NCBI RefSeq assembly: GCF_000382285.1
Contig: NZ_KB907927.1
Location: 124,001-188,000, forward strand
Direction of reading: 5' to 3'
DNA: 64,000 bases
Source: Solimonas variicoloris DSM 15731
GTDB lineage: Bacteria > Pseudomonadota > Gammaproteobacteria > Nevskiales > Nevskiaceae
Notes under the pieces: generated by a model
What the model was told of the DNA's origin: nothing
Seen by the model: the letters and a program-made list of their open reading frames with translations, nothing else
Databases searched by the model: none
Position numbers and translations under genes: made by a program
In this document: piece after piece, positions 1-64,000 of the stretch
Numbering within the stretch: the stretch's first letter is position 1
Layout: every line of letters begins with the position of its first letter

Positions 1-8
1 GAGCGCAG

Positions 9-872
9 ATGGCGGAAAGAAAGGTTGCGAAGGTGCGCAGGGCGGCGAAACCGGGCGGCGGAGAAATCGCCGCTGTATCGATGCGGCCGGTGACGCCAGC
101 CGCCGAGATCGATACCTTCAACGGCGATCCAAACTTCATGACCTCGCTCGCGCGTGGCCTTGCCGTACTGCAGGCTTTCGATCTGCGTACGCGCTCACTG
201 ACCGTGTCGCAGGTCAGTCAGGCGACCGGCATTCCGCGTGCCGCCGCGCGCCGTTGCCTGTACACCTTGCAGAAGCTCGGTTATGTCGCCGAAGAGCATG
301 CGCACTATTCGCTGCGTCCCAAGGTGCTGACGCTGGGTTTCGCGCATCTGTCGTCGCGCCCCCTGTCCGCTGCCGCACAACCCATCCTCGATCGCTGCCG
401 CGACCGTCTGCACGAGTCTTGCTCTCTGGCTGTGCTCGACGGTGGCGAGGTCTACTACCAGGCGCGCGCCGAGACCACGCGCATCATGTCGATCGCGCTC
501 TATGTCGGTACGCGCCTGCCGGCGTATTGCACTTCGATGGGCCGCGTGCTGCTCGCGCATCTGTCGCCGGCAGACCTCGAACACTATCTCGAGCGCACCG
601 TGCTTCATCCGCGCACCGCTCGCACCATCACCTCAACCGACAAGCTGCGCCAGATCCTGCACAGCGTGCGTCGCAACGATTATGCGGTGACAGATCAGGA
701 GCTGGAGATCGGCTTGCGTTCGATTGCCGTGCCGGTTCACGATCGCAAAGGTGAGGTTGTTGCCGCCATCAACTGCGGCACGCAGGCCGCGCGTACGCCG
801 CTGCGCGAACTGACCCAGGTGTTCCTGCCGGAACTGCGTGCGGCGGCGGCGGAACTGTCGCACGCTGCCTGA
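9..872 (+). CDS. IclR-family transcriptional regulator (PcaR/PobR-like)
   Basis: The 287-residue protein has an N-terminal winged helix-turn-helix (about residues 43-100, core LTVSQVSQATGIPRAAARR) followed by an IclR effector-binding domain (about 120-285). The stretch DPNFMTSLARGLAVLQAF before the HTH is characteristic of the PcaR/PcaU/PobR branch, which controls protocatechuate and other aromatic-acid catabolic operons. No such operon is visible here, and the upstream side is cut by the window edge, so the target is unknown. The start at 9 is preceded by only 8 bases, with GAGCG as a possible ribosome site; a later start such as residue 25 is possible. Family call is firm, ligand is inference. 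Confidence 0.88.
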   Translation: MAERKVAKVRRAAKPGGGEIAAVSMRPVTPAAEIDTFNGDPNFMTSLARGLAVLQAFDLRTRSLTVSQVSQATGIPRAAARRCLYTLQKLGYVAEEHAHYSLRPKVLTLGFAHLSSRPLSAAAQPILDRCRDRLHESCSLAVLDGGEVYYQARAETTRIMSIALYVGTRLPAYCTSMGRVLLAHLSPADLEHYLERTVLHPRTARTITSTDKLRQILHSVRRNDYAVTDQELEIGLRSIAVPVHDRKGEVVAAINCGTQAARTPLRELTQVFLPELRAAAAELSHAA

Positions 873-1088
873 AGTGCCGCGTCGACGTCTGCACGGTCAG
901 CCTGGAGGGGCCCCGATCGTCACCCGCAATTTCGCTTAATGGCATTGCGGCCGAAAGCCCTCACGCCCAAGGAGACTCTGAATAAGCGCGAAATTGGCCC
1001 GCTGCCGGGGGCTGAGCTGCCCAGGCCCTGTATAGGGGTGTCTCACCCTTGGCGTCGCCGCATTGCGCGAGCAGACATTGCGGGCAAT

Positions 1089-1112
1089 AAAAAACCCCTG
1101 ATTTCTCAGGGG
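1089..1112 (-). terminator. Rho-independent terminator of ssrA
   Basis: Read on the minus strand there is a 7-bp perfect stem (CCCCTGA at 1095-1101 pairing with TCAGGGG at 1106-1112, 4-nt loop) followed by a run of six T. It lies 27 bp past the tmRNA 3' end. The rest of the 873-1138 gap holds no convincing gene; a 65-codon open frame at 939-1136 runs through this terminator and was rejected. Confidence 0.85.
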
Positions 1113-1138
1113 TTATGGCACTTCATGAAACTATGAAT

Positions 1139-1494
1139 TGGTGGAGCTGGCGGGAATTGAACCCGCGTCCGCCAGATCGTAGCCCTCAGATCTACATGCT
1201 TAGCCCGGTCTTTGGTTTTCGTCGCAGGCTGCCGGACGGACACGGAACGCCTGCGCTTATCCCCTTAGGGTTTTAGCAGTTCGGCCAAGGGCGGACGTCA
1301 CTGCGATCCGATAAGAGTCGACGGCCGCACCAACCGGTATCGGAACCAGAAGGGCAACCGCTCACCGGGATTTAGGCGGCGAGGGCGTAGTTGGAGTCGT
1401 TCGCAACTAGCTTGGTTGTCACAAGTTTTACGAGGACATGACACCTCGGCATGCACTTCGGATTCCGTTACCAGCGTCGAAACCGGTCAGCCCC
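1139..1494 (-). ncRNA. ssrA: tmRNA (ssrA)
   Basis: This is the transfer-messenger RNA that rescues stalled ribosomes together with SmpB. The 5' end GGGGCUG (1494-1488) pairs with CAGCUCC near the 3' end (1149-1143), giving a 7-bp acceptor stem with one G-U pair, and ACCA is encoded at 1142-1139. The T-arm GGCGGGAATTGAACCCGC on the plus strand and the 5' stretch GGTTTCGACG are the usual conserved pieces. The tag reading frame runs from the resume codon GCG at 1404-1402 to TAA at 1374-1372 and encodes ANDSNYALAA. smpB lies directly upstream on the same strand, and a terminator follows at 1089-1112. End points were set from the acceptor pairing. Confidence 0.96.
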
Positions 1495-1622
1495 GTGTGC
1501 GATCACAGTGTAACAGTGATTGGGTCCGCCCTGCGTGGATTTCAAGGCTCGCGCGACGGGTTCTGGCCGGATCGATCGACCGAAGTCCGGCCGCAGCGGC
1601 GCAAGTCGTGCCGCCGGGCCGC

Positions 1623-2099
1623 TCAGGCCGAATGGCGCATGATGCGATCTTTCTGGCGCTGCCAGTCCCGCTCCTTGATGTCGGCGCGCTTGTCGTGCTG
1701 CTTCTTGCCCTTGGCGAGGCCGACTTCGAGTTTGGCGCGGCCTTTTTCCCAATGCAGATCCAGCGGAATCAGCGTGAAGCCGGCGCGCTCGACCTTGCCG
1801 ATCAGCGTCGCCAGCTCGCGGGCATGCAGCAGGAGCTTGCGGGTGCGGGTCGCGTCGGCGATTTCGTGCGTCGAAGTCTGCTTGAGCGGGGTGAAATGGG
1901 CGCCGATCAGCCAGGCTTCCCCGTTTTTCAGCGTCACATAGGCTTCGGCGATCTGCGCGCGGCCGGCGCGCAGGCTCTTGACCTCCCAGCCCTTGAGGAC
2001 GAGGCCCGCCTCGTAGCGCTCCTCGATGAAGTACTCGTGCCGCGCCCGGCGGTTGACGGCGATCGTGCGCTCCGTCCCCGCGTCTTCGTTTTTGCTCAT
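1623..2099 (-). CDS. smpB: SsrA-binding protein SmpB
   Basis: The 158-residue protein matches SmpB in length (~160) and in the typical stretches [32 protein letters not shown] and [15 protein letters not shown], and has the basic C-terminal tail ([19 protein letters not shown]) that reaches into the ribosomal mRNA channel. It binds tmRNA and delivers it to stalled ribosomes; ssrA itself lies 128 bp downstream on the same strand, so RNA and protein partner are neighbours. No Shine-Dalgarno is visible before the ATG; instead a perfect TATAAT lies 6 nt upstream, suggesting a leaderless transcript. Confidence 0.97.
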
Positions 2100-2105
2100 T
2101 TGTCA

Positions 2106-2111
2106 ATTATA
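2106..2111 (-). promoter_or_regulatory. -10 box just upstream of smpB
   Basis: Perfect TATAAT on the minus strand ends 6 nt before the smpB ATG, so transcription would begin at or within a base or two of the start codon. No good -35 hexamer was found 16-18 bp upstream. Confidence 0.5.
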
Positions 2112-2143
2112 TAGACGCCCCGTCTGGCGGCTAGACTACGCTG

Positions 2144-3529
2144 ATGCACATTCGAGAGAGCAGCTACGGATACTGGAGTTCGCACCGCGCCTTCCTCTGG
2201 GTCGCGGTCGGCGCGATGCTCGGTGTCGGCAACGCGGTGCGCCTGCCGGCCTTGATGGCCGAGTACGGCGGCGTGCTGTTCCTGCTGGTCTATCTCGCCG
2301 GCCTGCTGCTGGTCGGCATGCCGCTGCTGATCGCCGAGTGGATGCTCGGACGCTGGATGCGTGACGACCTCGTCGCCGGCTTTGCGCGCCTCGCCGAGAC
2401 GGCCAAGGCGAGCCGCCTCTGGATCGTCGCCGGCGGTCTGGCGCTGCTGACGGCGGGACTGATCCTGTCGTATTACAGCGTCATCGCCGGCTGGAGCCTC
2501 GCCTATGCGTTCCGCGCCGCGAGCGGTGCCTTCGGCGAGCTGACAGCCGACGGGGCCAGCCAGGTCTTCCTCAATCTCGCGCAGGATCCCGAGCGCAGCC
2601 TGTCGTGGCACACCTTGTTCATCCTCGCCGCGTGCATCGTCGTCTCGCACGGCTTTCGCGAGGGCGTCGAGCGCGCCTCGCGCGGACTGGTGCCGTTCGC
2701 GCTGCTGATCGTCGTCGCGACCTGCTGGTACGCGATCGAGCGCGGCGACGCCGGAGCTGCGGTCGAGACGATCTTTGCGCCGCATCCCGAGCGGCTCGGC
2801 TGGCGCGGCGTGATGGAGGCGCTGCATCACGCGTTCTTCACGCTGGGCCTCGGCATGGGCGTGATGATGGGCGTCGGCAGCTATCTGCCGGTTGACGCGC
2901 CGCTGCGGCGCACGGCGCTGGCGGTGATCGGCATCGACACGCTGTTCAGCCTGCTCGTCGGCTTCGCGGTGATGGCAGTGGTGCTCGGTGCCGGGTTGCA
3001 GCCGACGTCCGGGATCACGCTCATGTTCCAGACGCTGCCGCGCGCGATCAGCGCCGATCTCGGCGGCTCGCTGTTCGCCGCCGGTCTGTTCCTGATGAGC
3101 TTCATCGTGACGATGACCTCGGCGACGGCGATGCTCGAGCCGCTGAGCCGCTACTTCATGGATCGTCAGCGCTGGACGCGCGTGTTCGCCGCGACCTGTG
3201 CGGCGCTGCTGGTCTGGACGATCGGACTCGGCACGCTGCTGTCGTTCAGCGTGCTGCAGGACCTGCGCCTGTTCGGCCGCAACTTCTTCGAGTGGGTGCA
3301 GTGGCTGACGGCCAGCTGGTTCGCTCCGGTCGACGGGCTGTTGATTTGCGTGTTCGTGGTCAGCATGATGCCGCGCGACCTGGTCCGCGGCCTGTGGGGC
3401 GAGTCGCGGCCATGGCTGTTCCCGGTCTGGTTCGCGCTGCTGCGTTATCCGGCGCGCATCGGCCTGATTGCGGTCCTGATCTACTCGACCGGCCTGCTCG
3501 ACTGGCTGGTCTCGCTCTGGAGAGTCTGA
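2144..3529 (+). CDS. Sodium-dependent transporter, NSS/SNF family
   Basis: The 461-residue integral membrane protein has about 11-12 hydrophobic segments. Near the N-terminus GVGNAVRLPALMAEYGG resembles the NSS signature GxGNxWRFPxLxxxNGG, with the usual Trp replaced by Val, so it is a divergent member. Proteins of this family couple uptake of amino acids or related solutes to sodium across the inner membrane; the substrate cannot be read from sequence. It sits between smpB (divergent) and ratA, whose TTG start follows the stop codon by two bases, suggesting a transcription unit 2144-4266. A related transporter next to smpB/ratA is known in some gammaproteobacteria. Confidence 0.82.
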   Translation: MHIRESSYGYWSSHRAFLWVAVGAMLGVGNAVRLPALMAEYGGVLFLLVYLAGLLLVGMPLLIAEWMLGRWMRDDLVAGFARLAETAKASRLWIVAGGLALLTAGLILSYYSVIAGWSLAYAFRAASGAFGELTADGASQVFLNLAQDPERSLSWHTLFILAACIVVSHGFREGVERASRGLVPFALLIVVATCWYAIERGDAGAAVETIFAPHPERLGWRGVMEALHHAFFTLGLGMGVMMGVGSYLPVDAPLRRTALAVIGIDTLFSLLVGFAVMAVVLGAGLQPTSGITLMFQTLPRAISADLGGSLFAAGLFLMSFIVTMTSATAMLEPLSRYFMDRQRWTRVFAATCAALLVWTIGLGTLLSFSVLQDLRLFGRNFFEWVQWLTASWFAPVDGLLICVFVVSMMPRDLVRGLWGESRPWLFPVWFALLRYPARIGLIAVLIYSTGLLDWLVSLWRV

Positions 3530-3531
3530 AG

Positions 3532-3969
3532 TTGCGCGTGCTGGAACGCTCGAGCCTGCTCAAGTACGCAGCGCAGGACATGTACGTGTTGGTTGGTGAC
3601 GTCGAGGCCTATCCGCAGTTTCTGCCCGGCTGCGTGTCGGCCAGGGTCGAGCATGCCGAAGGTCAGCAGGTGCGGGCGCGGCTCGGGTTTCGCGTCAAGG
3701 GGCTCAGCGACAGCTTCGCGACCGAGAACCTGCTCGACGGCGGGCGGCTGATCCGCATGCGCCTGCTCGACGGGCCGTTTCGCATGCTGCAGGGCCAGTG
3801 GAGTTTCCAGCCTCTGAACGAGGCGGCGTGCAAGGTTTCGCTGCAACTGCAGCTCGAATTCGGCAACCGCCTGCTGGATGCGACGCTCGGCCCGTGGATC
3901 GACCGCGCGGTCGGCTCGGTGATGGAGGCGTTCCGCCTGCGCGCCGAAGCGCTGTACGGCAAGGTCTGA
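3532..3969 (+). CDS. ratA: RatA/COQ10-like START-domain protein
   Basis: A 145-residue protein of the RatA (YfjG)/coenzyme Q-binding COQ10 family, with a single START-like fold. The N-terminus (RVLERSSLLKYAAQDMYVLVGDVEAYPQF) and the C-terminal GPWIDRAVGSVMEAFRLRAEALYG pattern are typical. Family members bind ubiquinone; E. coli RatA was also reported to interfere with 70S ribosome assembly. I chose TTG at 3532 because it gives family length and the conserved residues begin immediately; a longer frame back to 3292 would run inside the transporter gene. It is followed 3 bp later by ratB/rnfH, the usual pair. Confidence 0.85.
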   Translation: MRVLERSSLLKYAAQDMYVLVGDVEAYPQFLPGCVSARVEHAEGQQVRARLGFRVKGLSDSFATENLLDGGRLIRMRLLDGPFRMLQGQWSFQPLNEAACKVSLQLQLEFGNRLLDATLGPWIDRAVGSVMEAFRLRAEALYGKV

Positions 3970-3972
3970 CCC

Positions 3973-4266
3973 TTGCGGGTCGAGATCGCCTACGCCTTGC
4001 CCGACCGGCAGCTGCTGCTGGCGCTGGACCTGGCGCCCGGCACGACGGCCGCCGGGGCGCTGGCGCAATCCGGACTCGTGCAGCGTTTCGCCGGGATCGA
4101 TCCGGCGACGGCGGCGTTCGGCGTGTTTGGCCGTCGTGTCGAGGCGACACAGATCCTGCAGCCCGGCGATCGGCTCGAAATCTATCGGCCGCTGCAGGCC
4201 GATCCGAAGGAGGCGCGCCGCGAGCGCGTCCGGCGGACGCGCGCGCAGCGCGGCAGCCGGCGCTGA
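3973..4266 (+). CDS. ratB: RnfH/RatB ubiquitin-like fold protein
   Basis: A 97-residue protein with the RnfH family pattern: RVEIAYALPDRQLLLALDL at the start, GRRVEATQILQPGDRLEIYRPLQADPKEARRERVRR at the end. The family has a beta-grasp, ubiquitin-like fold and is almost always encoded after ratA, as here (3-bp gap, TTG start). Function is unsettled; the rnfH name comes from an association with Rnf complexes in some bacteria. The C-terminus is strongly basic. It converges on bamE, whose stop lies 31 bp away. Confidence 0.85.
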   Translation: MRVEIAYALPDRQLLLALDLAPGTTAAGALAQSGLVQRFAGIDPATAAFGVFGRRVEATQILQPGDRLEIYRPLQADPKEARRERVRRTRAQRGSRR

Positions 4267-4284
4267 GGCGCGCGGCGCGGCCGT

Positions 4285-4310
4285 TTAGGGCTGCGAGTTA
4301 GGGCTGCGAA
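4285..4310. repeat. 13-bp tandem duplication at the 3' end of bamE
   Basis: TTAGGGCTGCGAG at 4285-4297 is followed directly by TTAGGGCTGCGAA at 4298-4310 (12 of 13 identical). The right copy contains the bamE stop and last codons; the left copy lies just beyond the gene. Confidence 0.85.
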
Positions 4311-4738
4311 CCCGGCGGCGTGATGACGACGCCGCTCGGCCGTTCGCTGGCCGCGCGCGAAGCATCGCGAGCATCCTTCTTCTCTTCCTTGAGAATGGTT
4401 TGCACGTCCGGGTTGTCGATCGCTTTCGACGCGCCGCTCGCTTCGATGCCTTCCATGCGGGCCAGCACGTCGCCGTCGAAGTAGAGGCTGACGACGCGCT
4501 CGGTGATCTCGCCGCGCGGGGATTTGTAATAGCCGACGTAGTCCCAGCGGTTCGGGCGGAAGGCGCTGGCAGCAACCGGCGTGCCCATCAGGTAATGCAC
4601 CTGATCGTGCGTCATGCCGATCTTCAGCTGGTCCAGCTGCTTCTGCTCGATGACATTGCCCTGACGGGTCGGCAGCTTGTAGATGATCGAACAGGCCGAC
4701 AGCGCGAGGGCTGCCACGGCAAGAAAAAGAAAACGCAT
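4298..4738 (-). CDS. bamE: Outer-membrane assembly lipoprotein BamE (OmlA/SmpA)
   Basis: A 146-residue lipoprotein: a signal peptide with lipobox LSAC (Cys16) followed by the BamE domain (QLDQLKIGMTHDQVHYLMGTP, then RWDYVGYY). BamE is part of the BAM complex that folds beta-barrel proteins into the outer membrane. After about residue 115 there is a charged, low-complexity tail (KEEKKDARDASRAASER) that makes it longer than E. coli BamE (113). It is divergent from fur, the standard arrangement in gammaproteobacteria. Confidence 0.93.
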   Translation of the reverse strand: MRFLFLAVAALALSACSIIYKLPTRQGNVIEQKQLDQLKIGMTHDQVHYLMGTPVAASAFRPNRWDYVGYYKSPRGEITERVVSLYFDGDVLARMEGIEASGASKAIDNPDVQTILKEEKKDARDASRAASERPSGVVITPPGSQP

Positions 4739-4750
4739 CGGGTCGCCGGG

Positions 4751-4778
4751 TTGCTGCGGGAAGAAGAGCAGGGATAAT
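4751..4778 (+). promoter_or_regulatory. Putative fur promoter
   Basis: TTGCTG (4751-4756) and GATAAT (4773-4778) are separated by 16 bp, 34 bp before the fur ATG, inside the 74-bp bamE/fur divergent gap. Confidence 0.45.
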
Positions 4779-4812
4779 AGCGGAAACCCCGCCGACCAGC
4801 GCCAGAGTCCGT

Positions 4813-5232
4813 ATGGAATCCTCCGACCTCCGCAACGCCGGCCTCAAGGTGACGCTGCCTCGCCTGAAGATTCTCGAGATGCTCGAGAACAGCGACGCTC
4901 GCCACCTGTCCGCCGAAGACATCTACCGACGCCTGATCGACCTCAATGAGGACGTCGGGCTGGCCACCGTGTACCGCGTCCTGACCCAGTTCGAGGCGGC
5001 CGGCCTCGTGCGCCGCCATAATTTCGAGGGCGGCCATGCGGTGTTCGAGCTCGAGCGCGGCCCGCATCACGACCACATGGTGCGCATCGACACCGGCGAG
5101 GTGATCGAGTTCTTCAGCGAAGACATCGAGAAGCTCCAGCAGCTGATCGCCGACAAGCACGGCTTCGTCGTCGAAGAGCACAGCCTCGTGCTCTACGTGC
5201 GGCCGAAGCGCCAGGAGCGCAAGGAACAGTGA
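4813..5232 (+). CDS. fur: Ferric uptake regulator Fur
   Basis: A 139-residue Fur: winged helix (LKVTLPRLKILEMLE, then GLATVYRVLTQFEAAGLV) and a metal-binding dimerisation domain with HHDH at 85-88. It represses iron-uptake genes when loaded with Fe2+. The protein contains no cysteine at all: the E. coli CxxC structural-zinc positions are Arg91 and Thr94, in HMVRIDTGEVIEF. Pseudomonas-type Fur proteins also lack this site, so this is a lineage feature and not damage. Divergent from bamE, with recN nearby, matching Pseudomonas gene order. Confidence 0.96.
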   Translation: MESSDLRNAGLKVTLPRLKILEMLENSDARHLSAEDIYRRLIDLNEDVGLATVYRVLTQFEAAGLVRRHNFEGGHAVFELERGPHHDHMVRIDTGEVIEFFSEDIEKLQQLIADKHGFVVEEHSLVLYVRPKRQERKEQ

Positions 5233-5258
5233 CCGGGCGCCCGGTCCGGAGAGCCATC

Positions 5259-5630
5259 ATGCGTCTGTTTTCGTTCCTGAGCGCCGTCGCGCTCACCGTC
5301 ACCGCCGCATTGCCGGCCCATGCCCGGCAGGAGGACGAAGCCTCGTCCGGATCGATCGGCGCGGAGCTGAAGGAGGCGGCGCGCGACGTCGGTCACGCCA
5401 CCCGCGACGCCGCCAAGGGCGTCGGCCACGCCGCCCGTGACGCCGGCAAGGCGGTCGGCCATGCCACGCGCGATACCACCAGTACCGTGGGTCATGCCTC
5501 GCGCGACGCGGCGAAAAGCGCCGGCCACGCCAGCCGCGAGGCGGCGCGCGACGCCGGCCACGCGGTGCGCGACGGCGTCGAGGACGCCGGTGCGGCGATC
5601 AAGAACGCGCGCCCGGCCGACTCGCGCTGA
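5259..5630 (+). CDS. Exported alanine-rich protein with six 11-residue repeats
   Basis: Unrecognised 123-residue protein. A signal peptide (LFSFLSAVALTVTAALPAHA) is followed by an acidic linker and then six consecutive 11-residue units of the form GHAxRDAxKxV between about residues 50 and 113, for example GHATRDAAKGV, GHAARDAGKAV, GHATRDTTSTV. An 11-residue period in Ala/charged sequence is what apolipoprotein- and LEA-like amphipathic helices show, so a periplasmic helical, membrane- or lipid-associating protein is a reasonable inference. ATG 5259 was chosen over an upstream GTG (5229) because it follows GGAGAG and starts the signal peptide. It lies 26 bp after fur and converges on recN. Confidence 0.72.
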   Translation: MRLFSFLSAVALTVTAALPAHARQEDEASSGSIGAELKEAARDVGHATRDAAKGVGHAARDAGKAVGHATRDTTSTVGHASRDAAKSAGHASREAARDAGHAVRDGVEDAGAAIKNARPADSR

Positions 5631-5693
5631 GGGGCCGCACCGGGCCGAGCGCCTTCGGCGGCGCGTTGCCCGGCGGCGCGTCCGCTGTGGGAC

Positions 5694-7379
5694 TCAGCTT
5701 GCGCGCGCCGCGCGCTGCAGCAGGTCGCGCGCATGATCGAGCGCGGCCTGTGAGATCTCGACGCCGCCCTGCATGCGCGCCAGTTCCTGGACGCGGGCGT
5801 CGGCCGGCAACGGCGTGACCCGCGTGTAGGTCTGCTGCTTCTGCACTTCCTTGCGGATCGCGAAATGCGCGTGGCCCTGGGCCGCAACCTGGGCCAGGTG
5901 CGTGACGCTCATGACCTGACGCTGCGCGCCGAGCGCCCGCAACTGCTGGCCGACGATCTCGGCGACGCCGCCGCTGATGCCGGCGTCGACCTCGTCGAAG
6001 ATCATCGTCGCCGCGCCGTGCCGGGCGAGCGCGGCGACCTGGATCGCCAGCGACACGCGTGACAGTTCGCCGCCGGAGGCGACCTTGGCGAGCGGGCGCG
6101 GCGGCTGGCCCGGGTTGGCCGAAAAATCGAAACGCACGCTGTCGGCACCGCTGGCGCGCGGTGCGGCCTGCGCGTCGGTCTCGACGCCGACCAGGAACTG
6201 CGCGTTCGGCATGCCCAGCGTGCGCACGATCGCGGTTACCGCGTCGCCGAAGCGCTTGGCGGCGCGGCGCCGCTCGGCGCCGAGCTTGGCGGCGGCCTCG
6301 TCGTAGCGGCGCCGCGCGGCGTCGCGCTCGCGCTCCAGCGCCTCGACGCGGCCGGCAGCGTTGGCGGCTTCGTCGTGCTGGGCGCGCAGCGCCTGCAGAT
6401 GCGCCGGCAGTTCGGCCGGCTTGAGGCGATGCTTGCGCGCCAGATCGTGGATCGCGCCGAGACGGCTCTCGACTTCGGCGAGGCGCTCGGGATCGAGGTC
6501 GAGCTTGTCGAGCACGCGGCGCGCGCTGTCGGCCGCGTCGCGGACCAGCGCCAGCGCCGACTCGGTCGCTTCACGCGCGGCGCGAAAGCCTTCGTGCAGC
6601 GGTTCGAGTCCGCTCAGCAGGACCTGCGCGCTGCCGAGCTGGTCGTAGATGCTGTTCTCGCCGCCGTACAGCAGCTCCTGCACCTGCGCGCCATCGCCGA
6701 GCAGGCGGCCGGCGTGGGCAAGCTGGCGGTGCTCGGCCTCGAGCATTTCGAGCTCGTCGTCGCCGAGCGCCAGCGCGTCGAGTTCGGCGATCTGGAATTT
6801 CAGGAAGTCCAGCTGCGCCGGATCGCGGCTGCCGGCGCCGCGCAGGCGTTCGAGCGCGCGCTCGGCTTCGGCATGGGCGGCGGCGGCGGCGGCGACCGCC
6901 TGCAGCGTCGCCGCGCTGCTGCCGTAGTCGTCGAGCGCCTGGCGCTGCACCTCGGCGCGCAGCAGCGTCTGGCTCTCGGACTGGCCGAAGACTTCGATCA
7001 GCATCTCGCCGAGCTCGCGCAGCGGGCCGGTGTTGACCGGGTTGCCGTTGACGAAGGCGCGCGTGCGGCCTTCGGCATAGACGATGCGGCGGATCACCAG
7101 CAGCGCCGGGTCGTCGGCGTCGGCGAGTTCGTGCTCGGCGAGCCAGCGCCGCGCCGGGCTGTCCGCCTCCAGCTCGAAGCTGGCGCTGATTTCGGCCTTT
7201 TCCTGGCCGGTGCGGACCAGCGCGGCGTCCGCGCGCAGGCCGATCGCCAGGCCGATGGCGTCGATCAGGATCGACTTGCCGGCGCCGGTCTCGCCGGTCA
7301 GCACGGTGAAGCCGCTGCCGAAGTCGAGATCTACCGCATCGATGATTGCGAGATTACGGATTGCTAAATTTTTCAGCAT
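5694..7379 (-). CDS. recN: DNA repair protein RecN
   Basis: A 561-residue SMC-like ATPase of normal RecN length (~555). It has Walker A TGETGAGKS (residues 28-36), a long coiled-coil middle rich in Ala, Glu and Arg, the ABC signature region (VASGGELSRVSLAIQV) and Walker B MIFDEVDAGISG. RecN acts early at double-strand breaks. nadK lies 10 bp upstream on the same strand, so the two are probably co-transcribed. No clear LexA box (CTG-N10-CAG) was recognised upstream of nadK. Confidence 0.96.
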   Translation of the reverse strand: MLKNLAIRNLAIIDAVDLDFGSGFTVLTGETGAGKSILIDAIGLAIGLRADAALVRTGQEKAEISASFELEADSPARRWLAEHELADADDPALLVIRRIVYAEGRTRAFVNGNPVNTGPLRELGEMLIEVFGQSESQTLLRAEVQRQALDDYGSSAATLQAVAAAAAAHAEAERALERLRGAGSRDPAQLDFLKFQIAELDALALGDDELEMLEAEHRQLAHAGRLLGDGAQVQELLYGGENSIYDQLGSAQVLLSGLEPLHEGFRAAREATESALALVRDAADSARRVLDKLDLDPERLAEVESRLGAIHDLARKHRLKPAELPAHLQALRAQHDEAANAAGRVEALERERDAARRRYDEAAAKLGAERRRAAKRFGDAVTAIVRTLGMPNAQFLVGVETDAQAAPRASGADSVRFDFSANPGQPPRPLAKVASGGELSRVSLAIQVAALARHGAATMIFDEVDAGISGGVAEIVGQQLRALGAQRQVMSVTHLAQVAAQGHAHFAIRKEVQKQQTYTRVTPLPADARVQELARMQGGVEISQAALDHARDLLQRAARAS

Positions 7380-7389
7380 CTTGACGTGC

Positions 7390-8298
7390 TTATTTAATGT
7401 TATTTCGCAGTTCGCCGCCGACGGCGGGGCCGCGCCCCCAATGCAGCTTGTTGCGCAGGATGTTGAAGTACGAATAGTTCTTCGGGTGCACGAGCGTGAG
7501 GCGGAAATCGGCTTCGCGCACCTCGAACGATTCGCCGGCGCGCAGCGTCTCGGCGGTCTGGCCGTCGCAGGTGTACATCGCCACGGTGTCCGGATCGCCG
7601 CGCAACGCGATGCGGACCGTCTGCCGGCTGCTGACGACGATCGGGCGGTCGGACAGCGTGTGCGGACAGATCGGCACCAGCGTCAGCGCGTCGAGGCCAG
7701 GGTGCACGACCGGTCCGCCGCCGGACAGTGCGTACGCGGTCGAGCCGGTCGGGCTGGCGACGATGAAACCGTCGGCACGGTGCTGGGAGATGAACTCGCC
7801 GTCGAGCCAGGTCTCGAACTCCAGCATGCGGATCGCCGCCTGATTGCGGATGACGACGTCGTTGACGGCGAGCCGCGCCGCGCCGCGCCTCTGGTCGCGG
7901 ATCAGCCGCGTCTGCAGCAGCAGGCGCTGCTCGCGCAGGTAATCGCCGGCGAAGATCGCGGCGAGCGCCTCGTGCATCTCGCCGGGCTGCACGTCGACCA
8001 TGAAACCGACGCGTCCCTGGTTGACGCCGAGCAGCGGCACGCCGGCCGGGGCAAGGTCGCGCGCCGCCGACAGCAGCGTGCCGTCGCCGCCGACGACGAT
8101 GACCAGGTCGCAGCGCACCAGCTCGTGGCGCGGCAGGCGCTCGACGTCCGCAGGCAGTTCGAGGCCCGGCAGCGTCAGCTCGTCGAGGCGGATGCGGCGG
8201 CCATGCGCGCGCAGGACCTCGATCAGCTGGCGCAGCGTCGGAATGACCTGCGGGTCGCGCCGCTTGCCGATGACGCCGACGATCTCGAAGGGATGCAT
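7390..8298 (-). CDS. nadK: NAD kinase
   Basis: A 302-residue NAD kinase that makes NADP from NAD and ATP in the cytoplasm. It shows the GGDGT motif (VIVVGGDGTLLSA), the NE/D region (AVNDVVI) and the ASPTGSTAYALSGGGP signature. I used ATG 8298 (MHPFEIVGVIGKRRDP), where family similarity begins. An in-frame ATG at 8334 (MLTSAANFRFFS...) has a better AGGGG ribosome site 7 nt upstream, so a 314-residue form is possible. It is divergent from hrcA; a heat-shock promoter for hrcA lies in the gap. Confidence 0.95.
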   Translation of the reverse strand: MHPFEIVGVIGKRRDPQVIPTLRQLIEVLRAHGRRIRLDELTLPGLELPADVERLPRHELVRCDLVIVVGGDGTLLSAARDLAPAGVPLLGVNQGRVGFMVDVQPGEMHEALAAIFAGDYLREQRLLLQTRLIRDQRRGAARLAVNDVVIRNQAAIRMLEFETWLDGEFISQHRADGFIVASPTGSTAYALSGGGPVVHPGLDALTLVPICPHTLSDRPIVVSSRQTVRIALRGDPDTVAMYTCDGQTAETLRAGESFEVREADFRLTLVHPKNYSYFNILRNKLHWGRGPAVGGELRNNIK

Positions 8299-8374
8299 GG
8301 AGAAGAACCGGAAATTTGCCGCGGACGTTAGCATGAATGACCCCTGCCGCCATCGGAAATCGTCCTTCAGGCTA

Positions 8375-8400
8375 TTGAAAATGCGCCGGAAAAACCCCAT
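8375..8400 (+). promoter_or_regulatory. Sigma-32 (heat-shock) promoter of hrcA
   Basis: TTGAAA at 8375-8380 and CCCCAT(TT) at 8395-8400 are 14 bp apart, a near-consensus RpoH promoter (CTTGAAA-N11-15-CCCCATnT). The ATG of hrcA is at 8410, only 9 nt past the -10 element, so the transcript would have almost no leader. Confidence 0.75.
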
Positions 8401-8409
8401 TTTTACGCC

Positions 8410-9447
8410 ATGTCCAAAGCCCTAGACGATCGCGCCGCCGAGCTCCTGAAGCTGCTCGTGGAGCGCTACATCCGCGACGGGCAGCCGGTCGGCTCGCGCA
8501 CGCTGTCGCGGATGGCGGGCCTGGCGCTGTCGCCGGCGACGATCCGCAATGTGATGGCCGACCTCGACGAGCTGGGCTTCGTCGCCTCGCCGCACACCTC
8601 GGCGGGGCGCATCCCGACCACGCGCGGCTATCGCTATTTCGTCGATGCGCTGCTGTCGCCCGAGTCGCTCAGTGCCAACGAGAAGGAACTGATCGCCAGC
8701 GAGCTGCTGCCGCGCGACCGCTCGCCGGCCGACCTCGTGCAGGCGGCCTCGAACCTGCTCTCCGAAATGTCGCGGATGGCCGGTGTCGTCACCATGCCGC
8801 GGCGCAATCTGGCGGTGCTGCGGCGCATCGAGTTCCTGCCGCTGTCCGGCAATCGCGTGCTGACCATCCTGGTCGTCAACCAGCACGAAGTGCAGAACCG
8901 CATCATCTACACGGAGCGTCCGTACGGCGCCGATGAGCTGGAGCGCTACGCCAACCTGCTCAACGAGCATTTCGCCGGCCGCGACCTCGTCAGTCTGCGT
9001 CAGGCGCTGGTCGAGGAGGCCGCCGACGCCCAGGCGCACGTCAACCTGCTGCTGCGCGAGGCGGCGACCATGGCCGAGCAGGCGCTGCGGCCGCAGGGCG
9101 CCGGCGATTACATCGTCGCCGGCCGGCCGAACCTGATGGGCTTCCAGGAGCTCGCCGACGTACAGCGCCTGCGCGGGCTGTTCGAGGCCCTCGACGCCAA
9201 GCGCGATCTGCTCGACCTGTTCGACCAGTGCCTCAATGCCGATCGCGTGCAGCTGTTCATCGGCGACGAATCCGGTTACCGCGTGCTCGACGAGTGCAGC
9301 GTGGTCACGGCGCCGTACTACGTGGACGGCAAGATCGCCGGCACGCTCGGCGTGATCGGGCCGACGCGCATGGCCTATCACCGCATCATTCCGATCGTGC
9401 GCGAGACGGCGCGGCTGCTGTCTGCCGGCTTGAAAGGCGAGGGCTGA
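8410..9447 (+). CDS. hrcA: Heat-inducible transcription repressor HrcA
   Basis: A 345-residue HrcA with the N-terminal winged helix (LVERYIRDGQPVGSRTL, SPATIRNVMADLDELGFV) and the GAF-like C-terminal half (GVIGPTRMAYHRIIPIV). HrcA normally represses chaperone genes by binding CIRCE (TTAGCACTC-N9-GAGTGCTAA). I found no CIRCE element upstream of hrcA, grpE, dnaK or dnaJ, so its target must lie elsewhere (often groESL). It is first in the group hrcA-grpE-dnaK and has its own sigma-32 promoter. The start codon has no Shine-Dalgarno and is probably leaderless. Confidence 0.96.
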   Translation: MSKALDDRAAELLKLLVERYIRDGQPVGSRTLSRMAGLALSPATIRNVMADLDELGFVASPHTSAGRIPTTRGYRYFVDALLSPESLSANEKELIASELLPRDRSPADLVQAASNLLSEMSRMAGVVTMPRRNLAVLRRIEFLPLSGNRVLTILVVNQHEVQNRIIYTERPYGADELERYANLLNEHFAGRDLVSLRQALVEEAADAQAHVNLLLREAATMAEQALRPQGAGDYIVAGRPNLMGFQELADVQRLRGLFEALDAKRDLLDLFDQCLNADRVQLFIGDESGYRVLDECSVVTAPYYVDGKIAGTLGVIGPTRMAYHRIIPIVRETARLLSAGLKGEG

Positions 9448-9587
9448 AACCGCAGATAGCGGCGGGGAGCGCGCGGCTTTGCTAGATGCTGGCCGTCCGG
9501 CTGGCTATCATGCGCCGCTCTCTCCGCGGCCGGGTGCTCTGGGTACCCGCCTCAACTTTCCCGACGACAGACAGATCGAATAGCGAT

Positions 9588-10112
9588 ATGACGGATACTC
9601 CCGAGCAGGCGGCCCCCGGCGCCGGCGGCCAGAACGAGCTGGAGACGCTGCGCGCCCAGCTCGACGACGCCGAAGCCCGCGCCGCCGCCGCCAAGGACGC
9701 GCAGCTGCGCGCCGCTGCGGACCTCGAAAACACCCGCCGCCGCCTCGAGCGCGAAGCCTCCAACAACCTCAAGTACGCGGCCGAGAAGCTGCTCGGCGAG
9801 CTGCTGGCCGTCGCCGACAGTCTCGAGCTGGGCCTGAAGGCCGCCGAACTCGCTGACGGGCCGGCGCGGGCGATGGGCGAGGGCCTGCAGCTCACCTACC
9901 GCCAGCTGATGAGCGTGCTCGAGAAGCACGGCGTCAAGCAGATCGACCCGCGCGGCCAGCCGTTCAATCCGGACTTCCATCAGGCGATGTCGATGGCGCC
10001 GAGTGCCGCGGTGCCGCCCAATCATGTCCTGGACGTGATGCAGAAGGGGTACAGCCTGCACGAACGCCTGCTGCGTCCGGCGATGGTGGTCGTGGCGCGC
10101 GCGCCCGACTGA
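9588..10112 (+). CDS. grpE: Nucleotide exchange factor GrpE
   Basis: A 174-residue GrpE. It has the long N-terminal helix (LETLRAQLDDAEARAAAAKDA), the LRAAADLENTRRRLERE region and the C-terminal beta domain with HGVKQIDPRGQPFNPDFHQA and VMQKGYSLHERLLRPAMVVVA. It releases ADP from DnaK. ATG 9588 gives a standard length and is used in preference to an in-frame extension back to 9486. It lies 140 bp after hrcA and 105 bp before dnaK. Confidence 0.97.
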   Translation: MTDTPEQAAPGAGGQNELETLRAQLDDAEARAAAAKDAQLRAAADLENTRRRLEREASNNLKYAAEKLLGELLAVADSLELGLKAAELADGPARAMGEGLQLTYRQLMSVLEKHGVKQIDPRGQPFNPDFHQAMSMAPSAAVPPNHVLDVMQKGYSLHERLLRPAMVVVARAPD

Positions 10113-10217
10113 ACAGCGAAAGCGCAAAAAAGCGCAGAAAACGCACCAAAACCCCTTGAAACCCTGCATCGAGCCTTCAGTTAGGCGGCAGGAACAAAAC
10201 CAATTTCGGAGTCACCC

Positions 10218-12152
<1,935 letters not shown>

Positions 12153-12169
12153 GCGGCACGCAGTACCAC

Positions 12170-12202
12170 GAGCGCCCGGCGTCGAGCCGGGCGCTCTTCT
12201 TT
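12170..12202 (+). terminator. Rho-independent terminator after dnaK
   Basis: An 11-bp perfect stem (GAGCGCCCGGC, 12170-12180; GCCGGGCGCTC, 12186-12196), 5-nt loop, then TTCTTT. It lies 18 bp after the dnaK stop and just ahead of the channel gene, so dnaJ expression depends on read-through or another promoter. Confidence 0.85.
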
Positions 12203-12224
12203 GAAGGGCCTGCTGGGGACCGCG

Positions 12225-12796
<572 letters not shown>

Positions 12797-12800
<4 letters not shown>

Positions 12801-13918
12801 GCAAGCGCGACTATTACGAAGTACTCATGGTCGAAAAGACCGTGAGCGAGGACGGGCTCAAGAAGGCCTATCGCAAGCTGGCGATGAAATACCACCCGGA
12901 CCGCAATCCGGGCGACAAGGCGGCCGAGGAGCAGTTCAAGGAAATCAGCGAGGCTTACGAAGTCCTTTCCGACGAGAAGAAGCGCGCGATCTACGATCAG
13001 TACGGCCACGAAGGCTTGAGCCGCGGCGCCGGTGGTGGCGCCGGCGCCGGCGGCTTCGCCGACATCTTCGGCGATGTGTTCGCCGACATCTTCGGCGGCG
13101 GCGGCGGCGGACGCGGCGGTCCGCGCCGCGGTGCCGACCTGCGCTACATGATGGAGCTGACGCTCGAGCAGGCGGTGTTCGGCTCGACCGAGAACATCCG
13201 CATCCCGAGCTGGGACGAATGCGAGTCCTGTCACGGCCACGGCACCGCCGACGGCAAGAAGCCGCCGACCTGTCCGACCTGTCGCGGCTCCGGCCAGGTG
13301 CGCGTGCAGCAGGGCTTCTTCGTGCTGCAGCAGACCTGCCCGAACTGCCGCGGCCGCGGCACCAGCGTCAGCGATCCGTGCAAGAGCTGCCGCGGCGCCG
13401 GCAAGCTGCGCCGCGAGAAGACGCTGGAGGTCAAGATTCCGCCGGGCGTCGATACCGGCGACCGTATTCGCCTGTCCGGCGAAGGCGAACCGGGCGAGGC
13501 CGGCGCGCCGAGCGGCGATCTCTACGTGCAAATCAACGTCAAGCCGCACGAGATTTTCGAGCGCGACGGCAACGACCTGCATTGCTCGATGCCGATCTCG
13601 GTCGTCACCGCCGCACTCGGCGGCACGCTCGAGGTGCCGACGCTGGAAGGCAAGGTCGAGATCGACGTGCCGGAAGGTTCGCAGAGCGGCAAGCAGTTCC
13701 GTCTGCGCGGCCGCGGCGTGCGCTCGGTGCGCACGGCCGGGCCGGGCGATCTGTACTGCACGGTCTTCGTCGAGACGCCGGTGCGCCTCAACAAGCAGCA
13801 GAAGGAACTGCTCCGCCAGTTCGGCGAGACGCTCGACAAGGAAGGCGGCAAGCACCACCCGGAAACGTCGAGCTGGCTCGGCAAGGCCAAGCGCTTCTTC
13901 GACGATCTGACGACCTGA
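12797..13918 (+). CDS. dnaJ: Chaperone protein DnaJ (Hsp40)
   Basis: A 373-residue class I DnaJ: J domain with HPD ([10 protein letters not shown]), Gly-rich linker, four zinc-finger repeats ([32 protein letters not shown]) and the substrate-binding C-terminal domains. It stimulates DnaK ATPase and hands over clients. The ATG overlaps the TMEM175 stop codon; the true start is fixed by the conserved KRDYYEVL. It converges on sthA; the 60-bp gap is GC-rich and contains a possible hairpin but no T-run. Confidence 0.98.
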
Positions 13919-13978
13919 GCGCCATCGCCGGCGCCCGCGCCGCGCGGGCGTCGGCGCGTGATCGGGCCCCGCCCGGGA

Positions 13979-15364
13979 TCAGGCGAGCCGGTTCAGGCCG
14001 TTGTGCGCGGCGACGCGGTAGGCCTCGGCCATCGTCGGGTAGTTGAACGTGGTGTCGATGAAATAGCGCAGGTTGTTGAGGTCGCGGCTCGCCATCACGG
14101 TCTGGCCGATGTGGACGATCTCCGAGGCGCGGTCGCCGAAGCAGTGCACGCCGAGCACCTGCAGCGTCTCGGTATGGAACAGCAGCTTGAGCATGCCGCT
14201 GGTCTCGTGCGTCATCTGCGCGCGGGCCAGGCTCTTGAACTGTGCGTAGCCGACTTCGTACGGAATCTTCGCCTCGCGCAGCTGGCGCTCGGTCTGGCCG
14301 ACCGACGAGATCTCCGGCAGCGTGTAGATGCCGCTCGGGATCAGGTCCAGCCGCTGCGGACCGTCGAGTCCGCCGATCAGATGCTGGACCGCGAACTGGC
14401 CCTGCACGTAGCCGGCGCTGGCCAGCGCCGGCGGGCCGATCACGTCGCCGACCGCATAGATGTTCGGTACCGCCGTCTGGTAATGGCTGTCGACGGCGAT
14501 CTGGCCGCGCGAGTTGATCTGGATGCCGAGCGCCTCGATGCCGAGGCCGTCGGTATTGCCGGTGCGGCCGTTGGCCCAGAGCAGCACGTCGGACTTGATC
14601 TTGCGGCCGGATTTCAGGTGCAGCAGCACGTCGTGCTCGCGCGCCTCGACGTGGTCGTACTGCTCGTTGTGGCGGATCATGCAGCCCTGCTCGCGCAAGT
14701 GGTACGAGAGCGCCTCGGCGATCTCGTCGTCGAGGAAGGACAGCAGGCGGTCCTGGGTGTTGACCAGCGTGACCTTGGAGCCGAGGTTGACGAAGATCGA
14801 GGCGTACTCGCAGCCGATCACGCCGGCGCCATAGATCGTGATCGAGAACGGGTGGTCCGGATAGCTGAGGATGCTGTCGCTGTCGCGGATGCGCGGATGC
14901 GTGAAGTCCAGCTCCGGCGGATGGTAGGGCCGCGAGCCGGTGGCGATCACGAAGTGCTCGGCGCGCAGCGTCACGGCGGCGCCCTCGCGGTCGACCGACA
15001 GGGTATTGGCGTCGACGAAACGCGCGTCGCCGCGGAACACCGGCACCTTGTTGCGCTCGTAGAAGCGCTGCCGGCTGGCGACCTGGGCGTCGACGACCTG
15101 GTCCTTGGCGCGCAGCAGCTGCGGATAGCTGACGCGCAGGTCGGCGGTGATCTCGCGCAGCAGCGGGTCGCGGCGGATCGCGGTCAATCGGGTGACGGCC
15201 TGGCGCAGGGCCTTGCTCGGGATCGTGCCCCAGTGCGTGCAGCCGCCGCCGACTTCGCGATAGCGCTCGACCAGGGCGACCCGCCGATGGTTCTTCGCGG
15301 CCATCATCGCCGCGCCTTCGCCGGCCGGGCCGGAACCGATTACCACCACATCGTAAGCGTGCAT
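13979..15364 (-). CDS. sthA: Soluble pyridine nucleotide transhydrogenase SthA
   Basis: A 461-residue flavoprotein of the disulfide-reductase superfamily. It has the FAD dinucleotide fold ([19 protein letters not shown]), the NAD fold ([15 protein letters not shown]) and a dimerisation domain. The redox-active CxxxxC of true reductases is replaced by [15 protein letters not shown], keeping one Cys, as in SthA. It moves electrons between NADPH and NAD in the cytoplasm. Length (E. coli 466) and motif agree. The ParA-like gene lies 43 bp upstream on the same strand. Confidence 0.95.
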
Positions 15365-15407
15365 CTCGCGTCCTGTTCTGGTCGCGGATGCCGGTCCACC
15401 CCGAACG

Positions 15408-16175
15408 TCAGCCGCGATGCAGCGAATTGTAAAGCGCGACGTACTCCTGCGTAACGCGGTGGCCGCGGTCGAGGTAGATCATCGGCTTGTGCTGTTCGTG
15501 CGATTCCTTGACGCGTACCGAGGACGACAGGGTTTGTTCGAGCACCGGCTTGCCTTCGGCGCGCAACTCGTCGATCAGCCGTGTCGGCAGCTTCGAGCGC
15601 GCCGAGAACTGGTTGGCGACGATGCCCTCGACGCGCAGTTCCTCGTTGTGGTCGGCGCGGATCTCCTCGATGTTGTCGAGCAGGGTGTAGAGCGCCTGGC
15701 GCGCGAATTCGTCGCAGTCGAACGGGATCAGCACGCTGTCGGCGGCGATCAGCGCCGAGCGCGCGTAGAAGTTCAGCGCCGGCGGCGTGTCGATGAAGAC
15801 GGCGTCGTAACCCTTGAGCTTGCGCAGCGCGTCGCGCAGCTTGTAGATCTTCTGCTTGGCTTCTAGCTTGACGGCGAGCTCGTCGAGGCGCGGATCGGCG
15901 GCGACGACGTCGAGGTTCTCGAACGGCGTGCTGGTGACGTAGGTCACGAACGGCGCCGGCGCCAGCGAGAACGACAGCGTCGATTCGAAGAAATCGGCGA
16001 TCGTGCGGTCGACCGTCGCGGCGCGCGTGCCGAGCAGGTACTGCGTGGCGTTGCCCTGGGTGTCGAGATCGATGACCAGCGTGCGCAGACCGTGGGCCGC
16101 AGCGATCGCGGCGAGATTGCAGACGATCGTGGTCTTGCCGACCCCGCCTTTCTGGTTGAAAACCACGCGTTTCAT
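15408..16175 (-). CDS. ParA-family ATPase (orphan)
   Basis: A 255-residue deviant Walker A ATPase: [15 protein letters not shown] at the N-terminus (KGGVGKTT 9-16), [18 protein letters not shown] (Walker A') and [11 protein letters not shown] (Walker B). Such proteins position plasmids, chromosomes or large complexes by forming ATP-dependent dimers on DNA. No parB-like gene or parS site is next to it, so it is not an obvious partition pair; gammaproteobacteria commonly carry similar orphans. ATG 16175 has GGAG 7 nt upstream; a longer open frame to 16418 has no family similarity. Confidence 0.86.
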
Positions 16176-16341
16176 GACGACTCCGTTCCCCGCGGACATT
16201 TCGTGCCGGATCTCGCACCGATCATGCCGGGCGCGACAGTGGCAGAATGCTAGCCCAAGCCCGGGCGCCATGGACTGGCCGAATCGCCAGCCGCCGCCGC
16301 AGCGCCTCCGCCCGGCCATCTCTCCCGCCACGTCCATCATC

Positions 16342-17100
16342 ATGAAATCCGAATTGAACGTCTTCGTGACCGGCGCCTCGTCCGGTTTCGGTGCGGCCAT
16401 CGCGCGCCGCTTTATCACCGAGGGTCATCGCGTGATCGCCGCCGGCCGCCGCTCCGAGCGCCTCGCCGAACTGGCCGCCGCGTGCGGCGAGCGCCTGCTG
16501 CCGCTGACGCTGGATGTGCGCGACCGCGCCGCGGTCGAGGCGGCGGTCGCCGGCCTGCCGGCGCCGTTCGCTGCCGTCGATGTGCTGGTCAACAACGCCG
16601 GTCTCGCGCTCGGCCTGAAGCCGGCCGACCAGGCCGATATGGCCGACTGGGAGCAGATGGTCGACACCAACATCAAGGGCCTGCTCTATGTCACCCGGGC
16701 GCTGACGCCGGGCATGGTCGAGCGCGGCCGCGGCCACGTCATCAACCTCGGCTCGGTCGCCGGCGAATGGCCGTATCCGGGCGGCAACGTCTACGGCGGC
16801 ACCAAGGCCTTCGTCCGCCAGTTTTCGCTGAACCTGCGCGCCGACCTCGTCGGCCGCGGCGTTCGCGTCAGCAACATCGAGCCGGGCATGGCGGAGACGG
16901 AGTTCTCGCTGGTGCGCTATCACGGCGATGCCGAAAAGGCCAAGGCGGTCTATGCCGGCATCGAGCCGCTGACGGCCGAGGACATCGCCGATACCGTCTA
17001 CTGGATCGCGACGCGGCCGGCGCACGTCAACATCAACACGATCTCGCTGATGCCGGAGTGCCAAGCGTTTTCGTCGTTCGCGGTGAAGCGGCAATCCTGA
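16342..17100 (+). CDS. ydfG: SDR oxidoreductase YdfG (NADP-dependent 3-hydroxy acid dehydrogenase)
   Basis: A 252-residue short-chain dehydrogenase close to E. coli YdfG (248). It has the cofactor motif TGASSGFG (10-17), NNAG (84-87) and catalytic Ser138, Tyr151 and Lys155. The tail (RPAHVNINTISLMPECQAF) aligns with YdfG PAHVNINTLEMMPVTQSY. YdfG oxidises L-allo-threonine, serine and 3-hydroxy acids with NADP and also reduces malonic semialdehyde. Divergent from the ParA gene, 166 bp apart. Confidence 0.9.
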   Translation: MKSELNVFVTGASSGFGAAIARRFITEGHRVIAAGRRSERLAELAAACGERLLPLTLDVRDRAAVEAAVAGLPAPFAAVDVLVNNAGLALGLKPADQADMADWEQMVDTNIKGLLYVTRALTPGMVERGRGHVINLGSVAGEWPYPGGNVYGGTKAFVRQFSLNLRADLVGRGVRVSNIEPGMAETEFSLVRYHGDAEKAKAVYAGIEPLTAEDIADTVYWIATRPAHVNINTISLMPECQAFSSFAVKRQS

Positions 17101-17202
17101 GCCCCGCGGCGGTCGACCGGCCTACAGCGGGCCGGGCGAATGCCTGACGGGTAGCGGCGCAGCGCTGCTTATCCTCCTTGCACAAGGCGCCTGGAGGAGA
17201 AC

Positions 17203-18123
17203 ATGCGCTCGATCGCAGCTCTATGCGGATGCGCCGGCGTGCTGCTGGCGCTGGGCGCCGGCCTCGCCGGGGCGGCGGTGACGCCGGACGAGAACGTGCT
17301 CGTGTTCCGCCGCACGATCATCGATCAGGGCGTCAGCCGCAGCATCGTCTATCTGCGGCCGCGACTGGCGCCGGCGTCGGCGCCGCCGGCCTTGTTCCTG
17401 CTGCCGTACCGCAACGGCAGCGCCGACGACATGGCCGATCTCACGCGCGCCGGCCGCCTGGCGCGCGATTACGGCGCCTGGGTCATCGTGCCGGAGGCCT
17501 TCACCGGCCTGTGGAACTACAAGATGCTGCTCGGGCCGCTGACGACGCCGAACGATCTGCTGTTCCTCGACCGCGTCATCGACGCGGCGGTCGCCGACTA
17601 CGGACTCGACGCGCACCGCCTCTACATGGGCGGCTATTCCGGCGGCGCGATGATGACGCTGCGCTACGTCTGCGAGCGCCCCGGGCGGATCGCCGCCGCG
17701 GCGCTGGTCGGCGGACAGATGATCCGCACGCTGGCCGACAAATGCGCGACCGCGCCGGCGCCGGCGCTGGCCTTCATCAACGGCCGCGAGGATCCGGTCG
17801 GCCCCTACGACGGCGACCTGACGCTGATGTCCTCGCCCGACAGCGCCGCCTTCTGGGCGCGCGCCAACGGCTGTGCGCCGGTGCCGCTGCGCGAGGCGCT
17901 GCCGGACCTCGTCGACGACGGCACCACGGTGGTCGTCGATCGCTACCGCGGCTGCACGCACGGCGAGGCGGTGCGTCTCTACACCGTCGAGGGCGGCGGC
18001 CATACCTGGCCGGGCGCGGTCGACTTCACGCCGTCGCTTGGCGCGACCACGCAGGACTTCGACGCGACGACGACCTTCATGTCGTTCCTGGTGCCGTTCT
18101 CGACCGCGGAGGGCGTGCGATGA
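17203..18123 (+). CDS. Secreted alpha/beta-hydrolase, PHB depolymerase/feruloyl esterase-like
   Basis: A 306-residue exported protein: signal peptide (about 1-25) then an esterase domain. The nucleophile elbow GGYSGGA gives Ser146, Asp197 lies in NGREDPVG, and His267 in GGGHTWPG; this spacing and the HTWPG motif are typical of the LpqC/polyhydroxybutyrate depolymerase (CE1-like) group, which includes feruloyl and acetylxylan esterases. Several Cys could form periplasmic disulfides. Substrate is not determined. It has GGAGGAG just before ATG and overlaps the next gene by ATGA, so the two secreted proteins are made together. Confidence 0.8.
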   Translation: MRSIAALCGCAGVLLALGAGLAGAAVTPDENVLVFRRTIIDQGVSRSIVYLRPRLAPASAPPALFLLPYRNGSADDMADLTRAGRLARDYGAWVIVPEAFTGLWNYKMLLGPLTTPNDLLFLDRVIDAAVADYGLDAHRLYMGGYSGGAMMTLRYVCERPGRIAAAALVGGQMIRTLADKCATAPAPALAFINGREDPVGPYDGDLTLMSSPDSAAFWARANGCAPVPLREALPDLVDDGTTVVVDRYRGCTHGEAVRLYTVEGGGHTWPGAVDFTPSLGATTQDFDATTTFMSFLVPFSTAEGVR

Positions 18124-19298
18124 AGCGGACCTTGTTCCTCATCGCCGCGTGGCTGGGCACGGCCGTGGCGCAGGCGGCGGCGCCGCTCGGTGCCGAATTT
18201 CGCGTCAACGGCACGACGGCGCTCGACCAGCAGCGGCCGGCGCTGGCGCGCGCCGGCAACGGCCGCTTCGTCATCGCCTGGGACAGCAGCGAAGCGGGCG
18301 GGGCGGCGGGCGACGTCTACGCACGCCGCTACGCGGCCGATGGCACGCCGCTCGGCGCCGAGTTCCGCGTCAACAGCACCACGCGCAATCGCCAATATGC
18401 GCCGCGCGTCGCTGTCGACGCCGACGGGGGTTTCGTCGCCGCCTGGCTCAGCAACGCGCAGCACAGCGTCGGCCTGTCGCTGTACGCGCGCCGCTACGGC
18501 GCGGACGGCGTGCCGCTCGGGCCGGAGTTCCGCGTCGACAGGACCGGCCGCGCGACCTCGGCGCAGTTCGACGTGGCGATGGCGCCGAACGGCGCGTTCG
18601 TCGTCGTCTGGGTCGATCGCGACGCGATCGTCGGCGCCAGCTTGCAGGCGCGCTACGTCAACGCCCAGCGCTATACGCGCGACGGATGGGCCGACGGCGC
18701 CCCGATCGCGGTCTACGACAGCACGCTGTTCCAGGTTCGCGTGCCGAGCGTCGCCAGCGACGCGGCTGGCAACTTCGTCGTCGCCTGGTTCGTCGGCGCC
18801 AACAGCATCTGGGCGCGGCGCTACGATGCCGCCGGCAGGGCGCGCGGTCCGGGCTTTCGCGTCAGTACCGCCGGCGACCAGGTCGACCGGCCGCGGATCG
18901 CCGCCAGTGCCGGCGGTGCGTTTGCGATCGCCTGGGAGACCGGCGACGAGGCCTTCGCCGACACCGGCGTCTACCTGCGTGCCTACAACGCCGCCGGTCA
19001 CGCGACGATGGCGCCGGCACGCGTCGACCGCCGCATGCTGCGCTTTCCCGAAATCGCCTTCACGAACGATACGCAGCTGGTGGTCGCCGCACACGGCGAT
19101 GCGATCTACGGGCAATGCTGGAATGTCACCGGCACCGCGCTTGGCGGCGCCTTTCGCGTCGACGCGTCGCCGACGCTGCACACGCCGTTGCTGGCGAGCG
19201 TCGCCAGCGACGGCGGCGGGCAGCTGCTGTTCGCGTGGCAGAACTTCAGCGTTGCCGCCGGCCGCGACATCTACGCGCGCCTGTTCTCGCGCTGCTGA
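18120..19298 (+). CDS. Secreted seven-repeat beta-propeller-like protein
   Basis: A 392-residue exported protein of unknown function. After a signal peptide (MKRTLFLIAAWLGTAVAQA) the whole chain consists of seven similar units of about 45-60 residues, each with the pattern PLGxEFRVN ... G.FVxAW ... YARRYxADG. Seven such beta-rich units predict a seven-bladed propeller; this is inference from the repeat. The C-terminus ends at the last repeat with a Cys and has no GlyGly-CTERM or autotransporter tail. It is translationally coupled to the esterase, so it may help bind the same polymer. Its 3' end overlaps the convergent HPP gene by 28 bp. Confidence 0.75.
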   Translation: MKRTLFLIAAWLGTAVAQAAAPLGAEFRVNGTTALDQQRPALARAGNGRFVIAWDSSEAGGAAGDVYARRYAADGTPLGAEFRVNSTTRNRQYAPRVAVDADGGFVAAWLSNAQHSVGLSLYARRYGADGVPLGPEFRVDRTGRATSAQFDVAMAPNGAFVVVWVDRDAIVGASLQARYVNAQRYTRDGWADGAPIAVYDSTLFQVRVPSVASDAAGNFVVAWFVGANSIWARRYDAAGRARGPGFRVSTAGDQVDRPRIAASAGGAFAIAWETGDEAFADTGVYLRAYNAAGHATMAPARVDRRMLRFPEIAFTNDTQLVVAAHGDAIYGQCWNVTGTALGGAFRVDASPTLHTPLLASVASDGGGQLLFAWQNFSVAAGRDIYARLFSRC

Positions 19299-20047
19299 GA
19301 TTCGTTCGTCGCTGGCGGCGCGGCGGCGGTGCGCGGCCAGCGCGTTTGCGCGCGCCGCGCCGAGGCGTGCACCTCGGCGAGCGCGACGATGCGCTCGAGA
19401 TCGTCCGGATCGACATCGATGAACGAATCGATCTCTTTCAGCGCGTGCGCGAGATCGACGGGCTGCAGCGACAAGTAATTGCGTGCCGGCGCCGGGCGCG
19501 CCCGCACCCAGGCGACCGGATAGCGGCGCCAGCGGAACAGGGCGTTGAACAGGACGGCGACGGCCAGCATGACGACGACGTTGAGCAGCACCGGGTGCAG
19601 CAGGTAGTCGTAGCCGAGCGCGTGCACGGAGGGGCCGCCGATCACTGCCGTCAGCGCGGTCGCGCCGCCGGGCGGGTGCAGGCAGCGCAGATAGTGCATC
19701 GCCCCGAGCGCGAGACCCACTGCTGCCGCCGAGGCCAGTAGCGGATCATGCAGCCAGCGCTGGCAGCTCACGCCGGCGAGCGCGGACACCAGGTGTCCGC
19801 CGAAGACCGGCCACGGTTGCGACAGCGCGCCGTGCGGCACGCCGAACAGCAGCACGGCTGAGGCGCCCATGGAGGCGACGATCAGCATCTGCGCGCCGGC
19901 GTCGAGATCGCGGCCGAGCCCCAGTACCGCGGCAATCGCGACGAAACCGCCGAGCGCCGACAGCAGGCGTTCGGCATGGCTGACCGGGCTTTGCTCGACG
20001 CCGAGCCAGTGCAGCAGCCAGGGCAGTGAAAAACGGGGACTGTTCAC
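19271..20047 (-). CDS. HPP-family integral membrane protein
   Basis: A 258-residue protein with about four or five membrane helices and the family signature CLHPPGGATALTAVIGG. HPP proteins lack a settled role in most bacteria; cyanobacterial and plant relatives have been linked to nitrite transport. The last ~75 residues are soluble and charged. The start is GTG at 20047. The final codons overlap the 3' end of the propeller gene on the other strand. Family call firm, function unknown. Confidence 0.85.
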   Translation of the reverse strand: MNSPRFSLPWLLHWLGVEQSPVSHAERLLSALGGFVAIAAVLGLGRDLDAGAQMLIVASMGASAVLLFGVPHGALSQPWPVFGGHLVSALAGVSCQRWLHDPLLASAAAVGLALGAMHYLRCLHPPGGATALTAVIGGPSVHALGYDYLLHPVLLNVVVMLAVAVLFNALFRWRRYPVAWVRARPAPARNYLSLQPVDLAHALKEIDSFIDVDPDDLERIVALAEVHASARRAQTRWPRTAAAPPATNESQQRENRRA

Positions 20048-20084
20048 GCGTTCGCCGTTGAAGTCGTGAGATCAAGAAACATCG

Positions 20085-20115
20085 TCAAAAAGAGAGGGCG
20101 CCGCTGCGCCCTCTC
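20085..20115 (-). terminator. Rho-independent terminator of acnA
   Basis: A 9-bp perfect stem (GAGAGGGCG 20092-20100, CGCCCTCTC 20107-20115) with a six-base loop, followed on the minus strand by TTTTTG. It lies 78 bp past the acnA stop. Confidence 0.85.
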
Positions 20116-20192
20116 GCTTACTGCATGGACACCGCGGCGCCTTTGCCGCGGTGATCGCGCTACGCCGCCATCCGGCGCAGCCCGTCGCCGCC

Positions 20193-22859
<2,667 letters not shown>

Positions 22860-22985
22860 GGCGCGTTTCTCGGTATGGCTGCCGGGATGCCGCAAAGGCA
22901 GCGGTGGCTGGACATGAAGGTCTCGCGTGGCGAGCTTCGGATGCACTGATCGTCGCCATTATTGCGCAGCCCGTGCGGCGGCGGT

Positions 22986-23023
22986 AAAAAAATGAGCCCG
23001 CCGGTCTGCACCGGCGGGCTCAT
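22986..23023 (-). terminator. Rho-independent terminator of acnB
   Basis: A 13-bp perfect stem (22992-23004 with 23011-23023, loop TCTGCA) followed on the minus strand by a run of T. It is 84 bp past the acnB stop and separates acnB from acnA. Confidence 0.88.
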
Positions 23024-23107
23024 TCAACCGCTTGGGTACTGCATTTCGCACCGGCGCCCCACATCGACGCCGCACGGAGACGGCGCCGATGCGCGACGGG
23101 CGGGGCT

Positions 23108-25702
23108 TTAGGCCACTTCCACCGACTTCGCCGTCTCCGCGTACTCTTCGATCTTGTCGAAGTTCAGGTACTGGTAGATCTTGTCGGCGTTCTTGTCGAC
23201 GATGCCCATCTCGGCGAGGTACTCCTCGCGCGTCGGCAGCTTGCCCATCTTCGAGGCGATCGCCGCGAGTTCCGCCGAGCCGAGGAACACGTTGGTGTTC
23301 TTGCCGAGGCGGTTGGGGAAGTTGCGCGTCGAGGTCGAGATCGCCGTGGCGCCTTCCTTCATCTGCGCCTGGTTGCCCATGCACAGCGAGCAGCCCGGCA
23401 TTTCGGTGCGCGCACCGGCCGTGCCGAAGGTGTTGTAGACGCCTTCCTGCGTGAGCTTGGCGGCATCCATCTTGGTCGGCGGGGCCACCCACAGGCGCAC
23501 CGGGATGTCCTTCTTGCCCTCGAGTAGACGGCCGGCGGCGCGGAAGTGGCCGATGTTCGTCATGCACGAGCCGATGAAGGCCTCGTCGATCTTGGTGCCG
23601 GCCACTTCGGAGAGGAACTTGGCGTCATCCGGATCGTTCGGGCAGCAGACGATCGGTTCCTTGATCTCGTTGAGGTCGATCTCGATGACCGCGGCGTACT
23701 CGGCATCCTTGTCGGCTTCGAGCAGCTGCGGATTGGCGAGCCAGGCTTCCATCGCCTTGATGCGGCGTTCCAGCGTGCGCGCATCCTTGTAGCCGTCGGC
23801 GATCATGTTCTTCATCAGGACGATGTTCGAGTTCATGTACTCGATGATCGGTTCCTTGTTGAGCTTGATCGTGCAACCGGCGGCCGAGCGTTCGGCCGAG
23901 GCGTCGGACAGCTCAAAGGCCTGTTCGACCTTGAGGTTCGGCAGGCCTTCGATCTCGAGCACGCGGCCCGAGAAGATGTTCTTCTTGCCGGCCTTGGCGA
24001 CGGTCAGCAGACCCGCCTTGATCGCGTACAGCGGGATCGCGTGCACGAGGTCGCGCAGCGTCACGCCCGGCTGCATCTCACCCTTGAAGCGGACCAGCAC
24101 CGATTCCGGCATGTCGAGCGGCATCACGCCGGTCGCGGCGGCGAAGGCGACGAGGCCCGAGCCGGCCGGGAACGAAATGCCGATCGGGAAGCGCGTGTGC
24201 GAATCGCCGCCGGTGCCGACGGTATCCGGCAGCAGCAGGCGGTTCAGCCAGGAGTGGATGACGCCGTCGCCCGGGCGCAGCGCCACGCCGCCGCGGTTGC
24301 TGATGAAGGCCGGCAGTTCGCGATGGGTCTTGACGTCGACCGGCTTCGGATACGCGGCGGTGTGGCAGAAGGACTGCATCACCAGATCGGCCGAGAAGCC
24401 GAGGCAGGCGAGGTCCTTGAGTTCGTCGCGCGTCATCGGACCGGTGGTGTCCTGCGAGCCGACCGTCGTCATCTTCGGTTCGCAGTAGGTGCCCGGACGG
24501 ATGCCCTGGCCTTCCGGCAGGCCGCAGGCGCGGCCGACCATCTTCTGCGCCAGCGTGTAGCCCTTGCCGGTGTCCTTCGGCGAAGAAGGCAGGCGGAACA
24601 GGGTCGAGGCGGGCAGGCCGAGGAATTCGCGCGCCTTGGCGGTCAGCGAGCGGCCGATGATGAGGTTGATGCGGCCGCCGGCGCGCACTTCGTCGAGCAG
24701 CACCTGGCTCTTGAGTTCGAAGTTGGCGGCGACGGCGCCGTCCTTTTCGATCTTGCCTTCGTACGGGAAGATGTCGAGGACATCGCCCATTTCAAACTTG
24801 GAAACGTCGACTTCGATCGGCAGCGAGCCCGAGTCTTCCTGGGTGTTGAAGAAGATCGGCGCGATCTTGCCGCCGAGCGTCACGCCGCCGTAGCGCTTGT
24901 TCGGCACGAACGGGATGTCTTCGCCGGTCGCCCAGATCACGCTGTTGGTCGCCGACTTGCGCGACGAGCCGGTGCCGACCACGTCGCCGACGTAGGCAAC
25001 GACGTTGCCCTTCTTCTTGAGGTCCTCGATGAACTGGATCGGGCCGCGCTTGCCTTCCTCTTCCGGCTTGAAGGCGGCGTCCGGGCGGACCATCTTCAGC
25101 ATCGCGAGGTAGTGCAGCGGGATGTCCGGGCGGCTCCACGCATCCGGCGCCGGCGACAGGTCGTCGGTGTTGGTCTCGCCCGGCACCTTGAACACGGTGA
25201 CGGTGATCTTCTTGGCGACTTCCGGGCGGCTGGTGAACCACTCGGCGTCGGCCCAGGACTGGATCACGGCCTTGGCGTTGGCATTGCCGGCCTTGGCCAG
25301 CTCGGCGACATCGTGGAAGAAGTCGAACATCAGCAGCGTCTTCTTCAGCGCGTCGGCGGCAACGGCGCCGACTTCGGCGTCGGCCAGCAGCTCGATCAGC
25401 GGCTTGACGTTGTAGCCGCCGACCATCGTGCCGAGCAGTTCGGTGGCCTTGGCGCGCGAAATCAGGCCGACCTTGATGTCGCCGTGGGCGACGGCGGCGA
25501 GGAACGATGCCTTGACCTTGGCGGCGTCATCGACGCCCGGCGGCACGCGGTGCGTGAGCAGGTCCACGAGGAAAGCCTCTTCGCCCGCCGGCGGGTTCTT
25601 GATCAGTTCGATCACTTCGGCGGTCTGCTGTGCGGTCAGCGGCAGCGGCGGAATGCCGAGAGCGGCGCGCTCGGCAAGGTGTTGGCGATAGGCTTGCAGC
25701 AT
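23108..25702 (-). CDS. acnB: Aconitate hydratase B
   Basis: An 864-residue AcnB (E. coli 865), the main TCA-cycle aconitase. The domain order differs from AcnA: a HEAT-like domain first, then the swivel domain ([19 protein letters not shown]), then the cluster domains. Cluster cysteines are in [11 protein letters not shown] and the pair [10 protein letters not shown]. The start at 25702 ([22 protein letters not shown]) is the typical N-terminus; a frame continuing to 25816 has no similarity. Its own terminator follows. Confidence 0.97.
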
Positions 25703-25883
25703 GGTGTTTGGCGGTCCGGTTTCGAAAGAACGGGGATCTGCGGCCGCGCCATCACCCTGGAATCCGCAACGCTGGGGCTCACGGGGCGCTGCGCGCCGCG
25801 ACCGCCATTGTAGCATCGGACGCTTTCGCGGAGCGCGGCTTGAAGCGCACGGCTGCGGCCGATGCGCTGCCGGCGCGGCCGTT

Positions 25884-27269
25884 TCAGCCCGCCGCGCGGC
25901 GTTCGAACAGCGCGCGGACGATGTCGCGGTGGGCGTGGCGGTCGAGCCGGTAGCCCCACAGCGCGACCATCGACAGCAGCGCGCCGGCCGCCGGAATCAG
26001 CGCGACGCTGCTGCGGATCGCCTGCAGCGCGCCAGCCTGCTGTGTCTGGTTGGCGACAAAGCCGCTGGCATCGAACAGCAGGCCCAGCAGCAGCGCCGAC
26101 AGGCCGATCGCGATTTTCTGCGTGAACGAGGCGATGCCGAAAACCTTGGCCTCGTCGCGGCGGCCGAAATGCCACTCGTTGTACTCGACGGTGTCCGGCA
26201 GCATGGCCCAGAAGCAGATGGCATGCGAGGTCATGCTGAGCGCCACCGCGGTCAGCAGCGCGATCGACAGCGGCAGCGGCAAATCGACCGGCAAGGCCAG
26301 CGGCAGCGCCGCCGCCGCGGTCGCCACGCTACCGAGCAGCCAGCCGGCGCGCTTGCTGGTGCGGCGGATGATCCAGACCCAAAGCGGTGCGCTGACGACG
26401 CTGACCGCCGTCAGCAGCGGCACCGCGTAAGGAATCAGCGCCTCGGCGCCGAGCACGTACTTGAAGAAGTACACCAGCGTGCGCGTATGCAGCGTCAGGG
26501 TCAGCGAGATCACGAACTTGCCGGCCAGCAGGCGCAGCAGCGGCGGGCTGGCGCGGACCACGCGCAGGAAGGCGAGGGCGTCCGGCACGAAGGTGCGGGC
26601 GTGCGCCGCGCTGACCGCGGCACGCGGGCGCTCATGGACGGCCGCGAAACAGGCGACGAAGCTCGCCGTCGCCAGGGCGCCGATCAGCGCCGCCGCCGCG
26701 GTGTACGCGGCGTGACCGGCGCCGAACGCCGCGGCCAGACTCGGCAGCAGATAGGCGACCGCGGCGCCGCCGAGGAAAGCCAGCTGCATGCGCAGGCCGG
26801 TCAGCGCGGTGCGCTCGTCGCTGTCCTCGGTGATCGCGACCGACAGCGAGCTGTACGGAATGGCGACCGCCGTATAGAGGGTGCGCACGATGATGTGCGT
26901 GACGAGCGTGTAGGCGAGGAGCCAGGGCAGCGGCAGTGCCGGGCCGGAAAAGGCCAGTGCGAACGCCAGCGCCAGCGGCACCGAACCGTACAGCAGGAAG
27001 CTGCGGTAGTTGCCAAGGCGGCCGCGCACGCGGTCGGCGACGACGCCCATCAAGGGGTCGCTGACGCAGTCCCACAGCGATGCGACGAAGAACGACAGGC
27101 CGGCCCATGCCACCGGAATGCCGAGCACGTCGGTGTAGAAGAAGATCAGGAACAGGCCCAGGCCCTGCCAGTACAGGTTGAGGCCGAAATCGCCGACTGC
27201 GAAGCCGAGCCGCTCGCGCAGCGGCAGGCCGCGACGCGCACGAACGCTGGCGGACGGCGGCTGCGGCAT
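25884..27269 (-). CDS. MFS transporter, GPH (glycoside-pentoside-hexuronide:cation symporter)-like
   Basis: A 461-residue membrane protein with 12 predicted helices. The pattern [30 protein letters not shown] near the start and [28 protein letters not shown] are typical of GPH symporters (MelB/LacS/UidB relatives), as is [22 protein letters not shown]. It would import a disaccharide or glycoside with H+ or Na+. It is divergent from a LacI-family regulator 135 bp away and belongs to a sugar-utilisation locus with the receptor, GH3 enzyme and second porter. ATG 27269 has a GGGGGA ribosome site. Substrate not determinable. Confidence 0.82.
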
Positions 27270-27404
27270 GCTTCCCCCTGGAACGGTCATCGGCGGGCAA
27301 CGGTCGGCGACGATGGCGCAGTCTCGCACGCACCGCCGGGCCACGAAACTTCTGCAGCGCTACCATAACGGACAGACGTGGCGCGACAGCGCGAAGGGAA
27401 GGCG

Positions 27405-28445
27405 ATGAAGCCAGGCGACCGCAAACCGACGATCAACGATGTAGCCCGCCTCGCCGGGGTTTCGATCAAGACCGTTTCACGCGTCATCAACAAGGAGCCG
27501 AACGTTCGCGACGAAGTGCGCGAGCGCGTGCTGCGTGCGACGACGCAGCTCGGCTATCGGCCGAACTTTTCGGCGCGCAGCCTCGCCGGGCAGCGCTCGT
27601 ATCTGGTCGGCTACCTGTTCGGCGATGCCGGCGGCGACTACGCGCACCGCGTCGAAGTCGGCATCCTCGACCGCTGCCGCGCCGCCGGCTATCACCTGCT
27701 GGTCGAACAGATCGACGCCGCGGCGCCCGACGTCGCCGAACGCACCGCGGCGCTGGTCACCCAGCTGCGCCTCGATGGTGTCGTGCTGACGCCGCCGATC
27801 ACCGACCATGCCGATGTGCTGCGCGTGCTGCGCGAGGTCGGCGTGCCGTACGTGCGCATCGCGCCGGACCGCCACGACGACGTCTCGCCGTTCGTCGAGA
27901 TCGACGACGAGGCGGCCGCCTGCGAGCTGACCACGCATCTGATCGGCCTCGGCCACCGCCGCATCGGTTTCATCAAGGGCGACCCCGGCCATGCCGCGGC
28001 GCGCCTGCGCTACGACGGCTTCTGCCGGGCCCTGCGCGAGCACGGCCTCGAACTGCAGCCCGCGTTCATCGGCCAGGGCGATTTCTCTTATGCCTCGGGG
28101 CTCGCGGCGGCGCGTGGCCTGCTGCGCGGCGACCAGCGGCCGAGCGCGGTGTTCGCCGGCAACGACGACATGGCGGCGGCGGTGATCGCCGTTGCGCACG
28201 AGGCCGGCCTGCGCGTGCCGGGCGAGCTGTCGGTGGTCGGCTTCGATGATGCACCGATCGCCGGCGTGGTCTGGCCGCCGCTGACGACGGTCCGTCAGCC
28301 GATCGTGCGGATGGCCGAGACCGCCGCCGAGCTGCTGCTGACGCGGGCCGCGCCGAAGCGCGGCGGCGAAGCCGGCGAGACACCGCCGCGACACCGGCTT
28401 GCCTACGAGATCTGTCTGCGCCGTTCGACCGCGCCGCCGGCCTGA
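27405..28445 (+). CDS. LacI-family transcriptional regulator
   Basis: A 346-residue LacI-type repressor: the DNA-binding headpiece TINDVARLAGVSIKTVSRVINKEP (about 9-33) and a periplasmic-binding-protein-like ligand domain ending around residue 340. The ATG at 27405 follows GAAGGGAAGGCG. It lies between the GPH transporter (divergent) and the TonB receptor (convergent), which makes it the natural candidate to bind the twin operators at 31045-31062 and 37535-37552. A GACAGCG half-site also occurs at 27385-27391, over its own ribosome site. The inducer sugar is unknown; beta-glucosides are likely given the GH3 gene. Confidence 0.92.
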   Translation: MKPGDRKPTINDVARLAGVSIKTVSRVINKEPNVRDEVRERVLRATTQLGYRPNFSARSLAGQRSYLVGYLFGDAGGDYAHRVEVGILDRCRAAGYHLLVEQIDAAAPDVAERTAALVTQLRLDGVVLTPPITDHADVLRVLREVGVPYVRIAPDRHDDVSPFVEIDDEAAACELTTHLIGLGHRRIGFIKGDPGHAAARLRYDGFCRALREHGLELQPAFIGQGDFSYASGLAAARGLLRGDQRPSAVFAGNDDMAAAVIAVAHEAGLRVPGELSVVGFDDAPIAGVVWPPLTTVRQPIVRMAETAAELLLTRAAPKRGGEAGETPPRHRLAYEICLRRSTAPPA

Positions 28446-28450
28446 ACGAC

Positions 28451-28476
28451 GGCGCCCCGGACGCAGCCGGGGTGCC
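28451..28476. terminator. Hairpin between convergent lacI-type gene and TonB receptor
   Basis: GGCGCCCCGG (28451-28460) pairs with CCGGGGTGCC (28467-28476) over a 6-nt loop, between two convergent stops. There is no T-run on either side, so intrinsic termination is uncertain. Confidence 0.35.
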
Positions 28477-28519
28477 GTTGCCGCCATGGTGATCCCGTGC
28501 CGGGACCCGATGCCGCGGG

Positions 28520-30952
28520 CTAGAACTCGATGCCGAAGTTGGCGCCGAAGGTCCGCGGCGGCAGGTACTGCGCCTGCCAGACGCCGAAGGCGTTCTGGGC
28601 GCTGGTCTTGACGTCGTCGTCCTCGAGGTTGCGCACGTAGACGTCGACATACCAGGGCTGCTGCGCCGCCGCCGTGTAGCGCAGCGCCAGATCGGTGCGC
28701 GTGTAGGCATCCTGGCGGTCGCCCTCGCCGAGGTTGAAAACGCTGAGCCAGCTCGCCGTCTCGTAGTGGACTGCGACGCGCGGCGCCAGCACCGCGCCGT
28801 TGCCGAGATGGAACTTGTGCTCGTACAGCAGCTGCGCGGCAAAGCTCGGCGCGTGCGGCAGCTCGTTGTCGGTGACGTCGAGGCAGCTGCTGACGCCGGC
28901 GACCGGGTTGCCGTGGCGGTCGACGCAGGGGGCGGGCAGCGCGTAGTCGTTGCTGCCGGCGATCAGCTCGCCGAGCTGGGTGTGCGTGTAGGCCATCGAC
29001 AGCTGCACGCGATCGTCGCGCGTGATCCGGGCGGCGAGCTCGGATTCGATGCCCCAGACCTTGGCGCCTTCGGCGTTCGAGGTCGCCAGCGAATGGGTGC
29101 CGTCGGGGTTGGTGACCGGGGCGCTGAACTGGAAGTCGGTGAAGTCCTCGTAGTAGACGGCGTTATTCCACGTCAGCTTGCCGCCGAAGAAGGTGTTCTT
29201 GATACCGAGCTCGTAGTTCGTCAGCTCTTCCGGCCCGTACTCGCGGCCGCCGTCCTGCAGGCCGCCCGACTTGTAGCCGGTCGAGACGCTGGCGTAGCCG
29301 AGGAAGTCCTTGCTGAAGTCGTAGGACACGCGCGCCAGCCAGGTCAGCTTGTTGCCGCTGTAGTGGCCGTCGTTGTGCTGGTAGGCGGTGAAGCCCGAAC
29401 CCGGCGCGCGCGGGTCGGTGCTCGGGTCGATCGGCACCTCGCCGAGCGCCGGCGGATTGTTGGCCGGATCCCAGCCGTTGTTGGTGCCGCCTTCGTTCTT
29501 GCGGTCGTCGGCGGTGTAGCGCAGGCCGCCGGTCAGGTGCAACGCGTCCGTCAGGTTCCAGGTCGCCTGGCCGAACACGGCCTTCGAATCGACCGTCTCC
29601 TTCGGCTGGATGAACGAGCCCTGCCACGACACCGTGCCCTGCTGGGTGCCGTTGAAGATCGGGATGTCGAAGCGGATGCCGTTGTCCTCGGCGGCGTAGT
29701 AGAGGCCGAGGATCCAGTCGACGGTGTGCTGGCCGCGCGACTGCAGCTGCAGCTCGTGGCTCTGGTTCTTGTACGTCGACCAGTTGGTGCGGTCCTCCTG
29801 GAAGGTGGCACCGCTGGCGAAACTGGTCGGCGCCAGCGCGCCGCCGTCCTGATCGAACGTCGACTGGCCGGAGTAGCGCGAGAAGCCGGCGATGTAGGCG
29901 AACTCGAGATCGTCGCTGATCGTGTAGTCGACGCGGCTGCGCAGCGTCGTCACGTCGCGGTCGACGTAGGGCGCGGTGTCGATCAGCGCCGACCAGCGGT
30001 CCTGGCCGGCGCGTGGCGTCTGCATCAGGTTCATGTTGGGGGTGCCGCGGTCGACGAAGTATTCGTACGACAGCGTCCAGCTCAGCCTGTCGAGCGGCTG
30101 CCAGAGCGCGCTGACGCGCAGCGCGCTCTGATCCTGCGCGTTGTACTTGTCGCCGCCCTGCACGAACAGGTTCGGATCGATCGCTTCGAACGGCTTGGTG
30201 CCGCCGCTGGCGGCGTAGGCGGCCTGCTGCTCGGCGAGGCTCGGCAGCTTCGGCGACTGGTAGTCGACGTAGCCGTCGTGCTGCTCGTGCACGAAGGCCA
30301 GGCGCACCGCCAGCGTGTCGGCCAGCGGCAGATTCAGCGCGCCGCGCGCGCCGAAGCGGGCATAGTCGCCGATGCCGCCTTCGAGCGCGGCCGAGGTCTG
30401 GCCGAGCACCGGCTTGGCGGTCTGCATATTGACCGCGCCGACCGTCGAGTTGCGGCCCCACAGCGTGCCCTGCGGTCCGCGCAGGACCTCGATTGCGCTC
30501 ATGTCGAACAGCAGCGAGGTCGCGCCCTCGGCGCGTGGCGAGTAGATGCCGTCGACGAAGATCGCGACCTCCGGATCGGCGTACTCGGTCTTGGCGCTGT
30601 CGTTGCCGATGCCGCGCATCGTCATCGTGATGACGCCGTGGTCGCCCTGCGTCGTCGCCTGGAAGCTCGGCACGAGATGGACCACGTCCTGCACGGTCTG
30701 TACGTGGGCGTCGGCGAGGGCCTGCGCATCGAGCGCGGTGACGGCGACCGGCGTGTCCTGCAGCGAGGTCGTGCGCTTGGTGGCGGTGACGATGACCTCG
30801 GCGATCGCGTCGTCGGCGGGCGCGGCCCCGGCCGCCGGCGCCGCCGCTTCCTGCGCGCGCGCGGCCTGCGTTCCGGCGAGAAAGGCCAGCGCGGCGGCCT
30901 GTGTCGTGAACAGTCCGGTCTTCTTGCGGAACGTGAAATCCCTACGGCCCAT
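28520..30952 (-). CDS. TonB-dependent outer-membrane receptor
   Basis: An 810-residue TonB-dependent receptor. The signal peptide ends near ARA-QE (33/34). A plug domain (about 60-190) follows with TSLQDTPVAVTALDAQAL, MRGIGND and IEVLRGPQGTLWGRNSTVGAVN. The rest is a 22-strand barrel ending in Phe (FGANFGIEF). It imports a large or scarce substrate across the outer membrane using TonB energy. Neighbours (LacI regulator, GPH transporter, halogenase homologue, GH3, MFS porter) indicate an oligosaccharide and not iron, as in carbohydrate-utilisation loci of Xanthomonas and Caulobacter. An 18-bp LacI-type operator lies 93 bp upstream. Confidence 0.93.
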   Translation of the reverse strand: MGRRDFTFRKKTGLFTTQAAALAFLAGTQAARAQEAAAPAAGAAPADDAIAEVIVTATKRTTSLQDTPVAVTALDAQALADAHVQTVQDVVHLVPSFQATTQGDHGVITMTMRGIGNDSAKTEYADPEVAIFVDGIYSPRAEGATSLLFDMSAIEVLRGPQGTLWGRNSTVGAVNMQTAKPVLGQTSAALEGGIGDYARFGARGALNLPLADTLAVRLAFVHEQHDGYVDYQSPKLPSLAEQQAAYAASGGTKPFEAIDPNLFVQGGDKYNAQDQSALRVSALWQPLDRLSWTLSYEYFVDRGTPNMNLMQTPRAGQDRWSALIDTAPYVDRDVTTLRSRVDYTISDDLEFAYIAGFSRYSGQSTFDQDGGALAPTSFASGATFQEDRTNWSTYKNQSHELQLQSRGQHTVDWILGLYYAAEDNGIRFDIPIFNGTQQGTVSWQGSFIQPKETVDSKAVFGQATWNLTDALHLTGGLRYTADDRKNEGGTNNGWDPANNPPALGEVPIDPSTDPRAPGSGFTAYQHNDGHYSGNKLTWLARVSYDFSKDFLGYASVSTGYKSGGLQDGGREYGPEELTNYELGIKNTFFGGKLTWNNAVYYEDFTDFQFSAPVTNPDGTHSLATSNAEGAKVWGIESELAARITRDDRVQLSMAYTHTQLGELIAGSNDYALPAPCVDRHGNPVAGVSSCLDVTDNELPHAPSFAAQLLYEHKFHLGNGAVLAPRVAVHYETASWLSVFNLGEGDRQDAYTRTDLALRYTAAAQQPWYVDVYVRNLEDDDVKTSAQNAFGVWQAQYLPPRTFGANFGIEF

Positions 30953-31044
30953 CGGTATCTCCTCTCGTGGCGTGGCGCCTTATGTCTTGAACGGTCCGCG
31001 CACATGGGCGCCGCCGTTCTTGTATTGGCGGCGATGCTGCCGCC

Positions 31045-31062
31045 AAAAGACAACGCTGTTAA
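31045..31062 (-). promoter_or_regulatory. LacI-type operator upstream of TonB receptor
   Basis: AAAAGACAACGCTGTTAA (plus strand) has a central CG and half-sites GACAAC/GCTGTT. It matches the site at 37535-37552 in 17 of 18 bases. Read on the minus strand its edge gives TTAACA, a -35-like hexamer, so a bound repressor would cover the receptor promoter. The 241-bp gap also serves the divergent halogenase gene. Confidence 0.75.
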
Positions 31063-31193
31063 TAGGTCAAGGAAGGCGCCTGCGTGCCGCTGCCAGGCAG
31101 AACCGGAAGCCGCGCAGCGGCTGTCATCAGACACAATGACAGCGCTATCATCGGCGGATAGAAGCGGTTCGAACCGCGCAGGAGGAGAAACGG

Positions 31194-32744
31194 ATGCTCA
31201 AGAACCTGCTGATCGTCGGCGGCGGTACTGCCGGCTGGCTGACGGCGGCGCTGCTGTCGAAGCTGCTGGCGACCGGTCGCGGCGGCGTGGCGATCACCCT
31301 GGTCGAGTCGCCTGAGATCGCGACCGTCGGCGTCGGCGAGGGGACCTTCCCGTCGATTCGCGGCACGCTGGCGAGCATCGGCCTGTCCGAGGCCGACTTC
31401 CTGCGCGGCAGTCACGGCGCGTTCAAGCAGGGCATCCACTCCGCCGACTGGGTACGTGCGCCGGGCACCCCAGGCATGCCCAGCTACTTTCATCCGTTCA
31501 GTCTGCCGAGCCAGCGCGGTTCGCTGGAGCTGCTGCCGTACTGGTTGCTCGGCGCGGCCGGCGATGTGCCGTTCGCCGAGGCCGTGACGCTGCAGAAGAC
31601 GCTGACCGACGCGCGCCGCGGTCCGAAGCGTATCGCCGACGGCGACTACGAAGGCGCGATGAACTATGCCTACCACTTCGACGCCGCCTGCTTCGCCCAG
31701 GTGCTCGCCGCGCACGCCCGGCGCGCCGGCGTCGAGCACGTGCTGGCGACCGTCGAGCGTGTCGAGCTCGGCGAGGACGGTCATATCGCGGCCGTGCATA
31801 CGCGCGAGCGCGGCGCGCTGCGCGCCGATCTCTATGTCGACTGCACCGGCTTTCGCGCGGCGCTGATCGGCGAAGCGCTCGGCACGCGCTTCCAGGGCAT
31901 GAACGGCGTGCTGTTCAACGACCGCGCGCTGGCGATGCAGGTGCCGTATGCGCGGCCCGACGCGCCGATCGCTTCGTACACGATTGCCAGCGCACAGGAA
32001 TGCGGCTGGATCTGGGACATCGGTCTGCAGCAGCGCCGCGGGGTCGGCTACGTCTATTCGAGCCGCTATTGCGATGACGCGTGTGCCGAGGCGGTGCTGC
32101 GCCGCTACGTCGGCGCCGCCGGCGATGGCCTGCCGGTCCAGCCGATCCGGCTGCGCGTCGGCTATCGCGAGACGCCGTGGTTCCGCAATTGCGTCGCGGT
32201 CGGCCTGGCCGGCGGTTTCGTCGAGCCGCTGGAATCATCGGGCATCGGCCTGATCGAGACGGCGGCCTACCTGATCGGCCACCTGTTCCCGCATGGCGGC
32301 GAGCTGGCGGCGACGGCGCGGCTCTTCAACCGCCTGATGGTCGGGCGCTACCGCCGCATCTTCGACTTCATCAAGCTGCACTACTGCCTGACGCAGCGCC
32401 GCGATACGCCGTTCTGGATCGACAACGCCGACCCGCGCAGCGTGCCGGACGCCTTGCGCGAGAAACTGGCGATGTGGCGCACGCGGCCGCCGCATCGCCT
32501 CGATTTCGTCACCGATCTGGAGATGTACCTGCCGGCCAGCTGGCAGTACGTGCTCTACGGCATGGAGTTCCGCACCGATCTGGCCGCACGCCGCTCAAGT
32601 TATCCGCGCTACGACGAAGCGCAGCGCGAATTCCGCATGATCCGCGAGGTCGCCCGCCATGCGCTGAGCGATCTGCCGGATCATCGCGCGCTGGTCGAGC
32701 GGCTATGCACCGGCGTGGCGCCGCAGCTGGCGCGCGGCACCTGA
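31194..32744 (+). CDS. Flavin-dependent tryptophan-halogenase family protein
   Basis: A 516-residue member of the tryptophan 7-halogenase family (PF04820). The FAD motif VGGGTAGWLTA is at 8-18, and GVGEGTFPSI follows at 46-55. The catalytic Lys of PrnA corresponds to Lys78 in GAFKQGIHSADW, and the catalytic Glu region is present as FVEPLESSGI. The WxWxIP motif reads WIWDIG (272-277), with Pro replaced by Gly. These residues suggest it may still halogenate, but related genes sit in sugar-uptake loci of several proteobacteria with no indole chemistry, and their substrate is unknown. A strong GGAGGAG ribosome site precedes ATG. Divergent from the TonB receptor. Confidence 0.88.
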   Translation: MLKNLLIVGGGTAGWLTAALLSKLLATGRGGVAITLVESPEIATVGVGEGTFPSIRGTLASIGLSEADFLRGSHGAFKQGIHSADWVRAPGTPGMPSYFHPFSLPSQRGSLELLPYWLLGAAGDVPFAEAVTLQKTLTDARRGPKRIADGDYEGAMNYAYHFDAACFAQVLAAHARRAGVEHVLATVERVELGEDGHIAAVHTRERGALRADLYVDCTGFRAALIGEALGTRFQGMNGVLFNDRALAMQVPYARPDAPIASYTIASAQECGWIWDIGLQQRRGVGYVYSSRYCDDACAEAVLRRYVGAAGDGLPVQPIRLRVGYRETPWFRNCVAVGLAGGFVEPLESSGIGLIETAAYLIGHLFPHGGELAATARLFNRLMVGRYRRIFDFIKLHYCLTQRRDTPFWIDNADPRSVPDALREKLAMWRTRPPHRLDFVTDLEMYLPASWQYVLYGMEFRTDLAARRSSYPRYDEAQREFRMIREVARHALSDLPDHRALVERLCTGVAPQLARGT

Positions 32745-32751
32745 GTCCGCG

Positions 32752-32955
32752 TCAGCCGGATTTTCGCGAGCAGGTGTTGATGCCGAGGATGCGATACAGC
32801 GGGCAGATGCCGATCGTGCCGGTGATCAGCGGAATCAGGCCGAGCAGGCCATACCAGTGCGCTTTGCCGTCGCCGAACACGAAGAAGGCGAGCAGCACGA
32901 CGCCGAGCGCGATGCGGACGAGGCGATCGGTGGAACCGACGTTATTGCTCATCAT
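32752..32955 (-). CDS. DUF2892 small inner-membrane protein
   Basis: A 67-residue protein with two membrane helices (IALGVVLLAFFVFG and YGLLGLIPLITGTIG) ending in CPLYRILGINTCSRK; this CP(L/A)Y..LG(I/L)NTC ending is the DUF2892/YgaP-type membrane domain. Function unknown; relatives occur with rhodanese or sulfide/oxygen-stress genes. It lies 24 bp after the AhpD-like gene and is probably expressed from the FNR-box promoter upstream of that gene. Confidence 0.85.
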   Translation of the reverse strand: MMSNNVGSTDRLVRIALGVVLLAFFVFGDGKAHWYGLLGLIPLITGTIGICPLYRILGINTCSRKSG

Positions 32956-32979
32956 GGGAACGATGCTCCGGAGCGTGGT

Positions 32980-33357
32980 TCAGGCGGTGGCCGTGCCCGG
33001 CTGCAGCGCCGGGGCCATTTCCTCGTAGGCGGCGACCGCGTTGGCGGCATACATCAGCGACGGCCCGCCGCCCATGTAGACGGCCATGCCGAGCGCCTCC
33101 TCGATCTCGAGGCGGGTCGCGCCGGCCTTCAGCAGGGCCTGCATGTGAAAGCCGATGCAGGCGTCGCAGTGCGCGGCGACGCCCAGCGCCAAGGCGATCA
33201 GCTCCTTGGTCTTGGTGTCGAGCGCGCCCGGCTGGGTCGCGGTGCGCGCCAGCGCGCTGAAGCCGGCCAGCGGTTCGGGAATGTCGGCGCGCAGCTTGGC
33301 CAGATTGCGCGAAACCTCACGCGTGAGGTCCGTGTACTTCCGGGCGCCGTCGGCCAT
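32980..33357 (-). CDS. Carboxymuconolactone decarboxylase/AhpD-like protein
   Basis: A 125-residue CMD-family protein with the AhpD active-site pattern CxxCxxxH (Cys64, Cys67, His71, in AAHCDACIGFH). This motif indicates a thiol peroxidase-type or disulfide-exchange role, not lactone decarboxylation. ATG 33357 has AAGGAG 6 nt upstream, which fixes the start over a longer open frame to 33417. A perfect FNR-type box (TTGATCGGCATCAA) is centred about 66 bp upstream of ATG, so expression probably rises at low oxygen. It forms a likely operon with the DUF2892 gene. Confidence 0.88.
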   Translation of the reverse strand: MADGARKYTDLTREVSRNLAKLRADIPEPLAGFSALARTATQPGALDTKTKELIALALGVAAHCDACIGFHMQALLKAGATRLEIEEALGMAVYMGGGPSLMYAANAVAAYEEMAPALQPGTATA

Positions 33358-33416
33358 GCCGCACTCCTTGATCGATTCAGTGTGCGATAGGGTCATCGCC
33401 GCGCGAGCGCGGAGCA

Positions 33417-33430
33417 TTGATCGGCATCAA
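33417..33430 (-). promoter_or_regulatory. FNR/ANR-type box, perfect consensus
   Basis: TTGATCGGCATCAA matches TTGAT-N4-ATCAA exactly. If used as a class II site (centre at -41.5) for the leftward operon, transcription would start near 33382, 25 nt before the AhpD-like ATG. Confidence 0.72.
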
Positions 33431-33440
33431 GCCTCGCGTC

Positions 33441-35991
<2,551 letters not shown>

Positions 35992-36002
<11 letters not shown>

Positions 36003-37461
36003 GGCCGGCCTCGATCACGCCCAGCGCTGCCGCCGGTGCGGGCCGGCTCCAGATTTCCTGCATCTGTTCGAGCGTGCGGCCCTTGGTTTCGGGCACGAGC
36101 TTCCAGACGAACAGCGCCGCGGCGAGGCTCATCGTGCCGTACAGCCAGTACGCGAAGCCGTGGTGGAAGGCGGCGTTGAGCACCGAATTGCCGTCGAGCA
36201 CCTTGAAGCTCCACGACACCAGCAGATTGGCGATCCATTGCGCGGCGACGGCGATCGCCATGGCCTTGCCCTTGATCGCGTTCGGGAAGATTTCGGCGAG
36301 CAGGATCCAGACGATCGGCCCCCACGAGAACGCGAAGCCGGCGATGTAGACGATCATCGCCACCAGCGCCGCCAGTCCCAGATGCTGGTTCGCGAACAGA
36401 GTGCCGAGCGTCAGCATCGCCGCGGCCATCACCAGCGCACCCCACAGCATCAGCGGCTTGCGGCCCCAGTGGTCGACCTTGAAGGTCGCCACCAGCGTGA
36501 AGGCGACGTTGGCGATGCCGACGATCACGGTCTGCCACAAGGCGCTGTCGGTGCTCGCGCCCATGTTCTGGAACATCAGCGGCGCGTAATACAGCACCGC
36601 ATTGATGCCGACCAGCTGCTGGAACACCGACAGCAGCACGCCGACGATCACGACCTTGCGGCCGAATGCGAACAGCGGCTCGCGCGATACCACCAGGCTG
36701 GCCTCGATCTCGCGCAGCGTCTGCTGCGGGCGGGCTTCGCCGAGCCGGCCGAGGATCGCCAGCGCGTCGGCGTCGCGGCGGCGCATGACCAGCCAGCGCG
36801 GCGTATCCGGAGCCTTGAGCAGCAGCAGCACGAACAGCAGGCTGGGGATCGCCTCGGAAGCGAACATCCAGCGCCAGCCCCAGGCATGCAGCCAGGCTTC
36901 GTCGCCGGTGCGCGCGATCGCCCAGTTCACGAAGTAGACGCCGACGATGCCGATCACGATCGCGATCTGGTTCAGCGACACCAGCTTGCCGCGCGCGGCG
37001 GCCGGCGCGATCTCGGCGATGTAGAGCGGCGAGACCAGCGAGGCGATGCCGACGCCGAGGCCGAGGCCGAGGCCGCCGATGATGCGGTAGATGTTGAACG
37101 GCAGCAGCGCGTCGGGGCCGAGCCCGCCGATCGGGCCGAGGCCCAGCTCCGGCAGCGCCGAGCCGATCGAACAGAGCAGGAACAGCAGCGCCGCGACGAT
37201 CAGCGTCGTGCGCCGACCGAAGCGGTCGGCGAGCGCGCCGGCGATCGCGCCGCCGAAGACGCAGCCGAACAGCGCGCTCGCCACCGTCAGGCCCGACAAG
37301 GACGAACGCGCCGTTTCCGACAGGCCGCGCGGATCGATGAAGTTGGCGTCGATCGAGGCGATCGCGCCCGAGATCACCGCCGTGTCGTAGCCGAACAGCA
37401 GGCCGCCGAGCGTCGCGATCAGCGTCAGGCTGAGAGTCAAAGGGGGTACGCGCGGCGGCAT
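35992..37461 (-). CDS. MFS sugar porter (XylE/GalP-like sugar:H+ symporter)
   Basis: A 489-residue 12-helix sugar porter. Motifs include GGLLFGYDTAVISGAI in helix 1, GALADRFGRR after helix 2, the inter-domain PDTPRWLVMRRR, QQLVGINAVLYYAP in helix 7, and the ending VPETKGRTLEQMQEIW. Together these define the sugar porter subfamily. Glucose or xylose are typical substrates; with GH3 downstream, glucose from beta-glucoside cleavage is the simplest reading. It is first in the porter-GH3 operon, with an operator and a TTGACA -35 about 80-90 bp upstream. Confidence 0.92.
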
Positions 37462-37534
37462 CGGGTTCTCCTCCGGACCGGTCTTGGCCGGTCGCTGTAT
37501 GCGCTTCGGGGCGAAGCGGAGCTAAGATCGATGC

Positions 37535-37552
37535 AAAAGACAACGCTGTCAA
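37535..37552 (-). promoter_or_regulatory. LacI-type operator and promoter of the porter-GH3 operon
   Basis: AAAAGACAACGCTGTCAA (plus strand); half-sites GACAAC/GCTGTC around a central CG. On the minus strand the operator begins with TTGACA, a perfect -35, with GATCTT 17 bp later as a possible -10. A bound repressor would block this promoter. It is 17/18 identical to the site at 31045-31062. The rest of the 37462-37656 gap shows no gene. Confidence 0.78.
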
Positions 37553-37656
37553 GTCCAAGTAAACAGCGGCTTGCAGTGATCTCTCGGAAGCTGGCGCAGC
37601 GCCTTTGCGGCGCCCGGGACGCCGCGAGCGCGGCGCGCGGATCAGCCCGCTCGGGT

Positions 37657-38757
37657 CTAGTGGTCCGCCGCCGTGAGCGGCTGTGCGGACTCGATCTCGC
37701 CGCCGCCGAGGCATTCGTCGCCGTCGTAGAGCACCACGTACTGGCCGGGCACGGCGGCGCGCTGCGCGTCGGCGAAGCGCACGCGCACGCGGTTGTCGGG
37801 CAGCGACTCGGCGCTGCAGTCCTGCAGTTTCTGACGATGGCGGATGCGCGCCTGCAGCCGGGGCGGCAGCGGCAGCGGCTGGCGAATCCAGTGGAACGGC
37901 GCGGCGAGCAGTTCGCGCGTCATCAGCAGCGGATGTGCAGGGTCCTGCGCGGCGATCAGCCGGTTGCGCGCGGCGTCCTTGGCCACCACGTACCACGCCG
38001 CCTCGCGCGCGCCGCGCGTGCCGCCGACACCGAGCCCGCGACGCTGTCCGAGCGTGTAGTACATCAGGCCCTGGTGGCGGCCGATCACGCGGCCCTGGTC
38101 GTCGACGATCTCGCCGGGGTCGGGTTTCAGATACGCCGACAGGAACTCGCGGAACTCGCGCTCGCCGATGAAGCAGATGCCGGTCGAATCCTTCTTGCGG
38201 TGCACCGGCAGGCCGGCGCGCGTGGCGATCGCGCGCACTTCCGGCTTGGTCAGCGCGCCGATCGGGAACAGCACGCGCTCGAACTGCGCGCGCTCGACGG
38301 CGGCGAGGAAATAGGTCTGGTCCTTGTTGTCGTCGACCGCGCGCAGCAGGCGCGGGCCGTCGCGGCCGTGTTCGATGCGCGCGTAATGGCCGGTCGCGAC
38401 GAAATCGGCGCCGAGGCGCAGCGCGTGCTCGCGAAACGGCGCGAACTTCACTTCGCGATTGCAGAGCACGTCGGGATTCGGTGTCTTGCCGGCGGCGTAG
38501 TCGGCGAGAAACCTGGCGAACACGCGCTCGCGATACTCGCGCGAGAAGTCGGCACGGTGCAGCGGGATGCCGAGTTCCTCGCAGACGGCGCGCGCGTCCT
38601 GGAAATCATCGGCGGCGCTGCAGTAGCCCTGTTCGTCCTCGGTCCAGTTGACCATGAACAGGCCCGATACGCGGTAGCCCTGTTCTTTCAGCAGATAGGC
38701 GCTGACGGAGGAATCGACGCCGCCGGACAGACCGACGACGACATGCGGCGCGCTCAC
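37657..38757 (-). CDS. mnmA: tRNA-specific 2-thiouridylase MnmA
   Basis: A 366-residue MnmA, which thiolates U34 of tRNA-Lys, -Glu and -Gln. It has the PP-loop SGGVDSSVSA near the N-terminus, the first catalytic Cys in NPDVLCNREVKF and the second in DSTGICFIGE. Length is typical (E. coli 368). It is the last gene of a leftward run gspH-N, nudJ, mnmA, with a 7-bp gap after nudJ; nudJ-mnmA adjacency is common in gammaproteobacteria. Confidence 0.97.
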   Translation of the reverse strand: MSAPHVVVGLSGGVDSSVSAYLLKEQGYRVSGLFMVNWTEDEQGYCSAADDFQDARAVCEELGIPLHRADFSREYRERVFARFLADYAAGKTPNPDVLCNREVKFAPFREHALRLGADFVATGHYARIEHGRDGPRLLRAVDDNKDQTYFLAAVERAQFERVLFPIGALTKPEVRAIATRAGLPVHRKKDSTGICFIGEREFREFLSAYLKPDPGEIVDDQGRVIGRHQGLMYYTLGQRRGLGVGGTRGAREAAWYVVAKDAARNRLIAAQDPAHPLLMTRELLAAPFHWIRQPLPLPPRLQARIRHRQKLQDCSAESLPDNRVRVRFADAQRAAVPGQYVVLYDGDECLGGGEIESAQPLTAADH

Positions 38758-38764
38758 GTCGCCC

Positions 38765-39235
38765 TCAGCGCGCGGTGCGCGCCTCGTTCAGATGTGCGAT
38801 CAGGTCGAGCGGCAGGCGGCGGCCGGCGAGATAGTCGTCGACGCAGCGCAGGACCATCGGACTGCGATGCCGCTCGCGCGACGCGACGAGCTCGTCGCGG
38901 CTCATCCAGAGCGCGCGCTCGATGCCGCGGTCGAGCACATGGCCGGGCCGCTCGCACAGCGCGTCGGCGACGAAGGCCACGCGCAGGAAGCCGTATTCGA
39001 GCCCTTGCGGATCGTAGTGGTAGAGCCCGAGGAAGTGCGTCGGCAGCACGTCCCAGCCGGTTTCCTCGAGCGTCTCGCGGATCGCGCCTTCGACCAGCGT
39101 TTCGCCGTGCTCCCAGTGGCCGGCCGGCTGGTTGAGCAGGCTCGCGCCGTTGATGCGTTCCTCGACCGTCAGGAAACGGCCGTCGCGCTCGACGACGCAG
39201 GCGACGACGACGTGCGGCGTCCAGCCGGCGCTCAC
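38765..39235 (-). CDS. nudJ: Nudix hydrolase NudJ
   Basis: A 156-residue Nudix protein with the full Nudix box GHWEHGETLVEGAIRETLEETGW. The surrounding sequence (PHVVVACVVERDGRFLTVEE, LLNQPAGHWE, GLYHYDP) matches NudJ, which hydrolyses thiamine and nucleoside pyrophosphates. The gene overlaps the gspN stop by 4 bp and precedes mnmA, so it is transcribed with the secretion genes. This gives a housekeeping pair a secretion-cluster promoter. Confidence 0.9.
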   Translation of the reverse strand: MSAGWTPHVVVACVVERDGRFLTVEERINGASLLNQPAGHWEHGETLVEGAIRETLEETGWDVLPTHFLGLYHYDPQGLEYGFLRVAFVADALCERPGHVLDRGIERALWMSRDELVASRERHRSPMVLRCVDDYLAGRRLPLDLIAHLNEARTAR

Positions 39236-39987
39236 GACAGCTTGCCCTGGCGACGCAGGTGGTAATAGCCCTGCGGGTCCGGATTGCCGAGCGAACGCAG
39301 CAGGTTCTGGACGAGCGGCGGCGCGTCGGCCTTCGGCCGCAGCTGCAGATGCAGCTCATACGAGCGGTCGGCCTTGGCGCGCGCGTCACCGGCGACTTCG
39401 AGCGAGCCGCCGAGCGTGTGCACGAGGGCGACCATATCGCTGCCGTCGCGGCTGATCGTCGCCTCGTAATCGCCGAGCACGATCGGTTCCTTGGCCAGCG
39501 TCCAGGCCAGGCCCTGCACGCGCAGCGTGCCTTCGGCGTCGACCGGCCAGTTGTCGAGCAGCTTGAGCGTCGGCAGATCGAGGCTGGCCTGGCCGTCGAT
39601 CGGCGCGAACGGCTGGCCGAAGGCGGCGAGCAGCGGCTTGAGGGCGCTGCCGATGCGCAGGTCGGCGGCGCGCACGCTGTTGTAGCCCTTGCTGACGTGG
39701 CCGCTGATCAGCACGCCGCCGCGGCTGTCGAGTTCGGCGCCGAGGCGGCCGAGCAGCAGATCGCTCAGGCGCAGGCGCCAGTGCAGCTGCTCGGCGAGCG
39801 GCCGGCCGCCGACCAGCACGACCGCGGCGCTGCCGTCGTGCAGCGTGCCGCCGACGCCGGCGAGCGCGATCTCGCCGCCGAGCCGGGGCTTGAGCCAGCC
39901 GTACAGCGTCGCCGCCGGCGCCAGCAGGACGAGGCTGACGAGAAAGGTGAGCGCGCCGACCAGCGCGTACAGGGTGCGTCGCTTCAT
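39232..39987 (-). CDS. gspN: Type II secretion system protein N (GspN)
   Basis: A 251-residue protein with one N-terminal membrane helix (LYALVGALTFLVSLVLLAPAATLYGWL) and a periplasmic domain rich in short beta-strands, as in GspN. Fragments such as GGTLHDGSAAVVLVGG and LEVAGDARAKADRSYELHLQLRP fit the family. GspN is an accessory inner-membrane component present in only some T2SS. Start set at 39987, two bases after the gspM stop; an open frame upstream to 40353 overlaps gspM and is a shadow. Confidence 0.82.
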   Translation of the reverse strand: MKRRTLYALVGALTFLVSLVLLAPAATLYGWLKPRLGGEIALAGVGGTLHDGSAAVVLVGGRPLAEQLHWRLRLSDLLLGRLGAELDSRGGVLISGHVSKGYNSVRAADLRIGSALKPLLAAFGQPFAPIDGQASLDLPTLKLLDNWPVDAEGTLRVQGLAWTLAKEPIVLGDYEATISRDGSDMVALVHTLGGSLEVAGDARAKADRSYELHLQLRPKADAPPLVQNLLRSLGNPDPQGYYHLRRQGKLS

Positions 39988-39988
39988 G

Positions 39989-40498
39989 TCAGCGGGCCAG
40001 CGTGAAACGGGCGTTGACGAGGCCCGGCGCCGAGCCGGGTTCGATCTCGGCGCTGTCGACGCCGATGCCGTAGCGCGACTGCAGCTCGCCGAGCCAGCGC
40101 AGGGTGTTGTCGAAAGGCACGTCTTCGAACCAGACCTTGACGGCCTTGTCGCCGGCGCCGTCCGGCTGCACGCGGGTCGGCGCCTTGCCGAGCGTGCCGC
40201 CGCGGCTGGTCTGGTCGACGACCGACAGCAGCGCGGCGCTGCGGTCGACCGCGCCGGCGCGGCGGCCGCTCTGCGCGAGCGCCGCGGCGCTCTCGATGCG
40301 CACTGCCAGGGCACGGGCGCTGTCGAGCGCGGCGGCGCGCTGGCGCTGCGCATTGACGAGCGTTTCCCAGATGCCGAGGTAGAGCACCATCACGACCAGC
40401 ACGCTGGCGCCGGCGAGCACGATCAGGCGCTCGCGCGGCTGCAGTTGTTCGAGCGCGGCGCGGGCCCGCGCCTGCCATTGTTCGATCAGGGCGTTCAT
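39989..40498 (-). CDS. gspM: Type II secretion system protein M (GspM)
   Basis: A 169-residue GspM: short cytoplasmic N-terminus, one membrane helix (LIVLAGASVLVVMVLYLGIWETLV), a coiled-coil stretch and a small ferredoxin-like periplasmic domain (VKVWFEDVPFDNTLRWLGELQSRYGI). It binds GspL and stabilises the inner-membrane platform. The ATG at 40498 overlaps the gspL stop by 4 bp, as in most gsp operons. Confidence 0.9.
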   Translation of the reverse strand: MNALIEQWQARARAALEQLQPRERLIVLAGASVLVVMVLYLGIWETLVNAQRQRAAALDSARALAVRIESAAALAQSGRRAGAVDRSAALLSVVDQTSRGGTLGKAPTRVQPDGAGDKAVKVWFEDVPFDNTLRWLGELQSRYGIGVDSAEIEPGSAPGLVNARFTLAR

Positions 40499-41700
40499 GA
40501 AGCGGAGAGGCGGATGCGGATCTGCACGCCTTCGGCGCCGGCGTTGGCCGATTCGACGCCGAGCTGGGCGCCGCGGCTGCCGCCGGAGAACCAGCTCTTC
40601 AGGCGTTCGAGCAGTTCGAGGTTGGCCGCGCCGAGCTGCGCGTAGAGCGCGCCGTCGCGGAACTGCAGCGTCTGCAGGCGCAGGCCCGGCTGCGCGGCGA
40701 GCGCTTGCGACAGGACGTCGAGCAGCGGAATGAAACCGCCGCCGCTGCCGCCCTGCAGCGCGGCGAGCTGCTGCGTGAGCTGCGCGTCGAGATCGACGAT
40801 GCGGGTCTCGTTCGGGAAGATCTGCTGGTAGCGCGCCACGTTGGCGGCTTCCTGCATGGCGAGTTCGCGCTTGAGGCGATAGGCCTCGATGCCATGCACG
40901 AGCATCGTCAGCACGATCGCGACGCCGGCCAGCGTCGCCGCCGCCTTCCACGGCGCCAGCCAGCGCAGGCGATTGCGCTTGGGCGAGTAGTCGCCCTGCA
41001 GGAGGTCAATCGCGTCGGCGGTGCGCAGCTGCTGCAGCAGCGCTTCGAGCGCGGTCGCGAAACCGTGGCGCGGTTCGACCGGCCAGCCGAGCGCGCTGAC
41101 GTCGAAGGCTTCGTCGCGCGGCACGGTCAGGCGCAGGGTCTTCTGCTTGTCCGGATCGGCGAGTTCCAGGCAGAAACCGAGATCCTCGGCGAGGCAGACG
41201 AAGCCGGCGTCGCGCGCGGTGCGTACGATCGCCTGATCGCCGTCGACCAGCGCATGAATGTGGGTGTCGTCCGGGACCGCCAGCGCCAGCACGTCGGGCA
41301 GCATCAGGTCGGCGTGCAGGCCCTGCGCCTGCAGTAGCGCGAGCCAGGCCGCCATGCGCTCGCGCGAGACGATCGCCAGCGGCCAGCGGCCGTCCGCCAT
41401 GCGGCTGCCGAGCGCGAAGTGCAGGGTGTCGACGTCCTCGGCGAACTGCTCTTCGAGAACGTAGGGCGCCGCCTGCAGCACCTTGGCCGGCTGCCGTGCC
41501 GGCACCTGCACGGTGGCCAGCCGCACGTCTGCCGACGGCACCAGCACGACCACGCGGTGCTGCGCGGCCAGCGCTGCCAGCGTGTCCAGCGGCGCGCGCT
41601 GGACCACGAACGAGGCGATCGCGTCGGCGCGGGCGATGCAGTACTCGACCGGCTCGGCGGGGTCGGCCGAACGCAGGCGGATGTAGAGGGTTTCTCGCAT
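40495..41700 (-). CDS. gspL: Type II secretion system protein L (GspL)
   Basis: A 401-residue bitopic GspL: cytoplasmic actin-like half (about 1-245) that would bind the ATPase GspE, a membrane helix near 255-275 (ATLAGVAIVLTMLVHGIEAY), and a periplasmic ferredoxin-like domain that pairs with GspM. The beginning MRETLYIRLRSADPAEPVEY resembles other GspL proteins. gspE itself is not in this window. Gene abuts gspK with no gap. Confidence 0.92.
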   Translation of the reverse strand: MRETLYIRLRSADPAEPVEYCIARADAIASFVVQRAPLDTLAALAAQHRVVVLVPSADVRLATVQVPARQPAKVLQAAPYVLEEQFAEDVDTLHFALGSRMADGRWPLAIVSRERMAAWLALLQAQGLHADLMLPDVLALAVPDDTHIHALVDGDQAIVRTARDAGFVCLAEDLGFCLELADPDKQKTLRLTVPRDEAFDVSALGWPVEPRHGFATALEALLQQLRTADAIDLLQGDYSPKRNRLRWLAPWKAAATLAGVAIVLTMLVHGIEAYRLKRELAMQEAANVARYQQIFPNETRIVDLDAQLTQQLAALQGGSGGGFIPLLDVLSQALAAQPGLRLQTLQFRDGALYAQLGAANLELLERLKSWFSGGSRGAQLGVESANAGAEGVQIRIRLSAS

Positions 41701-42648
41701 TTATTCGGTGAAGGTGCTGCGTCCGTAGACGAGCGGCACGCCGCCGCTCTTCGGCCGATACAGGAAACTATACAGGGCGAGGCGGCCACTGCCTATGTAA
41801 GCCTCGGCGCGCAGTTCGAAGAACTCGCTGCTGGTACCGATCAGGCTCTTGTCGACCTTGGCGGTCGAGAAGTTGTACTGATTGTCGAGGTCCTCGATCC
41901 GCTCTGCCGGACGCGCGCCGCGCTCGGCGATGAAGCGCTCGAGCGGCGTGCCGGCGTCCGGGAACAGCGCCAGCAGCAGCAGCGGCGGCGCCGTGTTGAT
42001 GTTGATCGGCGTGCCGTTGCGCGGCAGCGCGGCGATCAGGTCGGCAAGCTTGGCGTAGACCTGCGGCGTCATGCCCTTGACCGCGAGCAGCTCGCTGACG
42101 CTCTGCATCGGCCGGTTCGGCACGCGCCGCGGCGGATCGAGACCGAGATAGTCGGCATCCTCGCCGCCGTCGGTGCCGGTCGGTTCGCTGTCGGTATCGA
42201 TGTAGTCGCGGATCGCATTGGCGAGCGCCTTGCCCTGGTACTCGTCGCCGCCGGTCGCCTGCTGGTAAAGGCGCACGAAGATCGCGACCTGCTTGTTGTA
42301 GACGTCGCTGGTGCCCTGCACGCCGAGGTTGTTGAGGTTGTAGCGGCCCTGCAGATCGATGATGTTGCCGCGCAGGCCGCCTTCGTCGACCGGCAGCGCC
42401 GCCGGCGTCGCCCAGATGTCCTTGAGCGAGTCGTAGCGGTTCAGTTCGGCGTCGCGCAGCAGGATGGTGCGCACCCAGGATTCGACACCGTCGAGATACC
42501 ACCAGCCGAGTTCGGACTCCTGCAGGTTCTGCGTGCGGTGGATCGCCAGGTTCGCCGAAGTCAGCACCGCCGCGGCGGCGATCGCCGCGAGCGCGACGAC
42601 CAGCACGGCGGTGATCAGGGCGATGCCGCGTTGCCGACGCTTCCTCAC
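41701..42648 (-). CDS. gspK: Type II secretion minor pseudopilin GspK
   Basis: A 315-residue minor pseudopilin. The prepilin site is RQRG-IALITAVLVVALAAIAAAAVL: position 5 of the mature protein is Thr instead of Glu, which is normal for GspK, the tip subunit. A large globular domain follows with typical SVSELLAVKGMTPQVYAKL and NINTAPPLLLLALFPD. It forms the tip complex with GspI and GspJ. Overlaps gspJ by 4 bp. Confidence 0.94.
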   Translation of the reverse strand: MRKRRQRGIALITAVLVVALAAIAAAAVLTSANLAIHRTQNLQESELGWWYLDGVESWVRTILLRDAELNRYDSLKDIWATPAALPVDEGGLRGNIIDLQGRYNLNNLGVQGTSDVYNKQVAIFVRLYQQATGGDEYQGKALANAIRDYIDTDSEPTGTDGGEDADYLGLDPPRRVPNRPMQSVSELLAVKGMTPQVYAKLADLIAALPRNGTPININTAPPLLLLALFPDAGTPLERFIAERGARPAERIEDLDNQYNFSTAKVDKSLIGTSSEFFELRAEAYIGSGRLALYSFLYRPKSGGVPLVYGRSTFTE

Positions 42649-43376
42649 GAATCGCTCCCGCCGCTCGCACTGCCGCCGTCGCCATCGCTGTCGGGTGTCG
42701 TCGGGTTGCTATCCGGGGTGGGCACGACGCTGCCGGTGCTGCGCGCCGCCTGCGGATCGAGCCCGAGCTTGAACAGGAAGCGCAGCTCGCCGAGATCCTT
42801 GGTGTTCAGCGTCACTTCGACGCCGAGCGGCGGCGCCACGCCGGCGGCCTGCGCGGCGGTCGTCGCCGTCTCCAGCGTCGGCCAGCGCGTGCGCCACTCG
42901 CGTTGCTCGTCGAGGAAGCGCCAGCGCAGATCGGTGACATCGCGCAGCAGCACGACGTCGACCGGCTTAGTGTCCTGGGCGCGGTCGAGCAGCCGCCAGC
43001 TGGAGCGGATCAGTGCGCCGTCCGCGAGCCGGTAGGCGACGCGTTCGAGCGTCGGGCGCGGCAGCAGCAGCGGATTGCGCCAGCCGCCGCGCGTGAATTC
43101 GACGGCGGCGTTGTCGGCGCCGAGCAGCGCAGCCTGCAGATCGCCGTAGTTGTCGCGGATCGGCCGGTTGCTGAGCTGCTGGAAATCGTTGCGCAGACGC
43201 ATGTAGGCCTTCTGCAGCTCGGCCAGGCGCTGCTGCGCGGTTTCGACCGAGGCGCGTGTTTTCAATACGGCATCGAGGCCGCCGTAGGCGAGCATCGCGA
43301 AGATCGCGAAGATCGCCACGACAATGATGATCTCCAGCAGCGTGAAGCCGCGCGCGCGGCGGGCAGGGCGGCTCAT
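42645..43376 (-). CDS. gspJ: Type II secretion minor pseudopilin GspJ
   Basis: A 243-residue pseudopilin. The start at 43376 gives MSRPARRARG-FTLLEIIIVVAIFAIFAMLAYGGL, a prepilin peptidase site with Glu5. The body has NDFQQLSNRPIRDNYGD and LLPRPTLERVAYRLADGALIRSSW as in GspJ. The C-terminus is an extended Ser/Gly/Asp-rich tail of about 35 residues. Overlaps gspI and gspK by 4 bp each. Confidence 0.93.
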   Translation of the reverse strand: MSRPARRARGFTLLEIIIVVAIFAIFAMLAYGGLDAVLKTRASVETAQQRLAELQKAYMRLRNDFQQLSNRPIRDNYGDLQAALLGADNAAVEFTRGGWRNPLLLPRPTLERVAYRLADGALIRSSWRLLDRAQDTKPVDVVLLRDVTDLRWRFLDEQREWRTRWPTLETATTAAQAAGVAPPLGVEVTLNTKDLGELRFLFKLGLDPQAARSTGSVVPTPDSNPTTPDSDGDGGSASGGSDS

Positions 43377-43768
43377 TTGCGCCCCGCATCGCCGATGAAG
43401 GCGGCCAGGCGCGCGAGCGGCGCCGGCTTGTCGAGACTGCCGGGCTTGCCCTTGTCGGCCATCACCCGAATGTCGACGCGACGCAGATGCGGATCGGCCG
43501 TGGCCTGCACCTCCATTTCCCATTTCCATTCGGCGCCGGCCATTTCGGCCTTGCCGTCGGATTTGCCGGTGTCCGGCCAGGCGCGTTGCAGCGCCAGCTC
43601 GCTGAGACGGTTGTGCGCGACCCACAGCGCGACGGTCTTCTCGCGCAGATAGGCGGCGTTGCTGGTGTAGCGCGCCATGCCGGCGATGATCGCGCCCAGC
43701 GCGATCGCCACCACGGCGACGGCGGCGAGCATCTCGATCAGCGTGAAACCGCGTGCGCGCGCCCTCAT
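43373..43768 (-). CDS. gspI: Type II secretion minor pseudopilin GspI
   Basis: A 131-residue pseudopilin: MRARARG-FTLIEMLAAVAVVAIALGAII, then AYLREKTVALWVAHNRLSELAL, the GspI pattern. It nucleates pseudopilus assembly with GspJ and GspK. Start and stop both overlap neighbours by 4 bp. Confidence 0.93.
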   Translation of the reverse strand: MRARARGFTLIEMLAAVAVVAIALGAIIAGMARYTSNAAYLREKTVALWVAHNRLSELALQRAWPDTGKSDGKAEMAGAEWKWEMEVQATADPHLRRVDIRVMADKGKPGSLDKPAPLARLAAFIGDAGRK

Positions 43769-44433
43769 CGGCCGTTCTCCAGCGTCTTCAGGCTGCCGCG
43801 GCCGAGGTTGTCGATCTCGACGCGGTACGTGACCGGCACGCCCGGCGCGGCGACATCGAGCGTCAGAGCCGTGGCTTCGCCGCTCGACAGGAACATCGCC
43901 GCCGGCTTCAGCGCCTTGGTGTCCTCTTCGTCTTTCTTCTTCTGCGTCTCGGCGTCCTCGGCGTCGTCCTTGCCGGGGCCGTCCTGGGTCTTGGCGGCCT
44001 CGCGCTCGGCGGCCGCCTGGGCGGCCTTGCCGGCGGCGAGCAGATCGGCGAGCGGGGTCGGCGGCACGACCCGCCCCTCGACGCGCAGGTCGAGGGCGAG
44101 TGGAGCCTGCACCTTGCGCGGCCGCAGCGGACCGTCGGTGATCGGCACCCAGCGGCCGGTCATCGCCGAGGTCACGAAGGCATAGCCCTGGTCAGTGTAG
44201 ACGAAGCCGATCTCGACGCCCTGCATCTCGGCGTCCTCGGCGGCCATCGCGAACAGTTGCTGCAGGCGCTGCGCCTCGGTTTCGAGCTTGTCGGCCAGCG
44301 CCCGATTGCTCATCGACAGCGTCGCGAACGTGACCAGGATGCCGACGATGACGACGACGACCAGGATTTCGATCAGCGTGAAGCCGCGCGCGGCGCGCGG
44401 CGGCGAAATGCGGAACCTGGAAGTCGGGATCAT
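43765..44433 (-). CDS. gspH: Type II secretion minor pseudopilin GspH, with charged insert
   Basis: A 222-residue pseudopilin with RAARG-FTLIEILVVVVIVGILVTFATLSMSN and the GspH-type LETEAQRLQQLFAMAAEDAEMQGVEIGF. It is longer than most GspH (about 170-190) because of an Ala/Lys/Asp/Glu-rich stretch of roughly 50 residues (about 125-175, containing EREAAKTQDGPGKDD and ETQKKKDEEDT) before the last strands. The start at 44433 is preceded by a 348-bp gap that carries a terminator. Confidence 0.88.
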   Translation of the reverse strand: MIPTSRFRISPPRAARGFTLIEILVVVVIVGILVTFATLSMSNRALADKLETEAQRLQQLFAMAAEDAEMQGVEIGFVYTDQGYAFVTSAMTGRWVPITDGPLRPRKVQAPLALDLRVEGRVVPPTPLADLLAAGKAAQAAAEREAAKTQDGPGKDDAEDAETQKKKDEEDTKALKPAAMFLSSGEATALTLDVAAPGVPVTYRVEIDNLGRGSLKTLENGR

Positions 44434-44730
44434 GCCCGGCCTTGGAGCCTGTTGGGAGAGCGGGAGTTCAGTATGCGGCGGCGGTATTGCAGGCTTGCGG
44501 TCCACCGTCGCGGCGCGGCCGGGCCTGCGTTCGGGAGTGTAACCGGTTGCCCCGCCGCATGAGTGCGCCGCTGCTGCGGCCGGTGGCGCGCGAAGCCGCG
44601 GGCCTGCCGGCGAGCCGCCGTTCGCGGCGGCAGATGTCGGCGGCGGGGCGGCGCTGCCCGATTCGCTCGCGCCGCATCGGGCCGACGCGCCCAAGGGCGC
44701 CGACTGACAATCGGGCGGCCGCCGGCCACG

Positions 44731-44757
44731 AAAAAGCCCGCGCGAAGCGGGCTTTTT
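44731..44757. terminator. Bidirectional terminator between gspG and gspH
   Basis: AAAAAGCCCGC (44731-44741) and GCGGGCTTTTT (44747-44757) form a hairpin with A-run and T-run, usable on both strands. It lies 24 bp past the gspG stop. The remainder of the 44434-44781 gap holds no gene I can support; a promoter for gspH onward is expected there but none stood out. Confidence 0.85.
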
Positions 44758-44781
44758 CGATGCTGTGAAAAAACGCGTGGC

Positions 44782-45231
44782 TCAGCCGCCGAGATCCCAG
44801 TTGCCGATATCGGCATCGGTGCCTTCGCCGCCGGGCTTGCCGTCGCGGCCCAGCGAGAAGATGTCGATCTCGCCCTTGGTGCCCGGCGACAGGTACTGAT
44901 ACGGATTGCCCCAGGGATCCTTCGGCAAGGTCTGGATGTAGCCGCCGGCCTTGTAGTTCTTGGGCTCCGGGTCGCCGCCCGGCTTGGTGACGAGCGCGTC
45001 GAGGCCCTGCTGCGTCGACGGATAGTTGAAGTTGTCGAGCTTGTAGAGATTGAGCGCCGATTCGAGGGCGCGGATGTCCTGCTTGGCCTTGACGACCCGG
45101 GCCTGATCCGGCTTGTCCATGATTTTGGGGACGACCATCGCGGCGAGAATGCCGAGGATGATGACCACGACCATGATTTCGATCAGGGTGAAGCCGCTCT
45201 GTGCCGTGCGGCGCGCGCGAAATGATTTCAT
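44782..45231 (-). CDS. gspG: Type II secretion major pseudopilin GspG
   Basis: A 149-residue major pseudopilin: [30 protein letters not shown] with Glu5, then [26 protein letters not shown] and the C-terminal calcium-site region ending [18 protein letters not shown]. Its length and ending are typical. It is the first gsp gene here and has its own terminator, which would let the major subunit be made in excess over the minor ones. Divergent from the rhombosortase gene, 49 bp apart. No strong ribosome site is seen before the ATG at 45231. Confidence 0.96.
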
Positions 45232-45280
45232 TGGGAGATAATGTCGACTGCAAAAAGAGAGGCGGTGCGCCTTTCGGCCG

Positions 45281-45946
45281 ATGATAACAAACTCGATTCT
45301 TCGCGCCCGTGACGTCTGGGCGTGCCCCCTGCTGCTGGTGCTGGTCATGGTCGTTGCCGAGCTGTTCGGCGACGCCGGCCGTGCTGCGCTCCAGTACGAG
45401 CGCACGCTGATATCCGGCGGGCAGTGGTGGCGGCTGTTGACCGGCAGCATCGTTCACCTCGGCTGGTATCACCTGATGCTCAATGCGATCGGCATCGGCG
45501 TGCTGGTGCTGCTGTGTCCGCAGCCGCTGTCGCCGTGGATCTGGCTGCGCCGCCTGGCGCTGATCGCGCTTGGCATGAGCCTGTGCCTGTACGCCTTCGT
45601 GCCGAAGCTGCAGACCTACGTCGGCATGTCCGGCGTGATCCACGGTCTGTTCGTGCTCGGTCTGGTGCCGCAGCTGCTGGGACGCGCCAAGGAGGCGGGA
45701 TCGTCCGATCCGCTGAACCGGGCCATCGCCGGCGCTTGCCTGGCCTACCTGATCGGCAAGCTCGGCTACGAGATCGTCACCGGCGCCCCCGTTTCGGACG
45801 AGGCCGCGATCGGCGGCCATGTCGTCACCGAGTCGCATCTGTACGGCTCGCTCAGCGCTCTGGTTTACGGCCTTGTGTTTGGCAGCTTCAGCGGGCGGGA
45901 AGCCCGTTCCGATCCACCCGAACCACCACTGCAGGACCTTTCATGA
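45281..45946 (+). CDS. rrtA: Rhombosortase (rhomboid-family intramembrane protease)
   Basis: A 221-residue membrane protein with about six helices. It shows the rhomboid features [13 protein letters not shown] (His59, His64, Asn68), catalytic Ser117 in [10 protein letters not shown], and His186 in [14 protein letters not shown]. The short size and MSGVIHG motif identify the rhombosortase branch, which cleaves the GlyGly-CTERM tail of type II secretion substrates. Placement next to gspG fits. No GlyGly-CTERM protein was recognised in this window. Its stop overlaps the fabD ATG (ATGA), coupling it to the fatty-acid operon. Confidence 0.88.
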
Positions 45947-46872
45947 GTTACGCCATGCTGTTTCCCGGACAGGGCTCGCAAGCCGTCGGCATGCTGTCCG
46001 GCCATACCGACCCCGTCATTCGCGCGACCTTCGACGAAGCCTCGCAGGCGCTCGGCTGGGATCTCGCCCGGCTCGTCGCCGAAGGCCCGGAAGCCGAGCT
46101 GAACCAGACTGCGCGCACGCAGCCGGCACTGCTCGCCGCCGGCATCGCCGTCTGGCGGCTGTGGCAGGCGCGGCAGCTGCCGGCGCCGGTCGCGCTGGCC
46201 GGTCACAGTCTCGGCGAGTACACCGCCCTGGTCGCCGCCGGCAGCCTGGACTTCGCCGATGCGCTGCGTCTCGTCGAACTGCGCGGCCAGCTGATGCAGG
46301 CGGCGGTGCCGGCCGGCGTCGGCGGCATGGCGGCGGTCGTCGGACTCGACGATGCCGCGGTCGAGGCCTTCTGCCGCGAGTACGCCGGCGACGGCGTGCT
46401 CGAACCGGCCAACTACAACGCGCCGGGCCAGGTCGTCGTCGCCGGCAGCGTGCCGGCACTCGAGTGGCTGGAACGCGAAGGCAAGGCGCACGGCGCGCGC
46501 ATGGTCGTGCGCCTGGCGATGTCGGTGCCTTCGCATTGCTCGCTGCTGCGCGAAGCCGCCGACCGGCTCGGTGAACGCCTCGCGCAGACGGCCGTTAACG
46601 CGCCTGCAATCCCGGTCCGCCACAATCTCGACGGGCAGGTACGCACCGACGCCGACGGCATCCGCCAGGCGCTGCGCGAGCAGCTGTATCGTCCGGTGCG
46701 CTGGGCGGCGACGATCGCGCAGCTCAAGGGCGAAGGCGTCGCTACGTTCCTCGAGTGCGGGCCGGGCAAGGTCCTGGTCGGGCTCAACAAGCGCATTGCC
46801 AAGGATGCGACGTCGTTCGCGCTCGAAGAAGCCGAGGGCGTCGAGAAAGCGGCGGCAGCTGTCAAGGCTTGA
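45943..46872 (+). CDS. fabD: Malonyl-CoA:ACP transacylase FabD
   Basis: A 309-residue FabD (E. coli 309). It has AMLFPGQGSQAVGM at the start, QPALLAAGIAVW, the nucleophile Ser in GHSLGEYTALVAAG and His in PSHCSLL. It loads malonyl groups on ACP for fatty-acid synthesis. Usually plsX-fabH precede fabD; here rrtA takes that place and overlaps it by 4 bp. fabG follows after 110 bp. Confidence 0.97.
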   Translation: MSYAMLFPGQGSQAVGMLSGHTDPVIRATFDEASQALGWDLARLVAEGPEAELNQTARTQPALLAAGIAVWRLWQARQLPAPVALAGHSLGEYTALVAAGSLDFADALRLVELRGQLMQAAVPAGVGGMAAVVGLDDAAVEAFCREYAGDGVLEPANYNAPGQVVVAGSVPALEWLEREGKAHGARMVVRLAMSVPSHCSLLREAADRLGERLAQTAVNAPAIPVRHNLDGQVRTDADGIRQALREQLYRPVRWAATIAQLKGEGVATFLECGPGKVLVGLNKRIAKDATSFALEEAEGVEKAAAAVKA

Positions 46873-46982
46873 CGGGGAAGGCAGGCGGCCGGCTAAATGC
46901 GCGCCGCCAGCCGATCGATATAAAGTGCTGCGGTGCAACGAAGTGTTCGTTCCCCCGCCGCCAACGCAAGTTCACACATCCG

Positions 46983-47738
46983 ATGACTGATTCCGTTCGA
47001 GCTACCGGCGCTGATAGTGCGCAGCGCGAGGTAGCCTTGGTTACCGGTGCCAGCCGTGGCATCGGTGCCGCCATTGCCGCGCGGCTCGCCCGCGACGGTG
47101 CCAAGGTCTATGGCACCGCGACCAGCGAAGCCGGCGCGGCGAAGATCTCCGAGGCCCTGGCGCCCTATGGCGGCGAGGGCCGCGTGCTCGACGTGCGCGA
47201 TCCGGCGGCGATCGAGTCGCTGCTCGATGCGATCGGCACCCTCAGCATCCTCGTCAACAATGCCGGCGTCACGCGCGATACGCTGATGCTGCGCATGAAG
47301 GACGAGGACTGGGCGCAGGTGCTCGATACCGACCTCACCTCCGTGTTCCGCCTGTCGCGTGCGGTGCTGCGCGGCATGATGAAGGCGCGCTACGGCCGCA
47401 TCGTCAGCATCGGCTCGGTGGTCGGCAGCATGGGCAACCCGGGCCAGGCGAATTACTGTGCGGCGAAGGCCGGCCTGATCGGCTTCTCGAAGTCGCTGGC
47501 GCAGGAGATCGGTTCGCGCGGCATCACCGTCAACGTCGTCGCGCCGGGCTTCATCGATACCGACATGACCAAGTCCTTGAGCGAGGATGTGCGCAAGGGC
47601 CTGATGGAGCGCGTGCCGGTGCAGCGCCTCGGTGCGCCCGAGGACATCGCCGCCGCCGTCGCCTATCTGGCCTCGCGCGAGGCCGGGTACGTGACCGGCA
47701 CGACGCTGCACGTCAACGGCGGTCTGTACATGGATTGA
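46983..47738 (+). CDS. fabG: 3-oxoacyl-ACP reductase FabG
   Basis: A 251-residue SDR: TGASRGIG (21-28), NNAG (92-95), catalytic Ser145, Tyr158 and Lys162 (NYCAAK), and the FabG ending GTTLHVNGGLYMD. It reduces 3-oxoacyl-ACP with NADPH. The N-terminus is about 12 residues longer than most FabG proteins (MTDSVRATGADSAQ). It stands between fabD and acpP as usual. Confidence 0.96.
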   Translation: MTDSVRATGADSAQREVALVTGASRGIGAAIAARLARDGAKVYGTATSEAGAAKISEALAPYGGEGRVLDVRDPAAIESLLDAIGTLSILVNNAGVTRDTLMLRMKDEDWAQVLDTDLTSVFRLSRAVLRGMMKARYGRIVSIGSVVGSMGNPGQANYCAAKAGLIGFSKSLAQEIGSRGITVNVVAPGFIDTDMTKSLSEDVRKGLMERVPVQRLGAPEDIAAAVAYLASREAGYVTGTTLHVNGGLYMD

Positions 47739-47886
47739 TTCTGGAGATTAATTCCGGGATTGATTCCGGCCGGGGCTTACGCCACTTGCGCATACGCCTC
47801 CGTATGTTTCCAGATGTGCTGTGCAGCGGAACAAGGCACTGAATTTGCTTGATTTCGCTGTTGCTGTGACCCTCGCGGCGTTTGTC

Positions 47887-47892
47887 TACAAT
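47887..47892 (+). promoter_or_regulatory. Possible -10 of acpP promoter
   Basis: TACAAT, 45 bp before the acpP ATG in the 199-bp fabG-acpP gap; the -35 is weak (TGTGAC, 16 bp spacing). An extra promoter before acpP is common because ACP is very abundant. Confidence 0.4.
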
Positions 47893-47937
47893 ACGCCGGC
47901 TTCAAACATCGACAACAGTTGTCTCCAGGAGTAATGC

Positions 47938-48183
47938 ATGAGTACGTTGGAAGAGAAGGTCAAGAAGATCATCGCTGAGCAGCTCTCGGTCAGCGAAGAT
48001 CAGATCACGCCGGAGGCCTCGTTCGTCGAAGACCTCGGTGCCGACTCTCTGGATACGGTCGAACTCGTGATGGCGCTCGAGGAAGAGTTCGAGATCGATA
48101 TCCCGGACGAGGAAGCGGAAAAGATCGTCACGTTCAAGGATGTCCTGACTTACATCAAGGCGCACGCGCCGCAGCAAGGCTGA
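47938..48183 (+). CDS. acpP: Acyl carrier protein
   Basis: An 81-residue acidic ACP. The phosphopantetheine site is Ser37 in [20 protein letters not shown]. It carries growing acyl chains for fatty-acid, lipid A and lipoate synthesis. The ATG follows CAGGAG. The C-terminus (HAPQQG) is slightly longer than in E. coli ACP. Confidence 0.98.
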
Positions 48184-48219
48184 TCCATCTTTGCATCTCC
48201 CACAATCAGGTATTGACCG

Positions 48220-49461
48220 ATGAGCCGTAGGCGTGTCGTCGTCACCGGCCTGGGCATCGTTTCGCCAGTAGGCAACGACGTCACCACGGCATGGGACAAC
48301 ATCCTCGCGGGGAGATCCGGTATCGGGCCGATCACGTATTACGACGTGTCGGCCTATACCACCAAATTCGGCGGCATGATCCGTGACTTCGACGCCAGCC
48401 AGTGGCTGAGCGTGAAGGACGTCAAGCGCACCGATCCCTTCATTCATTACGGTGTCGCCGCTGCCAAGCAGGCGGTCCGCGACGCCGGTATCGAAATCAC
48501 CGAGGAGAACCGCGAACGCATCGGCGTCTGCGTCGGTTCCGGCATCGGCGGCATCGGCACGATCGAGGAAGAATGCCGGGCGTTGCACAAGTCCGGGCCG
48601 AAACGCGTGTCGCCGTTCTTCGTGCCGAGCTCGATCATCAACATGATCTCGGGCTATATCTCGATCGACCTCGGCATCACCGGTCCGAACATCGCGACGG
48701 TCACCGCCTGCACGACCGCGACGCACGCGATCGGCATCGGTGCGCGTCTGATCCAGGCCGGCGACGCCGATGTTTTCGTGGTCGGGGCCGGCGAAGCGGG
48801 TTCGGCACCGGCGGGCATGGCGGGCTTCTGCCAGGCGCGCGCGCTGTCGACACGCAACGACGCACCGGAACAGGCCAGCCGGCCCTGGGACAAGGACCGT
48901 GACGGCTTCGTGCTCGGCGACGGCGCCGGCGTTCTCGTGATCGAGGATCTGGAGCACGCCCGGAAGCGCGGCGCCAAGATCTACGCCGAGCTGATCGGTT
49001 TCGGCATGTCGGCCGACGCCTATCACATCACGCTGCCGCCGGAAGACGGCAACGGCGCGCGCCGCTGCATGCAGAACACGCTGCGCGATGCCGGCATCAA
49101 TCCGGAACAGGTCGACTACATCAACGCGCACGGCACCTCGACGCCGGCGGGCGATGTCGCCGAGACGCAGGCCGTCAAGGCGGCGTTCGGCGATCACGCC
49201 TACAAGGTGTCGATCAGCTCGACCAAGTCGATGACCGGGCATCTGCTCGGCGCGGCTGGCGGCATCGAGGCGATCTTCTCGGTGCTGGCACTGCGCGATC
49301 AGGTCGTACCGCCGACGATCAATCTCGACCATCCGGGCGAAGGCTGCGATCTCGACTACACGCCGCATACCGCGAAGCAGAAGAAACTGGAGATCGCGAT
49401 CTCCAACTCCTTCGGCTTCGGCGGCACCAACGGCTGCGTCGCCTTCAAGCGCTTCGTCTGA
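48220..49461 (+). CDS. fabF: 3-oxoacyl-ACP synthase II FabF
   Basis: A 413-residue condensing enzyme (E. coli 413). It starts [19 protein letters not shown], has the catalytic Cys in [13 protein letters not shown], the first His in [12 protein letters not shown] and the second in [13 protein letters not shown], and ends [17 protein letters not shown]. It elongates palmitoleoyl-ACP and other chains. The start follows acpP by 36 bp. pabB starts 11 bp after its stop. Confidence 0.98.
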
Positions 49462-49472
49462 CGCCCGCCGCC

Positions 49473-50819
49473 ATGCGGCGCGCGGAGCTGCATTCCGCCG
49501 TGGATCTGCTGGCGCTGCATCGCCAGCATCCACGGCGTTTTCCTTTCCTGCTGCAGAGCGTCGCCGGCCACCCGCAATCCGGCCGCTGGGATCTGCTGTT
49601 CGCGTTTCCGCAGGAGGAACTCCGGCTCGATGCGTCGGGCCTTTCGGCGAGCCGGCCGGAACTTGCGCAGGGCGGCGATTTCTTCGCCGCGCTCGATCGC
49701 TGGTGCGCGCGCGAACCGCGCGGCGACGGCGGCGAGCTGCCATTCTGCGGCGGCTGGTTTCTCTATCTCGGCTACGAAGCCGCGCGCCACGTCGAGCCGA
49801 CGCTGACGCTGCCGCCGTCGCCGTTCGCTCTGCCGGACGCGCTCGCGGTGCGCTGTCCGGCGGCGATCGTCCACGATCGCGAACAGGATCGCTGCTACGC
49901 CATCGTCGAGGACGACGCGGCGCAACTCGCCGAACTGATCGCGCTCGCCGAAGGCGCGACACCGTCAGGGCCGAGTGCGCCAGTGACAGCCGTCGTGGCC
50001 GACGAGGAGGACGCAACCCGCTATCTCGACGGCGTCACCCGCGTGCTCGATTACCTGCGCGCCGGTGATGTTTTCCAGGTCAACCTGTCGCGTCGCTGGG
50101 ACGTCCGCGTCGACGCGCGGCTCAATGCCGCCGACCTCTACGCGAGCCTGCGCGAGCGCAATCCGGCGCCGTTCGCCGGCCTGATGCGCTGGGGCGATCT
50201 GGCCGTGCTCAGCTCGTCCCCGGAGCGCCTGCTGAGCATCGACGCGCGACGCGCGCAGACCCGCCCGATCGCCGGCACACGCCGCCGCAGCGCCGACGCC
50301 GCCGAGGACGCCGCGCTGAAGACCGTCTTGCGCGAAAACCTCAAGGAGCGTGCCGAGCACGTCATGCTGCTCGACCTCGAGCGCAACGATCTCGGCCGTG
50401 TCTGCGTGCCGGGCACGGTCGAAGTCGACGAGCTGATGACGCTTGAAAGCTACGCGCACGTGCATCACATCGTCTCCAACGTGCGCGGTCGCCTGCGCGA
50501 CGGCGTCGGGCCTGGCGAGGCGTTGCGCGCCGTCTTCCCGGGCGGCACGATCACCGGCTGTCCGAAAGTGCGCGTCATGCAGGTGATCGCCGAACTCGAA
50601 GGGGAAGGGCGCGGGCCCTATACCGGCGCCTTCGGCTATCTATCGCGCGACGGACGCTTCGACAGCAACATCCTGATCCGTACCATGGTCTGGCAACGCG
50701 GCCAGGTGGCGTTCCGCGCCGGCGCCGGCATCGTCGCCGATTCGCAACCGCAGGCCGAGCTCGCCGAAACCCGGGCCAAGGCGCGCGGCCTGCTGCTGGC
50801 GCTGGGTGCGGACGCGTGA
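49473..50819 (+). CDS. pabB: Aminodeoxychorismate synthase component I (PabB)
   Basis: A 448-residue chorismate-utilising enzyme of the PabB/TrpE family. Conserved blocks are GDVFQVNLSRR, SSSPERLL, ERAEHVMLLDLERNDLGRV, FPGGTITGCPKVR and GPYTGAFGYLS. The key motif reads PIAGT (265-269): Ala267 stands where E. coli PabB has the nucleophilic Lys of PIKGT, and Ala is what anthranilate synthase TrpE has. Because pabC follows with a 4-bp overlap and no trp gene is near, folate synthesis (4-amino-4-deoxychorismate from chorismate) is the better call. The glutamine amidotransferase PabA is not in this window. Confidence 0.85.
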   Translation: MRRAELHSAVDLLALHRQHPRRFPFLLQSVAGHPQSGRWDLLFAFPQEELRLDASGLSASRPELAQGGDFFAALDRWCAREPRGDGGELPFCGGWFLYLGYEAARHVEPTLTLPPSPFALPDALAVRCPAAIVHDREQDRCYAIVEDDAAQLAELIALAEGATPSGPSAPVTAVVADEEDATRYLDGVTRVLDYLRAGDVFQVNLSRRWDVRVDARLNAADLYASLRERNPAPFAGLMRWGDLAVLSSSPERLLSIDARRAQTRPIAGTRRRSADAAEDAALKTVLRENLKERAEHVMLLDLERNDLGRVCVPGTVEVDELMTLESYAHVHHIVSNVRGRLRDGVGPGEALRAVFPGGTITGCPKVRVMQVIAELEGEGRGPYTGAFGYLSRDGRFDSNILIRTMVWQRGQVAFRAGAGIVADSQPQAELAETRAKARGLLLALGADA

Positions 50820-51631
50820 AAGCCTTGATCGACGGCCGGCCCGGCGACGCCGTGGCGCTGGACAACCGCGCGCTGGCTTACGGCGACGGCGTGTTCCGCA
50901 CGCTGCTGGTCATCGACGGCGTGGCGCTGAACGTCGACGACCACCTGGCCGCGCTGGCCCATGATGCGGAACGCCTCGACCTCGAGATGCCGCCACCAGA
51001 ACTGCTGCGGGCCGACACCCGCGTGCTGGCCAAGGGCCAGGCACGCGCGGTACTGAAATGGCTGCTGGTACGCCGCAGCGAAGGTCGCGGCTACCGGCCG
51101 GCGACACGTGCAGCGACACGCATCGTGCTGCGCAGTCCCGCGCCGTGCTACGAAGGTGATCCGTGGCGGTGCGGCGTCGTCGCCGACTGGTCGACGTTGA
51201 CGCTAGCCACGCAGCCGCGGCTCGCCGGCGTCAAGCATCTCAACCGGCTCGAACAGGTGCTGGCCTCGCGCGAACTCGGCGCCGGCGTCGACGAGCGGCT
51301 GATGTGCGATCATGACGGCCGCGTCATCGGCGGTACGCGCAGCAACCTGTTCTGGGTGACGGACGGCGCGCTGCGCACGCCGCGCCTCGATCGCTGCGGC
51401 ATCGCCGGCACGATGCGCGCGCGCATCATGAGGCTCGCGCGTGAATCGGGCATCGATGTGTGCGAGATCGACGCGCCGCGCCAAGCCTTGCTCGACGCGC
51501 AGGAGGCCTTCGTCAGCAACGCACTGATCGGAGTATGGCCGCTGCGCCGAATCGGCACGCGCGACTATCCCGCGCCCGGCGCGCTGACACGGCGCCTGAT
51601 GCAAGCACTCCGTCATCCGCCACTGAACTGA
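50816..51631 (+). CDS. pabC: Aminodeoxychorismate lyase (PabC)
   Basis: A 271-residue PLP enzyme of fold type IV that releases pyruvate from aminodeoxychorismate to give p-aminobenzoate. The beginning DNRALAYGDGVFRTLLV and the PLP lysine in GVKHLNRLEQVLASREL are typical, as is GTRSNLFWV. The start is GTG at 50816, overlapping the pabB stop by 4 bp. Standard neighbour of mltG. Confidence 0.94.
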   Translation: MKALIDGRPGDAVALDNRALAYGDGVFRTLLVIDGVALNVDDHLAALAHDAERLDLEMPPPELLRADTRVLAKGQARAVLKWLLVRRSEGRGYRPATRAATRIVLRSPAPCYEGDPWRCGVVADWSTLTLATQPRLAGVKHLNRLEQVLASRELGAGVDERLMCDHDGRVIGGTRSNLFWVTDGALRTPRLDRCGIAGTMRARIMRLARESGIDVCEIDAPRQALLDAQEAFVSNALIGVWPLRRIGTRDYPAPGALTRRLMQALRHPPLN

Positions 51632-51641
51632 AGACGCCTGC

Positions 51642-52658
51642 GTGATTCGCCGCCGATTGGTCCGTCCGCTGTTGCTGCTCATCGCGATCGTCACCGCGAC
51701 GATCGGCGGCCTTCTGTTCGACGGCTGGCAACAGCTGCACGCGCCGCTGCGCGTCGACACCGCGCAGACGATCGAGATTGCCCCAGGTGACACGCTGGCC
51801 GGCGTGCTCGCGCGCATGAATGCGCAGCGCTGGCTGCCGAGTGCACGCGCGGCGCTCTATCTGCGACTGTACGTGCGCTGGCACGCAGTCGGCGGCCGCG
51901 TCCGCAGCGGCGAGTACGCGCTCGATGCGCACCAGAACCTGCTCGATGCGCTCGATCTGTTCCTGTCGGGACGCACGATCGTGCACGAGCTGCGCATCGT
52001 CGAAGGCTGGACGTTCGCGCAGGCGCTGCAGGCGGTGCGCGCGAACCCGATGATCCGTCAGACGCTGGCCGACACGAAGCCGGACGCGATCATGGCGGCG
52101 CTCGGCCAGCCCGGCCAGCATCCGGAAGGGCGTTTCTTCCCGGATACCTACCGCTTTCCGAAGGAGACCAGCGATCTGACGCTGCTGCGCCAGGCCTATG
52201 CGGCGATGCAGAAGGCGCTGGCCGAGGAATGGGCACAGCGTGCGCCGGACCTGCCGTACGCGACGCCCGACGAAGCGCTGACCATGGCTTCGATCGTCGA
52301 GAAGGAAACCGGCGTCGCCGCCGAGCGCGCACAGATCGCCGGCGTGTTCGTGCGCCGCCTGCGGCTTGGCATGCGCCTGCAGACCGATCCGACCGTGATC
52401 TACGGTCTCGGCGAACGCTTCGACGGCAATATCCGCATCGTCGATTTGCGTACCGATACGCCTTACAACACCTATACGCGTAACGGCCTGCCGCCGACGC
52501 CGATCAGCCTGCCGGGCCGCGCCGCGCTGCATGCGGCCCTGCATCCGGACGACGGCCAGGCGTTATTCTTCGTGTCCCGGGGCGACGGCACCCATGTGTT
52601 CTCGGCCACGCTCGCCGAGCATCAGGCTGCGGTCCGCCGCTACCAATTGAAGAAGTAG
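51642..52658 (+). CDS. mltG: Endolytic murein transglycosylase MltG
   Basis: A 338-residue inner-membrane protein: N-terminal helix (LLLLIAIVTATIGGLLF), a LysM-like domain and the YceG catalytic domain with the catalytic Glu in SIVEKETG, RLRLGMRLQTDPTVIYGLG and NTYTRNGLPPTPISLPG. It cuts nascent glycan strands and limits their length. Start GTG 51642, 10 bp after pabC. Confidence 0.96.
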   Translation: MIRRRLVRPLLLLIAIVTATIGGLLFDGWQQLHAPLRVDTAQTIEIAPGDTLAGVLARMNAQRWLPSARAALYLRLYVRWHAVGGRVRSGEYALDAHQNLLDALDLFLSGRTIVHELRIVEGWTFAQALQAVRANPMIRQTLADTKPDAIMAALGQPGQHPEGRFFPDTYRFPKETSDLTLLRQAYAAMQKALAEEWAQRAPDLPYATPDEALTMASIVEKETGVAAERAQIAGVFVRRLRLGMRLQTDPTVIYGLGERFDGNIRIVDLRTDTPYNTYTRNGLPPTPISLPGRAALHAALHPDDGQALFFVSRGDGTHVFSATLAEHQAAVRRYQLKK

Positions 52659-52673
52659 ACCGGTATTTCTGGC

Positions 52674-53321
52674 ATGACGACACGCGGACGGTTCATCACG
52701 CTCGAAGGCGGCGAGGGCGCCGGCAAGTCGACGCAGGCGCGCTTCATCCGCGACTGGCTCGTCGAGCGCGGCCGCGAGGTGGTGCTGACCCGCGAGCCCG
52801 GTGGTTCGCCGCTGGCCGAGGCGATCCGTAGCCTGGTGCTCGGCGACTGGGCCGAAGGCGTCACGCCGCCGACCGAAGTCATGCTGATGTTCGCGGCGCG
52901 CGCCGCGCACTGGCACACGACGATCGAGCCGGCGCTCGCGGCCGGTCGCGATGTCGTCTGCGATCGTTTCGTCGATTCCAGCTACGCCTATCAGGGCGCG
53001 GGCAAGGGCGTCGATGAGACCGCGCTGCAGGTGCTCGAGCGGCTGGCGGTCGGCAGCCACAAACCAGACCTGACGCTGCTGTTCGATATCGAACCTGCGC
53101 TCGGCCTGCAGCGTACGCGCGAGCGCGGCGAGGAAAACCGCTTCGAGCAGGAGACGCTCGAATTCATGCAGCGCGTGCGCGAATCCTTTGTGGCACGCGC
53201 GCGCGCCGAGCCGGCGCGTTTCGCGATGATCGACGCTGCGTGCGACGCCGATGCGGTCAGCGCCAGCGTCGCGCAAGTGCTGGTCGCGCGCCTCGCGCCG
53301 GTGCCGGAAACCGCGGCATGA
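52674..53321 (+). CDS. tmk: Thymidylate kinase
   Basis: A 215-residue Tmk: P-loop LEGGEGAGKSTQ, LTREPGGSPLAEAIR, DR motif VCDRFVDSSYAYQGAGKG. It phosphorylates dTMP to dTDP. Length matches E. coli Tmk (213). Overlaps holB by 4 bp. Confidence 0.97.
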   Translation: MTTRGRFITLEGGEGAGKSTQARFIRDWLVERGREVVLTREPGGSPLAEAIRSLVLGDWAEGVTPPTEVMLMFAARAAHWHTTIEPALAAGRDVVCDRFVDSSYAYQGAGKGVDETALQVLERLAVGSHKPDLTLLFDIEPALGLQRTRERGEENRFEQETLEFMQRVRESFVARARAEPARFAMIDAACDADAVSASVAQVLVARLAPVPETAA

Positions 53322-54343
53322 GCGCAGCGCTGTGGCGACCGCTGCCGTGGCAGCAGGAGCGCTGGCTGGAGCTGACGTCGCTGGTGCTGCAACAGCGGCT
53401 GCCGCACGCCATGCTGCTGTCCGGCGGAGCCGGTATCGGCAAGCGCTGGTTCGCGCGCGCGCTGATCGCATTCACTCTCTGCGAACAACGCAGCGGCTAC
53501 GCCTGCGGACATTGCCGCAGCTGCCTGCAGCTTGCCGCCGGCAGCCACCCCAACGCCGCGCTGCTCGGCGTCGACGGTCACCTGGGCCTGGCGATGACGC
53601 CGGACAGTTTCGCCGAGCAGGGACTGGTGCACTGGCAGCCGGACGCCGAGCGCAAGCGGCGCGATATCTCGATCGAGGGCGCGCGCAGCCTGATCGCCAA
53701 GCTCAGCCTCGCCAGCCACTACGGCAGCGCCAAGTGCGCCATGATCGAACCGGCCGACCTGCTCAACGCCAGCAGCGCCAACGCGCTGCTGAAGACCATC
53801 GAGGAACCGCCGGCCGGCACGCACCTGCTGCTCATCAGCGAGCGTCCGCAGGCGCTGCCGGCGACGCTGCGCAGCCGCTGCCAACGAATCCGTTTCGCGC
53901 CGCCCGAAACCGGCGTCGCACGGGCCTGGATGGCCGAGCAGGGCGTCCGCGACGAGGAGGCACTGGCGTTCGCGCTCGGCGCGCCGCTGCGCGCGCTGGC
54001 CCTGAGCGCGGACGACGGGGTCGCCATACGCCGCCAGTGGGCCGAGCTCTGGAGCGCTGTCGCCGCCGGCCGCCGCGATCCGCTCAGCGCCGCTGCCGCG
54101 GTCGACAAGGACAGTGTTGCCGAACATCTGAGCTGGGTGCAGTCCTGGCTCGCCGGCGAACTACGAGAACTGCTGTCGCGGGCGGCGCGCGCCGAACAGC
54201 GCGAGGCGCTCGCGCTGATGGTGCAGGACGTCTACGACGCGCAGCGGCGCGCTGCTGGCAACGCCCAGCCGCAGCTGCTGATGGAATCGCTGTTCGTGCG
54301 CTGGATGCGGCTCGGCCGCACAGCGCTCGCACGCGCCGCCTGA
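53318..54343 (+). CDS. holB: DNA polymerase III subunit delta' (HolB)
   Basis: A 341-residue clamp-loader subunit. It has a modified P-loop (LLSGGAGIGKRWFAR), a zinc-binding cluster (CEQRSGYACGHCRSCLQL, four Cys) and the sensor-type region ANALLKTIEEPPAGTHLLLIS and LRSRCQRIRF. It helps load the beta clamp. Start at ATG 53318, overlapping tmk. Confidence 0.94.
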   Translation: MSAALWRPLPWQQERWLELTSLVLQQRLPHAMLLSGGAGIGKRWFARALIAFTLCEQRSGYACGHCRSCLQLAAGSHPNAALLGVDGHLGLAMTPDSFAEQGLVHWQPDAERKRRDISIEGARSLIAKLSLASHYGSAKCAMIEPADLLNASSANALLKTIEEPPAGTHLLLISERPQALPATLRSRCQRIRFAPPETGVARAWMAEQGVRDEEALAFALGAPLRALALSADDGVAIRRQWAELWSAVAAGRRDPLSAAAAVDKDSVAEHLSWVQSWLAGELRELLSRAARAEQREALALMVQDVYDAQRRAAGNAQPQLLMESLFVRWMRLGRTALARAA

Positions 54344-54410
54344 TCGGCGCCCGCTATCTTTCACCCATGCCGAGCCGATACAGTTCCAGCCAGATCCTCG
54401 GGGACAGACT

Positions 54411-54773
54411 TTGAGCACACCGCCACGCGCGGGCGGAGCACCGCCCGGCATCCTGACGCTGCACATCAAGGACAAATCGGCCTTGTACGTCGCCTACATG
54501 CCGTTCGTGAAAAACGGCGGCCTGTTCATCCCGACCAACAAGGATTACCGGCTTGGCGATGAGGTCTTCATGTTGCTGACGCTGATGGACAACCCCGAGC
54601 GTCTGCCGGTAGCCGGCAAGGTGGTCTGGGTCACGCCGCGCGGCGCGCAGAACAAGCGCGTACAAGGCATCGGCGTGCAATTCAGCGCGCAGGACGGCGG
54701 CGCCACGCAGAAGAAGATCGAGGGCTTGCTCGCCGGCGCGCTCGGCGCCGACCGGCCGACGCATACGATGTAA
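54411..54773 (+). CDS. pilZ: PilZ-domain type IV pilus protein PilZ
   Basis: A 120-residue protein matching type IV pilus PilZ: LTLHIKDKSALYVAYMPFVKNGG, then YRLGDEVFMLLTLMDNPERLPVAGKVVWVTP and QGIGVQF. As in this branch, the RxxxR c-di-GMP-binding motif is missing, so it works by protein contacts (PilB/FimX in other species). The start is TTG 54411 with CGGGGA upstream. Last gene of the fabD operon, the usual place. Confidence 0.9.
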   Translation: MSTPPRAGGAPPGILTLHIKDKSALYVAYMPFVKNGGLFIPTNKDYRLGDEVFMLLTLMDNPERLPVAGKVVWVTPRGAQNKRVQGIGVQFSAQDGGATQKKIEGLLAGALGADRPTHTM

Positions 54774-54829
54774 TCGCCGCTTCGTTCGTTAAGGAGTGAA
54801 AGCGCGCCAGCTGCGTCAAGTAAATGGAT

Positions 54830-54845
54830 CATAATGTATATTATG
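54830..54845. repeat. Inverted repeat in an AT-rich island
   Basis: CATAAT and ATTATG are perfect 6-bp arms around GTAT, inside an AT-rich stretch (about 54818-54857) that contrasts with the GC-rich surroundings. TATATT at 54837-54842 could be a -10. A 35-codon GTG frame at 54868-54975 with GGAGAAGG upstream follows, but has no recognisable product. Confidence 0.5.
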
Positions 54846-54971
54846 TTAAGTTTTTGGAGAAGGCGCAGTGTCCGGATGCATCCGAGCTAACCTCGTCTTC
54901 GCCGCATCGAGCCGTTCAATCCTGATCCCGCTCCGCTCGGTGCGCTCGCGCACGCTGGCGGCGGCCCGGAA

Positions 54972-54985
54972 TTGATCCGCGTCAG
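54972..54985. promoter_or_regulatory. Weak FNR-like box at the inversion edge
   Basis: TTGATCCGCGTCAG matches 8 of 10 defined positions of TTGAT-N4-ATCAA. It ends one base before the inverted fragment of the phosphoribosyltransferase gene. Confidence 0.4.
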
Positions 54986-55063
54986 TCCGGCGCGGTACCG
55001 AGCGCAGGTCCGCAGCAGGTCCGCCAGCTGTTGTCCGGCCTGCTCGCGGTTGCGAAAGCGCAT
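54986..55063 (-). pseudogene. Inverted N-terminal fragment of the phosphoribosyltransferase gene
   Basis: On the minus strand an ATG at 55063 opens MRFRNREQAGQQLADLLRT followed by CARYRAG. This is the usual N-terminus of phosphoribosyltransferases of the type encoded next door (family pattern: RFxxRxxAGxxLAxxL, then ALPRGGVPVA). The neighbouring plus-strand gene lacks exactly this part and begins with the residues that should follow (GPAIVYALPRGG). The fragment therefore looks like the missing 5' end turned around. Beyond 54986 the frame reads on without similarity. Confidence 0.7.
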
Positions 55064-55205
55064 ATTGTCTGCGGCGCGCGTCATGGGCTTCGCGCGGCTA
55101 TCGGCAGGGCGCGGCCGGCGATGGCCCGCCTGCAGCTGTACCGCGGCAAGAGCCGCCGGCATTGCGCATCGGCGAATCGGCGCTTCATCGGCTTCTCCGA
55201 CGATC

Positions 55206-55219
55206 GGTCTGCGCAGACC
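55206..55219. repeat. 14-bp perfect palindrome near the inversion edge
   Basis: GGTCTGCGCAGACC is self-complementary. It lies about 10 bp left of where phosphoribosyltransferase homology resumes (near 55230). Confidence 0.7.
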
Positions 55220-55268
55220 TTAGTGCGTTCGCGGGCCGGCGATCGTCTATGCGCTGCCGCGTGGCGGC

Positions 55269-55817
55269 GTGCCGGTCGCGGTCGAGATCGCGCGCCGCCT
55301 GGGACTGCCGCTGGATCTGATCATGGCGCGCAAGATCGGCCATCCGCAGCAGCCGGAGTATGCGATCGGTGCCGTCACCGAGACCGGCGAGCCGGTCTTC
55401 AACGCCGAGGAACGACAACAGCTCGATGCCGACTGGCTCGCCGCGAGGATCAGCGCCGAACGCGCCGAGGCGCGACGCCGGCGCGAGCTCTATTGCGGCG
55501 GCCGTGCGCGCCGCTCGGCGCACGGCCAGTGCGCGATCATCGTCGACGACGGCGTCGCCACCGGCCTCACTCTGGAGGCGGCGATTCGCGAACTGCGCGG
55601 TGACCATCCGGCCCGGCTGATCGTCGCGGTCGGCGTCGCGCCGCCGGACACCGCGCAGCGTTTTCGCGCGCAGGTCGATGACTTCGTCGCCGTGCACGTG
55701 CCGGCGCAGTTCCAGGGTGCCGTCGGCGCGTACTTCGAGGACTTCCACCAGCTCGGCGACGACGACGTGCTCGCCCAGATGCGCTCGCTGCCGGCACCGC
55801 CGGACGTGCCGTCATGA
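55269..55817 (+). pseudogene. Phosphoribosyltransferase, 5' end displaced by inversion
   Basis: The plus-strand frame keeps similarity from about 55230 (RGPAIVYALPRGG) to the stop at 55817, and can initiate only at GTG 55269, giving 182 residues. It has a PRPP-binding loop VDDGVATG (92-99) and the family stretch DLIMARKIGHPQQPEYAIGAV. The normal protein would have about 40 more residues; they appear on the opposite strand at 54986-55063. A stop (TAG 55221) closes the frame upstream. Members of this family are often fused to, or paired with, a dienelactone-hydrolase-like domain, as here (hydrolase start 20 bp later). It may still be made in truncated form, but loss of ALPRGG probably inactivates it. 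Confidence 0.7.
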
Positions 55818-55836
55818 AGCGCGCTCGCCCGGCGAA

Positions 55837-56481
55837 GTGCAGATCGCCCTGCCCGACATCGGCCTGCCGGGCGACCTCGCGCTGCCGGCGCTGCCGCGCG
55901 GCCTCGTCGTGTTCGTCCACGGCAGCGGCAGCAGCCGGCACAGCAGCCGCAACCGCTTCGTCGCGGCGGCACTCGCCAAGCGCGGCTTCGCCACGCTGCT
56001 GTTCGATCTGCTCAGCGAGCGCGAGGACCTCGACGAGGCGGCCCGCTTCGACATCGAGCTGCTGACCCGGCGCTTGCTCGGCACCTGTACGTGGATCCGC
56101 GGCGAAGCGCGGCTCGCCGCGCTGCCGCTGAATCTGTTCGGCGCGAGCACTGGCGCGGCCGCCGCGCTCGCCGCGGCGGCCGAACTCGACGACGGCATCG
56201 CCGCGGTCGTCTCGCGCGGCGGGCGCCCCGACCTCGTGCTGCCGCTGTTGCCGCGCGTGACGTCGCCGACGCTGCTGATCGTCGGCGGCGCCGACGACAT
56301 CGTCATCCAGCTCAACCGCAAGGCGTACGCGGCGCTGCGCGCCCCGAAGGAGCTCGCCATCGTGCCCGGGGCGACGCATCTGTTCGAGGAGCCCGGTGCG
56401 CTGGAGCGCGTCGCCGAACTGGCCGGCGACTGGTTCGAGCGCCATGGCGTCGGCCGGCAGCCGCCGCGCTCGCACCCATGA
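55837..56481 (+). CDS. Alpha/beta hydrolase (dienelactone hydrolase-like)
   Basis: A 214-residue cytoplasmic hydrolase. The oxyanion region is VVFVHGSGSSRHSSRNR, the nucleophile Ser104 in FGASTGAA, an acid at Asp153/154 in GGADD and His181 in PGATHLFEEPGALE. This is the DLH-like domain that accompanies phosphoribosyltransferases, either fused or as a neighbour. Substrate unknown. The first usable in-frame start is GTG 55837, without a clear ribosome site; this is the least certain point. Its stop overlaps the polX ATG. Confidence 0.8.
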   Translation: MQIALPDIGLPGDLALPALPRGLVVFVHGSGSSRHSSRNRFVAAALAKRGFATLLFDLLSEREDLDEAARFDIELLTRRLLGTCTWIRGEARLAALPLNLFGASTGAAAALAAAAELDDGIAAVVSRGGRPDLVLPLLPRVTSPTLLIVGGADDIVIQLNRKAYAALRAPKELAIVPGATHLFEEPGALERVAELAGDWFERHGVGRQPPRSHP

Positions 56482-58238
56482 GCGTCAGCAACGCCGCCAT
56501 CGCGGCGGTGTTCGAGGAGATCGCCGACATCCTCGAGATCGAGGGCGCCAATCCCTATCGGGTCCGCGCCTATCGCAACGCGGCGCGCACGGTGTCGGCA
56601 TACGGAACCGAGCTGGCGCCGCTGCTCGCGCGCGGCGCGACGCTGCCGAAGATGCCGGGCATCGGCGAGGATCTGGCGGGCAAGATCGCCGAGATCGCCG
56701 CCACCGGCAGCTGCGCGCTGCGCGAGCGCCTGCACCGCGAAGTGCCGGCGGCGATCGTCTCGCTGCTGCAGGTCGCCGGCATCGGCCCGAAGCGCGTCAA
56801 GCTTCTTTATCACGACCTCGGCATCGAAACGCCCGAGCAGCTGCTCGAAGCCGCGCGTGCCGGCCGCGTGCAGCGCCTGCACGGCTTTGGCGCCAGGACC
56901 GAGGCCCGCCTGATGGAGGCACTGCAGCGCCAGCTCGCGCCCGGCAGACGCTACCCGCTCGCCGACGTCGCGGCGCAGGGTGAAGCGCTCGCCGCCGCGC
57001 TGCGCGGATGCCGCGGCCTGCGCTCGATCACCGTCTGCGGCAGCGTGCGGCGCATGCGCGACACGGTCGGTGACCTCGACCTCCTCGCCGTGACGCGCAC
57101 GCCGGCGACCGTGATGCGCCGCTTTCTCGGTCTGCCGGCCGTTGGCGAGGTGCTGACGCGGGGACCGACGCGCGCCACCGTGATGCTGCGCTCCGGCCTG
57201 CAGGCGGACCTGCGGGCAATCGCGCCGGAAGCCGAGGGGGCCGCCCTCGTCTACTTCACCGGCTCCAAGGCGCACAACATCGCGATCCGGCGCCGCGCGC
57301 AGAAGCGCCGCCTCAAGATCAGCGAGTACGGCGTGTTCCGCGGCGCACGGCGCATTGCCGGAGCGACCGAGGCCGAGGTGTATGCCGCGATCGGCCTGCC
57401 GCCGATCCCGCCGGAGCTGCGCGAGGATCGCGGCGAGATCGCCGCCGCGGCGGCCGACCAGCTGCCGCGGCTGATCGAGCGCGCGGACCTGCGCGGCGAT
57501 CTTCACGTCCACACCATCGGCAGCGACGGCACCGCCGATCTCGAGGCGATGGCGCAGGCCGCGCGCCGCGCCGGCCTGCAGTACATCGCCATCACCGACC
57601 ACTCGCGCTCGACGCGCGTGGCGCACGGCCTCGACGAAGCGCGCCTGCTGCGGCAACTCGACGCGATCGACGCGCTCAACGCCAGGCTGGACGGCGTGGT
57701 GCTGCTCAAGGGCATCGAGGTCGATATCCTTGCCGACGGTCGACTCGACCTGCCGGACCGCGTGCTCGGCCGGCTCGACATCGTCGTCGGCGCGGTACAC
57801 GCGCATTTCGATCTGCCGCGCCGTCGGCAGTTGCTGCGCCTGCAGCGCGCCTTGGACCATCGCCATTTCCACGTGCTCGCGCATCCCTCCTGCCGGCTGA
57901 TCGGCACACGGGAGCCGCTCGACGTCGACATCAGCGCCGTGATTCGCAGCGCCGCGCAGCGCGGCTGCGGGCTCGAGCTCAACGCACAGCCGCAGCGCAT
58001 GGATCTGCTCGACACGCATTGCCGCGAAGCGCAGGCGCAAGGCGTGCCGATCAGCATCGCCAGCGACGCGCACGGCCCGCGCGACTTCGACTGGTTGCAC
58101 TACGGCGTCGGCCAGGCACGGCGCGGCTGGCTGCGGCGCGAGGATGTCGTCAACACGCGCACGCTCGACGAGCTGCGCCAATGGCTGGGCGCGCGGTCGT
58201 CGCAGGCATCTAGCGAACACCGCCGCCGCGGTCCATGA
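56478..58238 (+). CDS. polX: Family X DNA polymerase/3'-5' exonuclease PolX
   Basis: A 586-residue PolX. The N-terminal helix-hairpin-helix 8-kDa domain begins NAAIAAVFEEIADILEIEGANPYRVRAYRNAA. The nucleotidyltransferase core has VCGSVRRMRDTVGDLDLLAVT. A C-terminal PHP domain (from about residue 338) has GDLHVHTIGSDG, ITDHSRSTRVAHG, KGIEVDIL and LAHPSCRLIGTREP. Bacterial PolX fills gaps in base-excision repair and has PHP-dependent exonuclease activity. It overlaps the hydrolase gene by 4 bp, so all three genes of this unit are coupled. Common in Deinococcus and Bacillus, scattered in proteobacteria. Confidence 0.94.
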   Translation: MSVSNAAIAAVFEEIADILEIEGANPYRVRAYRNAARTVSAYGTELAPLLARGATLPKMPGIGEDLAGKIAEIAATGSCALRERLHREVPAAIVSLLQVAGIGPKRVKLLYHDLGIETPEQLLEAARAGRVQRLHGFGARTEARLMEALQRQLAPGRRYPLADVAAQGEALAAALRGCRGLRSITVCGSVRRMRDTVGDLDLLAVTRTPATVMRRFLGLPAVGEVLTRGPTRATVMLRSGLQADLRAIAPEAEGAALVYFTGSKAHNIAIRRRAQKRRLKISEYGVFRGARRIAGATEAEVYAAIGLPPIPPELREDRGEIAAAAADQLPRLIERADLRGDLHVHTIGSDGTADLEAMAQAARRAGLQYIAITDHSRSTRVAHGLDEARLLRQLDAIDALNARLDGVVLLKGIEVDILADGRLDLPDRVLGRLDIVVGAVHAHFDLPRRRQLLRLQRALDHRHFHVLAHPSCRLIGTREPLDVDISAVIRSAAQRGCGLELNAQPQRMDLLDTHCREAQAQGVPISIASDAHGPRDFDWLHYGVGQARRGWLRREDVVNTRTLDELRQWLGARSSQASSEHRRRGP

Positions 58239-58363
58239 CCCAGGTCAGTGCCCGCGCATCGCGCCGTCCGACAATCAATGGGCCTGCGGTCCGGATCTGC
58301 GGCGCCGGATCGCCATTCCTTTCGACGCGCGCGTCGCCAGTCGGCCGCGACACGGAGCCCGCG

Positions 58364-58714
58364 ATGCAGCAGCCCTTGCAGATGACGTTCCGCAATATCG
58401 ATCCGGCGCCCGCGCTCGAAGCGCGAATCCGCCAGTTCTCCGCACGGCTCGAGCGCTTCTACGGCGCGATCGTCGCGTGTCGCGTCGTCGTCGACGGCCA
58501 GCCCGACGGCGCTGCGCGCGGCGGGCTCTATCGTGCGAGCGTGGACCTGCGCGTGCCCGGCGCCGCGCTCGCATCGACGCGCAGTCGCGCCGGCCGGCAG
58601 GCGCACGACGATCCGTACGTCGCCGTGCGCGGTGCCTTCGACGCGATCACCCGTCTGCTCGAACGCCATCAGCAACGGCGGCGACGGCAGGCGCCGCGCC
58701 CCGCCGCCGCCTGA
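58364..58714 (+). CDS. HPF/RaiA-like ribosome-associated protein
   Basis: A 116-residue protein of the ribosome hibernation promoting factor/sigma-54 modulation family: LQMTFRNIDPAPALEARIRQ, then CRVVVDGQ and DPYVAVRGAFDAITRLLERHQQRRRRQ, the usual beta-alpha-beta-beta-beta-alpha layout with a basic end. Family members dimerise or silence 70S ribosomes under stress. ATG 58364 has GGAG 8 nt upstream. The 125-bp gap before it shows no FNR box. Its position among stress genes fits. Confidence 0.85.
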   Translation: MQQPLQMTFRNIDPAPALEARIRQFSARLERFYGAIVACRVVVDGQPDGAARGGLYRASVDLRVPGAALASTRSRAGRQAHDDPYVAVRGAFDAITRLLERHQQRRRRQAPRPAAA

Positions 58715-58741
58715 GCCGACCGCCGCATGGCGGAGCGTCGC

Positions 58742-58755
58742 TTGATGCCGGTCAA
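58742..58755 (+). promoter_or_regulatory. FNR-like box upstream of the universal stress gene
   Basis: TTGATGCCGGTCAA matches TTGAT-N4-ATCAA except one base. As a class II site it would place the -10 near 58778-58783 (GAAACT) and the start near 58790, 25 nt before ATG. Confidence 0.65.
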
Positions 58756-58814
58756 TGAACGATGGACCGGCGGCGCGGAAACTGGCTCTTCCACACGCAG
58801 CGAGGAGAACCGCC

Positions 58815-59708
58815 ATGGCGAACCTGAAGAAGTCTTCACCGGAGACGGCGCGGCGCATCCTTCTGGCGACCGATCTCGGCTGCCGCAGCGACCGCGCCTT
58901 CGACCGCGCCGTGCAGCTGGCCCAGCAGTGGGATGCGACGCTCATCGTGCTCTATGTCGCGCCGCACGCGGATTCCTACGTGGCGCCGTCGTGGCAGCGC
59001 GGCGCGACGCTGGCGGAACTCGTCGAGCGCCAGGTGCGCCTCGATCTCGGCGAGCGCCATGTCGACCTGCAGATCCTCGTCGACGTCGGCGAGCCCTACA
59101 AGGTCGCACTGCGTCGCGCCGCCGAGTACGACTGCCAGCTGATCGTCGTCGGCATCAGCCGCGACTCGCTGCTCGGACGTCATCGGCTCGGCGGCACGGT
59201 CGAGAAGCTGATGCAGTACGCCGACCGGCCGGTGCTGACCGTCAAGCAGCGCGCGCACGGCATCTACACCGGATCGGTCGTCGCCACCGACTTCTCGGCA
59301 TGCGCGCGCCATGCGATGGAATGCGCCGCCGGGCTGTTCCCGTATACCGACTTCGCGGTGCTGCATACCTATCGCGTGCCGTTCGAACGGTTCGGGCAGC
59401 GCGAAGCCAGCGCGGCGGCGCACGCCATGGCCGTGCAGGCGCTCGACCGCTTCGTCGCCGACGTGCAGCTGCCCAGCGAAATCCGCAGCGGCGTGAAGAC
59501 GATGGTCGAATACGGCCATCCGGCCGACGTGCTCAACGGTTACCTGCGCGAGCGCCCGCATGATCTGGTCGTCGTCGGCGCGCGCGGCGACAGCGGCGTG
59601 TTCGATCGTCTGGTCGGCAGCAACGCGATGGCGATCACCGCGGAGGTCTACAACGACGTGCTGATCGTGCGCGACGGCGGCGAGGCGGCGAGCCACAGGA
59701 CAGCCTGA
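58815..59708 (+). CDS. Tandem universal stress protein (UspA superfamily)
   Basis: A 297-residue protein with two Usp domains (about 12-150 and 155-290). The second has the full ATP-binding pattern G-x2-G-x9-GS (GARGDSGVFDRLVGS). The first has GISRDSLLGRHRLGG, lacking the second Gly, so probably does not bind ATP in the same way. Tandem Usp proteins of this sort are induced by low oxygen or starvation in several proteobacteria. ATG 58815 follows GAGGAG. An FNR-like box lies 60 bp upstream. Confidence 0.93.
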   Translation: MANLKKSSPETARRILLATDLGCRSDRAFDRAVQLAQQWDATLIVLYVAPHADSYVAPSWQRGATLAELVERQVRLDLGERHVDLQILVDVGEPYKVALRRAAEYDCQLIVVGISRDSLLGRHRLGGTVEKLMQYADRPVLTVKQRAHGIYTGSVVATDFSACARHAMECAAGLFPYTDFAVLHTYRVPFERFGQREASAAAHAMAVQALDRFVADVQLPSEIRSGVKTMVEYGHPADVLNGYLRERPHDLVVVGARGDSGVFDRLVGSNAMAITAEVYNDVLIVRDGGEAASHRTA

Positions 59709-59829
59709 GGCTGCGTCCACGCTGCACCCGTCCGTCCGGCATCTCCGGCCGGCGCTCTGGCGCCAAAAGCCAAGTGCGGGACGACCGGCGCTTCCATACT
59801 CGACCGCATTTCCGGATCGGAGAGCGGCG

Positions 59830-60864
59830 ATGGAAAGTGCACTGGTGACGGGCGGCAGCGGCTTTGTCGGTGGCCATCTCGTGGCGCTGCTGCTGGAACA
59901 GGGCTACACGGTCAGGACCACGGTCCGCAGCCTCTCCAACGCCGCCAAGATCGACCACCTGCTCGCGCTGCAGCGCCGCCACGCCGGGCGCCTGAGCCTG
60001 TTCGAAGCCGACCTGCTCGCCGAAGGATCGTTCGACGCGGCGATGGCGGCGTGCGACTGGGTCTTTCACGTCGCCTCGCCGTTCCTGATGCCGGAGCAGA
60101 TCCGTGACGGACGCAAAGACGTGGTCGAGCCCGCGCTGCGCGGCACGCGCAATGTGCTGGCCGCCGTCGACCGCACCCCGTCCGTGCGTCGCGTCGTGCT
60201 GACCTCGACGGTCGGCGCGATCTTCGGCGACTACGCCGACGTGCTGCAGATGGAAGGCGGCGTGCTCAGCGAGCGCTACTTCAACACCACGAGCACGGTC
60301 GAGAACAATCCGTACCACTACTCGAAGGTGATGGCCGAGCAGGAAGCCTGGCGCCTCTGCGGCGAACAGCATCGCTGGTCGATGGTGGCGATCAACCCGG
60401 GCCTGATCCTCGGTCCGGCGCTGACCGGCACATCGGCGTCCGGCAGCCTGTTCCTGCTCGACGAGCTGCTGAAAGGTTACTTCTTCTACGGCGCGCCCGA
60501 TTTCAGCTTCACCTACGCCGACGTTCGCGACGTCGCGCTGGCGCACCTGCTCGCCGCCCGCGACCCGCAGGCGCACGGCCGCTACATCATCGCCGAACGC
60601 GAGATGACGTCGTTTCTCGAGATGTCACGCCTGCTGCAGCCCTGGCATCGCCGCCCCTACCTGCTGCCGCGCCGCGGCGTGCCGGACGCGATCGTGCGGC
60701 TGATCGGCCCGCTGTTCGGCCTGTCGCAGGACTACATCCGCAAGCACCTGGGTATCCGTTTTACGGTCGACAACCGTCGCAGCGTCGAAGAGCTCGGCTT
60801 GCGCTACCGGCCGCTCGGCGAAACGCTGAAGGACCACTACCAGGCCTGGTTGCGCCTGCGCTGA
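59830..60864 (+). CDS. NAD(P)-dependent SDR, dihydroflavonol 4-reductase/cinnamoyl-CoA reductase-like
   Basis: A 344-residue extended SDR. The cofactor motif TGGSGFVGGHL is at the N-terminus, the catalytic YHYSKVMAE (YxxxK) and the region WSMVAINPGLILGPAL match plant DFR/CCR-like and related bacterial reductases. It would reduce a carbonyl using NADPH; the substrate is unknown. ATG follows GGAGAGCGGCG. The 121-bp upstream gap has GC-rich dyads but no FNR box. It converges on the flavodoxin gene 12 bp away. Confidence 0.85.
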   Translation: MESALVTGGSGFVGGHLVALLLEQGYTVRTTVRSLSNAAKIDHLLALQRRHAGRLSLFEADLLAEGSFDAAMAACDWVFHVASPFLMPEQIRDGRKDVVEPALRGTRNVLAAVDRTPSVRRVVLTSTVGAIFGDYADVLQMEGGVLSERYFNTTSTVENNPYHYSKVMAEQEAWRLCGEQHRWSMVAINPGLILGPALTGTSASGSLFLLDELLKGYFFYGAPDFSFTYADVRDVALAHLLAARDPQAHGRYIIAEREMTSFLEMSRLLQPWHRRPYLLPRRGVPDAIVRLIGPLFGLSQDYIRKHLGIRFTVDNRRSVEELGLRYRPLGETLKDHYQAWLRLR

Positions 60865-60876
60865 AGCGGCGCCCCC

Positions 60877-61482
60877 CTACTCGGCCGCCACATCGTCGCG
60901 ATCGGCCCGCGTCCGCGCCGGCCGGCTCGCGCTCCGCCCGCGCGGCGCCGGCCTGCCGCGCCGCTTCGGCGTGCCGGCGGCACGCATGCGCTGGCGCACC
61001 GTCTCGACATAGGCGTCCAGCGCCGCAGGCGCCTTGTCCTGCCGCAGCTGCGCCTCGGTCAGGGCGAGGCTCGGAAAGCGGCCGTGCTCGATGGTCTCGG
61101 CCTGCGGCTCGCGCAGCGCCGCCATCTCGGCGAGCGTCTCGGTCGCGCCCGAGCCGCGCAGCGTGCAGAAGAAGCCGAGACGACGCAGCGAACCGGCGTA
61201 TTGCGTGAGGTAGCTGCGAACCGGGCTCGACACATGGCTGGCCCAGACCGGCGAGCCGACCAGCACCATCTTGTACTCGCGCGGATCGTGGCGCGGCGCC
61301 GCGATCCGCGGTTCGCGCGCGCGCATCACATCGTAGAGGCTGCGCAGGAAACCGAACGCGCCGGAACGGCCGTGCGCTTCGTGGATCTCTTCGAGATCGG
61401 CATCGAGCCGTTCGGCGAGACGCTGCGCGAGACCGCGCGTGCAGCCGCTGCGCGAGTAATACACCACCAGGGCATCTTTCAT
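60877..61482 (-). CDS. Flavodoxin-domain protein
   Basis: A 201-residue protein. Residues 1-165 form a flavodoxin domain: VVYYSRSGCTRGLAQRLAERL binds the FMN phosphate, and VLVGSPVWASHVSSPVRSYL and FCTLRGSGATETL bind the ring. The last ~40 residues are a Lys/Arg/Pro-rich tail (TPKRRGRPAPRGRSASRPAR) not found in ordinary flavodoxins, perhaps for nucleic-acid or membrane contact. It lies 3 bp after the small basic protein gene and shares its FNR-like box promoter. Confidence 0.85.
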   Translation of the reverse strand: MKDALVVYYSRSGCTRGLAQRLAERLDADLEEIHEAHGRSGAFGFLRSLYDVMRAREPRIAAPRHDPREYKMVLVGSPVWASHVSSPVRSYLTQYAGSLRRLGFFCTLRGSGATETLAEMAALREPQAETIEHGRFPSLALTEAQLRQDKAPAALDAYVETVRQRMRAAGTPKRRGRPAPRGRSASRPARTRADRDDVAAE

Positions 61483-61485
61483 CGT

Positions 61486-61800
61486 TCAGGCTTCCGGCGT
61501 CGCCGCGCGCTTGCGCGGCGCCGGCTTCTTCAGGCCGGCCGCGACGACCAGCCGATCGATCTGACGGTGCGCCTGGCGGCGGCCGCCGTCGATCTGGCGA
61601 ATCAGGCTGTCGAACTGCTCGAACGTGGACTTGGCCTTGGCGGCGCCGGTCTTGCCGAGGCAGCCGGCGAGCGTGCGATTGGCCTCGACCAGCTCCCGCA
61701 GCGATTTCTCCGCGTGCCGCCAGCTGGTGCGCGTGCGCTGCCAGGCGGCGCGGAGCTCCTGGGCGTCGGTCTTCTTTGTCGTCCTTCGGGCGTTCTGCAT
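61486..61800 (-). CDS. Small basic helical protein of unknown function
   Basis: Unrecognised 104-residue protein, rich in Lys, Arg and Ala, predicted mostly helical (ELRAAWQRTRTSWRHAEKS, then STFEQFDSLIRQIDGGRRQ). The C-terminal LKKPAPRKRAATPEA is strongly basic, resembling histone-like tails. ATG 61800 follows AGAGGGAAG. It precedes flavodoxin by 3 bp, and the FNR-like box at 61868-61881 is about 68 bp upstream. DNA binding is a guess from charge alone. Confidence 0.65.
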   Translation of the reverse strand: MQNARRTTKKTDAQELRAAWQRTRTSWRHAEKSLRELVEANRTLAGCLGKTGAAKAKSTFEQFDSLIRQIDGGRRQAHRQIDRLVVAAGLKKPAPRKRAATPEA

Positions 61801-61867
61801 GGCGGCTTCCCTCTCGTCACGGCCATCGCGGCCTGTTCGACGATGGTCCCGTGCCGCAGCGCGGACA

Positions 61868-61881
61868 TTGACGCAGATCAA
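61868..61881 (-). promoter_or_regulatory. FNR-like box upstream of the small basic protein-flavodoxin operon
   Basis: TTGACGCAGATCAA differs from TTGAT-N4-ATCAA by one base. Class II placement puts the start near 61833, 33 nt before ATG 61800. Confidence 0.62.
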
Positions 61882-61891
61882 GCCGGCGCCG

Positions 61892-62695
61892 TCAGCGCGC
61901 GGTGTAGCCGCCGTCGATGACGAGTTCGGCGCCGGTGACGAACTTGGCCTCGTCGGACGCCAGGTAGACCGCGCCCCAGGCGACGTCGTCCGGCTCGCCG
62001 ATATGGCCGAGCGGATGCAGCGCGTCGGCGGCCTGGCGCGCCGCCGCCAGATCGCCGCCGGCGCTGCCGAGATGCGCCTCGACCATCGGCGTCCAGATGA
62101 AGCCCGGATGGATGCTGTTGACGCGGATGCGCTCGGCTGCGTACAGCATCGCGTCGGTCTTGCTCATCAGGCGCACGGCGCCCTTCGAGGCGTGGTACGG
62201 CGGCACGTCGGGCGCGCCGACGAGGCCGTAGATCGACGACAGATTGATGATGCTGCCGGCGCCGCTGCGGCGCAGATGCGGGATCGCATGCTTGGTGCAG
62301 AAGAACACGCCCTTGACGTTGATCGCCTGCACGTGGTCCCACTCGGCTTCGCTGATCTGGTCGGTCGGCTTGTCGACGCCGGCGATGCCGGCATTGTTGA
62401 CCAGCACGTCCAGCCGCCCGTACGTGGCGGCGACGTCGGCGAGCACGGCCGAGACTTCGGCTTCGAGGCTGACGTCGCAGTGCCAGTAGCGCGCCCGCAG
62501 GCCGCGCGCCGACAGCGCCGCCGCGAACGCGGCGCCGGCCTCGTCGCGGATATCGAGCACGGCGACCGCCGCGCCCTCGCCGGCCATGCGCTCGGCGACC
62601 GCCGCGCCCTCGCCGGCCATGCGCTCGGCGATCGCGTGGCCGAGCCCGAGCGCGGCGCCAGTGACGACGGCGACTTTTCCGTTCAGACGATTCAT
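61892..62695 (-). CDS. SDR family oxidoreductase with internal 11-residue duplication
   Basis: A 267-residue classical SDR: TGAALGLG (12-19), NNAG, the serine in SIINLSSIYG, the YHASK active site and the C-terminal GAELVIDGGYTAR. Related enzymes are 3-oxoacyl reductases and sugar or alcohol dehydrogenases; the substrate is open. Residues 23-33 (AERMAGEGAAV) are repeated exactly at 34-44, due to a 33-bp tandem repeat, so the helix after the nucleotide loop is lengthened by three turns and the enzyme may be impaired. A dyad TTGACCTGCGTCAA is 58 bp upstream. Confidence 0.88.
   Translation of the reverse strand: MNRLNGKVAVVTGAALGLGHAIAERMAGEGAAVAERMAGEGAAVAVLDIRDEAGAAFAAALSARGLRARYWHCDVSLEAEVSAVLADVAATYGRLDVLVNNAGIAGVDKPTDQISEAEWDHVQAINVKGVFFCTKHAIPHLRRSGAGSIINLSSIYGLVGAPDVPPYHASKGAVRLMSKTDAMLYAAERIRVNSIHPGFIWTPMVEAHLGSAGGDLAAARQAADALHPLGHIGEPDDVAWGAVYLASDEAKFVTGAELVIDGGYTAR
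62561..62626. repeat. Perfect 33-bp tandem repeat inside the SDR gene
   Basis: The unit at 62561-62593 is repeated base for base at 62594-62626, and the next five bases (GGCGA) begin a third copy. In frame it adds AERMAGEGAAV. Confidence 0.95.
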
Positions 62696-62752
62696 GGCGC
62701 TCTCCTCGGCATGGGCATCGTTTCCACCGTAGCCGCCGGCCGCGCGGCGACC

Positions 62753-62766
62753 TTGACCTGCGTCAA
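62753..62766. promoter_or_regulatory. FNR-like dyad between divergent genes
   Basis: TTGACCTGCGTCAA is a perfect dyad (TTGAC/GTCAA) with two symmetric departures from the FNR consensus. It lies 58 bp before the SDR start and 102 bp before the 62868 start, so it could serve either side. Confidence 0.5.
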
Positions 62767-62867
62767 TGCCGCCGCGCCGTGCCGGGTCACGCTAGAGGCC
62801 TGCGTCCGCAGCTCACGAAGCGGACGGACCGTCGATCGCCGCCCGCCCACGAGAGGAGCCAGGACAA

Positions 62868-63260
62868 ATGCCGAATGCCGCAGCGCCGCGCGTGGGCAGC
62901 TGGTACCGCTCGCCGATGCTGGCGCAGAGCTTCCAGGTCGTCGCCCTCGATCAGCAGGCGCGCACCGTCGAGATCCTCTGCTTCGACGGCACGCTCGACG
63001 AATGGCCGCTGTCGCACTGGCTGACGCTGGACGCCGAACTGTGCGCGGGGCCGCGCGACTACCGCGGCGCGTTCGAGCTCGAACGCGGCGACGCGCTGGA
63101 CGATGCCCCGGACTGGGACCATGCGCACTGGCTCGACGCGCTCGAATCGGCGGAGCGCGCGCGCACGCCGTCGCTGCCGCCTCCCGAATGGCCGGACGAG
63201 GGGCCGCAGCGGCCGGCCGCGGTGCGGCGTGGCAGCGTCGCCCGACATCCACGCGCTTGA
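62868..63260 (+). CDS. Conserved hypothetical acidic protein
   Basis: A 130-residue soluble protein that I do not recognise by function. The first ~75 residues form a compact, probably beta-rich domain (VGSWYRSPMLAQSFQVVALDQQARTVEILCFDG, then LDEWPLSHW) followed by an acidic region and a Pro/Arg tail. ATG 62868 follows AGGAGCC. Expression from the FNR-like dyad at 62753 is possible. Similar short proteins with W and FDGxLDEWPL occur in other proteobacteria to my knowledge, without assigned role. Confidence 0.7.
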   Translation: MPNAAAPRVGSWYRSPMLAQSFQVVALDQQARTVEILCFDGTLDEWPLSHWLTLDAELCAGPRDYRGAFELERGDALDDAPDWDHAHWLDALESAERARTPSLPPPEWPDEGPQRPAAVRRGSVARHPRA

Positions 63261-63270
63261 CGGCGATCAA
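63257..63270 (+). promoter_or_regulatory. FNR-like box
   Basis: TTGACGGCGATCAA, one mismatch to TTGAT-N4-ATCAA, overlaps the last codons of the preceding gene. TACCGT at 63293-63298 is at the correct distance for a -10; the start would be near 63305. Confidence 0.58.
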
Positions 63271-63342
63271 GGCCGGCGCCGCGCATCGCTTCTACCGTGC
63301 GGCATGGGCACTCCGCCCGATTCACGCCGAGCCCTTCCCCCG

Positions 63343-63546
63343 ATGAACACCTTGCACCTCAGCGCCCGCACGACGCCCCGCAGCGCGACCCGCGCCGGCG
63401 CCGGGAATCCGGCGGCGACGATCACGATCCAGCTCGGCGGCAATGCCGGCATGCGCACGCTGCAGCACCGCGAACCGCTGATCGAGTGGAAGCGCGCGCG
63501 GCGCGCCAGCGCATCCACCGACGATGCCGCGGTGTTGCCGGCCTGA
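63343..63546 (+). CDS. Possible small protein (67 aa)
   Basis: ATG 63343 opens a 67-codon frame (MNTLHLSARTTPRSATRAG... ending DDAAVLPA). No recognised domain; the middle GNPAATITIQLGGNAGMRTLQ could be a beta-hairpin. No strong ribosome site. The FNR-like box and -10 at 63257-63298 point at it, which is the main reason to list it. After it, 63547-63741 shows no gene. Confidence 0.4.
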   Translation: MNTLHLSARTTPRSATRAGAGNPAATITIQLGGNAGMRTLQHREPLIEWKRARRASASTDDAAVLPA

Positions 63547-63741
63547 GCGTGGTACCGGATGGCGGCGCCCGCGCACCGCCGTCCGTGCGGCAGAACACGG
63601 TCGCTCCCGGCAGCGCCGATGGCAGTCGGCATATGTTCGATGTCGTACGGACATGCGGCCGCCGGCCCGGGAACATCGCCCTCGACGCCACGCGCGTCCG
63701 CTCATCCATTCGGATGCCCGTCGTCCTCATCGACGATCGCC

Positions 63742-64000
63742 ATGACCGGTTCGAAGCCTTCGTTCAACGTTTCGCCCCCGCTCGACTGCCGAGTCGACCT
63801 GCACTCAGTGTCGGCCGCGGGTCGTGCCTGGCGCAGCGTGCTCGCCACGCTGCTGCCGCTGCTGGAAATCGCGGCGCTCGCCGCCAGCGCTTGGATCGCC
63901 GCGCTGCTCGTGCGCGAACTCGACCCCGGCGGCTTCGACGCCAGCATCTCCGGACGCTACGGCCTGCTCGCCAGCTCGATGTCGCTGTTCGCGCCGTTCG
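63742..64000 (+). CDS. Membrane protein, partial (runs off the window)
   Basis: ATG 63742 opens a frame that stays open to the window end (86 codons). After about 30 residues without strong features comes a hydrophobic segment, SVLATLLPLLEIAALAASAW, that should span the membrane, then a polar stretch (RELDPGGFDASISGRYG) and the start of another apolar segment (LLASSMSLFAPF). The family cannot be named from this part. No clear ribosome site is seen before the ATG. Confidence 0.5.
   Translation, partial: MTGSKPSFNVSPPLDCRVDLHSVSAAGRAWRSVLATLLPLLEIAALAASAWIAALLVRELDPGGFDASISGRYGLLASSMSLFAPF

Follow-up and report, generated by a model that had tools for sequence, protein, structure and literature searches.

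The genome of Solimonas variicoloris DSM 15731 encodes a phosphoribosyltransferase gene that lacks its 5' end on the plus strand, and a short sequence resembling such a 5' end lies upstream on the minus strand. The locus raises the question whether the two are parts of one gene and, if they are, whether the segment that carries the 5' end was turned around once or can be turned back as in an on/off switch. The stretch of DNA considered in the current analysis, referred to as the window, comprises 64 kb (contig NZ_KB907927.1, positions 124,001 to 188,000), and the features of the region are listed in Table 1 with positions counted from the first letter of the window.

Table 1. Features identified around the split phosphoribosyltransferase gene.
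Feature	Position	Strand	Remarks
pilZ-domain gene	54411..54773	+	PF07238; DNA homology with the congener G007 (89% over 3.57 kb) stops exactly at the pilZ stop
Stretch between pilZ and dif with the breakpoint of a large lineage-specific rearrangement	54774..54823		pilZ is separated from the convergent cNMP/rhodanese gene that usually adjoins it
Chromosomal dif site (XerCD) ATGGATCATAATGTATATTATGTTAAGT	54824..54851	+	Only copy in the genome; GC skew sign change nearby; compared with E. coli dif
Displaced phosphoribosyltransferase 5' end	54989..55063	-	ATG at 55063; N-terminal profile match E 1.8e-7
Inverted segment, best estimate	54999..55231		In-frame joins with the spacer length of homologues; possible left edge 54962-55007, right edge 55222-55238
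14-bp perfect palindrome GGTCTGCGCAGACC	55206..55219		Inside the inverted segment; upstream of the gene once orientation is restored
Phosphoribosyltransferase body	55224..55817	+	PF00156 E 5e-12; profile E 2.3e-76; first 20-odd residues missing
Alpha/beta hydrolase (dienelactone-hydrolase-like)	55837..56481	+	Start codon uncertain
polX (DNA polymerase X with PHP domain), intact	56478..58238	+	NF006375 489.6 bits, cut-off 426

A gene divided between the two strands

The original prediction described a plus-strand frame closed by a stop at 55221 and homologous to phosphoribosyltransferases only from GPAIVYALPRGG onwards, and this has been confirmed in the sequence. The in-frame stop is a TAG, and the earliest standard start codon in the frame of the gene body is GTG 55269. 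The coding strand is thus without an intact N-terminus and its start codon. The minus strand from 55063 to 54989, proposed to encode the missing N-terminus, translates as MRFRNREQAGQQLADLLRTCARYRA. To this proposal we have applied a profile built from 51 homologues, drawn from public genomes and congeners with the window sequence left out, and searched against the 1147 pieces of a six-frame translation of the window. Only one piece is matched by the N-terminal profile, the minus-strand ORF 55219-54890 (27.1 bits; the runner-up among the 1147 pieces has an E-value of 0.22). The peptide therefore resembles the N-termini of the family, as had been proposed.

With the full profile, the plus strand accounts for positions 24-205 and the minus strand for positions 1-20. 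The two pieces of the gene thus complement each other without overlap, and re-inversion of the segment yields a single continuous open phosphoribosyltransferase frame, in agreement with the original prediction. The plus-strand part scores 45.8 bits against PF00156 (cut-off 26.3), and the score is 63.7 bits with the N-terminus restored. At the level of DNA, the similarity to congeners begins abruptly at 55232-55235. The minus-strand stretch 55063-55022 aligns exactly onto the first 42 nucleotides of the gene in genome G003, a weak match (74%, E-value 1.8) that is supportive only. The output of blast at word size 4 was mostly noise. The split and strand-inverted phosphoribosyltransferase gene is real and not a product of chance.

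The orientation is not one that is common to the relatives of this organism. The arrangement has been observed in none of 57 other genomes of the family, in which the closest homologues are 57-67% identical in protein. A phosphoribosyltransferase gene at this locus is found in none of the congeners compared, and no second copy of the gene has been found in the genome.

The minus-strand fragment could also be viewed as an inverted partial duplicate, or the remnant of a second copy, in which case the plus-strand gene would have lost its true 5' end by deletion. The region next to dif is rearranged and the parental state is seen in no close relative, which would be compatible with such a history. 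Two events would be needed for it, including a deletion that ends at the matching codon, whereas a single inversion explains both pieces; the pieces moreover complement each other without overlap in the profile and join in frame at the spacer length of the homologues. An origin by duplication and deletion is hence regarded as highly improbable.

Edges of the inverted segment and the question of a switch

The edges had been placed at about 54987 and 55228, which describes roughly the right segment. With these edges the spacer between the N-terminal motif AG and the next motif RGG is 28 residues long and the distance from Met to RGG is 39 residues. The AG to RGG spacer comprises 23 residues in 43 of the 51 homologues, five fewer than with the proposed edges, and Met to RGG comprises 34 residues in all four of the closest homologues (G003, G005, G023, G074). 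In-frame joins with this length of 34 residues have their centres at 54998-55008 and 55222-55232 and an inverted match of 0-4 bp. Because the spacer given by 54987/55228 is too long in comparison with the homologues, breakpoints at 54999-55003 and 55227-55231 are preferred as the best estimate, which is not exact to the base without a close relative. The exact breakpoints and the direction of the inversion are suggested by the gene structure of homologues, the parental orientation being absent at this locus in other genomes and the nearest homologues having diverged to the extent given above.

Exact inverted matches between the two edge regions are at most 7 bp long, and 35% of the 417 equally spaced pairs of regions compared in this GC-rich window reach that length or more. 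The 7-bp exact inverted repeat CGGCCCG (54962-54968) and CGGGCCG (55232-55238) is in frame. It has been rejected as the site of crossover, as it is at chance level, an in-frame 7-bp match occurring at 27% of equally spaced positions of the window, and as it gives a spacer 10 residues longer than that of the homologues. The imperfect edge match quoted in the original prediction, CCGGCGCGG and CCGGCCCGCG, has also been rejected; only CCGGC (5 bp) is common to the two, and a crossover there shifts the frame by one base and does not restore it. The 14-bp palindrome reported near the right edge is present.

No match to PF00239 or PF00589, and hence no recognised serine or tyrosine recombinase gene, has been found on the contig that carries the locus (contig C3, 358 kb, extending 179 kb on each side of the inverted segment); a search for an invertase gene nearby had been suggested. 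The one serine recombinase of the genome and all nine tyrosine-recombinase matches are encoded on other contigs.

Two readings had been offered for the inversion, the bolder of which is a reversible intragenic inverton that switches the phosphoribosyltransferase and perhaps the downstream hydrolase and polX. Re-inversion does give an open frame, the repeat CGGCCCG/CGGGCCG would be in frame, and intragenic invertons are a known kind of element in which, as at this locus, the inversion of coding sequence alters whether the full-length product can be read (Chanin et al. 2024, Nature 634:234, as cited in PMC11868660). In comparison with intragenic invertons, the present locus has no repeats above chance level, no nearby recombinase and no evidence of a second orientation. 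The repeats of known invertons measure 10-40 nt, and the invertase gene is often close by (PMC11892184); repeats of this size are not found at the edges, nor is an invertase gene on the contig. Among the congeners and family members searched, none has an invertible arrangement at the phosphoribosyltransferase gene. The tests of repeats and recombinases lend no support to a switch, which, with a single orientation seen, is in our view very unlikely. Hardly to be expected is a reversible inversion next to dif that does without long repeats, for example through a recombinase encoded elsewhere that uses CGGCCCG and switches a phosphoribosyltransferase-hydrolase-polX operon. A reversible inversion would be the first switch of this kind known to us for a phosphoribosyltransferase-hydrolase pair; the evidence, however, is against it. 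The more modest reading, a one-time rearrangement, is the better of the two given the chance level of the edge repeats and the contig free of recognised recombinases.

The inversion could in principle be an artefact of assembly or sequencing, the chromosome itself having an intact gene and a segment of 230 bp being flipped in the draft, which consists of 48 contigs. The remainder of the gene is conserved and not decayed, and the edges are without a repeat that would explain a natural inversion, both of which would be in keeping with an artefact. Against this, the segment is situated within the 358-kb contig with no N and has no long repeat able to mislead an assembler, and it is general knowledge that unique segments of 230 bp are not normally flipped by short-read assemblers. 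An artefact is considered unlikely.

The dif site and the rearrangement beside it

A dif site and an adjacent large rearrangement, neither of which was part of the original prediction, have been identified to the left of the inverted segment. The XerC and XerD arms of the site flank a 6-bp centre and closely resemble the dif sequence of E. coli given in PMC3025954: the core CATAATGTATATTATG is identical to the E. coli core, and there is a single base difference in the 22-base stretch CATAATGTATATTATGTTAAGT. A search by exact pattern gives a single dif in this genome and in each of 8 of 10 congeners, and the dif of G007 carries one or two changes. The sign change of the GC skew falls at 48-56 kb in the window, and the inverted segment begins about 150 bp beyond dif. 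Xer-integrated elements (IMEX) share with this locus a canonical dif just upstream and accessory genes that start directly after it. They differ in that no second dif-like site (at least 17 of 26 matches) is found elsewhere in the window, and an element bounded by two dif sites has for this reason been rejected.

The pilZ gene faces a cNMP/rhodanese gene in five genomes (G007, G002, G004, G005, G006), and in G003 the two are about 2 kb apart. In the present genome this gene is located 159 kb from pilZ on the same contig (C3:337739 to 338785); it is 92% identical to that of G007, and its homology with G007 stops at its own 3' end. Given the end of homology at pilZ and the displaced cNMP/rhodanese gene, the 50 bp that separate pilZ from dif contain one breakpoint of a large rearrangement specific to this lineage; the small inversion is about 200 bp away. 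A simple two-break inversion of 160 kb is not claimed, as the sequence beyond C3:338785 is, as far as tested, unlike that to the left of dif in G007.

The interval between dif and hpf (54852-58343) is variable in the genus. It contains the phosphoribosyltransferase, hydrolase and polX genes in this organism; in G007 an island of 10 kb takes their place, with genes for a tyrosine recombinase and an ATPase (L152, about 8000-18200). A counterpart of polX is found in none of the ten congeners, and it has therefore probably been acquired together with the two preceding genes. No RNA family and no consensus promoter or terminator has been found in the region.

The frames of the hydrolase and of polX are open. 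The hydrolase has no clear ATG, as the ATG that overlaps the phosphoribosyltransferase stop (55814-55837) is out of frame and the best in-frame start is GTG 55837; its 5' end may contain a small frameshift. The gene order and family of the first two genes are those of phosphoribosyltransferase-hydrolase pairs (PF00156 followed by an alpha/beta hydrolase) in G023, G074 and several plasmids, the difference being that here the first gene is broken and polX follows. The two members of such a pair are fused in mycobacterial Rv0571c.

Probable origin and consequence of the inversion

A one-time micro-inversion at the rearranged terminus, by which the accessory phosphoribosyltransferase was made a pseudogene, is considered the probable explanation of the locus. 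An inversion of about 230 bp would have flipped in place the first 20-23 codons together with the region upstream of them, for which neither a recombinase nor long repeats would be needed. Probable routes are the joining of broken ends or template switching at a match of 0-4 bp. With dif about 150 bp and the large breakpoint about 200 bp away, the small inversion may be a scar left by the event at the terminus that also produced the large rearrangement.

The inversion deprives the gene body of its start codon and first strand, and an active protein is probably not made. A product started at GTG 55269 would be without the motif ALPRGG, which, judging by the fold, would belong to the pyrophosphate-binding loop, and for this reason a loss of function is suggested. 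The gene body retains 40 of 42 highly conserved positions with no frameshift, and GC3 is typical in the body (0.87) as well as in the displaced piece (0.84). Judged by these features of sequence the event looks recent, and the inversion is probably fixed.

Gene disruption by non-homologous micro-inversion is known from other cases, with which this locus has in common a short segment turned in place, an edge match of 0-4 bp and a gene split between the strands. It differs from them in adjoining dif and the breakpoint of a large rearrangement, a setting that may be of relevance. The locus would stand as a clear case of a gene split across the two strands by a micro-inversion, of a kind that annotation pipelines would miss by recording a short gene with an odd start. 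Its location beside dif and the large breakpoint may make it a small example of the repair scars left at the replication terminus.
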